Shown here piece after piece: positions 1 through 64,000 of a DNA stretch of 64,000 nt. Origin of the DNA: Marinobacterium halophilum (GTDB taxonomy: Bacteria; Pseudomonadota; Gammaproteobacteria; Pseudomonadales; Balneatricaceae); the NCBI RefSeq assembly GCF_003014615.1, contig NZ_PYGI01000006.1, positions 62,001-126,000 of the forward strand, read 5' to 3'. The notes beneath the pieces are model-generated. The model saw only the letters and a list, made by a program, of their open reading frames with translations, ran no database searches and was not told the DNA's origin. The position numbers and the translations under genes were made by a program. The stretch's first letter is position 1. Each line of letters starts with the position of its first letter.

Positions 1-347
1 TGATCATCGACCTGCGTGGTGCATCACGTCTGGATGATCTGGAAGTGATGGAAAAAGCATTGCGCGATTCGATCGAAGCGGCCAAAGCAACACTGCTGCA
101 TATCCACTTGCACCATTTCACTCCGAATGGCGGAATTTCCGGAGTTGCGGTGCTGGCGGAATCACACATCAGTGTGCACACCTGGCCGGAGCGTAATTTT
201 GCGGCGTTTGACGTTTTCATGTGCGGTGACTCGGAGCCTGCCAAGGCCGTTCCTGTACTGGAAGCGGCATTTGCGCCGACTGAAGTAAATGTTGAAGAGA
301 TCCTGCGCGGTAAGGTGAGCATTGATGACGACGACTACCTATCTTGA
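1..347 (+). CDS. speD: S-adenosylmethionine decarboxylase proenzyme, 5'-truncated by window edge
   Basis: This enzyme decarboxylates S-adenosylmethionine to supply the aminopropyl donor for spermidine synthesis. The reading frame is open from base 3 to the stop at 345-347, so the true start lies outside the window. The visible part carries the motif [12 protein letters not shown]. The Glu-Ser bond in that motif is where proenzymes of the short prokaryotic class self-cleave, and the Ser becomes the pyruvoyl cofactor. The Cys of DVFMCGD is the expected catalytic acid. The gene overlaps the start of speE by about 23 bases, so the two are translationally coupled in one polyamine operon. Family assignment is secure; only the start is missing. 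Confidence 0.93.
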
Positions 348-1182
348 AAAACTGTATTCTGGCTACGGCCAGACGTTCACCCTGGATGAGGTGCTGTTCG
401 AGCATCGCACTGATCACCAGGAGCTGATCATTTTCCGGAACCGTGAGTTCGGGACTGTGATGGCACTGGATGGCATCATTCAGACCACCGAACGTGATGA
501 GTTTATCTATCACGAAATGATGACACATGTGCCGATTCTGGCGCATGGCAAAGCCAAGCGTGTGTTGATCATTGGTGGCGGTGATGGCGGCATTCTGCGT
601 GAAGTGCTGCGTCATGAAAGTGTTGAGCATGTGACTCAGGTCGAAATCGACCAGGCTGTGATCGACATGTGCAAACAGTACCTGCCCAACCATTCGGCGG
701 GAGCCTTTGACGACCCGCGTGCGAATATCGTGATTGCGGATGGCGTCGAATTTGTCAGTGAATGTACTGAAACGTTTGATGTCATCATCTCTGACTGCAC
801 CGACCCGGTCGGTCCGGGCGAGGTGCTGTTCTCCAGTCGTTTCTATGAAGGCTGCAAGCGTTGTCTGAATGAAGGTGGTGTGTTCGTTGCACAGAACGGT
901 GTGGTGTTCATGCAGCCGGACGAAATTCTGACGACACGTCGCCGTCTGGGGCCGTATTTTGCCGACCAGAGCTTTTATGCGGCCGCTGTACCCACTTATG
1001 TTGGCGGTGTGATGACGTTGGCGTGGGCGAGCGATAATGTCGAGTTGCGTCAGCTGGACGTGGCGACAATCAGCGAACGTTTCGAGCGTAGTGGTATCGA
1101 TACACGTTACTACAATCCTGCGTTGCATGTTGCCAGCTTTGCGCTGCCGCAGTATGTGGTTAAGGCACTGGATGCGCTGTAA
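325..1182 (+). CDS. speE: Spermidine synthase (polyamine aminopropyltransferase)
   Basis: It transfers the aminopropyl group of decarboxylated SAM to putrescine, giving spermidine and methylthioadenosine in the cytoplasm. The protein is about 285 aa, the usual length. It has the SAM-fold glycine loop [12 protein letters not shown] near residue 80 and the acidic active-site motif [11 protein letters not shown] near residue 155. I chose the ATG at 325 rather than the TTG at 322 because AAGGTGAG lies just upstream and the protein then begins [11 protein letters not shown], close to relatives. The start lies inside the end of speD. A clear terminator follows at 1207-1230, so speD-speE forms the end of a transcription unit. 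Confidence 0.96.
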
Positions 1183-1206
1183 ACACCCGTTGCCACTCTG
1201 ATGCTC

Positions 1207-1230
1207 AAGCCGGCCCCGAGCCGGCTTTTT
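1207..1230 (+). terminator. Rho-independent terminator after speE
   Basis: AAGCCGG (1207-1213) pairs perfectly with CCGGCTT (1221-1227) around a 7-nt loop, and a run of T ends at 1230. It lies 25 bases after the speE stop and before the MFS gene, so it separates the two units. Confidence 0.88.
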
Positions 1231-1247
1231 CATGTATAAGCCTGCCA

Positions 1248-2402
1248 ATGCCCTATACCAGACTCTCCGGTTTTTATCTGTTCTACTTCGCCCTGTTGGG
1301 GGCGCTGCTGCCGTACTGGACGCTCTACCTGCAATCGTTGTCGTTTGATGCGGCTACCATCGGCTGGCTGATGGGAATACTGCATGTGTCCCGTGTATTA
1401 GCTCCTAATCTATGGGGGTGGCTGGCCGACAAGACCGGCCAGAGGGTTATGATCGTGCGCATGGGGGCGCTGGCCAGTTGGGTGTGTTTTCTTGCCATTT
1501 TCTGGCAAACCGATGCGATCGGGATTGCTCTGGTGATGGCACTGTTCAGCTTCTTCTGGAATGCTGTATTGCCGCAGTTTGAGGTTATCACGCTGGGCTA
1601 TCTGGGTGAGAATAGCGCGCAGTACAGCCGTATTCGTTTGTGGGGTTCTGTTGGCTTCATTTTGGCGGTGGTTTTGATCGGCTGGTTGTTGGATTGGACC
1701 AGTATCGAGGTATTGCCGTTTGTCGTGTTGGGGTTGATGCTGCTGATATGGCTGAACACACTGTTGATCGAGCGGGAGGCTGATCGGCACAGTCATGCAA
1801 GTGGTCAGTCGGGCACAATCATGCCAATACTGCGGAAGCCTCAGGTCCTCGTGTTTTTTCTGGTCTGTTTTCTGGTGCAGTTCAGCCACGGGCCTTATTA
1901 CACATTCTACAGTGTCTTGATGCAGGAACTTGGCTATCAGCGCGGTGCCATCGGCTTGTTGTGGGCGTTGGGTGTGGCGGCTGAGGTAGTCATGTTCGCG
2001 TTGATGCCCAGGTTGCTGGCGCACTTCAGTTTACGTGCGCTGTTGCTGTTCAGCGTTCTGATGTGTGTGCTGCGCTGGAGTCTGACGGCATGGCTGCCGG
2101 AACAGTTCTGGGTGATGCTGTTTGCCCAGTGCCTGCATGCGGCAACCTTCGGTAGCTTTCATGCGGTTGGGATTGCGCTGGTGCAGCATTATTTCTCTCC
2201 ATCGACACAGGGACGGGGGCAAGCGCTGTTCTCCAGTGTCGGTTTTGGGGCGGGTGGTGCACTGGGGGCGGTTGTGACCGGACAGCTGTGGGGCAGCTGG
2301 GGCGTGTTGAGTTTTGGGGTTGCGGCCGCCGTGTCCGTGTTAGCAATGTTGCTGGCATTGATCTGGATATTTCCGGGTAATGTGCAGCAACATCGCTGTT
2401 GA
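1248..2402 (+). CDS. MFS transporter, HcaT/PPP-like family
   Basis: A 384-aa hydrophobic protein with about 12 predicted membrane segments and short loops. The N-terminal part (YLFYFALLGALLPYWTLYL, then the loop GWLADKTGQR between helices 2 and 3) has the major facilitator signature. The overall look matches the 3-phenylpropionate transporter-like (PPP) branch that includes HcaT and many uncharacterised proteins in Pseudomonas and Oceanospirillales. The substrate cannot be read from the sequence and no catabolic genes lie nearby. It stands alone between the speE terminator and the DUF6489 gene. No strong ribosome binding site is obvious at the ATG. Confidence 0.8.
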   Translation: MPYTRLSGFYLFYFALLGALLPYWTLYLQSLSFDAATIGWLMGILHVSRVLAPNLWGWLADKTGQRVMIVRMGALASWVCFLAIFWQTDAIGIALVMALFSFFWNAVLPQFEVITLGYLGENSAQYSRIRLWGSVGFILAVVLIGWLLDWTSIEVLPFVVLGLMLLIWLNTLLIEREADRHSHASGQSGTIMPILRKPQVLVFFLVCFLVQFSHGPYYTFYSVLMQELGYQRGAIGLLWALGVAAEVVMFALMPRLLAHFSLRALLLFSVLMCVLRWSLTAWLPEQFWVMLFAQCLHAATFGSFHAVGIALVQHYFSPSTQGRGQALFSSVGFGAGGALGAVVTGQLWGSWGVLSFGVAAAVSVLAMLLALIWIFPGNVQQHRC

Positions 2403-2464
2403 TGTTGTTTTGGGTTGTCATTGCTATAGTATGAAATGAACGCTGCCGAGTAGGTGACAACGCC

Positions 2465-2719
2465 ATGAACTTCAGAATTGATATCGAAATGACACCTGAC
2501 GAAATGCGTCGGGTGCTGGGTTTGCCGGATGTTGCTGCGCTGCAGCAGGAAATGATCGATAAGGTGAGGGAACAGATGGAAGCCGGGGTGGAAGGATACG
2601 ACCCGCTGACGTTACTGAAGCCCTACCTCAATAGTGGTATCGGCTCGATGGAATCCTTCCAGAAGCTGCTTTTCGGCATGATGAGTCAGTATGGAAACGA
2701 TAAACGCGACGCCGACTGA
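2465..2719 (+). CDS. DUF6489 family small protein
   Basis: An 84-aa soluble, acidic protein that begins with an amphipathic beta-like stretch and the pattern MTPDEMRRVLGLPDVAALQQEM. That is characteristic of the small DUF6489 family found in proteobacteria that make polyhydroxyalkanoates. It has no signal peptide or membrane segment. It lies 12 bases before phaR and is almost certainly cotranscribed with it. The neighbourhood suggests a granule-associated or regulatory role in PHA metabolism, but this is inference; no function is established that I can name. Confidence 0.75.
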   Translation: MNFRIDIEMTPDEMRRVLGLPDVAALQQEMIDKVREQMEAGVEGYDPLTLLKPYLNSGIGSMESFQKLLFGMMSQYGNDKRDAD

Positions 2720-2731
2720 AGGAATAAACGG

Positions 2732-3280
2732 ATGAGTCAAAGTGGAGCAGGAGAATCGGCCGTGCGGATTCTGCGCAAATATACCAACCGACGCCTGTAC
2801 GACACCTCGCGCAGTTGTTATGTCACGCTTGAAGATGTGAAACAGCTGGTCCTTAGTGGCGAGAACTTTCAGGTGCAGGATTCCAAGACCGGTAATGATC
2901 TGACGCGCAACATTTTGCTGCAGATCATCAGCGAGCAGGAGGCGGATGGGCATGGCACGCTGTTGACCAACCAGGTTCTGCAGCAGTTGATCCGTTTCTA
3001 CGGCGACAGCATGCAGGGGATGATGAGTCAGTACCTTGAGCAGAGCATTGCAGCGTTTCTGGAACATCAGGATCGCATTCGTGAGCAGATGCAAACCATG
3101 ATGGGGGTGGCCAATCCGCTGACCATGATGGGGCATATTGCCGACCAGAATATGGCGGTATGGAATATGTTTGCGCCACGTACGGAAGGTAATGCAGCGG
3201 ATAATGCACAAAACGCCGAGGAGCCTGCTGTCGATGCCGCTGCCGGGAAGGCGGATAAGCCCAAGCCTTCGGGACAGTAA
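2732..3280 (+). CDS. phaR: Polyhydroxyalkanoate synthesis repressor PhaR
   Basis: A 182-aa DNA-binding and granule-binding regulator of PHA storage. Residues 10-70 form the PHB/PHA accumulation regulator DNA-binding domain, with the signature RILRKYTNRRLYDT and the following VTLEDVKQLVLSG. A PHB_acc domain follows to about residue 120, and the C-terminal third is a low-complexity Ala/Asn/Glu-rich tail. PhaR proteins are known to repress phasin and PHA genes and to leave DNA when they bind nascent polymer. AAGGA precedes the ATG. The gene converges on phaC with only two bases between the stops, which fits a functional PHA locus. Confidence 0.93.
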   Translation: MSQSGAGESAVRILRKYTNRRLYDTSRSCYVTLEDVKQLVLSGENFQVQDSKTGNDLTRNILLQIISEQEADGHGTLLTNQVLQQLIRFYGDSMQGMMSQYLEQSIAAFLEHQDRIREQMQTMMGVANPLTMMGHIADQNMAVWNMFAPRTEGNAADNAQNAEEPAVDAAAGKADKPKPSGQ

Positions 3281-3282
3281 AA

Positions 3283-4350
3283 CTACGCTGGATCACGCTC
3301 CTTTAGCCACAGCTGGATCAGGCTTGGGAGCGTCCGCAATGCCGTGCGACCATTCAGAACACCAATATGACCGCTTTCCACGGGCGCTTCCGTATAATCA
3401 TTACTGCCGATCCGTGCGCCCAGTGCGATTGAGGATTCCGGTGGTACCAGTTGATCCTTGCTGCCGAAAATATTCAGTACCGGCATCTGTACCCTGCCCA
3501 GGTTGAGCGTTTGTCCTGCCAATTGAAACCCCTGCGCCGACATCAGTGCATTATCGCGGAAGAACAGTTGAATGAACTCTTGCAGTGCGGCACCGGCCAG
3601 ATCAGGGCAATCCTGTAGCCATTGCTCCATCAGCAGGTAGTGTTCGGCATGCTCTGAATCAAGCTGTTGTGCTGCTGCAAGGCGTTTTTGTAATCCCAGT
3701 CGTCCTGGCTGTAATGCCGTGAACAGTTCATTGAGTAATGCGCCAGGCAGGTTGCCATAGGTTGCAGTGGTCAAGCCAGCATCAATGTATTGGCTCAAGC
3801 GGTTAAGCTGAAAGCGAGGAGAAGAGGTATCGACAGGCGTGACCAGCGTGATGAGATTGCGGATCTTGCGTGGAAACAGGGCGCTGTAGCATAGGCTGAG
3901 TACGCCGCCCTGGCAGACGCCCATGAGGTTGATCTGTTCGCTATGGCTATCCTGTCGAACATGATCAACGCAACGATCGAGCAGGTCGACAAGATAATCT
4001 TCCAGCGTCAGATAACGGTCACAGCGTGCGGGGTAACCCCAGTCGACCAGATATACCGGAACGCCTGCATCCAGCAGGTTGCGGATCATCGAGCGTTGTG
4101 AGCTCAGATCCAGAATCCAGGGGCGATTGACCAGTGCGTAGCAAATCAGTACCGGGGTGCGGATTTGCTGTGGCGTGGTCGGCAGGAACTGGATCAGACG
4201 TACGCTGCCACTATGCATTAGAACGCGATGGGGTGTTGGCAGGTGGTGGATGTCCAGTTTGGCGGCAGTATTCAGGCCCTGTTTGAGCGTTTGCCGGTGA
4301 GCCTGCAGTTGATGCTGGATTCCGGCCGGGTCAAGTTTAATCCGTGTCAT
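3283..4350 (-). CDS. phaC: Class III polyhydroxyalkanoate synthase subunit PhaC
   Basis: This is the catalytic subunit that polymerises (R)-3-hydroxyacyl-CoA into PHA granules, acting with PhaE. The 355-aa length is typical of the short class III enzymes (classes I and II are near 560 aa). An alpha/beta hydrolase core is visible. The lipase-like box GVCQGG places the nucleophile at Cys146, with Asp299 in GSKDQ and His328 in SGHIG, positions almost identical to those known for Allochromatium PhaC. The open frame extends 28 codons further upstream, but I chose ATG at 4350 because MTRIKLDP is family-like and overlaps the end of phaE by 14 bases. Confidence 0.95.
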   Translation of the reverse strand: MTRIKLDPAGIQHQLQAHRQTLKQGLNTAAKLDIHHLPTPHRVLMHSGSVRLIQFLPTTPQQIRTPVLICYALVNRPWILDLSSQRSMIRNLLDAGVPVYLVDWGYPARCDRYLTLEDYLVDLLDRCVDHVRQDSHSEQINLMGVCQGGVLSLCYSALFPRKIRNLITLVTPVDTSSPRFQLNRLSQYIDAGLTTATYGNLPGALLNELFTALQPGRLGLQKRLAAAQQLDSEHAEHYLLMEQWLQDCPDLAGAALQEFIQLFFRDNALMSAQGFQLAGQTLNLGRVQMPVLNIFGSKDQLVPPESSIALGARIGSNDYTEAPVESGHIGVLNGRTALRTLPSLIQLWLKERDPA

Positions 4351-5221
4351 GCATATCCCTGGTCGGCGGCGTATCGGCTGTGGCCTGCTGCTGCATCTGG
4401 CGTTCGAGTACGCGCACTCGGCGGCGCAGTTCATGGTGTTGCTGGCTCAGTGCGTCATACTGGGTCTGAGTGACCCAGCCGCATGCGCTGTAAAGCTGTT
4501 CGAGTTGTTGTTGCCAGCCATGCCTCAGCGCCATGGCAGCGTTGCCAAGATTGCCAAACGCTTGCAGGTATTCTGGCTGTTCGAGCTGCTGCTGATACGC
4601 CTGCTCATAGCAATCGACCCATTGCTGGTGGAGAGCGTCCAGATTGTCGATGGGATGCTTAACCAAGTGTTGGTTCAGATGCTCAAGTGCTGTCTGATTA
4701 ATGGCGGTCAGCTGCTGCAGATAGCACTCGCGTGCCTGTTCAAAATGCTCCAGCTGGTGCAGTGTCCGTCGCAGCTGTGCAAGTCGTGAAGGCTGTGTGT
4801 GCGGTTCCAGAGTATTCAGTAGCTGTTGCAGCAGTTTGGTTAACAGATCGCTGGCGGGCTGAGGTGTTTCACGAGTCATCAGAGTGAGCAAAATGCCCAG
4901 CTGTTCCGGTAGTGTCCAGCTATGCATGACCCAGTCTTGATTGAGCCGGTCCAGATGCCTCCGGAAGGTGTTGAGCAGCTGAGTACTATCGACGCTGCCG
5001 GTATCGTCGTGCAGCGACAGCAGTTCATCCGCGAACCGACAGAACTGGGTACTTTGCCGAGTCAGGCGGTACAGTAAATCAGCATGCGACGGGTTGTCCG
5101 AATGTGCCGAGGACGTCTGTGTATCGAACGACGACTGCGCCTCTTCGGGGGCGTTGTGATCCTGCCCTTGCTCCAGTTGGTCAAGCCACTGGCGCATCAT
5201 GTTCAGGAATTGCTCGTTCAC
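4337..5221 (-). CDS. phaE: Class III polyhydroxyalkanoate synthase subunit PhaE
   Basis: The non-catalytic partner of class III PHA synthase. The protein (about 294 aa) is helical, very rich in Gln and Leu, and ends in a predicted coiled coil (ALSQQHHELRRRVRVLERQM), which is usual for PhaE. A Trp-rich segment lies mid-protein. The upstream frame stays open, but I chose the GTG at 5221, giving (M)NEQFLNMMRQWLDQ, because GGAG sits 7 bases before it and PhaE proteins start near such a QWLD motif. phaE and phaC form an overlapping operon. The gene starts 52 bases after the LysR gene stop, so read-through from that gene is possible. Confidence 0.9.
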   Translation of the reverse strand: MNEQFLNMMRQWLDQLEQGQDHNAPEEAQSSFDTQTSSAHSDNPSHADLLYRLTRQSTQFCRFADELLSLHDDTGSVDSTQLLNTFRRHLDRLNQDWVMHSWTLPEQLGILLTLMTRETPQPASDLLTKLLQQLLNTLEPHTQPSRLAQLRRTLHQLEHFEQARECYLQQLTAINQTALEHLNQHLVKHPIDNLDALHQQWVDCYEQAYQQQLEQPEYLQAFGNLGNAAMALRHGWQQQLEQLYSACGWVTQTQYDALSQQHHELRRRVRVLERQMQQQATADTPPTRDMHDTD

Positions 5222-5273
5222 TTCACGTCTCCGTGGGCTGGGGGTCTTGATCTTAAACCATGGCGTGCGGTTG

Positions 5274-6143
5274 TTAAACGTCTGTCTCAAGCAGGCGGAC
5301 CAGTTCGCAGGCTGCGTTGCTGAGGGTTCGGTTGCGATGATGGATATAGCCGAGGGGGCGGTAGATCGGCTCTGTTCCGGTGTCGAGACGAACCAGTTGG
5401 TCATCAATCATGGTTTCCGGGAGCAGGCTCCACCCCAGGCCGATGCGGACCATCATGCGGATAGTGTCCAAATAATCGGTGCTCATGCCCAAATTAAGTT
5501 CGAGGCCCTGGCCTGCCAGTTGTTGGCGTACGCGCTGATGAGTGAACGTGTCGGCTCCGGGTAAAAGCGCGGGATAGCGTGTCAGTGCGCTCAGGTCGAG
5601 CTGAGGTGACTGTGCCAATGGGTGATTGCGGCCGACGACGTATTGCAGTCGGTCAGTCCAGATTGTGCAGGCGCAGATGCGATCATCGTGCTCGGGTGCC
5701 AGAGTGATCAGTGCCAGCTCCAGATCGCCGCGTAAAACGCCTTCATAGGCGACCTCGGAGGCTGCAAACCGAAGGTCCAGTTCCACTTCGGGATAGTGGT
5801 CTACAAAGCGTTTCAGTAAGGGGGGCAGGCGGTGCAGGCTGATGTGATGGCTTGTTGCCAGCGCGAGGCGTCCGCCAATATGGCCTGAAAGGTTGCCCAG
5901 CATGCGCTCGGCATCTTCCATGGAGGCAAGAATGTCCCGTGCCTTGGGCAGTAATGCCTGACCCGCTTCGGTCAGCAATACCTGGCGACCGACGCGGTCA
6001 AACAGGCGGCAGTCGAGCTGGCTTTCCAACAATGCGATCCGTTTGCTGACGGCTGATTGGGTCAGGAACAGCAATTGCGCTGCCTGTGAAAACGAGCCGG
6101 TATCGGCAACGGTAACAAATGCGTGTAGGCCGGCAGTATCCAT
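5274..6143 (-). CDS. LysR-family transcriptional regulator, divergent from leuC
   Basis: A 289-aa regulator with the standard LysR layout: an N-terminal winged helix-turn-helix (residues 5-62, with [20 protein letters not shown] as the DNA-reading helices), a linker helix, and a two-lobed periplasmic-binding-like effector domain (about 92-285). It is transcribed away from leuC across a 150-bp gap that holds a candidate LysR box at 6185-6199. In pseudomonads a LysR gene occupies the same place beside leuCDB, so a role in regulating leucine synthesis is plausible. The effector is unknown; the domain alone does not identify it. Confidence 0.9.
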
Positions 6144-6184
6144 GGCTGTTCTCTGCTAGGTGTGCTTGATGTACTAGTCTATCT

Positions 6185-6199
6185 ATTCCTTATTGGAAT
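6185..6199. promoter_or_regulatory. Candidate LysR-type operator between the LysR gene and leuC
   Basis: ATTCC-TTATT-GGAAT is a 15-bp perfect dyad that contains the T-N11-A pattern of LysR-type regulators. It lies in the divergent intergenic region, 42 bases from the LysR start codon. AT-rich promoter-like sequence follows towards leuC. It is inferred from pattern and position only. Confidence 0.5.
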
Positions 6200-6293
6200 T
6201 CAAAACATAAAAATTATGAATTTGTTTGTTTTAATAGGGTGCATTAGGATGGCTGCATATCGCCATGAGCGGATAATGAGAGAGGAAAGAAAC

Positions 6294-7712
<1,419 letters not shown>

Positions 7713-7726
7713 AACGGGAGAACAAT

Positions 7727-8374
7727 ATGAAACAATTTACCCAACATACCGGTATTGCTGCACCGCTGGATCGTGCCAATGTCGACACCGACATGATCAT
7801 TCCGAAGCAGTTCCTGAAGTCAATCAAGCGTGCCGGCTTCGGTCCCAACCTGTTTGATGAGCTGCGTTATCTCGATGAAGGTCAGCCGGATCAGGACTGT
7901 GCAGGCCGTCCGCTGAACCCGGATTTCGTACTGAATCAGCCGCGTTACGACGGTACCAGTGTGTTGCTTGCACGGGAAAACTTTGGCTGCGGTTCCAGTC
8001 GTGAGCATGCCCCTTGGGCGTTGGATGACTTCGGTATTCGTGTGGTGATCGCGCCGAGCTTTGCCGACATTTTCTACAATAACTGCTTTAAAAATGGCTT
8101 GCTGCCGATCGTGTTGTCGGACGTGCAGGTTGATCAGTTGTTCAAGGAAGTAGAGGCGACTGAAGGGTATCAGTTGACGGTTGATCTGGAGCGTCAGGTG
8201 GTTGTAGCTCCGTCGGGTGAGACGTTTGCGTTCGAAGTGGATAACTTCCGCAAACACTGCCTGCTCAACGGGCTGGACGATATTGGTCTTACTCTGCAGC
8301 ATGCTGATGAGATCAAGGCGTATGAAGCACGCCGCCGTCAGAAAGCGCCTTGGCTGTTTGATGCGATCAAGTAA
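7727..8374 (+). CDS. leuD: 3-isopropylmalate dehydratase small subunit
   Basis: The 215-aa swivelling subunit that completes the LeuCD isomerase. Typical features are [16 protein letters not shown] near residue 15 and the substrate-loop motif [14 protein letters not shown] near residue 85. It starts 14 bases after the leuC stop with GGGAG upstream, so it is cotranscribed with leuC. Length and motifs are complete, with nothing unusual. Confidence 0.97.
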
Positions 8375-8404
8375 CCCCTTTTGAATTCAAGGAAACAGAA
8401 CAAC

Positions 8405-9487
8405 ATGAGCAAGAATGTACTGGTTTTGCCGGGCGATGGTATCGGTCCTGAAATCGTGACCGAGGCGCGCAAGGTGCTGGATTTGATCAATGACCGTTTC
8501 GCATTGGATCTGGAAATCAATGAGGCGCTGGTTGGTGGTGCTGCGATCGATGCTACTGGCGTACCGCTGCCGGATGCCACTCTGGAAGCGGCCAGGGCAG
8601 CTGATGCTATCCTGTTGGGTGCCGTGGGCGGCCCGCAGTGGGATACCAATCCCGATTTCCAGATTCGTCCCGAGAAAGGCCTGTTGGGTATCCGTTCTCA
8701 CTTGCAGCTGTTCGGTAATCTGCGTCCGGCCATTCTGTATCCGCAGCTGGCGCATGCGTCCACGCTGAAGCCGGAAGTGGTATCCGGTCTGGATATCCTG
8801 ATTGTGCGTGAGCTGACCGGCGGCATCTACTTTGGCCAGCCGCGCGGCATCCGTGAGAAAGAAGGCGGCATTCGCGAAGGTTTCAATACTTACGTCTATG
8901 ACGAGAACGAGATTCGTCGTATTGGTCGTGTGGCATTTGAGGCAGCGCGGGCGCGTGATAAGCGTTTGTGTTCTGTCGACAAGGCCAACGTGCTGGAAGT
9001 GACCGTGCTCTGGCGCGAAATCATGGAAGAGCTGGGTAAAGAATACCCGGATGTTGAGCTGAGCCACATGTACGTGGACAATGCCGCGATGCAGCTGGTG
9101 CGTGCGCCCAAGCAGTTTGACGTAGTTGTTACCGGTAACATGTTTGGTGACATTTTGTCTGATGCTGCCGCCATGTTGACCGGTTCCATTGGTATGCTGC
9201 CGTCTGCATCTTTGGATGAAAACGGCAAGGGCATGTATGAGCCTTGTCATGGTTCTGCGCCGGATATCGCTGGTCAGGGCAAAGCGAATCCGTTGGCAAC
9301 GATCCTCTCAGTCGCTATGATGTTGCGATATTCTCTGAAGGCAGGCGAAGCGGCTGATTTGATAGAAGCCGCTGTGAGCACGGTGCTGGATCAGGGCTTG
9401 CGTACTGGAGACATCATGTCTGAAGGTATGCGCCAGGTCAGCACAGCGGAAATGGGTGATGCGGTTGTCGCAGCACTTAACGCCTGA
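8405..9487 (+). CDS. leuB: 3-isopropylmalate dehydrogenase
   Basis: It oxidises and decarboxylates 3-isopropylmalate to 2-ketoisocaproate with NAD. The protein has 360 aa. The start [13 protein letters not shown] is the isocitrate/isopropylmalate dehydrogenase N-terminus. The family signature [20 protein letters not shown] near residue 245 carries the metal-binding aspartates, and an NAD-binding [15 protein letters not shown] motif follows. The ATG at 8405 is preceded by AAGGA; a TTG at 8381 in the same frame is less likely. It ends the leuCDB operon; asd begins 91 bases later. Confidence 0.97.
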
Positions 9488-9578
9488 TTGTTGTTATGGG
9501 TGGAAGGCTGTCGCTGTCAGGCTTCCGCTCGGTTGGATTCAGAGTCTCGTTTTACAGTAAACACTATAGGGGGCACGA

Positions 9579-10694
9579 ATGAAGCGTGTAGGTTTTGTAG
9601 GCTGGCGTGGTATGGTCGGTTCCGTTCTGATGCAGCGCATGCTGGAAGAGCAGGATTTCAATCACATTGCAGAGCCGGTTTTCTTCACCACGTCTCAGGC
9701 TGGAGCGGCAGGTCCTGATATCGGCAAGGATATTCCGGCATTGAAAGATGCGCGTGATATCAACGAGCTGAAGCAGATGGACGCCATTGTTTCTTGCCAG
9801 GGCGGTGACTACACCACCGAAGTGTTCCAGAAACTGCGCGAGTCCGGTTGGAACGGCTATTGGATCGATGCGGCGTCCACATTGCGTATGGCTGATGACA
9901 GCCTGATCGTGTTGGATCCGGTCAACATGGGTGTAATCGAGCAGGGTATTGATGCCGGTATCAAGAATTTTGTTGGCGGCAACTGCACGGTGTCCCTGAT
10001 GTTGATGGGCCTCGGTGGCTTGTTCAAGGCAGGTCAGGTTGAATGGGTTTCTTCCATGACCTATCAGGCGGCGTCTGGTGCCGGTGCCAAGAACATGCGT
10101 GAGCTGATTACCCAGATGGGCCAGATCCATGCTGGTTCAGAAGCACTGTTGGCCGACCCGGCCTCTGCAATTCTGGATATTGATCGTCAGGTCGTGGATA
10201 CCATGCGTGGCGAAGCCTTTGCGACCGAGAATTTCGGTGTGCCATTGGCGGGTTCCCTGATTCCCTGGATCGACAAAGCCGTTGCTGATGGTCAGAGCAA
10301 GGAAGAGTGGAAGGGTTTTGTTGAAACCAACAAGATCCTTGGTCTGTCCGACAGCCCGATCGCGATTGATGGAACCTGTGTGCGTATTGGTGCGATGCGA
10401 TGCCATAGTCAGGCCTTTACCATCAAGCTGAAACAGAATCTGCCATTGGACGAAATCGAGCAGATGATTGCAGAAGCCAATGATTGGGCCAGCGTGGTAC
10501 CGAATGAGCGTGAGGCTACGATTGCCAACTTGTCGCCGACCAAAGTGACAGGGACACTGAATGTGCCCGTTGGTCGTCTGCGCAAGATGAAAATGGGGCC
10601 AGACTATCTGAATGCGTTTAGTGTTGGTGACCAGCTTCTGTGGGGGGCCGCCGAGCCATTGCGCCGCATGTTGCGTATCCTGCTTGAGCGTTGA
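9579..10694 (+). CDS. asd: Aspartate-semialdehyde dehydrogenase
   Basis: It reduces aspartyl phosphate to aspartate semialdehyde, the branch point to Lys, Met, Thr and diaminopimelate. The 371-aa protein has the N-terminal NADP loop [12 protein letters not shown] and the catalytic GGNCTVSL motif with Cys136. The acid/base His lies in RCHSQAFT, in the second domain. It is the enterobacterial/pseudomonad type of Asd. A strong terminator follows at 10723-10749, so the next gene is likely expressed from its own promoter. Confidence 0.97.
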
Positions 10695-10722
10695 TTCATA
10701 CTTTATCGATGTAATATCACCT

Positions 10723-10749
10723 CAGCCCGGCGTATGTCCGGGCTGTTTT
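10723..10749 (+). terminator. Rho-independent terminator after asd
   Basis: CAGCCCGG (10723-10730) pairs fully with CCGGGCTG (10738-10745) around a 7-nt loop and is followed by TTTT. It lies 29 bases after the asd stop and just before the paralogue gene. Confidence 0.82.
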
Positions 10750-10771
10750 GCTTTGTGAGACTCTGAAAAAC

Positions 10772-11773
10772 ATGTCATTGAACGTTGCTTTAATTGGACC
10801 CGGCACCCTGAAAGGGGAAAAACTTCTTGAGTTGCTGGACGAATCGTCGCTCGAGATAGACACAATGTCACTGTATGAAGAGGCTGATAGTGCCGGGCGC
10901 AGTTTGATGTTCAAAGGTCATGCGTGCCGTACGAAAGCGATCGAAACATTTACCGGTGACAGTCTGTCGCTGGTGTTCGTATGTGACGCAGATGTGCCGA
11001 GTGCGCAGGTTCAAATACTTGAACAGATGCAGTCAGGTGCTGTTATTGACCTCTATCCGCAACGCTATGTTGAGCAGCCTCTGCTGGTTGTGCCTGCAAT
11101 CAATGGCGAAGCTCTCGCTTCGATTGACGCAGGTCGTATTATCGGTGTGCCTGGATCGGCTACTATAGCCGCTGTCCTGGCATTGGCTCCGTTGCATCAG
11201 GCTTATCAAATACTTAAGCTGAACCTGACGGTTCTGTGTGCAGCATCCGAAGCTGATCGTAAGGGCGTGGAAGCATTGGCGGCGGAAACCGCACGATTGC
11301 TGAACGGGCGTGATGTGGATGCCGACTTTTTTGAACGTCAGATTGCATTCAATCTGATTCCTGACGTTGGACCGGTACAAGCCTCCGGTTTTACCACGCT
11401 TGAAGAGCAGGTGATGGCTCAGCTGCCGATCCTGCTGGGCGATGATGCACTGGAAGTGGATGTCAGCGCGGTCAGAGTACCAGTGTTCTACGGTGATATG
11501 GTGATTGCGCAGGCAGAAACGCGCCAGCCATTGAATCTGGATGAAGTGCAGCTTCTTATGGATCGTGCACAGGGTGTGCGTTTTGATGTGGCGGCTAAAC
11601 AGCCAGCCAGCCTGGTGAATGATGTTATCGGGCAGGATGTGGTTATCGTTAACCGGATTCGTCCCGATACAACGGGTGAAGGCGGTTTTGGTTTGCATGC
11701 GTTGAGTGATGATCTCGGACGTGGCAGTGCCCTGACTGCGCTAGAAATTGCGTTGGCGCTGCACAGTGGTTAA
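10772..11773 (+). CDS. usg: USG-1-type aspartate-semialdehyde dehydrogenase paralogue lacking the catalytic Cys
   Basis: A 333-aa protein of the Asd fold (N-terminal NADP-like LIGPGTLKGEKLL; C-terminal dimerisation domain). At the place where Asd enzymes have P-N-C-T/S-T, this protein reads VPGSATIAAVLALAP, so Ser129 stands where the nucleophilic Cys should be. The NADP loop is also altered (GPGTLKG). Such proteins are known as USG-1 homologues and sit between asd and fimV/truA in pseudomonads and enterics. The reaction is unknown; it is probably not a dehydrogenase. I chose ATG 10772 (MSLNVALIGPG) over an upstream start at 10748, which falls at the asd terminator. Confidence 0.85.
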   Translation: MSLNVALIGPGTLKGEKLLELLDESSLEIDTMSLYEEADSAGRSLMFKGHACRTKAIETFTGDSLSLVFVCDADVPSAQVQILEQMQSGAVIDLYPQRYVEQPLLVVPAINGEALASIDAGRIIGVPGSATIAAVLALAPLHQAYQILKLNLTVLCAASEADRKGVEALAAETARLLNGRDVDADFFERQIAFNLIPDVGPVQASGFTTLEEQVMAQLPILLGDDALEVDVSAVRVPVFYGDMVIAQAETRQPLNLDEVQLLMDRAQGVRFDVAAKQPASLVNDVIGQDVVIVNRIRPDTTGEGGFGLHALSDDLGRGSALTALEIALALHSG

Positions 11774-11797
11774 CAAGATAGCAGAGGGTGGCATGGC

Positions 11798-11825
11798 TTG
11801 ACCGTCCTGTGTTTAAACATAATAC
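11798..11825 (+). promoter_or_regulatory. Candidate sigma-70 promoter for fimV
   Basis: TTGACC (11798-11803) and TAATAC (11820-11825) are separated by 16 bases in the gap between usg and fimV, about 80 bases before the fimV start codon. Confidence 0.55.
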
Positions 11826-11906
11826 TTGCAAAAAATATGGATCCGTAACCCTCTGATTCGTAGAGAAATGGAGAGGGCGCGTACTCAATACCAAAGGGAG
11901 TAACCG

Positions 11907-14456
11907 ATGCTGCGTAAATTAGCCTTAAGCCTTGCGATCTCAGCAGCTCTGGGGGCGTCACAGGTTAATGCCCTTGGGCTCGGGGAAATTAAAGTCAACT
12001 CGGCTCTGAATGAGCCGCTTGATGCCGAGATAAAACTGACGCAGGTTCGCGACCTCTCTCCATTGCAGATTCAGCCACGAATGGCGTCGCTGGATGAATA
12101 CGCGACTGCCAGTGCCAGTGGTCAATCTCGTTATTTGCGGGATATTCAGTTTCAAGTGCTGGTGTCACCTGAAGGTAATGGCCGTATACGTCTCAAATCA
12201 ACTGAGCCGGTGCAAGAGCCGTTCCTGAACTTCATGGTGGAAGTGAACTGGCCCAGTGGACGTTTAGTACGTGAGTACACCTTGTTGCTGGATCCCCCGG
12301 TTTTTGAGCCGACACCGGTTGGGCAGTCATTTACAACGGCCAGTGTGCAGCCGCGCCCTGCGGTGGCAGTTCCGCCGCAGAATATCCGTACCCGTGCCAC
12401 GAATGACGGCCAGATGTATGTAGGCGTCAACGACACCTTGTGGGAAATCGCCAAGAACACCAAGCCTCAGGGTACCACTGAGCATCAGATGATGATGGCG
12501 ATTCTGAGTAAAAACCCTCAGGCATTTCCCTCCGGGAACATCAATAATCTGAAGGCTGGTGTGGCCATTGATATTCCATCGGCCGCGGAAGTACAACGGC
12601 TGACACACCGGGAAGCCGTTGCTGAAGTGGCGCGTCAGATGCAGATGTGGCGTGACGGCAAGACTACGGTTCAGGCGCAACCCAAAGCGCCAGTGGATGT
12701 CAGTAAGCCTTCGGCTACCGCCGAGGCTCTTGTCGCTGATGCGGGCTCCGATGACGCGCCGGCGGAAGGGCAGCTCACGGTTGTAACGCCCCCTGTCGAG
12801 TCGATAGATCCTGTTGAAGCAGCGCCCGCAGGCGATAATATTGATGCAGATGCAGCTGAAATGTCTCGTGTCGATGAGACTAATCAGCAGGTTGTTTCTG
12901 CTGCGGCCGAGCGTTTGGAAAGTGAAGTAATCGTTGCTCAGGAGAAGATTGATCGCCTTGAGCGTGACAACTCGGACTTGAACAATAAACTGGACTCCGT
13001 GCTGCAACAACTGGAGTCGCAGAGTCGTTTGTTGGAGCTGCAGTCCCAGCAGATGTCCACGTTGCAGTCCGAGTTGGGACAGCAGAGCGTTGCACCGGTT
13101 GAGTCCGCTGATACCGTTGCGCAGCAGCCATCAATGTTGCAGAGCCCTGCCGTGTTAGGTGGCTTGGGGGCTGGTGTGTTGGCGCTGTTGGGTGGTGTCT
13201 GGTTTATTCTGCGTCGTAAGCGCAACGGGGAAACTGGGGGCAAGCGTGATCTGGTGAGTGTGCCGGATGATTTACGTGATGATGCCGATGTGGGGGATTT
13301 GGCCGTCGGGGCAGCAGCCTTGGCTGGCGCTGCGGTGGTGGCCGATTCTCTGGCTCAGGACAAGCCTGCTCCGTTGGGTGAGGCTGAGCAGGGCACGGAT
13401 TCTGATTTTGTGCGCCCACCTATGCAATCGTTGGCACCTGAAGAAGAGGTTACGGTTGAAGATGACCTGACGGATCTGGATGGTGATCTGCAGGATCTTG
13501 ATCTCGACATGGATCTTGATCTTGATGATCTGGAGATGCCGAATGAGACGGTAGCCGCCAGTACTATTGATGCCGCCGAGTTTGACCTGGGTCTTGAAGA
13601 AGAGATTGAAGTCGCCGCCGATGATGCCTCTGCAACCGAAACCGATGAGCTTGAATTCAAGGTTGAGCAGCCTGCCTTGGCTGAAGCCGAGGAGGCCAGT
13701 GAGCTTGATGGTATGCTGGCCGACGATGATCTGGATGATGATCTGGATTTCTTGTTGGGTGACAGTGTCGGTGATAATGACAGTGTCGAGACTTCTTCAC
13801 TGGATGAAGAGCTTGATTTCGGATCCTTGTCTGAATTGACGCTGGATGAGGCCTCTGAGGAGGAGTCGCTGGAAAATGAGCAGGATCGTGTAGACAATAG
13901 TCTGCATGAAACGGTTGAATCTGCACCTGAGCTTGAATTTGAGGTCGATCCAGAACTGGAAGCCATGCTTCAGGGTGGTGTCGGCGCGGATGAAGGTACT
14001 GAAAATGAAGTTGAATTTGGTGCCGGCTTCTCGGATGATAGTGACAACGCAGATGATGACCTGGATAGCCTGCTTGCATCCTTTGATCCTGAAGAGTCGG
14101 TTAACACCGCTCCTGTCAGTCGTTTCAGTGCGGGTGAAGCGGTAGAAGAAGAGTTGACCGCCAATATCTCTCACGACCTTGAGATGGACCTGGATTCTGA
14201 AGTTGAAGACCTGTTGAACAGCACCGATGATGACATCGCGCTGGAAGAACAGGGCAGCGGCGAGCAGGAAGATGTATTTGATAAGCTGAATCTGCTCAGT
14301 GATGCCGATGAAATAGAAACCAAGCTGGATCTTGCTCGTGCCTATATCGAAATGGACGATGGCGAAGGCGCGCGTGATATCCTGAACGAAATTACCGGTG
14401 AAGGCTCCGACAGTCAGCGACAAGAAGCGCAGAAGCTGCTGGAGACGCTGGGTTGA
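11907..14456 (+). CDS. fimV: FimV/HubP-family polar landmark protein
   Basis: A large inner-membrane protein that in relatives anchors polar machinery and type IV pilus or flagellar placement and binds peptidoglycan. Visible order in the 849 aa: signal peptide (1-22), FimV N-terminal domain (about 23-130), LysM-like peptidoglycan-binding domain (about 168-224, with VNDTLWEIA), coiled coil (about 322-392), a single membrane helix (about 412-434) before RRKR, a long Asp/Glu-rich cytoplasmic region (about 450-790), and a short conserved TPR-like C-terminal domain (about 800-849, LDLARAYIEMDDGEGARDIL). The acidic region is highly repetitive in composition, which explains the long antisense open frames there. 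Neighbours truA and usg match the pseudomonad order. Confidence 0.92.
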   Translation: MLRKLALSLAISAALGASQVNALGLGEIKVNSALNEPLDAEIKLTQVRDLSPLQIQPRMASLDEYATASASGQSRYLRDIQFQVLVSPEGNGRIRLKSTEPVQEPFLNFMVEVNWPSGRLVREYTLLLDPPVFEPTPVGQSFTTASVQPRPAVAVPPQNIRTRATNDGQMYVGVNDTLWEIAKNTKPQGTTEHQMMMAILSKNPQAFPSGNINNLKAGVAIDIPSAAEVQRLTHREAVAEVARQMQMWRDGKTTVQAQPKAPVDVSKPSATAEALVADAGSDDAPAEGQLTVVTPPVESIDPVEAAPAGDNIDADAAEMSRVDETNQQVVSAAAERLESEVIVAQEKIDRLERDNSDLNNKLDSVLQQLESQSRLLELQSQQMSTLQSELGQQSVAPVESADTVAQQPSMLQSPAVLGGLGAGVLALLGGVWFILRRKRNGETGGKRDLVSVPDDLRDDADVGDLAVGAAALAGAAVVADSLAQDKPAPLGEAEQGTDSDFVRPPMQSLAPEEEVTVEDDLTDLDGDLQDLDLDMDLDLDDLEMPNETVAASTIDAAEFDLGLEEEIEVAADDASATETDELEFKVEQPALAEAEEASELDGMLADDDLDDDLDFLLGDSVGDNDSVETSSLDEELDFGSLSELTLDEASEEESLENEQDRVDNSLHETVESAPELEFEVDPELEAMLQGGVGADEGTENEVEFGAGFSDDSDNADDDLDSLLASFDPEESVNTAPVSRFSAGEAVEEELTANISHDLEMDLDSEVEDLLNSTDDDIALEEQGSGEQEDVFDKLNLLSDADEIETKLDLARAYIEMDDGEGARDILNEITGEGSDSQRQEAQKLLETLG

Positions 14457-14468
14457 TAAAGACTGTAG

Positions 14469-15308
14469 ATGAGTAAAGAAAAAACTACCGGGGCGATTTC
14501 GATCGCCCCGTTTCGTTATGCGTTGGGCATAGAATATGTGGGTGCTGCTTACCGTGGTTGGCAGGTGCAAGCCTATGATAATGTACCGACCATTCAAGCC
14601 GAGGTTGAGCGTGCGCTTTCGGTCATTGCCAATCACCCGGTTCAGGTTATTTGTGCAGGTCGTACCGATGCGGGTGTTAGCGCCAGTCATCAAGTGGTTC
14701 ATTTCGATAGCTGGGCTGAGCGCAATGATCGGGCCTGGGTACTGGGAACCAATAGCCATCTGCCGGATGACATCTCCATTAAGTGGGCGACTAAAGTGCC
14801 GGGATGTTTTCATGCCCGTTTTTCGGCGCGTGAACGTCGCTATCGCTACCTGATCTACACGTCGCCTTCGCGGCCGGCGATATTGGCCGGTGGCGTCACC
14901 TGGACACATCGCAAGCTTGATGTTGAGCGCATGCAGCAAGCTGCGCACTATCTACTGGGTGAGCATGACTTTACGTCCTACCGAGCAGTGGGGTGTCAGG
15001 CGAAGAGTCCGGTACGTGAGATTCGTCGCTTGGATGTGTACCGAAGCGGTCATTTGATTGTCATTGATGTCAGTGCCAATGCTTTTCTGCACCACATGAT
15101 CAGGAATATAGCGGGTGTACTGATGGCGGTGGGCGCGGGTGACCGGCCTGCGGAGTGGGCGCTGGAAGTGCTGCAGGCACGAGACCGGTGCCAGGGTGGG
15201 GTAACCGCGCGCCCGGATGGGTTATATTTTGTCGATGTGCGCTATCCTGACCTGTTCAAACTCCCTGATACTCCGCTGGGACCGCATTTTCTGCCAACAT
15301 CAGACTGA
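14469..15308 (+). CDS. truA: tRNA pseudouridine(38-40) synthase TruA
   Basis: It converts uridines 38-40 of the tRNA anticodon arm to pseudouridine. The 279-aa protein shows the TruA core YVGAAYRGWQVQ, then AGRTDAGVSASHQV with the catalytic Asp, and FHARFSARERRYRY. The C-terminal NAFLHHMIRNIAGVL motif is also present. It starts 12 bases after fimV and is likely cotranscribed with fimV and trpF. The N-terminus carries a roughly 15-residue extension relative to E. coli TruA. Confidence 0.96.
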   Translation: MSKEKTTGAISIAPFRYALGIEYVGAAYRGWQVQAYDNVPTIQAEVERALSVIANHPVQVICAGRTDAGVSASHQVVHFDSWAERNDRAWVLGTNSHLPDDISIKWATKVPGCFHARFSARERRYRYLIYTSPSRPAILAGGVTWTHRKLDVERMQQAAHYLLGEHDFTSYRAVGCQAKSPVREIRRLDVYRSGHLIVIDVSANAFLHHMIRNIAGVLMAVGAGDRPAEWALEVLQARDRCQGGVTARPDGLYFVDVRYPDLFKLPDTPLGPHFLPTSD

Positions 15309-15364
15309 CGCCCCGAGGTGGCTTTGTTAATATGGCCGCCTTGCACCAGACTCCGGGATATAGC

Positions 15365-15982
15365 ATGACGACACGAGTGAAAATTTGCGGCATTACCTGT
15401 TATGCGGATGCGATGTCCGCAATCGAGGCGGGTGCAGATGCACTTGGGTTTGTGTTTTATGAACCGAGTCCGCGTTATTTGTCACCAGCGGCAGCTGCCG
15501 ATATTATTCGCCGTCTGCCGCCTTTCGTGACGACTGTAGGGCTGTTCGTCAATGCAGCAGAAGACCTTGTTGCGGATGTTATCCAGCAGACCGGTATTGA
15601 CCTCTTACAGTTTCATGGTGATGAGCCTGAAGATTTTTGTCGAAGGTTCGGGCGGCCGTATATCAAGGCATTTCGAGTGCGTCCTGAGCTGGATATTATG
15701 GCGCTGGTGCAGCGTTATACCAGTGCCCGGGGTGTGTTGCTGGATGCATATCGTCCTGGCGTTCCGGGAGGAACAGGGGACGTATTTGATTGGGCATTGA
15801 TTCCACCCAGCTTGGCGCCCAAGGTGATTCTGGCCGGTGGTTTGACGGCAGATAATGTCGCCACGGCTGTTGCGCGCGTAGCCCCCTATGCCGTGGATGT
15901 TTCCGGCGGTGTCGAGTCGGCACCGGGGCGCAAGGATGACGTGAAAATTTCTGCTTTTATGGCCGCTGTTCAGCGCACTTAA
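15365..15982 (+). CDS. trpF: Phosphoribosylanthranilate isomerase
   Basis: It catalyses the Amadori rearrangement of phosphoribosylanthranilate in tryptophan synthesis. A 205-aa TIM barrel beginning VKICGITCYADAM, with the catalytic Cys in KICG and the Asp in VLLDAY, and the phosphate-binding end LAGGLTADNV and DVSGGVE. ATG 15365 (MTTRVKICG) fits the family better than an upstream start at 15332. It is a free-standing trpF, separate from other trp genes, as in pseudomonads. Confidence 0.96.
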   Translation: MTTRVKICGITCYADAMSAIEAGADALGFVFYEPSPRYLSPAAAADIIRRLPPFVTTVGLFVNAAEDLVADVIQQTGIDLLQFHGDEPEDFCRRFGRPYIKAFRVRPELDIMALVQRYTSARGVLLDAYRPGVPGGTGDVFDWALIPPSLAPKVILAGGLTADNVATAVARVAPYAVDVSGGVESAPGRKDDVKISAFMAAVQRT

Positions 15983-16066
15983 AGCAAATTCAATTATAGT
16001 AAGTCAATGATTTCCATACGCCTGCTGCCATGAGCTGGTGGGCAGGCATGAACAGGAATGTGAAAC

Positions 16067-16993
16067 ATGAGTAACTGGTTGGAAAAGATCGTGCCGTCGA
16101 TGGTACGCAGTGAGAAAAAGCGTGCCAATATTCCCGAAGGTCTGTGGAAGAAGTGTCCCAAGTGCGATTCTATTCTGTATCGTCCGGAGCTTGAGAAGAA
16201 TCTCAATGTTTGCCCCAAATGCGACCATCACATGCGTGTGAATGCCCGTCGCCGTCTGGAGCTGTTTCTGGATAGTGAAGGCCGTCAGGAGCTTGCTGCT
16301 GAAGTTACTCCGGTTGATCGTCTCAAATTCCGCGATTCCAAGAAGTATAAAGATCGTTTGAGTGCGGCACAGAAAGCCACTGGTGAGAAAGATGCCCTGA
16401 TTGCCATGCGCGGAACGCTGCAGGGTCTGCCGGTTGTTGCGGTCGCCTTTGAATTCAGCTTCATGGGTGGTTCCATGGGGGCGGTGGTTGGTGAACGTTT
16501 TGTACGTGCAGCCAAGGTCTCGCTTGAAGAAGGCATTCCGTTGATCTGTTTTGCGGCATCGGGTGGTGCGCGGATGCAGGAAGCGTTGATTTCCTTGATG
16601 CAGATGGCTAAAACCAGTGCAGCGTTGGAAAAACTGAAGCAGGCGGGTGTGCCCTATATTTCTGTCCTGACCGATCCTGTATATGGTGGTGTGTCGGCCT
16701 CGCTGGCGATGTTGGGTGATCTCAATGTGGCTGAGCCGAATGCCCTGATCGGTTTCGCAGGTCCGCGTGTTATTGAGCAAACCGTGCGCGAAAAACTGCC
16801 GGAAGGCTTCCAGCGCAGCGAATTTCTGTTGGAGCATGGTCAAGTTGATATGATCATCAGCCGCAACGAGCTGCCAACACGTATTGCCGCCATCTTGCGT
16901 AAGCTCAGCAACCTGGATGCGGAGCCTGTGATTCAGGCAGACGTGCAGGACGTTGAAGAAGCACCCGCTGTTGATGTGGATGTAGAAAAATAA
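16067..16993 (+). CDS. accD: Acetyl-CoA carboxylase carboxyltransferase subunit beta
   Basis: The beta subunit of the carboxyltransferase that makes malonyl-CoA for fatty acid synthesis. The 308-aa protein has the N-terminal four-Cys zinc ribbon (Cys30, Cys33, Cys49, Cys52) that in E. coli can bind its own mRNA. A crotonase-like core follows, including [17 protein letters not shown] and [12 protein letters not shown]. The Ala/Glu/Val-rich tail after residue 285 is variable in the family. It overlaps folC by one base (TAATG), which implies coupling. Confidence 0.97.
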
Positions 16994-18279
16994 TGAGCCT
17001 GACAGCTCCCCCGCAAACGCTAGATGCCTGGCTGGCGCGCATTGAAGCCTGTCACCCCAGTGAGATCGAACTGGGGTTGACGCGGCTGGCAGAAGTCGCG
17101 GCGCGCTTGCCGATCGATCTGGAACGCAGCAGCAAAATCATTGTTGCCGGTACCAACGGCAAGGGTTCGACCGTTGCCATGCTTGAGTCGATCCTGCGGC
17201 AGCAGGGGGTGAGTGTGGGTGTGTATACCTCACCTCACTTCCTGCGCTACAACGAGCGGATCACGCTCAACGGTACGCCGGTTGATGATGAGTGTCTGTG
17301 CCAGGCTTTTGCTGTCATTGAGCAGGCGCGCGGTGAAACACCGTTGACCTATTTTGAATACGGCACACTGGCTGCGCTGCTTATTTTCAGTCAGGCACAG
17401 GTTGACGTGGCCTTGCTGGAAGTCGGCTTGGGTGGGCGTCTGGATGCAGTCAATATCGTGGACGCCGATATTGCCGTTGTGACAACGGTTGCGCTGGACC
17501 ATACCGACTGGCTGGGATCGGACCGTGAAACGATCGGTTTTGAGAAGGCAGGCATATTCCGTACCGGCAAACCGGCGCTGTGTGGTGATGTTGCTGCGCC
17601 GGATAGCGTGATCAGACATGCAGATTCGCTGGCGGCGCCATTATATCGTAACGGTGTTGCTTACCGCTTTGAACGCGGGGCAGGCAGTTGGAATTGGAAT
17701 GGTCTGGATGCGCAGGGGAATGCATGCAGTTTTAATGCATTGCCGTTGCCAACGCTGCCGCTGTCCAATGCTGCATTGGTCATGCAGGTGCTGCAGTTGT
17801 TGCCATTCAGTGTGAGTGAGTCCGCTGTGCGTCAGGGTTTTGCCCGTGCCTGTTTGGCGGGTCGCATGCAACCGGTGCAGATCGGGGCGCTCGCGGCAAC
17901 GCTTGATGTGGCACATAATCCGGAGGCGGCATTATATCTGGCCGATACCCTGCGTCGTGAACAGTGTGAAGGTCAGCTCCACTTTGTGCTGGGCATGTTG
18001 GCAGATAAGGATATCAGTGCGGTCGTTGAGCAGTTGGCACCGGTTGTTGATCGCTGGTATCCGGTGACGCTGGATGTGCCGCGTGGTGCTACTGCAGATA
18101 CTCTGGTGGCGGTGTTGGCAGAAGCGGGTGTTGATGCTGCATCTATTCATGTGGCTGGCAGCGTGGCAGATGCGGTCGCGATGTTGCAGGCGCTTGATGC
18201 GCGCGACCGAGTTGTGATCGCGGGGTCGTTTTTTACGGTCGCTGAAGCGCTGGCGCTGATTTCTGGAGCGGGCAACTGA
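16993..18279 (+). CDS. folC: Bifunctional folylpolyglutamate/dihydrofolate synthase
   Basis: It adds glutamate to dihydropteroate and extends the polyglutamate tail of folates. The 428-aa protein is a Mur-ligase-type ATPase: P-loop IIVAGTNGKGSTVAML near residue 50, the omega-loop region TSPHFLRYNERITLNG, and the C-terminal LDVAHNPEA motif. Its start overlaps the accD stop and its stop overlaps the next start (ATGA), so accD-folC-SPOR forms a tight operon, the same order as in Pseudomonas. Confidence 0.96.
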   Translation: MSLTAPPQTLDAWLARIEACHPSEIELGLTRLAEVAARLPIDLERSSKIIVAGTNGKGSTVAMLESILRQQGVSVGVYTSPHFLRYNERITLNGTPVDDECLCQAFAVIEQARGETPLTYFEYGTLAALLIFSQAQVDVALLEVGLGGRLDAVNIVDADIAVVTTVALDHTDWLGSDRETIGFEKAGIFRTGKPALCGDVAAPDSVIRHADSLAAPLYRNGVAYRFERGAGSWNWNGLDAQGNACSFNALPLPTLPLSNAALVMQVLQLLPFSVSESAVRQGFARACLAGRMQPVQIGALAATLDVAHNPEAALYLADTLRREQCEGQLHFVLGMLADKDISAVVEQLAPVVDRWYPVTLDVPRGATADTLVAVLAEAGVDAASIHVAGSVADAVAMLQALDARDRVVIAGSFFTVAEALALISGAGN

Positions 18280-18830
18280 TGACGGAAGTGCAGAAGAAGC
18301 GACTGGTAGGTGCAGTTGCCATTCTGGTGTCTGCCATTATTTTGTTTCCGCTGCTGCTGGACGGGACGGGTTACCGCGAGCGTCATTTACAGGACCGTAT
18401 CCCGCCCGCTCCGGCCATGCCAGCACTGGTCGATATTGAGCCGAACCGGTCAGCGTTGCCGGATACGGCTGAGCCAGCATCGCCGGCCGCACCGGCAGTG
18501 GTGAAGGTTCCGGCTCCCGCATTACGGCCTGCGATTGTACAGGCGCAGCCAAGTATAGATGCTACCCAAGATACCCCGGCGCTGGATCAGCAGCAGGTAC
18601 CGGTCGCATGGACTTTGCAGCTGGCCAGTTTCCGTGACGAAGCGAATGCGCGTTCGTTACGCAAGGAATTGGTGGCCGCAGGGTACAAGGTGTATATCCG
18701 GCATGGCCCGAACATGGTGCGTGTATTTGTCGGTCCGGACCTGCAGCGCAGTCGGCTTGAACAGTTGCAGGCACGCCTGAAACGGGACTACTCGCTTGAT
18801 GGCATGATTGTTCGATTCACGACACAGTGA
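18279..18830 (+). CDS. SPOR-domain membrane protein (DedD-like)
   Basis: A 183-aa bitopic protein with a short basic cytoplasmic N-terminus (VQKKRLVGA), one membrane helix (about 9-28), a Pro/Ala-rich periplasmic linker (30-105), and a C-terminal SPOR domain (about 108-183, starting VAWTLQLASFRDEANA). SPOR domains bind denuded septal peptidoglycan. The layout and position between folC and cvpA match DedD, a cell-division accessory protein in E. coli. Overlap of start and stop codons couples it to folC. I leave the symbol blank because SPOR proteins diverge fast. Confidence 0.87.
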   Translation: MTEVQKKRLVGAVAILVSAIILFPLLLDGTGYRERHLQDRIPPAPAMPALVDIEPNRSALPDTAEPASPAAPAVVKVPAPALRPAIVQAQPSIDATQDTPALDQQQVPVAWTLQLASFRDEANARSLRKELVAAGYKVYIRHGPNMVRVFVGPDLQRSRLEQLQARLKRDYSLDGMIVRFTTQ

Positions 18831-18838
18831 ATTCATCG

Positions 18839-18867
18839 TTGGGTTGGCCTCATTGCTCTGGTAGAAT
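18839..18867 (+). promoter_or_regulatory. Candidate promoter for cvpA-purF
   Basis: TTGGGT (18839-18844) and TAGAAT (18862-18867) lie 17 bases apart, 30 bases before the cvpA ATG. The -10 is good and the -35 is only partial. Confidence 0.35.
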
Positions 18868-18897
18868 GCGCGCTGTTTTAAAGACTGGCGACTGACG

Positions 18898-19392
18898 ATG
18901 AACTGGGCTGATTGGACCATTCTTGCCATCATTGCAATCTCAAGCCTGATGAGCCTCAAGCGAGGCTTTGTGCGTGAGGCAATATCACTGCTTACCTGGG
19001 TAACTGCGTTCGTCGTGGCGCGCCTGTTCTCACCTTCTCTTGGCTTCTTGCTGGAGCCGTATATACAGACGCCGTCGCTGCGTCTGGTCTCCGCGTTTGC
19101 TATTCTGTTTGTGATCACGCTGCTTGCGGGTGCGTTAATCGGAGCCTTGTTTGCGGCGCTGGTCAACGCGACCGGGCTGACCAACTCTGACCGTGTATTG
19201 GGGATGGGGTTTGGGGCAGTGCGTGGCGGTTTGGTCATTGTAGTCATTGTAGCCCTCCTGGGCATGACGCCAGCGGTTCAGGATCGCTGGTGGCAGGAAT
19301 CTCAACTGGTTCCCCATTTCGTATTGCTCGAAGGCTGGAGCCGCCAAATGGCGAGCGACATCGGGCAAGTAATCTGGAATATCGGACGCTAG
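18898..19392 (+). CDS. cvpA: CvpA family protein
   Basis: A 164-aa inner-membrane protein with four predicted membrane helices, starting MNWADWTILAIIAISSLMSLKRG, the conserved CvpA N-terminus. It was named for colicin V production in E. coli; its exact function is still unclear, with links to envelope stress tolerance. It lies 53 bases upstream of purF, the arrangement known in E. coli and Pseudomonas. Confidence 0.93.
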   Translation: MNWADWTILAIIAISSLMSLKRGFVREAISLLTWVTAFVVARLFSPSLGFLLEPYIQTPSLRLVSAFAILFVITLLAGALIGALFAALVNATGLTNSDRVLGMGFGAVRGGLVIVVIVALLGMTPAVQDRWWQESQLVPHFVLLEGWSRQMASDIGQVIWNIGR

Positions 19393-19445
19393 GCACAATT
19401 TGCTTAGCGCCATCCTTTTAGCGACATCCTTCTGAGGTGGATTGA

Positions 19446-20969
19446 ATGTGCGGTATCGTCGGCATTGTTGCCAAGTCCTATGTAAACCAGACTATTTTTG
19501 ATGCATTGACGGTGCTGCAGCACCGCGGCCAAGACGCGGCCGGCATGGTCACGTGTGAGGGCAACCGTTTCTTTCTGCGCAAGGATAACGGCCTGGTCAA
19601 TGAGGTGTTCCGTACGCGCCACATGAAAAAGATGCAGGGGAATATGGGCATCGGGCATGTACGTTACCCGACAGCGGGTAGTTCCAGCTCAGCCGAAGCC
19701 CAGCCTTTCTATGTCAACTCGCCGTATGGTATTGCGCTGGCCCATAACGGTAACCTGACCAATGCCGATAAGTTGGCTGACGAAATTTTCCGCGCCGATC
19801 TGCGTCATATCAACACCACCTCTGACTCTGAAGTACTGCTCAATATTTTCGCCCATGAACTGCAGCAAATTGGCAAGTTGCAGCCAGTAGCTGAAGATAT
19901 TTTCAAGGCGGTCGAGCAGGTGCATCGTCGCTGCCAGGGTGGTTATGCCGTTGTTGCAATGATTACCGGTTACGGCATTGTCGCGTTCCGCGATCCTTGT
20001 GGAATCCGTCCGGTTGTCTATGGCAAGCGCGTGACTGACGCGGGTGACGAGTACATGGTTGCGTCCGAAAGCGTGGCCCTGGATACCTCCGGTTTCGAAA
20101 TGGTGCGTGATTTGGCACCGGGCGAAGCAATTTTTATTGATACTGAAGGTCAGATTACGACCCGCCAGTGCGCACCGGAAAGCAAAATCGCACCCTGCCT
20201 GTTCGAGTATGTCTATCTGGCGCGCCCGGACTCCATCATTGACGGTGTTTCTGTGCATCATTCACGTATGGAGATGGGCGTTAAGTTGGCTGAAAAAGTC
20301 CTGCGTGAGTGCCCTGATCACGACATCGACGTGATTATTCCGATTCCGGATACCAGTCGCACGGCCGCATTGGAAATGGCGAACTCCCTGAACGTTACCT
20401 TCCGTGAAGGCTTCATCAAGAACCGCTATATTGGCCGTACATTTATCATGCCGGGGCAAACGCTGCGCAAGAAGTCCGTGCGCCAGAAGCTGAACCCGAT
20501 TCAGGCTGAGTTCCGCGACAAGGTTGTGATGCTGGTTGATGATTCTATCGTGCGCGGTACCACGTCCAAGCAGATCGTACAGATGGCCCGTGATGCGGGT
20601 GCGCGCAAAGTCTACTTTGCTTCGGCAGCCCCTGAGGTGCGCTTCCCCAATGTCTATGGCATCGACATGCCTTCGGCGCGCGAGTTGATTGCATATGAAC
20701 GTACCGCTGATGAGATCGGCGAGTACATTGGTTGTGACTGGATGTTGTATCAGGATCTGGATGATCTCAAAGCGTGTGTCAGCTCTTTCAATCCGGAGAT
20801 CAAGGAATTTGATACCTGCGTATTTGATGGCAGTTATGTAACCGGTACCGTCGATGAGGATTATTTGGCGCGTATAGATGCCAAACGCAACGATGATGCC
20901 AAGGCTGATGCGGAACCCAATGCCGAAGACGATAATGAGTCCGCAGACCTGCACAACAAGATCGACTGA
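19446..20969 (+). CDS. purF: Amidophosphoribosyltransferase
   Basis: It catalyses the first step of purine synthesis, converting PRPP and glutamine to phosphoribosylamine. The 507-aa protein begins MCGIVGIVA, so Cys2 becomes the N-terminal nucleophile of the class II glutaminase domain (to about residue 235). The phosphoribosyltransferase domain carries the PRPP loop [19 protein letters not shown] near residue 365. The last 30 residues are an acidic/Asn-rich tail with no known role. Cotranscription with cvpA upstream and metZ (9 bases downstream) is likely. Confidence 0.97.
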
Positions 20970-20978
20970 GGGAAGTGT

Positions 20979-22205
20979 ATGAGCCAGTCCAGTTACGAGC
21001 GCGCGCATCGGATTCAGTTTGAAACCAGTGATGCCTATGATATCGATACCTTGTCGGTACGTGCCGGGCAAAGCAGAACCGCGGAAGGCGAGCATTCCGA
21101 TGCCATTTTTGCGACCTCCAGTTTCGTCTTTTCCAGCGCGCGCGAAGCGGCGGCCCGATTTGGTGGTGACGAAGAAGGTAATATTTATTCTCGTTTCACC
21201 AATCCGACGGTGCAGGCTTTTGAAGAACGTATCGCCGCACTTGAGGGTGGCGAGCGTGCGGTTGCAACTGCGTCCGGCATGGCCGCGATTCTCAATCTGG
21301 GTTTGGCTTTGCTGAAGCAGGGCGATCATGTTGTCTGCTCGCGCAGTGTTTTCGGTTCGACCGTATCGCTGTTTACCAAGTACTTGAGCCGGGCGGGTAT
21401 TCAGACCACGTTCGTGGATCCGACGGATCTTGCCGCCTGGGAAGCGGCGGTTACGCCGAGTACGCGTTTGTTCTTCATGGAAACACCATCCAATCCGCTG
21501 GCTGAGCTGACGGATATCTCGGCGGTTGCAGATATCGCTCATGCACATGACGCGTGGCTGGCGGTCGATAACTGTTTCCTGACCCCTGCATTGCAGCGCC
21601 CGTTGTTGATGGGTGCCGATATCGTAATGCACTCAGCGACCAAGTATCTGGATGGTCAGGGGCGCTGCATTGGTGGTGTTCTGGTAGGGCGTGACAAGGA
21701 GATGGAAGAGGTTTTCGGCCTTATCCGTACCGGTGGTTCCTGCATGAGCCCGTTCAACGCCTGGGTGTTTTTGAAGGGTTTGGAAACGTTGCCGTTGCGC
21801 ATGCGGGCTCATAGCGAAAGCGCATTGCAGATCGCCACTTGGCTGCAGCAGCAGCCCGGTATTCGTAAAGTTTATTATTCCGGTTTGACGGATCACCCTC
21901 AGCATGCACTTGCCTGCAAACAGCAGTCGGCTTTTGGTGGCGTATTGGCCTTTGAAGTCGACGGTGAGCGTGAAGAGGCGTGGCGCTTTATTGATGCAAC
22001 GCAGATGGTTTCCATTACCGGCAATCTGGGTGATGTGAAGTCGACGATTACTCACCCGGCTACGACCACCCATGGTCGCATGAGTGCTGAGGAGCGTGAT
22101 GCTGCCGGTATCCGTGAAGGTCTGATCCGTTTCTCGGTCGGCCTGGAATCGGTTGATGATATCAAGGCTGATTTGCAGCGCGGTCTGGATGCGCTAAGCG
22201 CCTGA
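20979..22205 (+). CDS. metZ: O-succinylhomoserine sulfhydrylase
   Basis: A PLP enzyme that makes homocysteine from O-succinylhomoserine and sulfide, the direct sulfhydrylation route to methionine. The 408-aa protein belongs to the Cys/Met metabolism PLP family. It shows the N-terminal YDIDTLSVRAGQ, the phosphate-binding ATASGMAAI, and the PLP lysine in MHSATKYLDGQGR near residue 216. Placement directly after purF is the pseudomonad arrangement, which favours MetZ over cystathionine gamma-synthase. Confidence 0.93.
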   Translation: MSQSSYERAHRIQFETSDAYDIDTLSVRAGQSRTAEGEHSDAIFATSSFVFSSAREAAARFGGDEEGNIYSRFTNPTVQAFEERIAALEGGERAVATASGMAAILNLGLALLKQGDHVVCSRSVFGSTVSLFTKYLSRAGIQTTFVDPTDLAAWEAAVTPSTRLFFMETPSNPLAELTDISAVADIAHAHDAWLAVDNCFLTPALQRPLLMGADIVMHSATKYLDGQGRCIGGVLVGRDKEMEEVFGLIRTGGSCMSPFNAWVFLKGLETLPLRMRAHSESALQIATWLQQQPGIRKVYYSGLTDHPQHALACKQQSAFGGVLAFEVDGEREEAWRFIDATQMVSITGNLGDVKSTITHPATTTHGRMSAEERDAAGIREGLIRFSVGLESVDDIKADLQRGLDALSA

Positions 22206-22218
22206 TTCGTACCCATCC

Positions 22219-22242
22219 GGCCACGCCTTTTCTGGCGTGGCC
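22219..22242 (+). terminator. Strong GC hairpin after metZ
   Basis: GGCCACGCC (22219-22227) pairs perfectly with GGCGTGGCC (22234-22242) around TTTTCT. It begins 13 bases after the metZ stop. There is no T-run afterwards, so it may act as an mRNA 3' stabiliser or a weak terminator. Confidence 0.5.
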
Positions 22243-22266
22243 GCTGTCCTTCGAAAGTATACAGCG

Positions 22267-23247
22267 ATGAATATTTATCTGGCCCCGATGGAGGGTGTTC
22301 TTGATTACGGTCTGCGCGATATTCTGACGCGTATCGAGGGCGTTGATTGCTGCGTGACCGAGTTTATTCGGGTGACGGATCAGCTTTTGCCTGCCACGGT
22401 GTTCCGGCGCTTGGCACCCGAGCTGGAGCAAGGTAGCCAAACTTATTCCGGTGTGCCGGTGCTGGTACAGTTGCTGGGCAATGACCCCGTGATGATGGGT
22501 GAAAACGCAGTCCGTGCTGCCGAGATGGGTGCGCCCGGAATTGATCTGAATTTTGGCTGTCCAGCCAAAACGGTGAATAAGAGCCGTGGCGGTGCCATTT
22601 TGCTAAAGGATCCTGAAGAGGTTCATGATATTACCGCTGGGGTGAGTCAGGCACTGGCAGGTTCGGTGCCGCTCAGTGCCAAAATGCGGCTTGGATTTCA
22701 GGACAAATCATTGGCAATCGAAAATGCGCAGGCATTGGAAGCAGCGGGTGCGATGCGTTTGACTGTGCATGCGCGGACGAAGGTTGAAGGTTACAAGCCC
22801 CCGGCACATTGGGAGTGGATTGCACGCATTCGCGAAGCAGTTTCCATCCCGGTTGTGGCCAACGGTGATATATGGACAGTAGAAGATTATCACCGCTGTC
22901 GAGAGGTTAGCGGATGTGATGACGTGATGATCGGCCGTGGGTTGATTGCCAATCCTTTTCTTGCACACGCTATACGTTACGGGCAGGCAGGCATGGATGC
23001 GGCGTCAACCTGGTCGCAGACGTGTCGCCTGCTGCACCGCTATCACCATGATGTCATGGCACGCATTGAAGCGCGTCATGTAAATGGACGGACCAAGCAG
23101 TGGTTGCGCATGATGCAGCGTCACTATCCGCAGGCAGAAGCCTTGTTTGCCGATATCCGTGTCGAGCGTGACCCTCAGCGGGTTGCAGTGGTATTGCAGG
23201 CAGCGGTTGATGCGTTAATGATTGATGTGGATCGGCATACGTTTTGA
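22267..23247 (+). CDS. dusC: tRNA-dihydrouridine(16) synthase DusC
   Basis: A flavin enzyme that reduces U16 of tRNA to dihydrouridine. The 326-aa protein has the FMN-barrel start IYLAPMEGVLDYGLRDIL, the catalytic Cys in NFGCPAKTVNKSRGGA and the KMRLGF motif. The DYxxR pattern after APMEGV and the short length point to DusC rather than DusA or DusB. I chose ATG 22267; an in-frame start at 22237 falls just after the metZ hairpin and lacks a better ribosome site. Its last 33 bases overlap the radical SAM gene on the other strand tail to tail. Confidence 0.92.
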   Translation: MNIYLAPMEGVLDYGLRDILTRIEGVDCCVTEFIRVTDQLLPATVFRRLAPELEQGSQTYSGVPVLVQLLGNDPVMMGENAVRAAEMGAPGIDLNFGCPAKTVNKSRGGAILLKDPEEVHDITAGVSQALAGSVPLSAKMRLGFQDKSLAIENAQALEAAGAMRLTVHARTKVEGYKPPAHWEWIARIREAVSIPVVANGDIWTVEDYHRCREVSGCDDVMIGRGLIANPFLAHAIRYGQAGMDAASTWSQTCRLLHRYHHDVMARIEARHVNGRTKQWLRMMQRHYPQAEALFADIRVERDPQRVAVVLQAAVDALMIDVDRHTF

Positions 23248-24294
23248 CCCCCAGTGCCCCGGTGTGGCATCGAATACACCGGGGATGCGGTGACCGCAAA
23301 AACGGCAGCAGCCTTCCGCGCTAAGCTGCCAATCCTTGATAATATAGCCGGATCGTTGAATTAACGCCTTGTCGCATTCGGGGCAGTATGTCGTGCTGCC
23401 TTCATCGTCATGCACATTACCCGTGTATACAAAATGTAGCCCCTCTTCTCGGGCGATCATGCGTGCGCGTTGCAAGGTATCCAGGGGGGTGTTTGGGTGG
23501 TCCAGCATCTTCCAGTCAGGATGAAAGGCGGTAAAGTGCAGCGGTACGTCTGGACCGAGCCGGGTGCATATCCAGCGTGACAGCTGGCCGATTTCACGGT
23601 CGGAGTCATTTTCTCCGGGTATCAGCAGGGTTGTGATCTCCAGCCAGGTATCAGTCTCATGTTGAATGTACTCCAGCGTTTCCAATACGGGGGCGAGTTG
23701 ACCGCCGCAGATGCGCCGATAAAACGACTCTGTGAACGCTTTCAGGTCGATATTGGCTGCATCCATATGCCGGTAAAAGGCTTCGCGGGGAGCGGGGCAT
23801 ACATAGCCTGCGCTGACCGCAATGCTGCGTAGTCCCTGTTGCCGGCAGGCTTTTGCCACATCAATGGCATATTCATGAAAAACAACCGGATCATTATAGG
23901 TAAAGGCAATGCTGCGGCAGTCATGTGCAACGGCGGCGCGTACCAGTTGCTCGGGTGATGCGCTGTCGCAGAGTCTTTCGGTCTGCCGCGAGCGGCTGAT
24001 ATCCCAATTTTGGCAGAAGCGGCATGCCAGATTGCAGCCGGCCGTGCCAAATGAGAGTACGGGTGTGCCGGGCAGGAAGTGATTCAGCGGTTTTTTTTCG
24101 ACTGGATCGATACAGAAACCGCTGGAGAGGCCATAACTCAGCAAACGTATCTCGTTATCAACGCGGCCGCGTACAAAACACATGCCCCGCTGGCCTGGAT
24201 TCAGCTGGCAGAAGCGTGGGCAAAGATCGCACTGGAGCTTGCCATTATCCAGGCGGTGCCAATACTCAGTAGCGACGCTGTGTTTGGCGCTCAT
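23215..24294 (-). CDS. amrS: AmmeMemoRadiSam system radical SAM enzyme
   Basis: A 359-aa radical SAM protein. It has an N-terminal Cys-rich zinc-like region (CDLCPRFC near 22-29), the 4Fe-4S motif CNLACRFC (Cys87, Cys91, Cys94), and a Cys-x2-Cys pair in STTYCPECDKAL near the C-terminus. The family was long labelled pyruvate-formate-lyase activating enzyme-like, but it co-occurs with MEMO and AMMECR1 homologues, which lie divergently next to it here. The substrate is not established. The start at 24294 (MSAKHSVATEYW) has GGAG upstream. The 3' end overlaps dusC by 33 bases. Confidence 0.9.
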   Translation of the reverse strand: MSAKHSVATEYWHRLDNGKLQCDLCPRFCQLNPGQRGMCFVRGRVDNEIRLLSYGLSSGFCIDPVEKKPLNHFLPGTPVLSFGTAGCNLACRFCQNWDISRSRQTERLCDSASPEQLVRAAVAHDCRSIAFTYNDPVVFHEYAIDVAKACRQQGLRSIAVSAGYVCPAPREAFYRHMDAANIDLKAFTESFYRRICGGQLAPVLETLEYIQHETDTWLEITTLLIPGENDSDREIGQLSRWICTRLGPDVPLHFTAFHPDWKMLDHPNTPLDTLQRARMIAREEGLHFVYTGNVHDDEGSTTYCPECDKALIQRSGYIIKDWQLSAEGCCRFCGHRIPGVFDATPGHWGSKRMPIHINH

Positions 24295-24354
24295 ACTGAA
24301 GATCTCCACGGGTACTATACTTGAAGCATAGCAAACAACGAGGGGGATGCGCTG

Positions 24355-25155
24355 ATGGACGCTTCTATTCGACCTGCAGCGGTTGCAGGGGCGTTTTATC
24401 CGGCAGACCCCTTGGGGTTAAAGGGGTTGGTGGATACTCTGATGTCAGCAATTGCAGCCCCGGAGTTGCTGTCGCGTCCGCTTAAGGCATGTGTCGTGCC
24501 GCATGCGGGGTTGATCTATTCAGGCCCTGTGGCGGCAAAGGCTTATCGTTTACTGCAAAGCACTGCGTCGCACCAGTTGTGGCGACGAGTGGTGTTGTTG
24601 GGACCAAACCACCGTATGCCGCTTCACGGCATGGCGGTGTCAGATGAAGCATTCTGGTCCAGTCCTTTGGGTCGTATGCCAATTGATCGCGCATACACTG
24701 AACAGCTATGTACGAAGTTCCAGTTGACTATCAGGCCTGATGTGCATCGGTTTGAGCACTCACTGGAGGTGCAGTTGCCATTTCTGCAAACGATCATGCC
24801 CGAGTTGGCGTTGGTGCCTGTTCTGGTCGGGGGGGTGGAGAGTGAGGATGTTGCTGCCTTGATTGAATACTGCTGGCAGGATGAGTCCAACCTGGTGTTG
24901 ATCAGTAGCGATCTGAGTCATTATCACCCGTGGTCCGAAGCGCAGCGCCTTGATGCTGTCACCAGCAAGATGATCAATACATTGGATGCGCACCTGGGTA
25001 GTGAGCAGGCCTGTGGCTATCACGCGCTCAACGGATTATTGCTGGCTGCGCGGCGGCAAGGGCTGGAAATACACTGTTTGAGTCGTTTGACATCTGGAGA
25101 TACGGCCGGCAGTAAAGAGCAGGTTGTGGGGTATGGGGCTTATGTGTGCTATTGA
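24355..25155 (+). CDS. amrB: AmmeMemoRadiSam system protein B (MEMO1 family)
   Basis: A 266-aa homologue of human MEMO1, a fold related to extradiol dioxygenases. The start IRPAAVAGAFYPADP and the conserved metal-site-like histidines in VVPHAGLIYSGPVAAKAY, GPNHRMP and SSDLSHYHP are the family pattern. It is divergent from the radical SAM gene (60-bp gap) and overlaps the AMMECR1 gene downstream, making a complete triad. The biochemical role is not established. Confidence 0.92.
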   Translation: MDASIRPAAVAGAFYPADPLGLKGLVDTLMSAIAAPELLSRPLKACVVPHAGLIYSGPVAAKAYRLLQSTASHQLWRRVVLLGPNHRMPLHGMAVSDEAFWSSPLGRMPIDRAYTEQLCTKFQLTIRPDVHRFEHSLEVQLPFLQTIMPELALVPVLVGGVESEDVAALIEYCWQDESNLVLISSDLSHYHPWSEAQRLDAVTSKMINTLDAHLGSEQACGYHALNGLLLAARRQGLEIHCLSRLTSGDTAGSKEQVVGYGAYVCY

Positions 25156-25729
25156 ATATGGCTCTGAAGAGCGAGCGGCCATTCTGGCACTGGCACGTCA
25201 GGGTGTGTGTCAATCAGTGATGACCGGCAGTGTGGCCTTGCCTGATGTGGAGCAGATGGCACCTTTTCTACAGCCTCAGCGCGCCAGTTTTGTCACGCTG
25301 GAGAGTATTGGTCGGTTGCGTGGGTGTATCGGTTCACTTGAGCCAGTGCGGCCGTTAGGACATGATATTTTGCATAATGCCTGTGGTGCTGCCTTGCATG
25401 ATTACCGCTTTCAAGTACTGGAGGCAGCAGAGCCGATACGGATATCAGTATCGATATTGTCGCCTCTGCAGGAGATGCAATTTACGTCTGAAGAGGATCT
25501 TTTGTGTCAGCTTGAGCCGGGCAAGGACGGGGTTTTATTACAGTCTGGTCGCTGTCGATCGACTTTTCTACCCGTTGTCTGGACCAGTTTGAGTCAACCA
25601 GAAGTCTTTATGAAGGAGTTGAAATTGAAGGCAGGGCTGCCGGCAGACTATTGGTCTGAACGGGTTAGGGTATGGCGTTACCGTAGTGAAAGCTTTGCTG
25701 AGGCGGTAGAGCGGCCGGCATGTGAATGA
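25142..25729 (+). CDS. amrA: AmmeMemoRadiSam system protein A (AMMECR1 domain)
   Basis: An AMMECR1-domain protein of about 195 aa. The diagnostic sequence LRGCIGSLEP near residue 60 is the strictly conserved motif of this family, and the C-terminal WRYRSESFAE is also typical. The gene overlaps the MEMO gene, which implies coupling. In-frame starts at 25124 (TTG) and 25133 (ATG) are also possible; no ribosome site settles this. The function is unknown, although human AMMECR1 is linked to disease. Confidence 0.9.
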   Translation: MCAIEYGSEERAAILALARQGVCQSVMTGSVALPDVEQMAPFLQPQRASFVTLESIGRLRGCIGSLEPVRPLGHDILHNACGAALHDYRFQVLEAAEPIRISVSILSPLQEMQFTSEEDLLCQLEPGKDGVLLQSGRCRSTFLPVVWTSLSQPEVFMKELKLKAGLPADYWSERVRVWRYRSESFAEAVERPACE

Positions 25730-25755
25730 GGACACCGGCCGTTTTCTACGATATG

Positions 25756-26178
25756 TCAGCTGCCTTCACGCTGTTGGGCGAAACGGTCGACGTCATTGGT
25801 GATGTCGACTTCCACGGTGGGGGCCGGGATGCGGAAATCATACACACGCTCCCAGCCTTCTGCTTCCGGTGTGCGTTCCCATACGGTGCCGGCATTGTAT
25901 TGCACCAGTTCGGTCAGTGACGGGTCCATCTCGCAGATACGCTCCAACGGGATAGGAACCAGGTTGATCTGCTCATTTTCCAGAAATTCTGGTGTCTCGT
26001 AGCCGGTAAACATGCGCCAGCCGGTATCGTTGAGATGTTCGGGTACGGTTTTGTACAGGAAACGAATCGGCAGCTTATCTTCCAGCATGAGACGTGAAAC
26101 CAGTGCCAGATAACCATTTTTGGTCTGTGCAGTTTCCTGTTCGGCGGTCAGGGGTAGATCGGGCGTAGGTGAATTCAT
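25756..26178 (-). CDS. DUF2185 (Imm33-like) domain protein
   Basis: A 140-aa soluble acidic protein. The core GWRMFTGYETPEFLENEQ followed by PLERICEMDPSLTELV is the DUF2185 pattern, a domain also met as an immunity protein (Imm33-like) in polymorphic toxin loci. No toxin gene lies beside it here, so an immunity role is not supported. It stands alone, separated from acnB by a terminator, and converges on the AMMECR1 gene. Confidence 0.7.
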   Translation of the reverse strand: MNSPTPDLPLTAEQETAQTKNGYLALVSRLMLEDKLPIRFLYKTVPEHLNDTGWRMFTGYETPEFLENEQINLVPIPLERICEMDPSLTELVQYNAGTVWERTPEAEGWERVYDFRIPAPTVEVDITNDVDRFAQQREGS

Positions 26179-26274
26179 GAATAATAACCTGTATACGACA
26201 ATTCGTGGCTGATACGCAGGAGGGAGTATATCAGTTTGCTGTGGTCGTGCTGAAACGTATGGGCCGTAAACACA

Positions 26275-26296
26275 AAACCCCGCCGAAGCGGGGTTT
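26275..26296 (-). terminator. Rho-independent terminator after acnB
   Basis: AAACCCCGC (26275-26283) pairs fully with GCGGGGTTT (26288-26296) around CGAA. Read on the minus strand, the stem is followed by TTTTGTGTTT, so it ends the acnB transcript about 40 bases after its stop codon. Confidence 0.85.
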
Positions 26297-26336
26297 CAGT
26301 GAGCCAGTGAGGGCGCGCAGTGCGCCCTCGGCAGGA

Positions 26337-28934
26337 TCAGACTTCTACAGTTGGGATGAAAGTCGACGCTTTGGCGACGTAGCTGTCCATCTGATCGAAG
26401 TTCAGGTAACGGTAGATCTCGCCAGACATGCTGTCGAGTTTGCTAGCGTATTCCATGTACTCGGAAACGGTCGGCAGTTTGCCTTCCAGTGCCGCAACAG
26501 CCGCCAGTTCAGCGGATGCCAGGAATACGTTGGCGCCATCACCCAGACGGTTCGGGAAGTTACGAGTTGAAGTCGATACAACTGTAGACTTCGCGGCTAC
26601 ACGTGCCTGGTTGCCCATGCACAGGGAGCAGCCCGGCATTTCCATGCGCGCACCGGCTTTGCCGAAGATGTTGTAGTAACCTTCGTCGCTCAGCTGAGCC
26701 TGGTCCATTTTGGTCGGCGGTGCGATCCACATGCGTGTCGGGATGGACTTGCCTGAGGACTCCAGCAGTTTACCAGCGGCACGGAAGTGGCCGATGTTGG
26801 TCATGCAGGAACCGATGAAGACTTCATCGATGCTCTGGCCAGCCACTTCAGACAACAGGCGTGCATCGTCCGGATCGTTCGGAGCACACAGGATCGGCTC
26901 CTTGATTTCGGACAGATCGATTTCGATCACTTCAGCGTACTCGGCATCAGCGTCTGCACGCATCAGGCTCGGGTTCGCCAGCCACTCTTCCATGCCCTTG
27001 ATACGACGTTCGATGGTACGTACATCGCCGTAGCCTTCAGCGATCATCCACTTCAGCATGACGATGTTGGAACGCAGGTACTCGGCAACGGAATCGTCGG
27101 ACAGAGTGATGGTGCAGCCTGCAGCGGAACGTTCTGCAGAGGCGTCGGACAGCTCGAATGCCTGCTCAACGGTCAGTTCTTCCAGACCTTCGATTTCCAG
27201 TACGCGGCCAGAGAAGGCGTTCTTCTTGCCGGCTTTCTCTACGGTCAGAAGACCCTGTTTGATCGCGTAGTAAGGAATCGCATGCACCAGATCACGCAGG
27301 GTGATACCGGCGTTACGCTTGCCCTTGAAGCGAACCAGGATGGATTCCGGCATGTCCAGCGGCATAACACCGGTGGCAGCTGCGAAGGCAACCAGACCAG
27401 AACCGGCAGGGAAGGAGATGCCCAGCGGGAAACGGGTGTGGGAGTCACCACCGGTACCGACGGTATCCGGCAGCAGCATGCGGTTCAGCCAAGAGTGGAT
27501 AACACCATCGCCCGGACGCAGGGAAACGCCGCCGCGGTTCATGATGAAGTCCGGCAGAGTGTGGTGGGTGTTGACGTCAACCGGCTTCGGATATGCAGCG
27601 GTGTGGCAGAAAGACTGCATGGTCAGGTCAGCTGAGAAGCCCAGGCACGCCAGGTCTTTCAGTTCATCACGGGTCATCGGACCAGTGGTGTCCTGAGAGC
27701 CAACGGTGGTCATCTTCGGCTCGCAGTACATGCCCGGACGAACGCCGTCCATGCCGCAGGCCTTGCCGACCATCTTCTGAGCCAGGGTGAAGCCCTTGCC
27801 GGTATCAGCCGGCTGTTCCGGTTTGCGGAACAGTTCGAAGTTTTCCAGGCCCAGTGCTTCACGTGCTTTCTCGGTCAGACCGCGACCGATGATCAGCGGG
27901 ATACGGCCGCCTGCGCGGACTTCGTCCAGCAGAACCTGAGTTTTCAGGCCGAATGTGCAGATCACTTCGTCAGTGCCGTGCTTGCAGACTTTACCTTCAT
28001 ACGGGTATACGTCGATGACGTCACCCATGTTCAGGTCTTCAACCGGCATTTCGATCGGCAGAGCGCCCGCATCTTCCATTGTGTTGTAGAAAATCGGAGC
28101 GATCTTGTTACCGAAGCAGTAACCGCCGGCGCGTTTGTTCGGTACGAACGGGATGTCGTCACCGAAGAACCACAGCACGGAGTTGGTTGCCGATTTACGG
28201 GAAGAACCGGTACCGACTACATCACCCACGTAAGCAACCGGGAAGCCTTTTGCTTTAACTTCTTCGATCTGTGCCAGCGGGCCTGTAACGCCGTGTTCTT
28301 CCGGGTTGATCCCTTCACGTTCCATCTTCAGCATCGCGTTGGCGTGCAACGGGATATCGGGACGCGACCAGGCATCCGGAGCCGGAGACAGGTCATCAGT
28401 ATTGGTTTCGCCCGGTACCTTGAATACGGTAACGGTGATTTTTTCGGCAACTTCCGGCTTGGAAGTGAACCACTCGCCTTCAGCCCAGGACTGCATGACC
28501 TGTTTGGCGTGAGCGTTACCTGCTTCGGCTTTCTCCTGTACATCATGGAAAGCATCAAACATCAGCAGGGTGTGTGACAGTGCCTTGGCAGCAGTCGGGG
28601 CCAGTGCGTCGATATCCAGGCATTCCACCAGGGGAGCAATATTGTAGCCGCCCAGCATGGTGCCCAGCAGCTCAACAGCTTTGACCTGGTCGATCAGAGG
28701 GGAAGAGGCTTCACCTTTGGCGATCGCTGCCAGGAAGCCAGCTTTTACGTAAGCAGCCTGGTCAACGCCCGCCGGCACACGATTGGTGATCAGCTCGAGC
28801 AGGAACTCTTCTTCACCGGCAGGCGGTGCTTTCAAGAGTTCGACCAGAGCAGATGTCTGTTCAGGATCAAGCGGCTTCGGTGGTACGCCTTCTGCGGCGC
28901 GTTCTTCTACATGTGTACGATAAGCTTCAAGCAC
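26337..28934 (-). CDS. acnB: Aconitate hydratase B
   Basis: The main TCA-cycle aconitase, which interconverts citrate and isocitrate through a 4Fe-4S cluster; AcnB also binds RNA in its apo form in E. coli. From the GTG at 28934 the protein has 865 aa, the same as E. coli AcnB, and begins (M)[15 protein letters not shown] in line with it. GAGG sits 7-8 bases upstream. The frame is open 8 codons further to another GTG. The order is HEAT-like domain, swivel domain, then catalytic domains. Cluster ligands are in [16 protein letters not shown] and [12 protein letters not shown]. It is transcribed alone. Confidence 0.97.
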
Positions 28935-29057
28935 GATATGGCCCTCATCTGTTTTCACCGCCGGACGCCGGAGTGGTAAAACCCCACCGACGGCGTATCG
29001 ACTAGGTATCGAATGGTGATTGGCGAGCGAATTCTAGCGGAAGCAGGGGCTAAAGTT

Positions 29058-29077
29058 AAGATTGTGTCGACAATCTT
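29058..29077. promoter_or_regulatory. Inverted repeat in the acnB / roadblock-operon divergent region
   Basis: AAGATTGT (29058-29065) and ACAATCTT (29070-29077) form a perfect 8-bp dyad around 4 bases. It lies 124 bases upstream of acnB. It may be an operator for acnB; no regulator can be named. Confidence 0.4.
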
Positions 29078-29153
29078 GCTCTTAGACTTTCGACCAAATT
29101 GACTGATATGTAAGCAATATTGATAGAAAGCTGTTGATGCTGGTCAATATTCA

Positions 29154-29193
29154 TTTAGCTGTGTTTGAATTCGAGCTAAAAGCTACGTATAAC
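29154..29193 (+). promoter_or_regulatory. Promoter with overlapping inverted repeat for the roadblock operon
   Basis: TTGAAT (29165-29170) and TATAAC (29188-29193) are exactly 17 bases apart. The dyad TTTAGCT (29154-29160) / AGCTAAA (29174-29180) flanks the -35 box, so a bound regulator would cover the promoter. It is 37 bases before the first gene, which has a consensus AGGAGG. Confidence 0.5.
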
Positions 29194-29229
29194 AGTCGAA
29201 TACATTATCTCAGGTAGGAGGTAGCCTTG

Positions 29230-29700
29230 ATGAGTTCAGCACACAGTCAGGCTGAAATCGCACAGGATGAGCGCGCGGTAAAAGCAAATCTGCAACTCAG
29301 TAAATTGCAGGTCATGTTTCATTTGCAGGCCGATAAGCGACTGATCTATGTAGGTGTGCAGCCAACTGTTGCGTTGCGCTACCTGACGCGGCTGGTAGCT
29401 GCAAGGCCGCGCGTGTTGCGGAATCACATTCGGCGCATCTACCTTGCCATTCAATGTGCAGACAGTGATCGGTTGACTGGTGCGCTGATCGATTTGCTTT
29501 TGGTGTTGCGTGGACGAGGCCAGTTTTTGGTCGACCGTTTGGTCAAGCAGTCCGGGCCGTTGCTTCAATCCGAACACCGTACCGCTATCAAGAAAGCGAT
29601 TGATACGCGTGATCTGTCACGGCTTGCTGAATTGCCGCTTGATTTTGCAGTATTGAGCAATGGGCGTTGCATGCAGTTTTCAAGACAGAAAGTACACTGA
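29230..29700 (+). CDS. Hypothetical protein, first gene of roadblock operon
   Basis: I do not recognise this 156-aa protein. It is basic, predicted mostly helical, and lacks signal peptide and membrane segments. The centre (about 45-110) is Arg-rich with the pattern RPRVLRNHIRRIYLAIQ. ATG 29230 is preceded by a full AGGAGG (29216-29221), stronger than at most genes in the window. It is 22 bases upstream of the 413-aa gene and in the same direction, so it belongs to the same operon. A nucleic-acid or partner-protein contact is possible from its charge, but there is no motif to prove it. Confidence 0.75.
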   Translation: MSSAHSQAEIAQDERAVKANLQLSKLQVMFHLQADKRLIYVGVQPTVALRYLTRLVAARPRVLRNHIRRIYLAIQCADSDRLTGALIDLLLVLRGRGQFLVDRLVKQSGPLLQSEHRTAIKKAIDTRDLSRLAELPLDFAVLSNGRCMQFSRQKVH

Positions 29701-29722
29701 GCGCTCATAGAAGGATTCGAAC

Positions 29723-30964
29723 ATGCCGGTCGGTGGTAATCATTCCATAGGAATTATCGGCTTTGCTGCAAATGAAGTGGCAATGCTGGAGATTTTTTTT
29801 AAAAGCAACAAGGCTAAAGGCTTTAACCTGGTAAAGCCTGAGCTGTCCGATAGTTTGCTGGTTGGCTTCAGTGATAATGATGCCAGGGAGCAGGTTGAAA
29901 AGTGGTTGCAGAATGACCGGCGGCCATTTGTTGCGGTGGTTGATGCCGCAACCTCTCGGAATGTCGCCAATACAGGTATAAAAATCAGTCGTCCTCTGAC
30001 CTTGATTGCACTGCAGGAGGCTCTGGTGCAGTTAAGCGCCCGTCTTGCTGCAGGGCCTGTCGAAGAGGGTGAGCGGGTTGTCAGTGAGGTCGTCAGTGCG
30101 CCCGGTAACGCCCGTGACGCCGTGTTCGCCGAGTGGGAAGCGCGAAAGCAGCGCAGTAGTGAGGCGTTGTCGGCATGGAAGGGTGATTCTGCTCAGCGTG
30201 AAGGCGAAGCACTGCGTAGTCGTTTCAGTCTTGAACGCAGCGAATTGAATAGCTTGATTCTGGAAGCTCAAACTGAGTTGCAAAAGCAACAGGCCAAGCG
30301 GCCAGTGCGTGTAGAGCCCCAGCCAAAGCCTGCTGCTGTTGTGGAAGATGAGGCGCCGCCGCCAAAACTGTCGGTCGAGATGATTCAGCAATGCTGTGGT
30401 AGCTTGCCGGACGTCAACCTGGACTCGGTGACTGAGCGGCGTAGGGTTTATTTCAGTCTTGATGGACTGTTGCTGCCCTGGATTCAGCGTTGTGTTCGCC
30501 TTGGTGATGAAACAGGTAAGGTGCAGCAGGTTGTTGGTGTACCGGGGGCGCTATTTTATTTGCCGGGGGAGAAAGTATTTCTGGTTGGGTTGGATGCGGA
30601 TCTGTTGCTTCAGTTGACACGAACCCGCTTCGGCTTTGATGAAATATCCCTGCAGGAACGTAGCGCCGAGTCAGAACTGCCACATGGCAGAAAAGTCGCG
30701 TCCGATGAGTTGATGTGGCAGTTGGCACTTTTTACTGCTCGTGGGCGCATCCCTGATGCACTGTCGGCGGAACAACCCAGGTTATTGAATGAGATGCCGG
30801 ACTTTGAGCGGCTTTTGGAAACGCCTCATGCCAGAAGCATTGCAGAGCTATGGCAGAGTCAGCGATTGTCAGCTCAAAGCGTCGCATCCATGTTGGGCGT
30901 GCCTCAGCGTTTTGTTTTCTCGTTCTTTGTGGCAGCGGACGCCATCGGTCTGTACTGTCCCTGA
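29723..30964 (+). CDS. Uncharacterised protein with receiver-like N-terminus and C-terminal helical domain
   Basis: A 413-aa soluble protein. Residues 5-112 alternate short strands and helices (IGIIGFAAN, then FVAVVDAAT, then ISRPLTLIALQEALVQL), which looks like a degenerate response-regulator fold; the phospho-acceptor set is not clearly conserved. Residues 130-205 are helical and charged. The C-terminal third (about 325-413) has WQLALFTARGRIPDAL, then PHARSIAELWQ, then VASMLGVPQRFVFSFFVAADAIGLY, reminiscent of a helix-turn-helix-like module in uncharacterised proteobacterial proteins. It lies between the small basic gene and the divergent roadblock gene. The function is unknown; an adaptor or regulator for the roadblock proteins is my inference. 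Confidence 0.75.
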   Translation: MPVGGNHSIGIIGFAANEVAMLEIFFKSNKAKGFNLVKPELSDSLLVGFSDNDAREQVEKWLQNDRRPFVAVVDAATSRNVANTGIKISRPLTLIALQEALVQLSARLAAGPVEEGERVVSEVVSAPGNARDAVFAEWEARKQRSSEALSAWKGDSAQREGEALRSRFSLERSELNSLILEAQTELQKQQAKRPVRVEPQPKPAAVVEDEAPPPKLSVEMIQQCCGSLPDVNLDSVTERRRVYFSLDGLLLPWIQRCVRLGDETGKVQQVVGVPGALFYLPGEKVFLVGLDADLLLQLTRTRFGFDEISLQERSAESELPHGRKVASDELMWQLALFTARGRIPDALSAEQPRLLNEMPDFERLLETPHARSIAELWQSQRLSAQSVASMLGVPQRFVFSFFVAADAIGLYCP

Positions 30965-31008
30965 CCGGAAACGTGTGTCTCACACTATGGATATTTCGGA
31001 GTTAAACC

Positions 31009-31641
31009 GTGAATCAAGAACATAATGATACCCCGCGGTATTTTCAGGTCACGCCCAGCGGCGCATATTATGCGACGCTGAATACCGAGTCGGAGACTCT
31101 GCGGGCACTGTTGTTACAGTTGCTGAGCGCAGATACACATATACCTTATCTTGGATCTCTGTTGCAAAAGTTGACCGGGCTGCCGGAAGTCGAAGCAGAG
31201 ACCTTGCTGGACAAAGCTGTTCAGCATGGTTTTGTTGATCTTCCCGAGGCACCTGAAGCTGTTGCAGCGGGTACGATTGAAGAGATTCTACCCAAGGTGT
31301 TGCCCAGTCTTGCTGATGGGCGCGTGCTGTTGGCGGATGATCAGGGTTTTTGCCTTGGGCAATCCGGCTTTGAGAACGAAGAAGCCGAGGCAATTGCAGG
31401 TATGGCTGCAGACCTGGTATCGATGCATGAGCGCCACCAGGCGCTATTGGGTCGACATTTGGGTATTGACGGCTCTTCCTGGGCGCTGATCGATGCAGTA
31501 GGGCAAAGTGAGCTTGGTTTCTGGACGCTACATGTCGGGGAGCAAAAGTTTCTCTTGATATTGGAAGGGATGCCACATCTCAATCGGCAGCCTTTTGTGG
31601 ATTTGATGTCGGTTTTGATCCGACGTTACCTGGATTACTGA
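31009..31641 (+). CDS. Divergent roadblock-like protein
   Basis: A 210-aa soluble protein with a GTG start, CGGAG upstream. The first 80 residues are helical and end with a winged-helix-like TLLDKAVQHGFVDLPEAP. Residues 95-210 read as a divergent roadblock/LC7 fold: helix EEILPKVLPSLA, strands VLLADDQGFCLGQSG, long helix from about 120 to 150, strands SWALIDAV, FWTLHVGEQKFLLILEG, then a final helix FVDLMSVLIRRYL. The fold call is based on pattern, not on strong identity. The next gene codes for a classical roadblock protein, so the two may form a heteromer. No motif suggests enzymatic activity. Confidence 0.72.
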   Translation: MNQEHNDTPRYFQVTPSGAYYATLNTESETLRALLLQLLSADTHIPYLGSLLQKLTGLPEVEAETLLDKAVQHGFVDLPEAPEAVAAGTIEEILPKVLPSLADGRVLLADDQGFCLGQSGFENEEAEAIAGMAADLVSMHERHQALLGRHLGIDGSSWALIDAVGQSELGFWTLHVGEQKFLLILEGMPHLNRQPFVDLMSVLIRRYLDY

Positions 31642-31705
31642 TGAAGCGGGTTGGCCGTTTCATACAGGATTAAAACCAGCGCTAATGGCCTAAAAGGAGA
31701 CTACC

Positions 31706-32068
31706 ATGCGCTCAGAAATGTTGACTTCTATTCTTAACGATCTCAACGGTACATCTGCTGAAATCGAAGCTTCGGCTGTTATTTCAACAGATGGTTTGGT
31801 TATTGATGCGCTGCTGCCGGCCAGCATGGACGAAGACCGTGTAGGCGCGATGAGTGCAGCTATGCTGTCATTGGGTGAGCGTACGTCCCAAGAGCTGGCC
31901 CGAGGTGAGCTTGAGCAGGTTCTGGTCAAGGGTAAAGATGGTTACATCCTCATGACCCATGCGAATCAGGAATCTGTATTGACCGTGGTCGCGAAGACCA
32001 ATGCACGTCTGGGTCTTATCTTTCTGGACGTTAAGCGTGCAGCTGATGCGATTGGCAAGATTCTCTGA
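31706..32068 (+). CDS. Roadblock/LC7 domain protein
   Basis: A 120-aa single-domain protein of the roadblock/LC7 (MglB-like) family. It opens with an amphipathic helix (MLTSILNDLNG), then strands and a long helix in the family order: ASAVISTDGLVIDALLPA, then GAMSAAMLSLGERTSQEL, then VLVKGKDGYILMTHANQ and VLTVVAKTNARLGLIFLDVKRAA. Known relatives dimerise and regulate small Ras-like GTPases (MglB with MglA in Myxococcus). No GTPase gene is in this cluster. A consensus AAGGAGA precedes the ATG. It is the fourth gene of the operon. Confidence 0.9.
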   Translation: MRSEMLTSILNDLNGTSAEIEASAVISTDGLVIDALLPASMDEDRVGAMSAAMLSLGERTSQELARGELEQVLVKGKDGYILMTHANQESVLTVVAKTNARLGLIFLDVKRAADAIGKIL

Positions 32069-32140
32069 ATCTTTTTTAGTGCCAGGCGTGCTGAATACGG
32101 TTAAGTAGGCTGCACGCTGTTTTCTCGGTCTGGAGTGCCT

Positions 32141-32602
32141 ATGTCCGAACAAGATACCGGCTCAGTTGGAGAGGTGCTGATCAAATACTATGACGGTACT
32201 GAACGATTGGCTAAAATCGTGGATCGTGAAGTGCCTTATCCTGATGGCAAGTTGATCGTCTCCCGTACTGATCCAAGTGGCATTATTACGCATGCCAATC
32301 GCGCTTTTATCGAGATGTCCGGATACACGCGAGAAGAGCTGATTGGGGTGAATCATTATATTTTGCGTCATCCGGATATGCCGGCTGTCGCGTTCAAGGA
32401 TCTTTGGGATACCGTTGCTCAAGGTAAAAAATGGCAAGGTTATGTCAAGAATCTACGGAAGGATGGGGCTTATTACTGGGTTAAGGCAACGGTAATTCCC
32501 AATATTCGCAATGGTGAGCTTGTCGGGTATACATCCGTACGACGCAAGCCATCTCGCAGCAAAATCACGGAGAGCGAAGCTCTTTATGTGACACTGCGAT
32601 AG
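32141..32602 (+). CDS. Single PAS-domain protein (Aer-like PAS)
   Basis: A 153-aa soluble protein that is essentially one PAS domain (about 35-145). The sequence VSRTDPSGIITHANRAFIEMSGYTREEL, the YILRHPDMPAVAFKDLW segment and the NLRKDGAYYWVKATVIP strand closely follow the FAD-binding PAS of the aerotaxis receptor Aer. There is no kinase, methyl-accepting or cyclase domain, so it must signal through a partner. ATG 32141 has TGGAG upstream. Redox or energy sensing through a flavin is plausible by similarity to Aer but not shown. Confidence 0.85.
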   Translation: MSEQDTGSVGEVLIKYYDGTERLAKIVDREVPYPDGKLIVSRTDPSGIITHANRAFIEMSGYTREELIGVNHYILRHPDMPAVAFKDLWDTVAQGKKWQGYVKNLRKDGAYYWVKATVIPNIRNGELVGYTSVRRKPSRSKITESEALYVTLR

Positions 32603-32615
32603 GTAAGGTGCTGCC

Positions 32616-33362
32616 ATGACATTAAATTTATCGGTGAGCCCGGATTTTCCGCCTACTCACCTCTCTGGCTGGTTTATCTTCAATACCTGGCTGCAGCGTC
32701 AATTGAATACGGGTGTTCACTTGGAGCTGTATGACAGCTTTGATGCCCAGCGGGAAGATATTCGCAATGGCAAAATCGATCTGATCTACGCGAACCCCTA
32801 TGATGCTTCAATGTTGGTGCGCGAACTTGGTTTCAAGGTGTTGGTGCGTCCTCGTAATCGTGCAGACGAAACCGTAATTGCAGCCCGTCATGATGACCCG
32901 CGCAGTTGTGTTGAAGATCTGGGTGCGGGGATCAATATTGCAACGACGGCTGATCCTGATGTGCATACCATGGGCATGATCATGCTGGAGTCGGCTGATT
33001 TGGATAAAACCAATGTCAGTTTTCAAGAGTGTGATAGTTATGTTCTGGTCGCCAAGGCACTGCTGAATGGGCAGGCTGATGCCGGATTCTTCCTCAAAGA
33101 CGGTTATGACGAGCTTTCTGAACTGGTGCGTCATAAAATGAAGATGCTGGTCAGCAGTCAGATCAGTGTTGTTCATCATACTTTGGTTGCTGGTCCTAGA
33201 ATGCAAGAGCATGCGGAGTTGCTGACGGAGCGTCTACTGGGGATGGAAGAAGATCCCAAGGGGCGTGATGTGCTTAAGAGCATGGGGCTTGATGGCTGGG
33301 ATGTAATGGAAGATGAGCAGACTGAGTTCATGATCGATTTGATCGATACCTTGATCGATTAG
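32616..33362 (+). CDS. PhnD-like phosphonate/phosphite binding-fold protein without signal peptide
   Basis: A 248-aa protein of the PhnD-type periplasmic-binding fold (PF12974-like). It starts directly at the first strand LNLSVSPDFPPTH, with the typical later segments KIDLIYANPYDASMLVRE and NGQADAGFFLKDGYDEL. There is no signal peptide and no ABC permease or ATPase gene nearby, so it appears to be cytoplasmic and to work as a ligand-binding or sensory module rather than in transport. It starts 13 bases after the PAS gene and ends the operon, 22 bases before a strong terminator. Confidence 0.82.
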   Translation: MTLNLSVSPDFPPTHLSGWFIFNTWLQRQLNTGVHLELYDSFDAQREDIRNGKIDLIYANPYDASMLVRELGFKVLVRPRNRADETVIAARHDDPRSCVEDLGAGINIATTADPDVHTMGMIMLESADLDKTNVSFQECDSYVLVAKALLNGQADAGFFLKDGYDELSELVRHKMKMLVSSQISVVHHTLVAGPRMQEHAELLTERLLGMEEDPKGRDVLKSMGLDGWDVMEDEQTEFMIDLIDTLID

Positions 33363-33384
33363 CAGTTGATGCGTGTTCATGCAT

Positions 33385-33412
33385 AAAAAAGGTGCCTTTG
33401 GGCGCCTTTTTT
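33385..33412 (+). terminator. Terminator ending the roadblock operon
   Basis: AAAAAAGGTGCC (33385-33396) pairs with GGCGCCTTTTTT (33401-33412), with one G-T pair and a TTTG loop. The flanking A and T runs make it usable in both directions. Confidence 0.88.
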
Positions 33413-33568
33413 GTTTCAGGTGTTCCGTCCTGACTAAGGTTGGTTCGCTGGAATGTTGTATGACTGCCTGAAGTGGTAAATTCACCCCTGAATTTGTAGA
33501 CTTCCCGCATTGTTGCTCCCTACTGTTTATCTTTAAAGTATGTGTACGAAAGTGAGTGGTTTAAATTT

Positions 33569-34234
33569 ATGGAAGTACTAAGAGAGATTAAGGCATTTCT
33601 AGGGGCTGAGACACCCGAGGAATGGCTGCAGTTGGCTGCAAAACAAGAGTGCATGCAGTTGTTGCTCACGGACCATGCCCATTGCGAAAAGAAGGCCGCG
33701 TCCACAGCCATGACGCTGATGTTTCGTTATGTGGATCGAGCCGATCTGTTGAATAAAATGTCACGCCTGGCGCGTGAAGAGTTGATTCATTTTGAGCAGG
33801 TCCTGGGTTTGATAGAGGCCAGGGGGTTGAAGTATGGACATTTGAGCCCTGCACGCTATGCGGCGGGTATGCGGACGGATGTGCGTACCTCGGAGCCGGG
33901 GCGTCTGATCGACGTGCTGATTATCGGTGCATTTATTGAGGCACGATCTTGTGAGCGTTTTGCCGCGTTGGCACCGGATCTGGATGATGAGTTGGCGCGA
34001 TTCTACCGCTCGCTACTCAAGTCGGAGGGGCGTCATTATCAGGATTACCTGAGTTTGGCGCAGGCCTATGCCGATGAGCCGATTGATGAGCGTGTAGAGC
34101 ACTTTCGAAAGTTGGAAGCGGAGCTGATCCTGGCGGAGGATGACGAGTTTCGCTTCCATAGTGGCAAGCCTAGTGCGGCGCTGCTAGCGAATCCTTCAGC
34201 TTTGCTGCAAGCGGAGTCTGTGCAGGCAGGTTGA
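33569..34234 (+). CDS. miaE: tRNA-(ms2io6A)-hydroxylase
   Basis: A diiron monooxygenase that hydroxylates the isopentenyl group of 2-methylthio-N6-isopentenyladenosine at tRNA position 37. The 221-aa helical protein carries the metal-ligand motifs DHAHCEKKAA, REELIHFEQVL, and IEARSCERFAAL, typical of MiaE. I chose ATG 33569 (MEVLREIKAFLG), which fits the family; a GTG at 33542 is possible. Its last 65 bases overlap the end of lpxH on the other strand. Confidence 0.93.
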   Translation: MEVLREIKAFLGAETPEEWLQLAAKQECMQLLLTDHAHCEKKAASTAMTLMFRYVDRADLLNKMSRLAREELIHFEQVLGLIEARGLKYGHLSPARYAAGMRTDVRTSEPGRLIDVLIIGAFIEARSCERFAALAPDLDDELARFYRSLLKSEGRHYQDYLSLAQAYADEPIDERVEHFRKLEAELILAEDDEFRFHSGKPSAALLANPSALLQAESVQAG

Positions 34235-34943
34235 ATGCATAGAGGCGACTGCCTGCTTCGTCCTGCTCAAGGTACCAGCCATGCAGGTCCCAGTCGCCCA
34301 ATACGATTCTGACACCATCTTTCGTTGATTGATGATGGTGGATGTGGGGTCTGTGTGTGTGGCCGTGGATCATCAGTGGCGCATTCTGTTCATGCATCAT
34401 CTGCTTGATGGCATGTGGGCTGACATCCGTGATCTCGGTTGCCTTTTGGGCGCCTTGCTCGCGGCTGGCTGCGCGTAGTTGTTGTGCAATGGACACACGA
34501 CTTGCAATGGGTTTTTCAAGGAATTCGGCTTGCCATGCGGGGTTGCGTACCAGTGTGCGGAACGCCTGGTAGTCCACGTCGTCAAGACAGAGTTGGTCAC
34601 CATGCAGCAGCAGTGTTTGCCCATGCACTGTTGTGAGAATGTGCAGTTCAGGCAGTAGTTCAGCACCGACCCTGTCGGCGAAGTTCTGACTGACCAGAAA
34701 GTCACGGTTGCCGTGTTGAAAGAAAATACGCACGCCAGCCTGACTGAGTGATGTCAGTGCGGTATACACCGGTTGCAGCTCTGCGGGGGCTGCATCGTCT
34801 CCGATCCATGCCTCAAAAATATCACCCAACAGGTAGAGCTCGTCGGCGTGTGCCGCTTTCTCGTTCAGGAAGATAACAAACGCCCGGATGATATCCGGGC
34901 GTTTGTTATCGAGGTGTAGATCAGCAACGTAGTAGCGCAGCAT
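34170..34943 (-). CDS. lpxH: UDP-2,3-diacylglucosamine diphosphatase LpxH
   Basis: It cleaves UDP-2,3-diacylglucosamine to lipid X in lipid A synthesis at the inner membrane face. The 257-aa calcineurin-like phosphoesterase has the metal motifs VADLHLD, LLGDIFEAWIGDD, QHGNRDFL and GHTHRPHIH. The first motif has Val-Ala in place of the common Ser. The start overlaps the ppiB stop (TAATG), so the two are coupled. The 3' end overlaps miaE by 65 bases, tail to tail. Confidence 0.94.
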   Translation of the reverse strand: MLRYYVADLHLDNKRPDIIRAFVIFLNEKAAHADELYLLGDIFEAWIGDDAAPAELQPVYTALTSLSQAGVRIFFQHGNRDFLVSQNFADRVGAELLPELHILTTVHGQTLLLHGDQLCLDDVDYQAFRTLVRNPAWQAEFLEKPIASRVSIAQQLRAASREQGAQKATEITDVSPHAIKQMMHEQNAPLMIHGHTHRPHIHHHQSTKDGVRIVLGDWDLHGWYLEQDEAGSRLYAFNLPAQTPLAAKLKDSLAAPH

Positions 34944-35446
34944 TAGCTCTCCGCTTGTTCGACGCGTGCGGACTCGATAATGATGTCTTCAGCAGGCACG
35001 TCCTGATGGCCGGCGCGCATGGTGGTGCCGACTTTCTTGATCTTGTTAACGATATCCATACCGTCCACAACCTTGCCGAATACGGCGTAGCCCCATCCTT
35101 CAGTGGTTTTGGCGGTGTGGTCAAGGAAAGTGTTGTCGGAAACGTTGATGAAGAACTGAGCCGATGCGGAATGGGGGTCCATGGTGCGTGCCATGGCCAA
35201 AGTACCTTCCTGGTTGGAAAGGCCGTTGTCAGCTTCATTCTGGATCGGTTCGCGGGTTTCTTTCGGGATCATGCCTGGCTCGAAGCCACCGCCCTGAATC
35301 ATGAAGCCGTCGATAACACGGTGAAAAATGACGCCGTCGTAGAATCCGTCACGGACATACTGTTCAAAGTTGGCAGCAGTGGCAGGAGCTTTGTCGTGAT
35401 CCAGTTCAATAGTGATTGCGCCGACGTTGGTTTGCAGGATGATCAT
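34943..35446 (-). CDS. ppiB: Cytoplasmic peptidyl-prolyl cis-trans isomerase (cyclophilin)
   Basis: A 167-aa cyclophilin without signal peptide. Core motifs are [15 protein letters not shown] (catalytic Arg and the substrate groove), [12 protein letters not shown] and [14 protein letters not shown] chose ATG 35446 ([15 protein letters not shown]), the PpiB-like start, although the frame is open 15 codons more. It precedes lpxH in an operon as in Pseudomonas and is divergent from glnS. Confidence 0.95.
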
Positions 35447-35570
35447 TTCCAGTTTCCCTGTTTCTCTTATGTGTATGCCTATTATACTCAAGTCTTAAGA
35501 CACTGCATCCACTGCCAAGTGCTTTATTCTTTTCATGGTGGTTCAGGTGCGTGCAGCCCTTATCTGCGGT

Positions 35571-35614
35571 TATAATGCCGGATATCGATTCCGGCACATT
35601 GGCCGGCCTTTTTC
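35571..35614 (+). promoter_or_regulatory. glnS leader with consensus -10 and two competing hairpins
   Basis: TATAAT (35571-35576) is a perfect -10 without a clear -35. TGCCGG (35576-35581) can pair with CCGGCA (35591-35596), or CCGGC (35591-35595) with GCCGG (35602-35606), the second being followed by CCTTTTT. The two pairings exclude each other. If transcription starts after the -10, the first arm would not be transcribed, which weakens an attenuator reading. Confidence 0.35.
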
Positions 35615-35628
35615 AGCTTCGACAAGAT

Positions 35629-37314
35629 ATGGATATGACCACACACGACAGCACCAAGCCGAACAACTTTATCCACCAGATTATTGAAGATGATCTTGCC
35701 AAAGGCCTGAATGACGGGCAGGTAGTGACCCGTTTTCCGCCTGAGCCCAACGGGTATCTGCATATAGGTCATGCCAAGTCGATCTGTCTCAACTTTGGTA
35801 CTGCTCAGCGTTTCAGTGGTCAATGCAATTTGCGCTTTGATGACACCAATCCGGAAAAGGAAAGCCAGGAGTACATCGACTCCATCATTTCAGATGTGAG
35901 TTGGCTGGGCTTTGAGTGGAGCGGTGATATTCGTTACAGCTCTGATTACTTTGATCAGCTGCATGCGTGGGCTGTGCATCTCATTCAAGAGGGCAAGGCG
36001 TATGTCGATAGCCTTAGTGCTCATGAGATGCGCGAATTCCGTGGCACGCTGACCGAACCGGGTAAAAACAGCCCGTATCGCGAACGCAGTGTTGAGGAAA
36101 ACCTTGAGCTGTTCGAAAGAATGCGCCAGGGCAAATTTGCCGAAGGTGAATGTGCTCTGCGTGCCAAAATTGATATGGCTGCGCCGAACATTAACCTGCG
36201 CGATCCGGTGATCTACCGTATCCGCCATGCGCATCATCATCAGACCGGTGACAAGTGGTGTATCTACCCGTCCTATGACTTTACGCACGGTCAGTCCGAT
36301 GCGCTGGAGGGGATCACCCACTCCATCTGTACGCTGGAGTTTGAAGACCACCGTCCGCTGTATGACTGGTTTATCCAGAACTTGCCAGTGCCTGCGACCC
36401 CGCGCCAGTATGAATTTGCTCGCCTGAATCTGAACTATACCGTCACCAGTAAGCGCAAGCTCAAGTTGCTGGTCGATGAGGGGCATGTTGAAGGCTGGAA
36501 CGACCCGCGCCTGCCGACGATTTCAGGTATGCGTCGCCGTGGCTACACCCCGGCGTCTATCCGTAATTTCTGTGACATGATCGGGGTTACCCGTTCCAAC
36601 GGTGTCGTGGATATGGGCATGCTGGAGTCTGCAATTCGTGATGATCTGGACAGCAATGCGCCGCGTGCCATGTGTGTGGTTGATCCGATCAAGGTCACCA
36701 TCGCCAACTACGTCGAAGGCGAGGAAGAGTGGTTTGAGCTGCCTGCGCATCCGAAGGATGAGTCCATGGGGCTGCGTAAAGTACCGTTTACCCGCAATTT
36801 GCTGATTGAGCGCGAAGATTTTGCCGAAGAGAAGCCGCGTAAGTGGAAGCGTATGTCACCGGGTGACGCTGTGCGTCTGCGCGGTGCCTATGTGATTCGG
36901 TGTGACGAAGTGATCAAGGATGAGCAGGGTGAAGTGATTGAGCTGGTGTGTAGCTATGACGCTGCGACCAAGGGACAGAACCCGACCGATTACAAGCCTA
37001 ATGGTGTTATTCACTGGGTGTCTGCCGACAATTCCGTGCCGTGTGAAGTGCGCTTGTATGACCGTCTGTTTACCGAAGCCAACCCGGATGCTGACAAGAC
37101 ACGTGATTTCCATGAGTTCATCAACCCGGAATCATTGACGGTGATGACGCAGGCGCGTGCCGAAATTGGTCTCAAGCATGCGGTAGCCGAAAGTCGCTTC
37201 CAGTTCGAGCGCACGGGCTATTTTTGTGTAGATGCTAGTTCGACGGAAAATACGTTAGTCTTCAACCGCACGGTCACCCTGCGTGACTCTTGGGCCAAGA
37301 TCAAGGGCAAGTAA
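35629..37314 (+). CDS. glnS: Glutaminyl-tRNA synthetase
   Basis: A class I synthetase that charges tRNA-Gln. The 561-aa protein shows the HIGH-type motif [14 protein letters not shown], the class signature for GlnRS ([10 protein letters not shown]), and the KMSKS-like loop TSKRKLKLL. The C-terminal beta-barrel anticodon domains complete the length. The frame is open further upstream. Starts at ATG 35629 or ATG 35635 are near-equal; neither has a strong ribosome site. It is divergent from ppiB. Confidence 0.96.
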
Positions 37315-37317
37315 TCC

Positions 37318-38205
37318 GTGCTGCTGATCAGGTCTCTCTTCCGCGCGCTGGCAGGTCTTGTTCTGCTGGCGGGTGGTTGTGCCTCGTCACCCGCTACTGG
37401 ACCGGCAGGGTCCCTGGTGGTGGAGCGGCAGGCGCGTCTGGCTGATGAAATCAGTGAGACGTCGGGGCTTGCTGCGCATGCAGGCCAGTTGTGGAGCCAT
37501 AATGATAGTGGTGACAAGGCAAGGCTGTATGCGCTGGCGTCTGCGGACGGTCAGGTTGTGCAGCGGCGTGTGCTGCGTGATGCGCTCAACTTCGACTGGG
37601 AAGAAATGGCCCAGGATGATGAGTGGTTACATGTGCTCGATTGCGGCAATAATATGGGCCGACGGCAGTGGATGCAGGTGTACTCAATACGCTGGTCAGC
37701 ATTGGATGCTGGCGGTGTTGCCGATCCTGTGCCATCACGGTTGACCGAATTCCGTTTTGCAGATGCAGGGCCTTCTGCGGGAGCTTACAGGCATGACAAT
37801 GACTGTGAAGCGGCTGCAGTCGTGGATGGTGTGCTGTGGGTGTTCAGCAAAAACTGGCAGGATCAGCACACGCGGTTATACCGGTTGCGGCCTGATGGGC
37901 AGCGTCATGCGCTTGTCAGTGAGGACCGTTACCCGGTTGAAGGTCTGATCACGGCTGCTGACTATGATTCCGAGCGTAAGCAGTTGGCGTTGTTGGGATA
38001 TACGCGCAAACGTTTCAGCTCATCGGCTTTTATCTGGCTGGTACCGGTCGATCAGGGTCAGTTGCAATGGTCAGCTGCCAAGCGCCATCCGGTTTCGCCG
38101 GCAGGGCAGTGGGAAGCGGTATTGTGGCGGCCTGAGGGCCTGTTGTTGACGCGCGAAAACAGCTGGCTGGGCAGTAGCTGGCTTGGGTTGATCCGCTTGC
38201 CTTGA
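37318..38205 (+). CDS. Predicted lipoprotein with beta-propeller-like domain
   Basis: A 295-aa exported protein with a lipoprotein signal peptide: charged start, hydrophobic stretch to residue 18, and a lipobox LAGGC with Cys21. The mature part has repeated strand-rich segments around DSGDKARLYAL, LHVLDCGNNMGRR and YRHDNDCEAAAVVDG, like small beta-propeller proteins. It starts with GTG only 3 bases after glnS, so it is probably cotranscribed. I do not recognise a specific function. Confidence 0.75.
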   Translation: MLLIRSLFRALAGLVLLAGGCASSPATGPAGSLVVERQARLADEISETSGLAAHAGQLWSHNDSGDKARLYALASADGQVVQRRVLRDALNFDWEEMAQDDEWLHVLDCGNNMGRRQWMQVYSIRWSALDAGGVADPVPSRLTEFRFADAGPSAGAYRHDNDCEAAAVVDGVLWVFSKNWQDQHTRLYRLRPDGQRHALVSEDRYPVEGLITAADYDSERKQLALLGYTRKRFSSSAFIWLVPVDQGQLQWSAAKRHPVSPAGQWEAVLWRPEGLLLTRENSWLGSSWLGLIRLP

Positions 38206-38305
38206 TCGCAGAGGCCTTAATATTCAGGCATAATCCCTTATACTATTTTAATTATATTGCCTTTTGTATGGGCATTTTCTTTTTTACAGATTCCGGCAGA
38301 CCCTC

Positions 38306-39697
38306 ATGCTTCATATCTATAATACATTGACGAACAGCAAGGCGCTTTTTACTCCGATTGAACCCGGCAAAATCCGCATGTATGTATGCGGTGTGACGGT
38401 CTATGACTACTGTCATATTGGCCATGCGCGGGTGATGGTTGCATTTGATGTTATTACCCGTTATCTGAGGGCTCGTGGCTGGGATGTTGATTATGTTCGT
38501 AACATCACGGATGTGGATGACAAAATCATCCGTCGGGCTGCTGAAAATGGTGAGTCGGTTGGGCAGTTGACTGAGCGCATGATCGCGGCGATGCATGAAG
38601 ACGAAGCGCGTCTGAATGTGCTGCGACCGGATCAGGAGCCGCGTGCGACTGCTCATATCGATGACATTATTGCCATGGTTCAGGCCCTGATTGATAAAGG
38701 GTACGCTTACGCGGCAGAAAATGGTGACGTGTATTACCGGGTTGAGAAATTCGAGAGCTATGGTCGCCTGACGAATAAGGTAATTGAAGATCTGCGCTCG
38801 GGTGCTCGCGTTGAAGTGGAGGCCGCGAAGGAAAGTCCGCTTGATTTCGTACTGTGGAAGGCGGTCAAGCCAGGTGAAGTCAGCTGGGCATCACCTTGGG
38901 GAGACGGGCGTCCGGGCTGGCATATTGAATGTTCAGCCATGTCCAAGTGCTGCCTGGGTGACTCTTTCGATATTCATGGTGGTGGTCCAGACCTGCCGTT
39001 TCCGCATCATGAAAACGAGATTGCTCAGTCAGAGGCTGCAAATGGCTGTACCTATGCGAACTACTGGATGCATGCGGGTCCTGTACGTATGGGGCAAGAA
39101 AAAATGTCCAAGTCATTGGGTAATTTCTTTACCATTCGTGAAGTGCTGAAACATTACAATCCGGAAGTGGTGCGCTATTTCCTGTCCAGTGTTCATTACC
39201 GCAGCTATATCGACTATTCCGAAGACGGTTTGAAAGAAGCGCAGAGTGCGCTTGAGCGTTTCTATCAGGCGTTGGCGTCCGTGGAATCTGGCGATGCAAC
39301 GGCTGCTCTGGATAACACGTATGAAGCACGTTTCTGTGAAGCGATGGACGATGATTTCAACACACCGCGTGCGCTCGCAGTGTTGTTCGAATTGGCCAGT
39401 GAGTTGAATAAGGCTATACGTGAGGGCAGTGCGACGGTATCGGCGCTGGCCGCTCAGCTTAAGCAGTTGGCGGGTATGATCGGCTTGTTGCAGCAGGAGC
39501 CTAAAGCCTTTTTGCAAGGTGAGGTGGGTGATAATGGCCTGAGTGCAGAAGCGATTGAGGAGCTGATCGAGCAGCGTAATCAGGCGCGCAAGGATAAAAA
39601 CTTTGCTGAAGCCGACCGGGTCCGTGATCTGCTGGCTGATAATGGCGTCGTGCTCAAAGACAGCCGTGAAGGTACGGGCTGGTATCGCGAACAGTAA
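38306..39697 (+). CDS. cysS: Cysteinyl-tRNA synthetase
   Basis: A class I synthetase for tRNA-Cys. The 463-aa protein has the zinc-binding Cys of [18 protein letters not shown] (the last part is the HIGH motif), the [13 protein letters not shown] zinc region, and [12 protein letters not shown] 38306 ([15 protein letters not shown]) matches the family; an in-frame ATG at 38264 lies in an AT-rich leader. The order glnS-cysS-folD is as in Pseudomonas. Confidence 0.97.
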
Positions 39698-39803
39698 GTA
39701 ACAGGAGTGCCGCTGAATGGCGGCACTCCTGACGTATTTTCCGGATTTTCTGGCGATGATGGTGCATGCGTTTGGCGTCAGTCGTTATCAGCCTCTGGCG
39801 GCG

Positions 39804-41645
39804 TTATCCGGTCCCTGCATTTTCTTCAGCGCGCAGGCGGAAATATTCGGAGGAGCCGCGTTGCTCGGTGACGTCGCGCATCAGGCAAATGAAATGTGAT
39901 GCCTGTTGGTTCTCGTCATGCAGGGTAATAATGTCGGTGTCCTGTATATATAAGTGACCATTCCGATGGCGATTGACAATATCTCCACGCCATTGCCCTG
40001 AACTCTTTAATGATGACCAGAGTGCATAGAAGAAATCGCTATTGTGGTGGCCGGCATTCAGTGCGTCGGGTGTTCTGCCGTTGATGCTTTTTGCCGTGTA
40101 ACCGGTCAGTTCTTCGAACGCCTTGTTCACCAGTTCAATCTTCCCTTCAGTGTTCGTCACCATGATGGCATCCCGGCAGTGGCTAAATACAATCGTGGCA
40201 ATGCGAGCTTCCAGGCGCTTCTGCTTTTCATGGGTGATATCGCGGAATACTACCTGAATGGCGTCCTGGCCTTTGTGGCTGGTGAGCGCGCTGGACACTT
40301 CAGCAGTAAAAACCTGGCCATTAAGGCGTATCAGTTTTTGTTCGGCAGGCTCCAGGTGTTGGCCCTGAGTGAGTGCTTCACGACGACGATAGGCAAAGGC
40401 AAGGCTGTCAGCGTGTACCAGATCCTTGATATGACAATGATAAAGCTCTTCAGGTGAATTGCAGCCAAACAGGCGTGCGGCATGCTGGTTGGCCAATTCA
40501 ACGATGCCATCAACGTGTACCACAATGGCTTCAGGTGATTGGGTGAATAGTGACCGGTAACGTTGGTACATCTCTTCAGCTCGGGAGCTCATTGTATGAC
40601 TGAGTTGTACGGCTTGCTGGCGGGTAATAATAAAAAACATGAGCGCCAGGGTCAGTAGTAAGGAAATCGACAGCCCCGAGACCAGTATGGCGGTGTCATA
40701 TCGGCGCAGATATATGTGATTGGCGCTGAGGTCAAGATTTGAAATGCGCAGAGTGAGGGGCTGTCCGCCAATGTTCAATGTGCTGGTTTTCGACATGTGG
40801 ACCGTATTCAGTGGCTGCTGGGGATGGCTGTCGAAGCTTGGGCTCGGGTGTGCGGTCCTTGGGTCAACCAGCTGAATGCGGAGCGGGATCTGCAAGTCGC
40901 TCAGGCTGGAGGTGATCAGCGTGCTCATGCTGAAGCCAGCGGTGATGATGCCCAGTGTGTGCCCGTCGTTGTCCAGCATGCGTACTGGCAGTATCTGCAG
41001 ATAATCCAGCGAGTTCACATCCGTCGGCAGTAATGACAGCGGCTGACTAAGCGTCATTCGATTGTTGCGTATGGCTTCAAGGCTGGCCATGCGGCGTTTA
41101 TCTTCGCTCATCAAGTCATAGCCCTGCATGCGGTTCTCAATGCTGCGGGGGACCAGGTGCAGGATGGCAAGACTGGGTTGTCCAGCCGGTGGTGGCGGGA
41201 AAATTCGGAGTGTCCGAGTGCTGCTACGATTGAAATCGGCGATCAGTTGGTCGCGTTCATGCGCGGGGATGTACTGTGTGAAGCTCAGGCCGACGAGTCC
41301 GAGATCGGTATAGTTGATCGGGTAGGAGTCGAACATTCTGTGCCAGCGCTCATTGAGTGCGTGTGGGGGCAGGGTGTCGTTATTCAGCACCATGCCGCGG
41401 CCAGCCATCAACAATAGCGAGAAACGATCCGCTTTTTCCTGAATTCCTTGAGTAGTTTGCATTGTAGTGGCATGGAAGCGCTCTTGCAGGCGTTCGCGGT
41501 CGCTTTGTGCTGACTGTATGGCCAGTAAAAGGCTCAGGCCGAGGCCGGTAATCAGAACCAGTATGGCGAGAAAGGGGGTCTGCCAAATCCTGTTGCGTGT
41601 GTTGATGCCGTTCGATCCATTGTTACGGTGTAATTCCGGTTGCAT
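39804..41645 (-). CDS. CHASE-PAS-PAS membrane sensor without an output domain
   Basis: A 613-aa membrane protein. The order is a membrane helix (about 23-43), a periplasmic CHASE-like domain (about 45-310, with FPPPPAGQPSLAILHLVPR and the NRMQGYDL pattern), a second membrane helix (about 322-345), a PAS domain (about 365-480, ending FRDITHEKQKRLE) and a second PAS/PAC (about 490-600, ending LMRDVTEQRGSSE). Such proteins normally continue into GGDEF, EAL or kinase domains, but the frame stops 20 residues after the second PAS. The remaining 100 bases to cysS hold no output domain. It may be truncated or may signal through a partner. Confidence 0.85.
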   Translation of the reverse strand: MQPELHRNNGSNGINTRNRIWQTPFLAILVLITGLGLSLLLAIQSAQSDRERLQERFHATTMQTTQGIQEKADRFSLLLMAGRGMVLNNDTLPPHALNERWHRMFDSYPINYTDLGLVGLSFTQYIPAHERDQLIADFNRSSTRTLRIFPPPPAGQPSLAILHLVPRSIENRMQGYDLMSEDKRRMASLEAIRNNRMTLSQPLSLLPTDVNSLDYLQILPVRMLDNDGHTLGIITAGFSMSTLITSSLSDLQIPLRIQLVDPRTAHPSPSFDSHPQQPLNTVHMSKTSTLNIGGQPLTLRISNLDLSANHIYLRRYDTAILVSGLSISLLLTLALMFFIITRQQAVQLSHTMSSRAEEMYQRYRSLFTQSPEAIVVHVDGIVELANQHAARLFGCNSPEELYHCHIKDLVHADSLAFAYRRREALTQGQHLEPAEQKLIRLNGQVFTAEVSSALTSHKGQDAIQVVFRDITHEKQKRLEARIATIVFSHCRDAIMVTNTEGKIELVNKAFEELTGYTAKSINGRTPDALNAGHHNSDFFYALWSSLKSSGQWRGDIVNRHRNGHLYIQDTDIITLHDENQQASHFICLMRDVTEQRGSSEYFRLRAEENAGTG

Positions 41646-41743
41646 CCTGCATGATCCTGCTGACTACGAGGATAATAAATACGTAAATAGTGTGATGAGT
41701 AAAAGAGGTTGCCCGGCACTATAAAGCGCCGGGCTCGACATGC

Positions 41744-42598
41744 TTAGCTGTCCAGCATGTTGGCTGCTTCCAGCGTGTTTTCCATCAGGCAGGCAACTGT
41801 CATCGGGCCGACACCGCCAGGCACGGGAGTGATCCAGCCGGCGCGCTCTGCTGCCGTGTCAAACTCGACATCGCCAACCAGGCGGCCATCGTCCAGACGG
41901 TTGATGCCCACGTCAATTACAATGGCACCGGGCTTGATCCACTCGCCTTTGACCAGACCAGGAATGCCGACGCCGACAACAACGATATCGGCACGACGTA
42001 CATGGAACTCAAGGTCGCGGGTAAAACGGTGGGTGGTGGTGGTGGTGCAGCCAGCCAGCAGCAGCTCCAGCGTCATCGGGCGACCAACAATGTTGGAGGC
42101 GCCGACGATCACGGCTTCCTGGCCATGCAGATCCACACCGGTTGAGGCCAGCAGTGTCATGACGCCTTTGGGTGTGCAGGGACGCAGAACCGGCATGCGC
42201 TGTGCCAGTCGGCCCAGATTGAATGCATGAAAGCCATCGACATCTTTATCCGGCCGAATTTGTTCCAGTACTTCAGTTGCGTCCAGGTGTGCCGGCAATG
42301 GAAGCTGAACCAGGATGCCATCAACGTCGGCGTCCTTGTTCAGAGTATCGATCAGCTGCAGCAGCTCTTCGCGTGAAGTTGCTGCAGGTAGATCGAAAGC
42401 CTTGGAGGTAATGCCGACTTCAATGCATGCGTTCTTCTTGTTACGAACATATACATGGGAGGCCGGATCGCTGCCGACCAGAACTACCGCCAGGCAGGGT
42501 GCGCGTTTACCTGCTGCCAGGCGGGCATCAATATCGGCGCGTACGTGTTGTCGGACTTCAGAAGCGATCTGTTTGCCATTAATGATCTGGGCGCTCAT
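41744..42598 (-). CDS. folD: Methylenetetrahydrofolate dehydrogenase / cyclohydrolase
   Basis: A bifunctional enzyme interconverting 5,10-methylene-THF and 10-formyl-THF. The 284-aa protein carries the catalytic Lys region [17 protein letters not shown], the signature [12 protein letters not shown], the [17 protein letters not shown] nucleotide loop, and the C-terminal [15 protein letters not shown]. It is transcribed towards the CHASE gene, opposite to the tRNA cluster. Confidence 0.97.
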
Positions 42599-42740
42599 GA
42601 GTGAGGTCTTTTCCTTTGAATACAGGTGTAGATAAAAAGATAGGCTGATTTTCTCATCTTTACTGCCTCAGAGCCAATGGACTTTTATCGCAGCTTTCGT
42701 TACAGGGTGTTGTTTCTGCAGAAAAAAATGAAAAAAGGTG

Positions 42741-42769
42741 TTGACGCCCGAAAGAAGCAAGCCTAATAT
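42741..42769 (+). promoter_or_regulatory. Strong promoter for the tRNA cluster
   Basis: TTGACG (42741-42746) and TAATAT (42764-42769) are exactly 17 bases apart. A GC-rich stretch (ACGCACCTCCTCG) follows the -10, as in stable-RNA promoters under stringent control. Confidence 0.75.
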
Positions 42770-42819
42770 ACGCACCTCCTCGACACGGGGCGCAAGTTCA
42801 AGTCGAGGCGGCGCTTAAT

Positions 42820-42896
42820 GCGCTCGTAGCTCAACCGGATAGAGCAACGGCCTTCTAAGCCGTAGGTTGCGGGTTCGAGTCCTGCCGGGCGTGCCA
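42820..42896 (+). tRNA. tRNA-Arg (anticodon UCU)
   Basis: A 77-nt cloverleaf with encoded CCA. The anticodon loop CTTCTAA within ACGGC/GCCGT gives UCU. The D arm AGCTCAACCGGATAGAGC and the T arm GGGTTCGAGTC are standard, and the acceptor stem pairs with two G-U pairs. First gene of the cluster. Confidence 0.95.
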
Positions 42897-42933
42897 GCCG
42901 TCTAGATGGTTGAGTGGTAAGAAAAGAGGTTAT

Positions 42934-43010
42934 GGTGGGCGTAGCTCAGTTGGTAGAGCCCCGGATTGTGATTCCGGTGGTCGTGGGTTCGAGCCCCATC
43001 GTCCACCCCA
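42934..43010 (+). tRNA. tRNA-His (anticodon GUG), copy 1
   Basis: A 77-nt tRNA including the extra 5' G (G-1) at 42934 that pairs with the discriminator C, a hallmark of tRNA-His. The anticodon loop is ATTGTGATT (anticodon GTG) and CCA is encoded. Identical to the copy at 43149. Confidence 0.95.
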
Positions 43011-43040
43011 TACCTCAATGCAACATCGGTGAAAGCTGAT

Positions 43041-43125
43041 GCGGAAGTGGTGGAATTGGTAGACACGCTGGATTTAGGTTCCAGTGCCGCAAGGTGTGAG
43101 AGTTCGAGTCTCTCCTTCCGCACCA
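43041..43125 (+). tRNA. tRNA-Leu (anticodon UAG)
   Basis: An 85-nt class II tRNA with a long variable arm (TGCCGCAAGGTGT). The anticodon loop TTTAGGT in CTGGA/TCCAG reads UAG, and CCA is encoded. It sits between the two tRNA-His copies. Confidence 0.95.
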
Positions 43126-43148
43126 AAAAACACCAGATACACTAATGT

Positions 43149-43225
43149 GGTGGGCGTAGCTCAGTTGGTAGAGCCCCGGATTGTGATTCCGGTGGTCGTG
43201 GGTTCGAGCCCCATCGTCCACCCCA
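43149..43225 (+). tRNA. tRNA-His (anticodon GUG), copy 2
   Basis: A 77-nt tRNA, base for base identical to the copy at 42934-43010, including the 5' extra G, the GTG anticodon and encoded CCA. It ends the tRNA cluster. Confidence 0.95.
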
Positions 43226-43332
43226 GTGTATTCTCCTCGATTTATACCTCCTTGATTTAATTCAAAATTTTAACACCTCTTTTATCTATTTGATTTCATC
43301 TGAAGCCGCGTTTTACTTGACTAATCGCCGCG

Positions 43333-43360
43333 CTTGCATGAAAATTTCGCGCTTTAGAAT
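43333..43360 (+). promoter_or_regulatory. Candidate promoter for tig
   Basis: CTTGCA (43333-43338) and TAGAAT (43355-43360) lie 16 bases apart, 83 bases before the tig ATG. The -10 is good and the -35 moderate. Confidence 0.35.
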
Positions 43361-43443
43361 TTAGGCTCTGCTGGTCGGTCGTTTTATTTAAGACGAGCCT
43401 GCAGGTCGCACCATCATGCTGCAAACTATTTGTGAGGATCTCC

Positions 43444-44784
43444 ATGCAAGTTTCTGTTGAAACGACTTCCGGCCTTGAGCGTCAGTTGACCATCACTGTT
43501 CCGGCTGAGCGCATCGACCAGGACGTAAACAAACTGGTTGCCCAGCAGGCTCGTACGCGCCGTCTGGATGGCTTCCGTCCGGGTAAAGTACCGACGAAGG
43601 TGATCAAGCGCATGTTTGGCAGCGCAATCCGTCAGGACGTTTTGGGCCAGGTAGTTCAGGAAAGCTTCTACACTGCCGTTGAGCAGGAAAAACTGCAGCC
43701 CGCCGGTGGACCGAACATCGAATTCAAAAACGACAAGGAAGGTGAAGACCTTCAGTACGTTGCGACATTTGAAGTATATCCGGAGATCGCACTGAAAGAT
43801 CTGTCTGGCGTTGAGCTGGAAAAGCAGACTGCCGAGATCACTGATGCCGATATGGACACCATGATCGAGACCCTGCAGAAGCAGCAGGCAAACTGGGCTG
43901 AAGTCGAGCGTGCAGCGACTGAAGGCGATCGTGTGAAAATCGATTTTGAAGGTTTCATCGACGGTGAAGCGTTTGAAGGCGGCAAGGCTGAAGGCCACGA
44001 CCTGGTACTGGGTTCCGGTTCCATGATTCCGGGCTTTGAAGCGGGTCTGGAAGGCAAGAAAGCGGGTGAAGAGTTCGACCTGGAAGTGAGCTTCCCGGAA
44101 GACTACCACGCTGAAAACCTGAAAGGTAAGAAAGCTGTATTCAAGACTAAGGTACAGTCCGTATCTGCTCAGGAACTGCCGGAACTGAACGAAGAGTTCT
44201 TCTCTCGCTTCGGTATCGAAGAGAAAGAACTGGACGGTTTCAAGACTGAAGTACGCAAAAACATGGAGCGCGAGCTGAAGCAGGCGCTGAAGATGAAGCT
44301 GAAAGATCAGGTCTTCTCTGAGCTGCTGAAGGTTAACGCCATCGACGTGCCTGCTGCTCTGATCGACAGCGAAATCGACAACCTGCGTCGTCAGGCGATT
44401 CAGCAGTTTGGTGGTGAAAACGCCAACATCGATCCGAACATGCTGCCGAAAGAAATGTTCGAAGAGCAGGCTAAACGTCGCGTAAGCGTCGGTCTGCTGG
44501 TTCAGGAAGTTGTTAAGACCAGCAAGCTTGAAGCCAACGAAGATCGTGTGCGTGAGACCGTTGAAGAGATGGCCTCCACTTACCAGGATCCGCAGCAGGT
44601 TATCGACTGGTACTACAGCAATGATCAGGTTCTGAACCAGATCAAGAGCCTGGTACTGGAAGATCAAGTAGTTGATCATCTGGTCGCATCTGCTACAGTC
44701 ACTGAAAAGACTGTTCCTTACGAGGAAGCCATTAAGCCGGCACAGCAGAATGAAGCTGCAGACGAAGACGAAAGCGAAGCCTGA
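43444..44784 (+). CDS. tig: Trigger factor (ribosome-associated chaperone/prolyl isomerase)
   Basis: The first chaperone to meet nascent chains at the ribosome exit. The 446-aa protein has the ribosome-binding tail signature GFRPGKVPTKVIKRMFG (about 40-56), a central FKBP-type isomerase domain (about 150-245, with DRVKIDFEGFIDGEAFEGG), and the helical substrate-cradle C-domain. An acidic tail (ADEDESEA) ends it. ATG 43444 with GAGG upstream is preferred over the GTG at 43432. Order tig-clpP-clpX is conserved. Confidence 0.97.
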   Translation: MQVSVETTSGLERQLTITVPAERIDQDVNKLVAQQARTRRLDGFRPGKVPTKVIKRMFGSAIRQDVLGQVVQESFYTAVEQEKLQPAGGPNIEFKNDKEGEDLQYVATFEVYPEIALKDLSGVELEKQTAEITDADMDTMIETLQKQQANWAEVERAATEGDRVKIDFEGFIDGEAFEGGKAEGHDLVLGSGSMIPGFEAGLEGKKAGEEFDLEVSFPEDYHAENLKGKKAVFKTKVQSVSAQELPELNEEFFSRFGIEEKELDGFKTEVRKNMERELKQALKMKLKDQVFSELLKVNAIDVPAALIDSEIDNLRRQAIQQFGGENANIDPNMLPKEMFEEQAKRRVSVGLLVQEVVKTSKLEANEDRVRETVEEMASTYQDPQQVIDWYYSNDQVLNQIKSLVLEDQVVDHLVASATVTEKTVPYEEAIKPAQQNEAADEDESEA

Positions 44785-44820
44785 TCCGGTAAACCGGTCT
44801 GGGCGTAAGCCATAAAGGAA

Positions 44821-44852
44821 ACGACAGTTGGCTTGGCTGACTGTCGTTTTTT
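44821..44852 (+). terminator. Terminator between tig and clpP
   Basis: ACGACAGT (44821-44828) pairs with ACTGTCGT (44840-44847) around 11 bases, followed by T to 44852. It may limit read-through from tig to clpP. Confidence 0.78.
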
Positions 44853-44880
44853 CGCTTATCAGGGTAAGGAGAATTAGTAC

Positions 44881-45516
44881 ATGGCGGATATCTACACTGG
44901 GCGTGCCAACGAGATCATGAATTCAGGTCTGGTTCCGATGGTCGTAGAGCAGAGTTCACGTGGTGAACGTGCCTATGACATCTACTCCCGTTTGCTCAAA
45001 GAGCGGGTAATCTTCATGGTAGGTCAGGTCGAAGACCACATGGCCAACCTGATCGTGGCCCAGCTTCTGTTCCTGGAAGCCGAGAACCCCGACAAAGACA
45101 TTCACCTGTATATCAATTCACCGGGTGGCTCGGTAACGGCGGGCATGGCGATTTATGACACCATGCAGTTCATCAAGCCGGATGTCAGCACCATGTGTAT
45201 CGGCCAGGCCGCGAGCATGGGTGCGTTCCTGCTGGCGGGTGGTGCACCGGGCAAGCGTCATGCGCTGCCGAATGCCCGTATGATGATTCATCAGCCGTTG
45301 GGTGGATACCAGGGTCAGGCAACGGATATCGAAATTCATACTCGTGAAATTCTGACTATCCGCGAGAAATTGAATCGTCTGTTGGCAGAACACACCGGAC
45401 AGGATTTCGAGACCATTGCGCGTGATACCGACCGCGACAACTTCATGGATCCGAAGACCGCGGCTGATTACGGCCTGATTGACTCGGTACTGGATCGCCG
45501 CCTGGGCACAGACTGA
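44881..45516 (+). CDS. clpP: ATP-dependent Clp protease proteolytic subunit
   Basis: The serine peptidase barrel that works with ClpX or ClpA. The 211-aa protein has the triad Ser112 ([11 protein letters not shown]), His137 (MMIHQPLGG) and Asp186 (TDRDNFMD). A short N-terminal extension is removed by self-processing in relatives. GTAAGGAG precedes the ATG. clpX follows 93 bases later. Confidence 0.97.
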
Positions 45517-45609
45517 TGTCATCACCGCGACCGGATCTCCCGAGTAGGGGTTGAAATTTTCCGGTATCGGGCGCATACACAAGAGTATATGGTTTTTTGA
45601 GGTAATAAG

Positions 45610-46884
45610 ATGGCAGACGAGACGACCGGCAAGGAAGGAGAGGGCAGCAAACTGTTCTGTTCTTTCTGTGGTAAAAGCCAGGACGAAGTGCGCAAATTGA
45701 TCGCAGGTCCCTCTGTCTTTATCTGTGATGAGTGTGTCGATCTCTGTAACGATATCATCCGTGAAGAGATTCAGGATAGCGATGAGCAGGAGCCGCGTGA
45801 GAGCCTGCCGACACCCGCAGAGATCAAGGCAACGCTGGATGACTATGTAATTGGTCAGGAACGCGCCAAGAAAGTATTGGCGGTAGCGGTTTACAACCAC
45901 TATAAGCGGTTGCGCTTCCAGCAGAAAGGCGACGTGGAACTTGGCAAGAGCAACATCCTGCTGATCGGTCCGACCGGTAGCGGTAAAACGCTGTTGGCCG
46001 AAACCATGGCGCGTTTGTTGAATGTGCCGTTTACCATTGCAGACGCGACCACGCTGACTGAAGCCGGTTACGTTGGTGAAGATGTCGAGAACATCATTCA
46101 GAAGCTGCTGCAAAAGTGCGATTACGATGTCGAAAAGGCCCAGCTGGGTATTGTCTACATTGATGAAATCGACAAGATTTCACGCAAGTCCGACAACCCG
46201 TCGATTACGCGTGATGTCTCCGGCGAAGGAGTACAGCAGGCTCTGCTGAAGCTGATCGAAGGCACGGTTGCCTCGGTTCCGCCTCAGGGTGGCCGCAAGC
46301 ATCCGCAGCAGGAATTTCTGCAGGTTGATACATCGAATATCCTGTTTATCTGTGGCGGTGCTTTTGCCGGCCTGGAAAAACTGATTCGTGACCGTAGCGA
46401 GCGCAGTTCGATCGGCTTCAGTGCAGTGGTCAAGAGCAAGGACGAAAGCCGTCTGAGCGAAGTGCTGCATGACGTGGAAGCAGAAGACCTGGTGAAGTTC
46501 GGCTTGATTCCCGAATTTGTGGGTCGTCTGCCGATGATCGCAACCTTGTCTGAGCTGGATGAAGATGCACTGATCCAGATCCTGACCGAGCCGAAAAACA
46601 GTCTGGTCAAGCAGTACCAGGCTCTGTTCGACATGGAAGGGGTTGAGGTTGATTTCCGTGAGGAGGCACTCAAGGCCGTTGCCGAGAAAGCGCTTGTGCG
46701 TCGCACCGGTGCTCGTGGTCTGCGCTCCATACTGGAAGCAACATTGCTGGATATCATGTACCAGCTGCCGTCCCTTGATAATGTGGCGAAGGTGGTGATT
46801 GATGAAGGTGTCATCAATGGCAGCTCTGAGCCAATCCTGATTTATGAAAATCAGGATGCGCCAAAAACTGCGGCTGATCATTAA
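45610..46884 (+). CDS. clpX: ATP-dependent Clp protease ATP-binding subunit ClpX
   Basis: The AAA+ unfoldase partner of ClpP. The 424-aa protein has the N-terminal four-Cys zinc domain ([11 protein letters not shown] then CDECVDLC), Walker [16 protein letters not shown], Walker [11 protein letters not shown], the pore loop GYVGEDVE, and the IGF-like region that contacts ClpP in the C-domain. A perfect terminator follows. lon, often the next gene in relatives, is not present; a TRAP transporter follows instead. Confidence 0.97.
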
Positions 46885-46905
46885 ACATTAGTCGTATATA
46901 AGTCT

Positions 46906-46933
46906 AAAAATCCCCGCAATTGCGGGGATTTTT
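46906..46933 (+). terminator. Terminator after clpX
   Basis: AAAAATCCCCGCAATTGCGGGGATTTTT is a perfect 28-bp dyad whose stem is flanked by A and T runs, so it can work on both strands. It starts 21 bases after the clpX stop. Confidence 0.92.
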
Positions 46934-47079
46934 ATTTATCTGTGCCAAATTCCTGACATTTCGTTTTGCGCAGGCTTCTGTCCACCCCGTATAATTCTGT
47001 AGCGATCGTTAACATCCGAAGGAATTTGGATCTGTCGATGCGCCGTCTCTGCTGGATTACAACTATAAGGAATGGATAA

Positions 47080-48087
47080 ATGCTCAAACGTCGTACATTC
47101 ATGGCTGCAGCTGCTGCCTGCATGCTGCTGAGCCCCATCGCCCACGCCGAGTACAAGGCCGAATACACCGTATCCACCGTACTCCCGTCTGCTTTTCCCT
47201 GGGGACAGGCTGCCGATAAATGGGTTGAGCTGGTGAAGGAACGCTCCGAGGGGCGTATCAACATGAAGGTCTACAGTGGCGCACAGCTTGTGTCCGGTGA
47301 TCAGACCAAAGAATTCTCCGCCATGCGCTCAGGTTTGATCGACATGTCGGTTGGCTCGACCATCAACTGGTCGCCGCAGGTACCGGAACTGAACCTGTTC
47401 TCGCTGCCGTTCCTGATGCCTGATCATGCAGCGATCGATGCCATTACTCAGGGTGAGGCGGGCAAAACGGTATTTCAGGCAATTGAAAAGCGTGGTGTGA
47501 CACCGTTGGCGTGGGGCGAAAACGGCTTCCGTCAGCTGTCCAATTCCAAACTGCAGATCGACGAGCCGGCGGATCTGGCCGGTTTGAAAATCCGTGTTGT
47601 CGGTTCACCGCTGTTCCAGGATACATTTACTGCACTGGGTGCTAATCCGACGCAGATGAGCTGGGCTGATGCCAAGCCGGCGCTGACAACAGGTGCCGTG
47701 GATGGTCAGGAAAACCCCATTTCTGTATTTGACGTGGCACGCATCGATCAAGTGGGCCAGACTCACCTGACTCAGTGGGGCTATATGGCAGATCCGCTGG
47801 TGTTTGCAGTCAGCAGTCGCGTATGGCGTCAGTTTTCACCGGAAGATCAGGCGCTGCTGAAGCAGGCTGCCATTGATGCCGGGCAGTGGGAAATTCAGAA
47901 ATCCCGTTCTGAGCTTGATGCGACCCTCGTAAAGATCAAAGAGCGTGGCGTGGAAGTGACTAACCTGACTGAGGAGCAGCATGCAGCCTTCGTTCAGGCG
48001 ACCCGGTCAGTTCACGAGAAATGGACCCCGCGTATCGGTGAAGAGCTGGTCAAGCAGGCTCAAGACGCAGTTGCCAATCGCAAGTAA
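47080..48087 (+). CDS. dctP: TRAP transporter substrate-binding protein (DctP family)
   Basis: The periplasmic solute receptor of a TRAP transporter. The 335-aa protein has a signal peptide (KRRTFMAAAAACMLLSPIAHA, cut near residue 23) and the DctP fold, with the family segments FPWGQAADKWVELVKERS, DLAGLKIRVVGSP (the Arg contacts the carboxylate ligand) and GAVDGQENP. Ligands of such proteins are usually carboxylates; a C4-dicarboxylate is likely but cannot be fixed from sequence. First gene of a dctPQM operon. Confidence 0.9.
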   Translation: MLKRRTFMAAAAACMLLSPIAHAEYKAEYTVSTVLPSAFPWGQAADKWVELVKERSEGRINMKVYSGAQLVSGDQTKEFSAMRSGLIDMSVGSTINWSPQVPELNLFSLPFLMPDHAAIDAITQGEAGKTVFQAIEKRGVTPLAWGENGFRQLSNSKLQIDEPADLAGLKIRVVGSPLFQDTFTALGANPTQMSWADAKPALTTGAVDGQENPISVFDVARIDQVGQTHLTQWGYMADPLVFAVSSRVWRQFSPEDQALLKQAAIDAGQWEIQKSRSELDATLVKIKERGVEVTNLTEEQHAAFVQATRSVHEKWTPRIGEELVKQAQDAVANRK

Positions 48088-48150
48088 TCCCACCGAAGTG
48101 CTTGAACGCCCGTCCTGGTGACGGGCGTTGTTGTCTTGAACGGAGCTGAC

Positions 48151-48645
48151 ATGTCTACCCGACGACCCAAGTTCAGGCCAGAAGCCTGGCTCGCCACCCT
48201 GGCATTGATTGCGATCTGCCTGATCAGTCTGGGCAATGTCATCGTGCGCTATGCGACCGATGCCTCGTTTGCCTTTACCGAAGAGTTTTCGGTGTTTTTT
48301 CTGGTGCTGCTGACGTTCGCAGGTGCGGCCGTTGCGGCACGGCACAATCAGCATATTCGCATCGAGCTGATTGAGCATCACCTGCCTAAGCCGTTACTGA
48401 AAATCGTGTATGTCCTGCAGTGGTTGGCAGGCATGGTGGTTTTGGGTATTACCGTCTGGTATGGCTCTGTGTTTGCATGGGAAGAGTATCAATGGGAGTC
48501 CCTGTCGCCTGGACTGGGTTTGCCCAACTGGATCTATGTGGTCTGGCTACCGTTGATGGCGGCGGCGATCATGATTCGGTTGACTCAGAATCTTGCGGAT
48601 CGGCTCCGTGGCAAGCAGGGCGAGGAGGTCATTCATGAGTCCTGA
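48151..48645 (+). CDS. dctQ: TRAP transporter small permease (DctQ family)
   Basis: The four-helix small membrane subunit (164 aa). The segment NVIVRYATDASFAFTEEFSVF and HNQHIRIELIEHHLP are typical of DctQ. ATG 48151 with CGGAGC upstream is chosen over an in-frame GTG/ATG start at 48118. It overlaps dctM by 11 bases. Confidence 0.9.
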   Translation: MSTRRPKFRPEAWLATLALIAICLISLGNVIVRYATDASFAFTEEFSVFFLVLLTFAGAAVAARHNQHIRIELIEHHLPKPLLKIVYVLQWLAGMVVLGITVWYGSVFAWEEYQWESLSPGLGLPNWIYVVWLPLMAAAIMIRLTQNLADRLRGKQGEEVIHES

Positions 48646-49939
48646 TCTGCTGCTGATCGGAAGCTTTTTGATTGCACTGCTGCTGGGTGTGCCGGTCGCC
48701 ATCGCGCTGGGCCTGGGTGGTGTAGTCGGTATTCTGGCCGGGTTGTCACCCGACATGCTGGCGACGCTAGGTACCAACACCTATAACAGTGTGGCCAAGT
48801 ACCCGCTGATTGCGATTCCGTTGTTCATATTGACCGGTCTTATTTTCGAGCGGGCAGGGGTTGCGGCCAGTCTGGTCCGCTTTGCTCAGGCGGTCATAGG
48901 TCCACGCCATGGTGGTCTGGCGGTCGTTGCCGTGCTGGTCTGTCTGATTATGGGTGGCATGAGCGGCTCAGGCCCGGCAGATGCGGCAGCGGTGGCGATG
49001 GTTATGCTGCCCAGCATGCGCAAGGCGGGCTATCCGCAGCCCTTCTCTGCCACGCTGATTGCCGCGTCGTCATCGACCGCAATTTTGATACCCCCCTCGA
49101 TTGCCCTGATTCTGTATTCAATCGTGGTGCCGGGTGTTGATCTGCGTGCGCTGTTTGCGGCAGGTTTGTTTCCGGGCATTCTTGCCGGTTTGTCACTGCT
49201 GGTGCCGGCTTTATGGCTGTCACGCAAGCATGGCTGGGAAGATCCGCGCGAGTCTGAGCGTCCGCCCTTATGGGAAAGTTTCAAGGCAGCTCTGCCGGCT
49301 CTGTTCGCGCCCATTATCATTCTAGGTGGTTTGCGTTCCGGCCTGTTCACGCCGACTGAAGCGGCTGTGGTTGCAGTGACCTATGGCGTGATCGTCGGTA
49401 GCCTGATCTACCGTAACCTGGGCATCAAAGACCTGTTCAACCTGGCGACTGAAGCGGCGGTGACGTCGGGTGTGGTGATGTTTATCATCGCATTGGCAGG
49501 CATTTTTGCCTGGGCGGGTACAACTTTGGGTACCTTCCAGCACTTGGCTGACGGCCTGCTGTCACTGTCGGACAGCGGTTGGGTGTTGCTGATTCTGGTA
49601 ATGGTGTTGGTGTTGATTGCCGGCATGCTTCTGGATGCGGTGTCGATCTATTTGATTCTGATTCCGATCGTGTTGCCGCTGATGAATCACTTCGGCTGGA
49701 ACCCGGTCTGGTTCGGCATCCTGCTGGCGATGAATATCGCCATCGGTCAGTTTACACCGCCGGTAGCGGTCAATCTGATGGTAACGACACGGATCGCCAA
49801 TATCCGTTTGGAGCACACCATCGGCTGGGCGCTGATCTTCATTGCGGCTATGGCTTCGAGTCTGATATTGGTGATGCTGGTGCCGGGAATTGCACTCTGG
49901 TTGCCAGATAAGCTTGGGTACGTTGTCGGCAACTGGTAA
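48635..49939 (+). CDS. dctM: TRAP transporter large permease (DctM family)
   Basis: The large permease that couples substrate uptake to sodium or proton flow. The 434-aa protein has about 12 membrane segments, including GVPVAIALGLGGVVGI, the conserved MSGSGPADAAAVAMVMLPSM and the C-terminal NIAIGQFTPPVAVNLMVTT. ATG 48635 has AGGAGG before it and lies inside the end of dctQ. No obvious terminator follows. Confidence 0.92.
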   Translation: MSPDLLLIGSFLIALLLGVPVAIALGLGGVVGILAGLSPDMLATLGTNTYNSVAKYPLIAIPLFILTGLIFERAGVAASLVRFAQAVIGPRHGGLAVVAVLVCLIMGGMSGSGPADAAAVAMVMLPSMRKAGYPQPFSATLIAASSSTAILIPPSIALILYSIVVPGVDLRALFAAGLFPGILAGLSLLVPALWLSRKHGWEDPRESERPPLWESFKAALPALFAPIIILGGLRSGLFTPTEAAVVAVTYGVIVGSLIYRNLGIKDLFNLATEAAVTSGVVMFIIALAGIFAWAGTTLGTFQHLADGLLSLSDSGWVLLILVMVLVLIAGMLLDAVSIYLILIPIVLPLMNHFGWNPVWFGILLAMNIAIGQFTPPVAVNLMVTTRIANIRLEHTIGWALIFIAAMASSLILVMLVPGIALWLPDKLGYVVGNW

Positions 49940-50136
49940 CTCTTTACAAGCAGGTGGGGGCGCAAGGTCCCCGCTCACTTTGACCCCTCTCAAAACATCA
50001 TCCTGTCTACTACTAAAGAGCCACATTCTCAGGTCCAAGGCACTATACTCGGATATCAGTTGCGGTAGCTAAGATTGAACCATCAATCGTTACTGCTCTT
50101 CGAGCGTGATGTGAATAACAACAAGAGGCTAAGAAT

Positions 50137-51657
50137 ATGATCTACGCACAGCCAGGACAGGCAGATTCCATTGTCACTCTGAAGCCGCGTTACGGCAACT
50201 TTATCGGTGGCGAATGGATCGCACCGGTCAAGGGTGAGTATTTTCAGAATATCTCACCGGTAACCGGCGAAGCCTTCTGTGAAATCCCACGCTCTACAGC
50301 CGAAGATATCGAACTGGCGCTGGACGCCGCGCATGCCGCCAAAGATGCCTGGGGTCGCGCTTCAGTTACCGAACGTTCCAACGTCCTGCTGAAGATTGCA
50401 GATCGTCTGGAAGCCAATCTTGAGAAAATCGCCGTCGCGGAAACCTGGGATAACGGCAAGGCCGTTCGTGAAACGCTGGCTGCTGATGTGCCGCTGGCCG
50501 TTGATCACTTCCGTTACTTTGCTGGTTGCATCCGTGCGCAGGAAGGCTCCATCGGTGAGATCGATGAAAACACCGTGGCTTATCACTTCCACGAGCCGCT
50601 GGGCGTGGTCGGACAGATCATTCCGTGGAACTTCCCGCTGTTGATGGCGGCTTGGAAAATTGCACCGGCTCTGGCCGCCGGTAACTGCATCGTGTTGAAG
50701 CCGGCCGAGCAGACGCCCTGGTCGATTCTGAAACTGGTTGAAGCCATTGAAGACCTGCTGCCGGCGGGTGTGCTGAACGTCGTCAACGGTTTTGGTGCCG
50801 AAGCCGGTCAGGCGTTGGCCACCAACACCCGTATCGCCAAGATTGCCTTCACCGGTTCTACCCCTGTAGGTGCGCACATCCTTAAATGTGCTGCCGAAAA
50901 TATCATCCCGTCGACGGTTGAGCTGGGTGGCAAGTCGCCGAATATCTACTTCGAAGATGTCATGAATCACGAAGACGCCTTCATCGACAAGTGTGTTGAA
51001 GGTACCGTGCTTGCATTCTTCAACCAGGGTGAAGTCTGCACCTGTCCGTCCCGTTTGTTGGTACAGGAAAGCATCTATGACGACTTCATCGCACGCGTGA
51101 TTGACCGCATCAAGAAGATCAAGCGGGGCAATCCGCTGGATAGCGAAACCATGGTCGGTGCGCAGGCCTCCAAGGAGCAGTACGAGAAGATCCTGGGCTA
51201 CCTCGACATCGGTCGTGAAGAAGGCGCTGAAGTATTGATTGGTGGCGACAAGGAGCAGATGGATACAGGTTTCGAGACCGGCTACTACATCCAGCCGACG
51301 CTGCTCAAAGGCACCAATGACATGCGTGTGTTCCAGGAAGAGATCTTTGGCCCGGTTGTATCGGTTACCACCTTTAAAGACGAAGCGGAAGCACTGGCGA
51401 TTGCCAACGACACCGAGTTCGGTCTGGGCGCTGGCGTATGGAGTCGCGACATGAACCGTTCTTACCGCATGGGTCGTGGCATTCAGGCCGGCCGTGTATG
51501 GACCAACTGCTACCATCAGTACCCGGCGCATGCTGCCTTTGGTGGTTACAAAAAGTCTGGTGTTGGCCGCGAAAACCACAAGATGATGCTTGATCATTAT
51601 CAGCAGACCAAAAACATGCTGGTCAGCTACGATATCAACCCGCTCGGCTTCTTCTAA
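50137..51657 (+). CDS. exaC: NAD-dependent aldehyde dehydrogenase (ExaC-like)
   Basis: A 506-aa aldehyde dehydrogenase with the full set of motifs: [20 protein letters not shown], the Glu of VELGGKSPN, the catalytic Cys in [13 protein letters not shown], and the C-terminal YDINPLGFF. The sequence is of the AldA/ExaC type that oxidises acetaldehyde in PQQ-dependent ethanol oxidation. It sits directly upstream of pqqABCDE as exaC does in P. aeruginosa. The ethanol dehydrogenase gene (exaA) is not in the window. A strong terminator separates it from pqqA. Confidence 0.9.
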
Positions 51658-51750
51658 GCGCGCCGCGGTTTCTCCGAAGCTCTGCACAGGGACGTGCACT
51701 CATGACTGCTTCACCCTGGCAGTCAACTGCTCTGCAGCAGTGACACTTTT

Positions 51751-51773
51751 AACGGCCTTCGGGCCGTTTTTTT
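51751..51773 (+). terminator. Terminator after exaC
   Basis: AACGGCC (51751-51757) pairs with GGCCGTT (51762-51768) around the stable TTCG loop, followed by T to 51773. It lies 94 bases after the exaC stop. Confidence 0.9.
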
Positions 51774-51944
51774 ATGTGTTGAACTTACCATGCGCTCGGG
51801 GTACGGGAGGGCGTTAGTCGTCCCGCGTTCCTACCAAATCAGCGCCGAATTCATTCCAAAGTACCATATAGGGGCAGGGGTACAGTTGCCTACTATCAAG
51901 GTGTCTCCAATGACACACCGATAACAACAATGAGGTAACGTATT

Positions 51945-52016
51945 ATGTGGACTAAACCAGCTTACACTGACCTGCGTATCGGCTTCGAAGTTACCATGTA
52001 CTTCGCCAACCGCTAA
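51945..52016 (+). CDS. pqqA: PQQ precursor peptide PqqA
   Basis: A 23-residue peptide, [20 protein letters not shown] followed by ANR, that supplies the carbon skeleton of pyrroloquinoline quinone. Glu15 and Tyr19 in E-V-T-M-Y are the residues cross-linked by PqqE/PqqD. Length and motif are exactly of the family. It is too short for normal gene calling. TGAGG lies upstream of the ATG. A hairpin follows before pqqB. Confidence 0.97.
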
Positions 52017-52024
52017 GCGCCCCC

Positions 52025-52046
52025 AGGCGGCCCTGAGGGGCTGCCT
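52025..52046 (+). promoter_or_regulatory. Hairpin between pqqA and pqqB
   Basis: AGGCGGCCC (52025-52033) pairs with GGGCTGCCT (52038-52046), nine pairs with one G-U. It lies 8 bases after pqqA. Such hairpins are thought to let pqqA be made in excess of the downstream enzymes by partial termination or mRNA protection; that role is inferred here. Confidence 0.6.
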
Positions 52047-52093
52047 TCTCCTGCCGACAGGCACTTCCTACCCCCCAGCGGAATTACACAATA

Positions 52094-53014
52094 ATGAAAA
52101 TACAGATTTTAGGCTCAGCGGCCGGGGGCGGCTTTCCGCAGTGGAACTGCAACTGCGACAACTGCAAAGGCCTGCGTAACGGCACTCTGAATGCCAAAGC
52201 CCGTACCCAATCCTCTATCGCTGTCAGCCTCAATGGCAACGACTGGATCCTGTTCAACGCCTCACCTGACATCCGCGCTCAGCTGGAAAGCTTTGAGCCC
52301 CTGCAGCCGAAGCAGGGCAAGCGTGATACCGGGATTGCGGCCATTGTCCTGATGGACAGCCAGATCGATCACACCACCGGCCTGTTGATGTTGCGTGAAG
52401 GTTGTCCGCACTCGGTCTACTGCACCGACATGGTCAAACAAGACCTGAGCACCGGCTTTCCTGTATTCAATATGTTGGAACACTGGAATGGTGGTTTGGT
52501 ATGGAATCAGATTCCGAGTACCGCGATCTATAATGAATTTACGATCCCGGAAGTGCCGGGTATCACCCTGACGGCCGTGCCGCTGCGTTCCAGTGCGCCG
52601 CCGTATTCGCCGCACCGTAATGATCCGCATCCGGGCGATAATATTGGCATGCTGTTGCGTGATGATGCGACTGGCCGCTCGCTGTTCTATGCGCCGGGCC
52701 TTGGCCAGATCGAAGACCACCTGCGCCCGATTATGGAAGACGCTGACTGCCTGTTGGTGGATGGCACGCTGTGGCGTGAAGACGAGATGATCCACGCCGG
52801 TGTTGGCGACAAGCTGGGTGTACACATGGGACACCTGCCGCAGTCCGGTGAGAATGGCATGATTGCCTACCTGGATACCCTGGATAAGCCGCGCAAGGTG
52901 CTGATTCACATTAACAACACCAACCCGATCCTGATCGAAGACTCCCCCGAGCGGGGTGTGCTGGCCGAGCATGGCATTGATGTTGCTTTTGACGGCATGA
53001 GCATCGAACTCTGA
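52094..53014 (+). CDS. pqqB: PQQ biosynthesis protein PqqB
   Basis: A 306-aa metallo-beta-lactamase-fold protein required for full PQQ production, proposed to hydroxylate the cross-linked Glu-Tyr intermediate. It begins [21 protein letters not shown], the family signature, with Cys clusters in CNCDNCKG and [11 protein letters not shown] as a metal-binding-like site. It is followed 11 bases later by pqqC. Confidence 0.97.
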
Positions 53015-53025
53015 GGAGGCAAAGC

Positions 53026-53784
53026 ATGAGTAACCGTGAACCGATGAGCCGCGATGCGTTTGAACAGGCGCTACGGGCCAAGGGCGATCTCTATCATATT
53101 CATCACCCGTACCATGTGGCGATGTATGCCGGTCAATCTAGCCCGGAGCAGATCCGTGGCTGGGTCGCCAACCGTTTTTATTATCAGGTCAGCATTCCGC
53201 TAAAGGATGCTGCCATTATGGCTAACTGTCCGCACCGCGATGTGCGTCGACAGTGGCTGCAGAGGATCATGGACCATGATGGTTACGATGGTGCTGTGGG
53301 TGGTATCGAAGCCTGGCTGCAGTTGGGCGAGGCTGTGGGCCTGAGTCGCGAAGAGATCCTGTCGCATGAACATGTCTTGCCGGGTGTTCGCTTTGCCGTG
53401 GACGCTTATGTCAACTTCGCGCGCCGTACCACTTGGCAGGAAGCTGCCAGCTCCTCGTTGACCGAGCTGTTCGCTCCGCATATTCATCAGTCTCGCCTGG
53501 ATACCTGGCCACAGCACTATCCGTGGATCAAGGAGGAAGGCTACCAGTACTTCCGCAACCGCTTGACTGAAGCCCGTCGCGACGTGGAACACGGCCTGCA
53601 GATTACATTGGATCACTACACTACCCGTGAGCAGCAGGACCGGATGCTGGAGATACTTCAGTTCAAACTGGATGTGCTCTGGAGCATGCTTGATGCCATG
53701 AGCATGGCGTATGAACTGGAACGCCCGCCATATCATACCGTCACTCAGGAGCGTGTGTACCACCGAGGACTGTTCAATGAGTAA
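53026..53784 (+). CDS. pqqC: Pyrroloquinoline-quinone synthase PqqC
   Basis: The cofactor-free oxidase for the last step, ring closure and eight-electron oxidation to PQQ. The 252-aa helical protein shows [36 protein letters not shown] and [16 protein letters not shown], matching the family. It overlaps pqqD by 8 bases. Confidence 0.97.
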
Positions 53785-54055
53785 GCCTGAACTGGATCAG
53801 ACCCCAAGCCTGAATCCCATGTTTCGTTTCCAGTGGGAAGAGGCGCAGAACGGTCATGTGCTGCTTTACCCTGAAGGGATGATCAAGCTCAACGACAGTG
53901 CCGGTGCCATCCTGGCTGAAGTGAATGGCGAACAGAATTGCACGGCTATTATCCATGCGCTTGAGACCCGCTTCCCTGAAGCGGGTGCGCTGGGGCCGGA
54001 TGTGCTGGAGTTTCTGGAGGTTGCCCATGAGCAGAACTGGATCCGTTATGTCTGA
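53777..54055 (+). CDS. pqqD: PQQ peptide chaperone PqqD
   Basis: A 92-aa RRE-type (RiPP recognition element) protein that binds PqqA and presents it to PqqE. It starts MSKPELDQ at 53777, after pqqC overlap, and has the typical [22 protein letters not shown] followed by [12 protein letters not shown]. It overlaps pqqE by 29 bases. Confidence 0.95.
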
Positions 54056-55193
54056 AACCGTGGAACCGACACCGGCCAAGCCGTTGGGTCAGCCCCTTTG
54101 GCTGCTGGCGGAGCTGACATACAAGTGCCCGCTGCAGTGCCCCTACTGCAGTAATCCACTGGATTTCGCCGACCATGGTGAAGAACTGACCACAGAGCAG
54201 TGGATTGAAGTCTTCCGTGAGGCCCGCAAGATGGGTGCTGCCCAGCTCGGTTTTTCGGGTGGCGAGCCGCTGGTGCGACGTGATCTGGAGCAGTTGATCG
54301 CTGAAGGGCGCAAGTTGGGTTATTACACCAACCTGATCACCTCCGGTATCGGCCTTAATGCGGAGCGTATCGCCGCGTTTCGCGAAGCCGGACTGGATCA
54401 TATCCAGATCAGCTTCCAGGCTTCGGACGAGACGGTTAACAACATGCTCGCTGGCTCAAGCAAGGCGTTTGAGCAGAAGCTGAAAATGGCGCGTGAGGTG
54501 AAGGCCCAGGGTTACCCGATGGTGCTCAACTTCGTGACCCACCGGCATAATATTGATCGCATCGACCGTATTATTGAACTCTGTGTCGAGCTGGAAGCGG
54601 ACTACGTTGAGTTGGCTACCTGTCAGTATTACGGTTGGGCGCATGAAAACCGCGAGACACTGCTACCGACGCAGGCTCAGTTGGAGCGTGCCGAGCGGAT
54701 TACCAATGAATACCGCGATCAGCTTGCCGCCGCTGGCAACCCGATCAAGTTGATCTTCGTGACCCCCGACTATTATGAAGAACGGCCGAAAAAGTGCATG
54801 AACGGCTGGGGTGAAATATTCCTCACTGTTACCCCTGATGGTACCGCACTGCCGTGCCACAGCGCGCGCATGCTGCCGATCGAGTTTCCCAATGTGAAAG
54901 ACCATAGTCTGCAGCACATTTGGCGCGACTCATTTGGTTTCAACCATTTCCGCGGGGATGACTGGATGCAGGAGCCGTGTCGCTCCTGTGACGAGAAAGA
55001 GCAGGATCTGGGTGGGTGTCGCTGTCAGGCCTATATGCTGGCCGGGGACATGAATGCAGCCGATCCGGTATGCAGCAAATCACCGCATCACCATAAGATT
55101 CTCGACGCTCGTGCCGCTGCTGAGCAGGTCAGCGAAGATACTCCAATCACGTTCCGCAATGAACGCAACTCCCGTGTCTTTGCACGCGGTTGA
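54027..55193 (+). CDS. pqqE: PqqA peptide cyclase (radical SAM) PqqE
   Basis: A radical SAM enzyme that forms the carbon-carbon bond between Glu15 and Tyr19 of PqqA. The 388-aa protein has the cluster motif CPLQCPYC (Cys34, Cys38, Cys41) and a SPASM domain with further Cys in [28 protein letters not shown] chose ATG 54027 because GGAGG lies 6 bases upstream; ATG 54048 lacks one. It overlaps pqqD and the peptidase gene. Confidence 0.96.
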
Positions 55194-57039
55194 GCCGCTG
55201 CTGGCGGCGGAAGAAGCGGTCTCCGCCATTCATGACTATGCTGCGCTCAAGTTTCATCAAGGCAACCTGTACGGTGTTGGCTTTGATGCCGCCAGTGGTC
55301 GCAACCGGTTGTGTCATTTCAGTGGCGGGCAGGCGGAAAGCCTGCTGCCCAATCATGTCAGTGTGCGCAGCCGTGTGCATGAATATGGCGGTGGAGCCTG
55401 GTGTATTGCAGGTGTCCATGCCTGCTTTGTCCATGCGGATGATCAGCAGATTTGGCAAGCGCCATTGGCTGCAGGTGAGCCTCCTCACCCATTAACGTGC
55501 CAGCCGGATACCCGTTTTGCCGACCTGGCGTTCGACCCGCTGCGCGAGCGCCTGCTTGCGATCAGCGAGACGCATCTGTCATCACTGGAGCCTGTCAACC
55601 GATTGGCTGCTATCAGTCTGCATACTGGGGCTATCGAAATTCTGGCTGAAGGTGCCGACTTTTACAGCTCACCGGCCTTGAGCCCGGATGGCTGCCAGTT
55701 AGTCTGGATCGAATGGGATCACCCGCAGCAGCCCTGGCGTTGTACGCGTGTCATGCTGGCGCAATTGAATGAACAGGGTGAGGTCGAGACGGCCCGGCAG
55801 GTATCCGATACGGATGAAGCGGCCTGGGCACAGCCACGCTTTTCGCCGGATGGGACGTTACATGTCGTGGTTGATCGTAACAACTGGTGGCGCATCGAAT
55901 CACTGACGGCGACGGGCTTTCAGGCGCTGTCTGGAACAGTGCCCGAGCGTACCGAGTTTACTACCGCCCCTTGGCAGTTTGGTCTTGCAACCTATGGCTG
56001 GAATGCGGCGGGTGCGTTGCTGGCGCTGGGACAGTGTGATGGGTATACATATCTTTGGTGTCATGATGGCTCAGCGTGGTGCCCGCTGGAGTTGAGCCTG
56101 ATGCCTGCACGGATGCATGCCTTGGTGTGTGATGGCAACAGGCTTGGTTGTGTGGCCGAATTCAGTGACCGCTTGCCGGCGGTTGTGCGGATTGACAGTG
56201 CGCTGACAGCCGATGACCCGGATCAATGCGATATTCTGTATGGTGGCGACTGTCCTGCGTACACGCCCAGTTTGCCCGTCAGTCTGAGTGTCGAACGGGA
56301 TGAAAACCTGAGCGTGCCGTACTTTCTTTATCGTCCTGCCGGTATTCCCGCTGACCGGCTCCTCCCGCTGGTGATCTGGACCCATGGTGGCCCCACCGCC
56401 ATGACTGCGCCGTCCTTTAAGCCGGCCATTCAATACTGGACCCAGCGTGGATTCATGATTGCCGATGTCAATTATCGCGGCAGCACGGGCTATGGCCGTG
56501 ATTACCGCATGCAGCTGGAAGGGCAGTGGGGTGTCCGTGATGTGGACGATGTTATTGCGGTTGCAGCCGATCTGGTTGAACAGGGACAGGCCGACCCTCA
56601 AGCCCTTTTCATTCGCGGCAACAGCGCCGGTGGCTATACCACCCTGAGTGCTTTGTGTGACTCTGACTTGTTCAGCGGTGGTGCCAGCTTGTACGGTGTC
56701 AGTGATCCCGCCCGACTGAATCAGCTGACGCACAAGTTCGAGTCCCGTTATCTGCATTGGCTGATCGGAGACCCGCAGCAACAGAGTGAACGCTACCTTG
56801 AACGTTCGCCGCTCCACCGTGCCGACCGTATCAGTGCTCCGGTTATTTTTTTTCAGGGTATGCAAGATCAGGTAGTCCTGCCGGAGCAGACCCGTAATAT
56901 GGCAGAGCGCCTCAATTGCAACGACATCCGTGTGGAAACCCATTATTTCGATAACGAAGCACATGGCTTCCGACAACCGGATAACCAGGCGGCTGTTCTG
57001 GAGCATGAATTGGCATTTTACCGCAGCATAATCAGTTGA
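55159..57039 (+). CDS. pqqH: Prolyl-oligopeptidase-family S9 peptidase of the pqq cluster (PqqH-like)
   Basis: A 626-aa serine peptidase with an N-terminal beta-propeller (about 1-370) and a C-terminal alpha/beta hydrolase domain. Catalytic residues are seen in [18 protein letters not shown] (Ser), [11 protein letters not shown] (Asp) and NEAHGFR (His). The same gene follows pqqE in P. aeruginosa (PqqH). It overlaps the pqqE end by 35 bases. It may trim PqqA products, but its role in PQQ formation is not settled. No PqqF gene is in the window. Confidence 0.9.
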
Positions 57040-57197
57040 TTAGATAAGCTTCCGACGTTATCCGAGTCGGGCTTAATTACACTGATATCGGTGTTTTTAT
57101 ATTTGCACAACACCTTTCCGATGGCATGAAATGTGCTAAATCGAAGTGATTCCAGCCATCATTTAATATAGAAAATCTCTGTATTTTTACGAATATG

Positions 57198-57217
57198 GAA
57201 CTGTTCTGTAACAGTTC
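57198..57217. promoter_or_regulatory. Palindrome upstream of tmm
   Basis: GAACTGTT-CTGT-AACAGTTC is a perfect 8-bp dyad with a 4-base centre, 95 bases before the tmm start, in an otherwise AT-rich gap of 270 bases without other features. It may be an operator or a transcript hairpin. Confidence 0.5.
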
Positions 57218-57311
57218 TTCCGACTTTTCTGAAGGTTTACCTGCAATTATTTGGAAATCCAAGGCTAAATCCTTTAGTATTGCTATGGTTTTTTAGTTAA
57301 GGGAGTAGGTT

Positions 57312-58688
57312 TTGGCTAATCAAAAAATAGCAATTTTAGGTGCAGGTCCCAGTGGTTTAGCTCAGCTGCGTGCGTTTGAAGCCGCTCGTCGCGCGGGTGT
57401 CAAAGACCTTCCGGAAATTGTGTGTTACGAAAAGCAGAATGATATCGGCGGCATGTGGAACTACACATGGCGCACCGGCCTGGATAAAAACGGCGAGCCG
57501 GTTCATGGCAGCATGTACCGCTACCTCTGGTCCAATGGCCCGAAAGAGTGTCTGGAATTTGCGGATTACTCCTTTGATGAGCATTTTGGCCGCGCGATTC
57601 CGTCCTACCCTCCGCGTGCAGTACTGAAAGACTACATCATGGGGCGCATCGACAAGGAAGCGATCCTGAAGTACATCCGTTTTGAGTGCCCCGTGCGCTG
57701 GGTGACTTATGACAAAAGCAGTAAAAAGTTTACTGTTACTGTCATGAATCACAAAACAGGTGAGCAGGAAACCAACGAATTCGATTATGTCGTTGTCGCT
57801 ACCGGACATTTCTCTACGCCCAACATGCCGTATTTTGATGGTGTAGAGCAGTTCCCGGGACGTGTGTTGCATGCACACGATTTCAGGGATGCCCTGGAGT
57901 TTGAAGGGCAGAACATTCTGCTGGTGGGCGCAAGCTACTCCGCAGAAGATATCGGTTCCCAGTGCTATAAGTACGGTGCCAAGTCTGTCACCATCAGCTA
58001 TCGCAGCAATGCGCTGGGCTTCGAATGGCCTGAAGGTCTCGAAGAGAAGCCTTTGTTGACGCACTTCGAAGGCAATATCGGTCACTTCGCCGATGGTTCA
58101 AGCAAACAGTTCGATGCCATCATCATGTGTACGGGTTACCTGTTCCACTTCCCGTTCCTGCCGGATGAGTTGCGCCTGCAGACCCATAACTGCCTGTATC
58201 CGGACAACCTGTACAAAGGTATGTTCTTCCAGAACAATCCGCAGCTGATTTATCTGGGCATGCAGGATCAGTACTTCACGTTCAACATGTTCGATGCTCA
58301 GGCATGGTTCGCGCGTGACGTGATGCTGAACCGTATCCAGTTGCCGGATACCGATACCTGCCGTGACGACATCAACGAGTGGCTGTCACGCTATGACAAG
58401 ACGGAAAGCTGCAACGACTCCATCGATTTCCAGGCCAGTTATATCCGCGAATTGGTAGATGCGACCGACTATCCTGATTTCGCTGTTGAGAAGCAGGCGG
58501 ATCTGCTGAAGCAGTGGCTGCTGGACAAGCAGGAAAACATCATGGGCTTCCGTGAAAAAGCCTACCGTTCAACCGTAACCGATACCATGGCAACCGAATT
58601 GCCGGGACGCTGGTTGGATATTAAAGATGATTCACTTGAAGGTTTCATGTCACTCCGCTTTGTTGAGCCGCATAAAGAATCGGCTTAA
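57312..58688 (+). CDS. tmm: Trimethylamine monooxygenase (flavin-containing)
   Basis: A 458-aa bacterial FMO that oxidises trimethylamine to TMAO with NADPH and O2. It has the FAD loop ILGAGPSGLAQLRAF (Gly10-Gly12-Gly15), GGMWNYTWRTGLDKNGEPVH, SMYRYLWSNGPKE, the FMO motif FPGRVLHAHDF, and the NADPH loop LLVGASYSAEDIGSQ, all shared with the characterised roseobacter-type Tmm. The start is TTG at 57312 (GGGAGTAGG upstream), an unusual start in this window. It stands alone, without TMAO demethylase or transporter genes nearby. Confidence 0.9.
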   Translation: MANQKIAILGAGPSGLAQLRAFEAARRAGVKDLPEIVCYEKQNDIGGMWNYTWRTGLDKNGEPVHGSMYRYLWSNGPKECLEFADYSFDEHFGRAIPSYPPRAVLKDYIMGRIDKEAILKYIRFECPVRWVTYDKSSKKFTVTVMNHKTGEQETNEFDYVVVATGHFSTPNMPYFDGVEQFPGRVLHAHDFRDALEFEGQNILLVGASYSAEDIGSQCYKYGAKSVTISYRSNALGFEWPEGLEEKPLLTHFEGNIGHFADGSSKQFDAIIMCTGYLFHFPFLPDELRLQTHNCLYPDNLYKGMFFQNNPQLIYLGMQDQYFTFNMFDAQAWFARDVMLNRIQLPDTDTCRDDINEWLSRYDKTESCNDSIDFQASYIRELVDATDYPDFAVEKQADLLKQWLLDKQENIMGFREKAYRSTVTDTMATELPGRWLDIKDDSLEGFMSLRFVEPHKESA

Positions 58689-58857
58689 TCATCAGTGACA
58701 GTGAAACGGCATGGCCTCTATTCTTGAGGTCATGCTTCGCTTGGCATAGCGTTCATAACCAGACTGAACTCCGCATACATATCCCCGTCGTCATCACATC
58801 ACCATTCCCTTGCTACTCTGACCAACTCCAAGCCTGATCGTATGTGCGTTGCGCCGT

Positions 58858-59337
58858 TTATAGCCAGCGTTGTGGGTATTGCTGGCCCGAAATGCGGTTG
58901 TGATACAGATAGCCAAAGAGCACGATGGTCAGGGTGCCAGCGGCCACGGGTGTCAGCAGGAAATCCCAACCTTCACCGCTGAACATGATGATAAGCGGAT
59001 TGGCACCGGCGGGAGGGTGAGTGGTATGGGTCAGCAGCATCAGCATGACCGCCAAGCCCACCGCCAAACCAAGGGACCAGGTGTGTACGCCCATGACGGA
59101 TGCAACGCTCAAGCCTACCGCTGAAGTGAGCAGGTGACCCAAAATAATGTTGCGCGGTTGGGCCAGAGGGCTGGCCGGTAGCCCGAACAGAATGACCATA
59201 GTCGCCCCGAAAGGCGCCATCAGCCAGATTGAATCCTGTAGTGTGCCCATCAGACTTAAACCGGTAATGCAGAGTGCCGCGCCCACGCCGGCAAACAGTG
59301 CGGCTTTGTAGTGGGCCAGGTTGAGTAGATCTTTCAT
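58858..59337 (-). CDS. HPP family membrane protein
   Basis: A 159-aa integral membrane protein with four to five membrane helices and the HPP signature THTTHPPAGANPLIIM. Further family features are LMAPFGATMVILFGLP and QPRNIILGHLL. HPP proteins have been linked to nitrite transport in plastids and cyanobacteria; the role in this bacterium is unknown. Start chosen at ATG 59337 (MKDLLNLAHYKAAL). It is divergent from the TetR gene, whose operators lie in between. Confidence 0.85.
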   Translation of the reverse strand: MKDLLNLAHYKAALFAGVGAALCITGLSLMGTLQDSIWLMAPFGATMVILFGLPASPLAQPRNIILGHLLTSAVGLSVASVMGVHTWSLGLAVGLAVMLMLLTHTTHPPAGANPLIIMFSGEGWDFLLTPVAAGTLTIVLFGYLYHNRISGQQYPQRWL

Positions 59338-59362
59338 TGTGTTTCCTTGTGCGACAGGTTGG

Positions 59363-59401
59363 TAGACCGATTTGTCTACATAGGGTAGACAGGTCTGTCT
59401 A
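59363..59401. promoter_or_regulatory. Paired TetR-type operators between the HPP and TetR genes
   Basis: Two dyads, TAGAC-N6-GTCTA (59363-59378) and TAGACAG-GT-CTGTCTA (59386-59401), both 16 bp, start 23 bases apart in the divergent gap. They share the TAGAC/GTCTA ends, as expected for two dimers of one TetR protein, probably the neighbouring gene product. Confidence 0.75.
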
Positions 59402-59444
59402 TTCATGTCAATGTTCGGCTTGAACATTAAAGCGGGAGTAACAC

Positions 59445-60011
59445 ATGGATAAGCGTGAGCAGTTGGTGAGTGTTGCCTTTGATCTCTTTTACCGGCACGG
59501 CGTTCACGCGGTGGGGATCAACCGCGTATTGGCAGAGTCCGGCATCGCCAAAAAAACCTTGTATCACTATTTCCCGAGCAAGGATGAGTTGGTGGCGGCT
59601 ACGGTGAGTTATAGAGATCACGGATTCGTGCAATGGCTGCAGCAGCGTTTGGATCTGGCGGAGGGATATGAGGCGGTCATGGCGCTGTTTGATGCGCTGG
59701 ACGACTGGTTCAATGGCCGTGACCCTTCCATACAGCCTTTCTACGGCTGTTTCTTTATCAACGTGAGTGCCGAGTTCGGCAACCCTGAACATCCTGTCCA
59801 TCAACAGTGTGCGGCACATAAGCAGCAATTGGCGGCTCTGATACGGCAGCGACTTGAGTCAATGCCAAAGTATGCGGCTGATAGTCTGATTGATGCGTTG
59901 TTGCTGTTAAAAGAGGGCGCTATTGTTCAGGCATCGGTCGCGGGCGACCTGGAGGCAGGGCTCAAGGCCAAGGCGGTGGCGCAGCGGCTGTTCAGCTTAG
60001 CCAACGTTTAA
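59445..60011 (+). CDS. TetR-family transcriptional regulator
   Basis: A 188-aa regulator with an N-terminal TetR helix-turn-helix (residues 3-48: LVSVAFDLFYRHGVHAVGIN, then IAKKTLYHYFPSKDEL) and a variable ligand domain. It is divergent from the HPP gene and faces two tandem operators, so it probably represses itself and the HPP gene. The effector is unknown. Next gene on the same strand is a DMT exporter, 62 bases away. Confidence 0.92.
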   Translation: MDKREQLVSVAFDLFYRHGVHAVGINRVLAESGIAKKTLYHYFPSKDELVAATVSYRDHGFVQWLQQRLDLAEGYEAVMALFDALDDWFNGRDPSIQPFYGCFFINVSAEFGNPEHPVHQQCAAHKQQLAALIRQRLESMPKYAADSLIDALLLLKEGAIVQASVAGDLEAGLKAKAVAQRLFSLANV

Positions 60012-60073
60012 TCCTGTTGCGGTGGCTTCGTTGTACGTGGAGCTTTCCGCATTTTTTCTGAAGATGGATGCTG

Positions 60074-60928
60074 ATGAATAATAATAAAACGCCAGCACTA
60101 CGCGTATTCACGTTAACGACCTTGGCCATGCTGGCCTTTGCCGGTAATTCACTATTGTGCCGGGTGGCATTGAAAGAGACCGATCTCGATGCCGCCAGTT
60201 TCACCACGATCCGCCTGTTGTCCGGTGCATTGGTATTGTGGCTGCTGGTTCAGCTTCGGCGCAGTGAGGCCAGCGGGAAGGGCAATATGCTGTCTGCGCT
60301 GGCGCTGTGGGTCTATGCGGCAGGGTTCTCGTTTGCCTATATCAGCCTGGATGCAGGTATTGGCGCATTATTGCTGTTTGGGGCCGTGCAGGCGACGATG
60401 ATCGGGTATGGCCTGTGGCGGGGAGAGCGGTTTACCCGTCTGCAAGTACTGGGGTTGGTATTAGCGTTAGGCGGGCTGATCGGTTTGCTGTTGCCCGGGC
60501 TTTCGGCACCGCCGCTGGCAGGCTCATTATTGATGTTGCTGGCGGGTGTGGCCTGGGGAGTGTACTCACTGCGCGGGCGTGGGGCCGGTGATCCAACGCG
60601 GGTGACAGCCGGTAATTTTATCCGCGCAGTTCCCGTCGCCCTGTTGCTGAGCCTGCTGATGTTGCCACAGGCACAACTGGACCCGGTTGGTGTTGGCTAC
60701 GCGATTGCCTCGGGGGCGTTGGCGTCGGGCGTGGGGTATGCGCTCTGGTACACCGTGTTGCCGTTACTGCAGACGACCCGTGCGGCCACCATTCAGCTCA
60801 GCGTGCCGGTGATTGCAGCCGCAGGGGGCGTGTTGCTGTTGGGCGAAGCGGTCAGCCTGCGTTTGCTGCTGGCATCCTGTGCAATTCTGGGCGGCATCGC
60901 ACTGGTGATTTGGGAGAAACGGTCATAA
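60074..60928 (+). CDS. EamA/DMT-superfamily transporter
   Basis: A 284-aa membrane protein with ten predicted helices in two EamA repeats (LAMLAFAGNSLLCRVALKET in the first; GAVQATMIGYGLWRGERF and QLSVPVIAAAGGVLLLGEAV). The fold is that of drug/metabolite exporters; the substrate is unknown. ATG 60068 and ATG 60074 are both possible starts. It may be cotranscribed with the TetR gene. Confidence 0.85.
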   Translation: MNNNKTPALRVFTLTTLAMLAFAGNSLLCRVALKETDLDAASFTTIRLLSGALVLWLLVQLRRSEASGKGNMLSALALWVYAAGFSFAYISLDAGIGALLLFGAVQATMIGYGLWRGERFTRLQVLGLVLALGGLIGLLLPGLSAPPLAGSLLMLLAGVAWGVYSLRGRGAGDPTRVTAGNFIRAVPVALLLSLLMLPQAQLDPVGVGYAIASGALASGVGYALWYTVLPLLQTTRAATIQLSVPVIAAAGGVLLLGEAVSLRLLLASCAILGGIALVIWEKRS

Positions 60929-60990
60929 GGGCCATACGCTGTACGGTGGAATAACCGGGTGTTATCCCGGTCAACTCCACACGCGTGGTA

Positions 60991-61998
60991 TCAAAGATGC
61001 TTGGCCAGCAGGCGGTAGCTGTCCATGCGGTCGTAATGGCTGTGGGTGACCGTTACGGTAGACACTTCATCGCAATCAAAGGCTTTGGCCAGCTGCTCGA
61101 TTTCCTGCCAGCACTGCTCTGGTGTGCCCACGGTGTAGCCGTTCAGGATATGGTCGTAGGCGGCCTGATGCGATGCCGACATGGCGTTGTAACGGTCGCG
61201 GACTTCGCTGGGGGTCAGGAAGTCTTCCCGCTGTCCCATTTGTGCGGCAAATTTGCGGTACACGGCCGTACCGGCGCGTAGCTTGGCTTCTGCTTCGGTT
61301 TCGGCACAGATACAGGCGATCGCCAGCATCGTGTTCGGGGTGCCTTCATGGCCAGCCTTTTTCCACTCTTCGCTATAAGTATGGAAGATGGAGGGGCTGC
61401 AATTGTCAGGGTCGATAAAGCGGGCCAGAGCCAAGTTGTAACCGAGGTGACCGGCTAAACCGGCACTGCCGCCGCTTGAGCCCAGCATCCATAGCTGCGG
61501 CTTGGGTGAGCTGTCCGGCAATACCTTAATGTTGTGATAAGGCGTGTCGGTTGGCAGCGTGCCGTTTACAAAACCTTCCAGCATCTGTGCCTGGTGCGCA
61601 TAGAGGTCACCGTGATGTGGTTCGTGCGGGAACGCCAATGCATGAGAGGTCAGGCCACTGCCGCCCGGCGCGCGGCCGACACCCAAGTCGATACGGCCGG
61701 GGTGCAGGGTTTCCATCATCTTGAAGCATTCAGCCACTTTCAGGGGGCTGTAGTGCGACAGCATGACCCCGCCACTGCCGACGCGGATCCGCTGGGTCAC
61801 GCTGGCAATGCTGGCGACCATGATTTCCGGACAAGGATTGGCGAAATGAACGCTGTCGTGATGTTCAGCCACCCAAAAACGGTGATAGCCCAATTCATCG
61901 CAAAGCTGTGCGAGTTCAACGGTAAGACGCGGGGCTTCAATCTTGGCGTGGGAGCCATGGACCGGTGACTGGTCGACAACAGACAGTTTGATGCTCAT
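60991..61998 (-). CDS. LLM-class (luciferase-like) flavin monooxygenase
   Basis: A 335-aa TIM-barrel flavin enzyme of the bacterial luciferase-like superfamily, MsnO8-like branch. Features are KLSVVDQSPV at the N-terminus, FWVAEHHDS near residue 45, RVGSGGVMLSHYSPLKVAE and DLGVGRAPGG. It uses reduced flavin and oxygen on an unknown substrate. It is converging on the DMT transporter gene. A TTAACATGTTAA palindrome lies 20 bases before its start. Confidence 0.9.
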   Translation of the reverse strand: MSIKLSVVDQSPVHGSHAKIEAPRLTVELAQLCDELGYHRFWVAEHHDSVHFANPCPEIMVASIASVTQRIRVGSGGVMLSHYSPLKVAECFKMMETLHPGRIDLGVGRAPGGSGLTSHALAFPHEPHHGDLYAHQAQMLEGFVNGTLPTDTPYHNIKVLPDSSPKPQLWMLGSSGGSAGLAGHLGYNLALARFIDPDNCSPSIFHTYSEEWKKAGHEGTPNTMLAIACICAETEAEAKLRAGTAVYRKFAAQMGQREDFLTPSEVRDRYNAMSASHQAAYDHILNGYTVGTPEQCWQEIEQLAKAFDCDEVSTVTVTHSHYDRMDSYRLLAKHL

Positions 61999-62018
61999 GA
62001 AGGTCTCCTTTAATTAAC

Positions 62019-62030
62019 TTAACATGTTAA
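62019..62030. promoter_or_regulatory. TTAACATGTTAA palindrome before the luciferase-like gene
   Basis: A perfect 12-bp palindrome 20 bases upstream of the minus-strand start codon, a position typical of an operator that blocks transcription. No regulator can be named. Confidence 0.4.
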
Positions 62031-62200
62031 ATAAATGGCGCCGTTCTTTCAATCCAAGACCGCTCATCCAGGTGCGTTCGCTGAAACTGAAAGGGTGTCG
62101 GAAGCCAACGGAAGGGGGCGGGATGACTGGAGCACTACAGAATTTGGTTAAGAAATGGGCTCCGTCCCATGCCAGCACCTCCTGTGCGTAACCGAATACA

Positions 62201-62229
62201 TTTCACTGTATTTATATACAGCATATATT
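62201..62229 (+). promoter_or_regulatory. SOS-type promoter with a consensus LexA box
   Basis: CTGTATTTATATACAG (62206-62221) fits the gammaproteobacterial LexA consensus CTGT-N8-ACAG with an A/T-rich centre. It lies inside the 17-bp spacer between TTTCAC (62201-62206) and TATATT (62224-62229), the normal place for a LexA-repressed promoter directed rightwards. No recognised SOS gene follows; see the short open frame at 62300 and the IS element. Confidence 0.75.
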
Positions 62230-62299
62230 GATTTGTCGAGTGCCTGTGCGCGAATCGATGCAAGAGTGTGCTCATTTGCTACTGGAATCAGCAGGTAAA

Positions 62300-62488
62300 A
62301 TGGTTCAATATCAGGTAACTATGGACATTGTGTTGTGTGATACTGCGCACAAACATTCACGCAAATGCGCATGCTCGTTTTCAACGGAGGAGAATGGCTG
62401 TGATTCATCATTTATCCAATCTATACAGTCAGTTAGTGACACTTTCCCGGCTCTTGACTTGAGCAAAAACACGCATGCGCATGATTAA
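62300..62488 (+). CDS. Short uncharacterised open frame behind the SOS promoter
   Basis: From ATG 62300 the frame codes for about 62 residues (starting MVQYQVTMDIVLCDTAH), with AGCAGG 5 bases upstream. The frame is open from 62228, but the promoter -10 lies there, so an earlier start is unlikely, except ATG 62258. The product is Cys/Ser/His-rich and matches nothing I know. It ends 10 bases before the left IS repeat. It could be a small SOS-induced protein, a relic of a gene cut by the IS, or noncoding. Confidence 0.35.
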   Translation: MVQYQVTMDIVLCDTAHKHSRKCACSFSTEENGCDSSFIQSIQSVSDTFPALDLSKNTHAHD

Positions 62489-62550
62489 AATAATGAAATG
62501 GACGCCCCTCCTATACTGCTAGTTGGTAGCAATCAGGTGGAGGATGAATC

Positions 62551-63374
62551 ATGGAGCAGGTATTAGTGATCGGCTTGGATCTTGCGAAAAATGTCTTTCA
62601 AGTACACGGTGCTGATGAACGTGGGCGCTGTGTAATCAGAAAGTCATTGCGGAGGTCACAGGTTTACGCATTTTTTGCAAAGTTATCCAAATGTACAGTG
62701 GGGATGGAAGCATGCAGCAGCTCGCACTACTGGGGTCGAGTTATTACTGACTGCGGACATGAAGTGAAGCTGATTCCACCCCAATACGTAAAACCTTATG
62801 TAAAAACCAACAAAAATGACGCTAGCAGTGGTTCCGCGACAGCTATGGCATAAATGAAGATCAGCTGCCGGTACTGATGCAGCGCCACATTGAGCGTATG
62901 AGAGCTCGTTGGGTGGAGTTGGAACGCTGTATTGGTGAACTGGACCGTGAAATTGATCATCACGTCCAGCAGGATTCGGCTTGTAAGCGTTTACTTGAAG
63001 TACCAGGTATTGGCCGTTTAACCGCTTCGGCTTTGGTCGCAACCGTGGGTAATGCATTGGCGTTCAAGAATGGCCGCCAACTCTCAGCGTGGTTAGGCCT
63101 TGTTCCGCGACAGCACTCGAGTGGCGGCAAAACAGTACTCAGAGGGATCAGTAAGCGTGGGGATGCATATTTGCGCAGGATGTTGGTTCATGGTGCGCGA
63201 GCAGTGCTAAGGCATTCAGCGACCAAGAAAAATGCCGTTAGCAACTGGTTACATGCACTATCAGTGCGAGCAAACAAGAATGTGGTCATTGTAGCAATGG
63301 CAAACAAGCTGGCACGTATAGCATGGGCATTATTGAATAAAGGGCAGCGGTACATAGAACCGGCTGCTAAATAA
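62551..63374 (+). pseudogene. IS110/IS1111-family transposase, internally deleted and frameshifted
   Basis: The first part (62551-62853, 100 aa) is the RuvC-like N-terminus with the acidic motifs GLDLAKNVFQVHG, VGMEACSSSHYW and KTNKNDA. After KNDA the sequence jumps: nine unrelated residues and a stop follow, whereas in another frame from 62826 (QWFRDSYGINEDQ and on) the C-terminal part continues to 63374. It includes VPGIGRLTASALVATVGN and the serine region PRQHSSGGKTVLRGISKRGDAYL. The piece lost is roughly 90-110 residues including the last catalytic Asp, so no active transposase can be made. Confidence 0.88.
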
Positions 63375-63602
63375 ACCAATGACAGGAACGCGCTGAGGTT
63401 TGCGTGGGCAGAACTTGCTGATGACAGACAGGTAGAGCCGAGACTGGATAAAGCTGCGACTAACATCGTTCGTACAGAGAACGTTAAAATGATTAGCACC
63501 CAGTCAGCGGAATTCATCAGGGATAGAGGTTAATACCTCGTAAAAATCCGGATAGATGGCTGCAATACCTTTATGTCACGAAATGTTTTGCTTGCACAAA
63601 AC
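63375..63602 (+). other. 3' noncoding region of the IS1111-type element (candidate guide-RNA region)
   Basis: The 228 bases between the transposase stop and the right repeat have no plausible gene. In the IS1111 group the downstream noncoding region is known to encode the structured targeting RNA (bridge RNA or seekRNA). I infer the same here from element type and position; I did not fold it. Confidence 0.4.
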
Positions 63603-63632
63603 GGGGCGTCCATAGATGTTATCCCTCAATCT

Positions 63633-63691
63633 GAATGTTCGCTTTGCGACCAGGGCATCCTCTGAGCTTAGCTAAACAAAAGCGAACATTC
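63633..63691. repeat. 13-bp perfect inverted repeat just outside the IS element
   Basis: GAATGTTCGCTTT (63633-63645) and AAAGCGAACATTC (63679-63691) are exact reverse complements, 33 bases apart, starting 20 bases after the right IS repeat. The rest of the tail (63692-64000) shows no gene or RNA I can support; only a 31-codon minus-strand frame is visible. Confidence 0.6.
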
Positions 63692-64000
63692 GAAAATTGT
63701 CAGAATGACCACCGCCTAGGCCTTCCCAGCTGCTCTAAATAAACGGGTTCTTGATGCCTCCTTCTCGCGATCATTTAATTCCAGTGGCATCTGACGTCCA
63801 ATGATCCGTTCTTACTGATCTCGGATAGCTGAAGGATTTCAACCTACTGTAAGGGCTCTGGCAGCCGATACGACACATCTCTGAAGGGGCTGCATGAAAT
63901 CGGGGCTCAGGGTGCCTGCGTCAATTATATTCATAGTCAATAACCTTTGCCCGGGTAGCTGATCGATTTGGAAAGGGCGAACCCTTGAACACGTAATAGA

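Follow-up and report, generated by a model that had tools for sequence, protein, structure and literature searches.

Roadblock proteins are regulators or scaffolds of small GTPases, and the Myxococcus genome holds one such GTPase, an MglA. The described systems closest to the locus analysed here are the Group 3 MglA systems of beta- and gamma-proteobacteria, which likewise encode a receiver-like partner (in Group 3 predicted to end in a winged helix) together with roadblock proteins of the MglB type; the GTPGQ motif of MglA Groups 2–5 (PMC4316618, in excerpt) is carried by the GTPase found in relatives of our operon. Roadblock proteins without a coupled GTPase of their own are represented by the orphan MglBs, mglB-3 of Snodgrassella and MglC of Myxococcus (excerpted text of PMC11112851). 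Actinobacterial conservons (CvnA-D) also combine a roadblock protein with signalling partners in an operon, and some are reported in the excerpted PMC4316618 to have lost mglA. More distant likenesses are the roadblock fold of the Ragulator and Asgard proteins, and the FAD-PAS domains of Escherichia coli Aer and of MmoS, which have their PAS type and flavin contacts in common with a protein of this locus.

The window, by which we mean the whole stretch of 64,000 nucleotides of Marinobacterium halophilum that was analysed, contains the following operon features:

29227–29700, + strand: gene A, 157 aa (from the ORF listing)
29723–30964, + strand: gene B, 413 aa (from the ORF listing)
30965–31008, strand not applicable: B–C spacer of 44 bases, the site of a gene for a ~180-aa MglA-type GTPase in relatives
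31009–31641, + strand: gene C, 210 aa, N-terminal helical domain and predicted divergent roadblock/MglB fold
31706–32068, + strand: gene R, 120 aa, classical roadblock/LC7 protein (MglB family)
32141–32602, + strand: stand-alone Aer-type PAS protein, 153 aa from its ATG (from the ORF listing and PAS_3)
32616–33362, + strand: PhnD-like (PF12974) protein, 248 aa, substrate-binding fold
33383–33414, + strand: intrinsic terminator, 14-pair hairpin with a T run

An earlier note on this DNA had described six same-strand genes with gaps of 13 to 72 bases, framed by one promoter and one strong terminator. The ORF coordinates agree with the gene arrangement (gaps of 22, 44, 64, 72 and 13 bases, in order), and the terminator hairpin is indeed strong, at -19.3 kcal/mol (z -4.4), with 0/200 shuffles equally good. 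The single promoter was not confirmed by a consensus scan, itself weak evidence either way, which placed no sigma-70-like site on the + strand ahead of gene A and found four such sites over the region against 6.0 expected, i.e. no excess. No tandem repeats were found in 28900–33600. The lengths of A and B assume the first start codon in the longest ORF of each and are possibly some residues too long, whilst the ORF list also offers a GTG start at 32135 for the PAS protein, giving 155 aa.

Both roadblock assignments of the earlier note were confirmed, by different routes. R, said to be a classical roadblock/LC7 protein, matched Robl_LC7 with E 1.3e-16 (60.6 bits against a cut-off of 23); its profile matched CvnB5 (E 4.7e-11), and its best sequence match among solved structures was a Thorarchaeota roadblock protein (7f8m, E 5.9e-29). 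C, described as divergent and roadblock-like, fell below the Robl_LC7 cut-off (E 0.03, 14.5 bits), and profile–profile alignment of C with R by hhalign gave a probability of just 0.5 %, so its roadblock homology is not seen by sequence alone. It was the fold that revealed it: in the C model (pLDDT 90.5), residues 87–209 match Myxococcus xanthus MglB with Z 11.4, and as modelled C has the roadblock fold. A Pfam domain search returned no match for genes A and B. The 413-aa product of B, which the earlier note had left as an unknown, is the receiver-like partner of a Group 3 MglA system, comprising a receiver-like N-terminal domain (residues ~4–114), a linker and a C-terminal domain confidently modelled as helical. 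Residues 6–114 of the model superpose on a receiver domain with Z 12.5 and an rmsd of 2.6 across 109 positions, and fold-search matches are confined to residues 4–114. Gene A encodes only the N-terminal part of a ~245-aa helical protein, the C-terminal third being absent; GTPase-bearing relatives of A carry this extra part of ~90 residues, which has a weak TPR match below the Pfam cut-off.

The remaining two genes encode candidate sensory proteins. The PAS protein (PAS_3, E 2.7e-17) has the E. coli Aer PAS as its nearest solved structure (E 1.5e-35), and the five flavin-contact residues of Aer, H53, R57, W70, N85 and R115 (PMC9668731, in excerpt), correspond to its H72, R76, W89, N104 and R134; among 78 PAS proteins from such operons, conservation of every one of these residues is 95 % or higher. 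The designation Aer-like is thus borne out down to the flavin contacts, and the protein is likely an energy sensor. The PhnD-like protein matched PF12974 with E 3.7e-39 (135 bits against a cut-off of 27) and matched no PDB sequence at E 0.001. It begins MTLNLSVSPDF, in which, by eye, there is no signal peptide, as had been claimed; its gene lies between PAS upstream and miaE downstream, so that of the marks of an ABC-importer binding protein it has the PF12974 domain and lacks both the signal peptide and an adjacent permease/ATPase. In a class sample the gene adjoined R in 18/18 genomes with a match of at least 42 % identity, and the PhnD-like protein is tied to the roadblock operon.

Where present, homologues of the six genes kept one order in 80/80 loci compared (A in 75, B in 80, C in 80, R in 79, PAS in 60 and PhnD-like in 58). 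Adjacency is therefore deeply conserved, which is the opposite of the scattered homologues that the earlier note had named as speaking against its proposal; its view that the combination matches no described system gave way, the core being that of Group 3 MglA systems. The order in other gammaproteobacterial families is A-B-GTPase-C-R, often followed by PAS and PhnD-like, and the gene of the GTPase, which is Ras-like, lies between B and C in 59/59 GTPase-bearing loci having both neighbours. Because relatives carry it exactly between genes two and three, its absence here is a derived loss, and the ancestral operon was of the Group 3 MglA/MglB type, ordered A-B-MglA-C-R. Among 119 loci with C and R, the GTPase gene was present in 60 and absent from 59, the latter comprising 57 loci of the Marinobacterium–Nitrincola–Amphritea group (window included) and two outsiders, L171 and L191. 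The 57 group loci fall on one side of one branch (SH-aLRT 100), and loss of the GTPase gene in the Marinobacterium–Nitrincola–Amphritea–Neptuniibacter group is one event on the tree. A tblastn search for relics of the gene in L171, L191 and L196 returned fragments only (E 0.019 or worse).

The loss extends to the neighbouring genes. A basic amphipathic tail of 33–48 residues ends B in 59/59 GTPase-bearing loci with B, against only 1–19 residues in the 56 group loci measured. The GTPase and B-tail losses may have been one contiguous deletion, with the 3′ end of A lost separately (independent pairs are too few for a phylogenetic sign test of the GTPase against the tail of B), and the whole loss pattern is phylogenetically one event. 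Two further candidates were rejected. The PAS–PhnD pair does not stand in for the GTPase: both genes are present in 25/60 GTPase-bearing loci and not both present in 8/59 GTPase-less loci, so the pair is neither a substitute nor always needed. It shows 15 changes on the tree, and in genome G433 R is duplicated, one copy accompanying A-B-C and the other PAS-PhnD only. Likewise, position 87 of R is Gly in 67/67 GTPase-bearing loci and Asn in 57/57 group loci, but the GTPase-less outsiders L171, L185, L191 and L196 retain Gly (L212 has Ser), so the Asn is treated as a marker of the group and not as a sign of release from the GTPase.

These features set the operon apart from each described system. 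It shares with Group 3 the receiver-like N-terminus of the partner protein and the MglB-type roadblock proteins (R by sequence, C by fold), whereas the co-encoded MglA gene is missing here and throughout the group loci, and A, PAS and PhnD-like are absent from the excerpted account of PMC4316618. The Snodgrassella genomes of the orphan mglB-3 hold an MglA (PMC11112851, in excerpt), whereas no convincing one was found in 7/7 congeners, and the roadblock gene here sits within an otherwise intact operon. Unlike conservons, the operon has no CvnA histidine kinase or CvnD GTPase, with a receiver-like protein, PAS and PhnD-like protein instead; unlike Aer and MmoS, its PAS is stand-alone and cytosolic, with no further domain; and in contrast to Ragulator and Asgard roadblock proteins, the context is a bacterial operon and no Rag-type GTPase was found. 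A literature search (titles and abstract openings, few subscription journals) showed no roadblock–PAS–PhnD operon or MglA-less Group 3 system among the matches listed.

Since the GTPase gene was lost and its partners stayed almost unchanged, the operon may signal without a GTPase. In the model we propose, R and C would together make up a roadblock platform freed from the need for a cognate GTPase. Much as the earlier note had suggested, two inputs would reach it, both cytoplasmic: respiratory or redox state, which the PAS protein would read through flavin, and a small anionic ligand, which the PhnD-like protein would bind. The platform would pass the combined state to B, through its receiver-like and helical domains, and to A, both now presumably soluble instead of membrane-bound, and the output would probably be either transcription or a programme of the cell surface (type IV pili, polarity). 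We consider the chances of this explanation as a whole to be evenly balanced. The more specific proposal, an MglB-type roadblock pair acting without any GTPase and integrating redox (FAD-PAS) with a cytosolic phosphonate- or phosphate-like ligand towards a receiver-like output protein, is tentative, its chances falling somewhat short of even.

A live rival is that a GTPase encoded elsewhere remains, in trans, under the control of the roadblock pair. The earlier note's statement that no GTPase is present stands for the six operon genes, and elsewhere in the genome the distant MglA-like protein it had suggested looking for was found: contig C19 carries a separate four-gene mgl-like unit, in which B′-MglA′ precede two small proteins, and one of these matches Robl_LC7 below threshold. 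A related GTPase domain was encoded elsewhere in 41/62 R-bearing genomes of the family (this one included) and in 0/54 without R, so that every genome with the domain has R (41/41; Fisher p 9e-16, with kinship ignored), and it is this co-occurrence that keeps the rival alive and, for many genera, speaks for R being linked to a GTPase acting in trans. The source would differ by genome: here the MglA of the C19 unit, in the congeners an undetected G protein, and in Amphritea, Neptuniibacter and genera like them the GTPase-domain proteins whose genes lie away from the operon. An Asp-Gly pair of R, predicted to lie near MglA and kept in 55/57 group loci, could mean that a GTPase still binds. However, 21/62 R-bearing genomes lack a match, all seven congeners among them, and the C19 GTPase has neighbours of its own. 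A more sensitive GTPase profile, which reaches distant MglAs as judged by 27.9 bits against Thermus thermophilus MglA, was searched in 21 genomes, and the sole convincing match was the second unit of the genome from which the window comes. It found a convincing MglA in 0/7 congeners and in 0/11 further group genomes, the latter chosen because an earlier family search had found no GTPase in them; all 18 gave nothing beyond fragments of 26–55 residues (E 0.016–0.05). Regulation in trans is, on balance, unlikely.

Other readings concern output and fate. The operon could still be a polarity/type IV pilus module, the platform alone delivering an MglA-type output via polar landmark proteins. Downstream there is a FimV/HubP-like gene on the same strand, and upstream a bactofilin-like gene, each in 16 GTPase-bearing loci among 124 loci compared as clusters, with domains checked on a few examples; moreover, changing the orphan MglB of Snodgrassella, a Group 3 genome, altered soft-agar spreading, credited by the authors to type IV pili (PMC11112851, in excerpt). 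Yet both clusters are absent within 8 kb of the operon in GTPase-less loci, and the linkage could be local to Thiothrix/Leucothrix relatives, which leaves this reading rather improbable. A redox- and ligand-responsive transcription regulator, in which DNA would be bound by B through its helical C-terminal domain and perhaps by C through its N-terminal one, is similarly doubtful. The winged helix-turn-helix predicted for the C-terminus of the partner protein in Group 3 (Wuichet & Sogaard-Andersen 2014, PMC4316618, in excerpt) and the confidently modelled helical domain would suit it, but the fold search informs on residues 4–114 of B alone, and in relatives the basic amphipathic tail follows directly after it, odd for a DNA-binding protein. 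Decay of an mgl operon into a relic of no present function might be read from the lost GTPase and the shortened A and B, and is already contradicted by the selection data: purifying selection on R is extreme (near the genus dN/dS is 0.013, from 21 pairs of the window and L001–L006; in the wide group set it is 0.035, with 18/28 pairs usable), with 89 % mean pairwise identity across the group. Wide-set values for C and the PhnD-like gene, from end-anchored, ungapped codons, are unreliable and were left out. B, C and R are present in 52/52 group loci (B in two fragments in L008), and we regard a relic as highly improbable.

Because this group deleted the GTPase gene whilst its roadblock partner remained nearly frozen, it offers a natural experiment that can show how the platform acts alone or when it borrows a GTPase. 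Sister loci that kept the GTPase, some of which retain these PAS and ligand-binding genes as well, can serve as ready controls. Through this operon a likely input, in the form of a flavin PAS and a binding protein of the cytosol, is attached to Group 3 MglA, a class of small-GTPase systems in bacteria for which we know of no described input. The question of orphan MglBs, moreover, can be put to a direct test in marine bacteria that are easy to grow.

The operon lies on contig C6 of the M. halophilum assembly (3.65 Mb, 47 contigs; the window is G000:C6:62001-126000). The earlier note's six same-strand genes with small gaps were borne out (gaps of 22, 44, 64, 72 and 13 bases), as was a strong terminator at the operon end; a consensus scan gave no support for the claimed promoter. 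Upstream is a divergently oriented aconitase B gene and downstream is miaE. The window also encodes the C-terminal domain of the genome's own FimV/HubP (approximately 14319-14450, + strand), about 15 kb before the operon.

29227-33362, + strand: six-gene operon (open reading frames)
First gene: A, 157 aa
Second gene: B, 413 aa
Third gene: C, 210 aa
Fourth gene: R, roadblock/LC7 protein, 120 aa
Fifth gene: PAS, Aer-type, 153 aa
Sixth gene: PHN, PhnD-like, 248 aa

The R protein was used as a query against contigs of one genome per species, and the best 80 of 337 relatives were examined as 80 loci. The nearest were Marinobacterium species, with R 98 % identical in L001-L004. Gene order was the same in all 80 loci wherever homologues were present. 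Among these best 80 of 337, B and C were found in 80, A in 75, PAS in 60 and PHN in 58, and R was recognized by HMM in 79; contig ends account for some absences. A gene of approximately 180 aa was present between B and C in 28 of these 80 loci, all outside the Marinobacterium/Nitrincola/Amphritea/Neptunomonas/Neptuniibacter/Pontibacterium/Motiliproteus group, and was absent from the remaining 52 and from the window. Its sequence indicates a Ras-like GTPase, with the motifs GPVGAGKT and GTPGQERF, Pfam Ras matches in two examples (E 3e-7 and 6e-8) and profile matches to Rabs and also to Thermus thermophilus MglA (1.7e-5). We added 60 further regions from other genomes, picked from a family sample and from matches in a class sample of 370 genomes (R in 79, GTPase in 77, both in 70). 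Across all loci gathered, 119 carried both C and R above score limits (113 rows distinct, with some strains present in both collections). The GTPase gene was present in 60 and missing in 59, and it lay between B and C in 59/59 loci having all three genes.

The complete arrangement fits the Group 3 MglA systems, described as MglA, one or two MglBs and a protein of unknown function with a receiver-like N-terminus, a winged-helix-like C-terminus and a variable linker between them, almost confined to beta- and gamma-proteobacteria (PMC4316618); B, C, R and the GTPase lost here correspond to these components. B is receiver-like by fold comparison (Z up to 12.5). R scores 60.6 bits against Robl_LC7 and its profile matches a Thorarchaeota roadblock protein (7f8m, 5.9e-29), CvnB5 (4.7e-11) and Myxococcus xanthus MglB (0.0017). 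Sequence comparison did not detect roadblock homology in C; its structural model (pLDDT 90.5) aligns with MglB over 108 residues at rmsd 2.7 (Z 11.4).

The window's group accounts for 57 of the GTPase-less loci, which make up one side of a single branch (SH-aLRT 100), whilst two others, L171 and L191, were separate cases. Loss of the GTPase gene was not clean, in that the 3' parts of B and A changed as well. B extended 33-48 residues past its conserved core in all 59 GTPase-bearing loci with B, forming a basic amphipathic tail (e.g. RGLFSRLLKRLLGG), compared with 1-19 residues in the 56 of 57 group loci measured. The final 24 residues of B had means of +5.0 for net charge, 0.74 for best hydrophobic moment and 1.35 for z against shuffles in GTPase-bearing loci, versus +0.9, 0.47 and 0.1 in GTPase-less loci. 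A median gap of 10 bases separates the tail-coding 3' end of B from the GTPase gene, so one deletion could have removed both, and their co-loss therefore does not count as independent evidence that they share a function. Among group loci, 55 have A, with lengths of 148-190 aa, compared with at least 225 aa in 53/55 GTPase-bearing loci with A (156 and 197 in the other two); the part missing was C-terminal in 10 aligned sequences. Because the start of B lies in between, the shortening of A is a second change. L171 and L191 retain the B tail, indicating that the GTPase can be lost alone. L171, independently without a GTPase, also carries a further PhnD-like gene, divergent and coding for 244 aa (minus strand from 9484), between C and R.

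A GTPase encoded elsewhere might serve the operon in trans. The genome has one good match (E 5.9e-35), in a separate unit:

L084 8611-6286 (G000:C19, outside the window), minus strand: mgl-like unit of B-like protein, GTPase and two small proteins

The GTPase follows the B-like protein (329 aa); of the two small proteins, the first matches Robl_LC7 below threshold (E 5.7e-4) and the second not at all. The closest relative is a similar four-gene unit in genome G443 (GTPase 68 % identical). This unit looks accessory, since no GTPase match was found in 7/7 congeners in the family-sample search and a transposase-like ORF, identified by eye, lies nearby (L084:1819-2565). R is 97-98 % identical in all seven congeners. 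In the 116-genome family sample, R occurred in 62 genomes and a related GTPase domain in 41, own included; all 41 carried R, 21 (the seven congeners among them) had R without a GTPase match and 54 had neither. This co-occurrence (Fisher p 9e-16 over 116 genomes, uncorrected for kinship) is evidence that R and a GTPase in trans are linked in part of the family. Most of these domains lay within open frames of 316-379 residues. Two such proteins (L117:1429-2460 and L131:1489-2445; 318-343 aa) join an MglA-like GTPase domain to a long C-terminal part; behind the domain, L117 shows a roadblock match below threshold and L131 shows none. When 21 genomes were searched with the profile (this one, seven congeners, G129, G086 and 11 further group genomes chosen for having R but no GTPase match in the family-sample search), a convincing match came from our genome only; four others, two of them congeners, yielded fragments of 26-55 residues (E 0.016-0.05). 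The genus thus keeps the operon without any MglA visible to the profile, this strain excepted.

R is under constraint: dN/dS is 0.013 (21 pairs, window and L001-L006), and pairwise identity within the group averages 89 %. Wuichet & Sogaard-Andersen (PMC4316618) predicted an Asp-Gly pair to lie near MglA; this pair is retained, with Asp-to-Glu in L077/L211 as the one exception. Substitutions that are fixed or almost fixed in the group are Gly87 to Asn, Ala90 to Ser, Asp58 to Glu and Leu95 to Val, yet Gly87 is retained in 4/5 GTPase-less loci outside it.

PAS and PHN were both present in 51/59 GTPase-less and 25/60 GTPase-bearing loci. The closest solved structure to PAS is Escherichia coli Aer (1.5e-35), whose flavin contacts H53, R57, W70, N85 and R115 (PMC9668731) align with H72, R76, W89, N104 and R134, all five conserved at 95 % or more among 78 operon PAS proteins. 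PHN has a phosphonate-binding domain, but its first conserved stretch stands at the very start of the protein. PHN matches of at least 42 % identity in the class sample adjoined R in 18/18 genomes, own included, and six weaker ones (25-33 %, four genomes) were not beside R. R is duplicated in G433, one copy with A-B-C (L213) and the second with PAS-PHN alone (L212), which hints at an R-PAS-PHN unit.

Orphan MglBs have been reported, among them conservons that have lost mglA, and none had been characterized as of 2014 according to Wuichet & Sogaard-Andersen (PMC4316618). In Snodgrassella, an orphan MglB in a Group 3 genome affects colonization and, probably, type IV pilus motility (PMC11112851). 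The literature searched, with few subscription journals, yielded nothing on PAS or PhnD-like partners or a clade without MglA. Among 124 loci compared, with domains checked on few examples, 16 GTPase-bearing loci had a FimV/HubP-like gene downstream and 16 a bactofilin-like gene upstream. These are relatives of Thiothrix/Leucothrix type; L063, L064 and related loci are mgl operons of this kind, with bactofilin upstream and FimV/HubP-like genes downstream. Such neighbours suggest a cell-pole role for the full system. The data show the operon's anatomy, the GTPase loss and the constraint. We infer that the window operon may encode a roadblock platform that would not need its own GTPase and would take redox and ligand input, its contacts, ligands and output being likewise putative.
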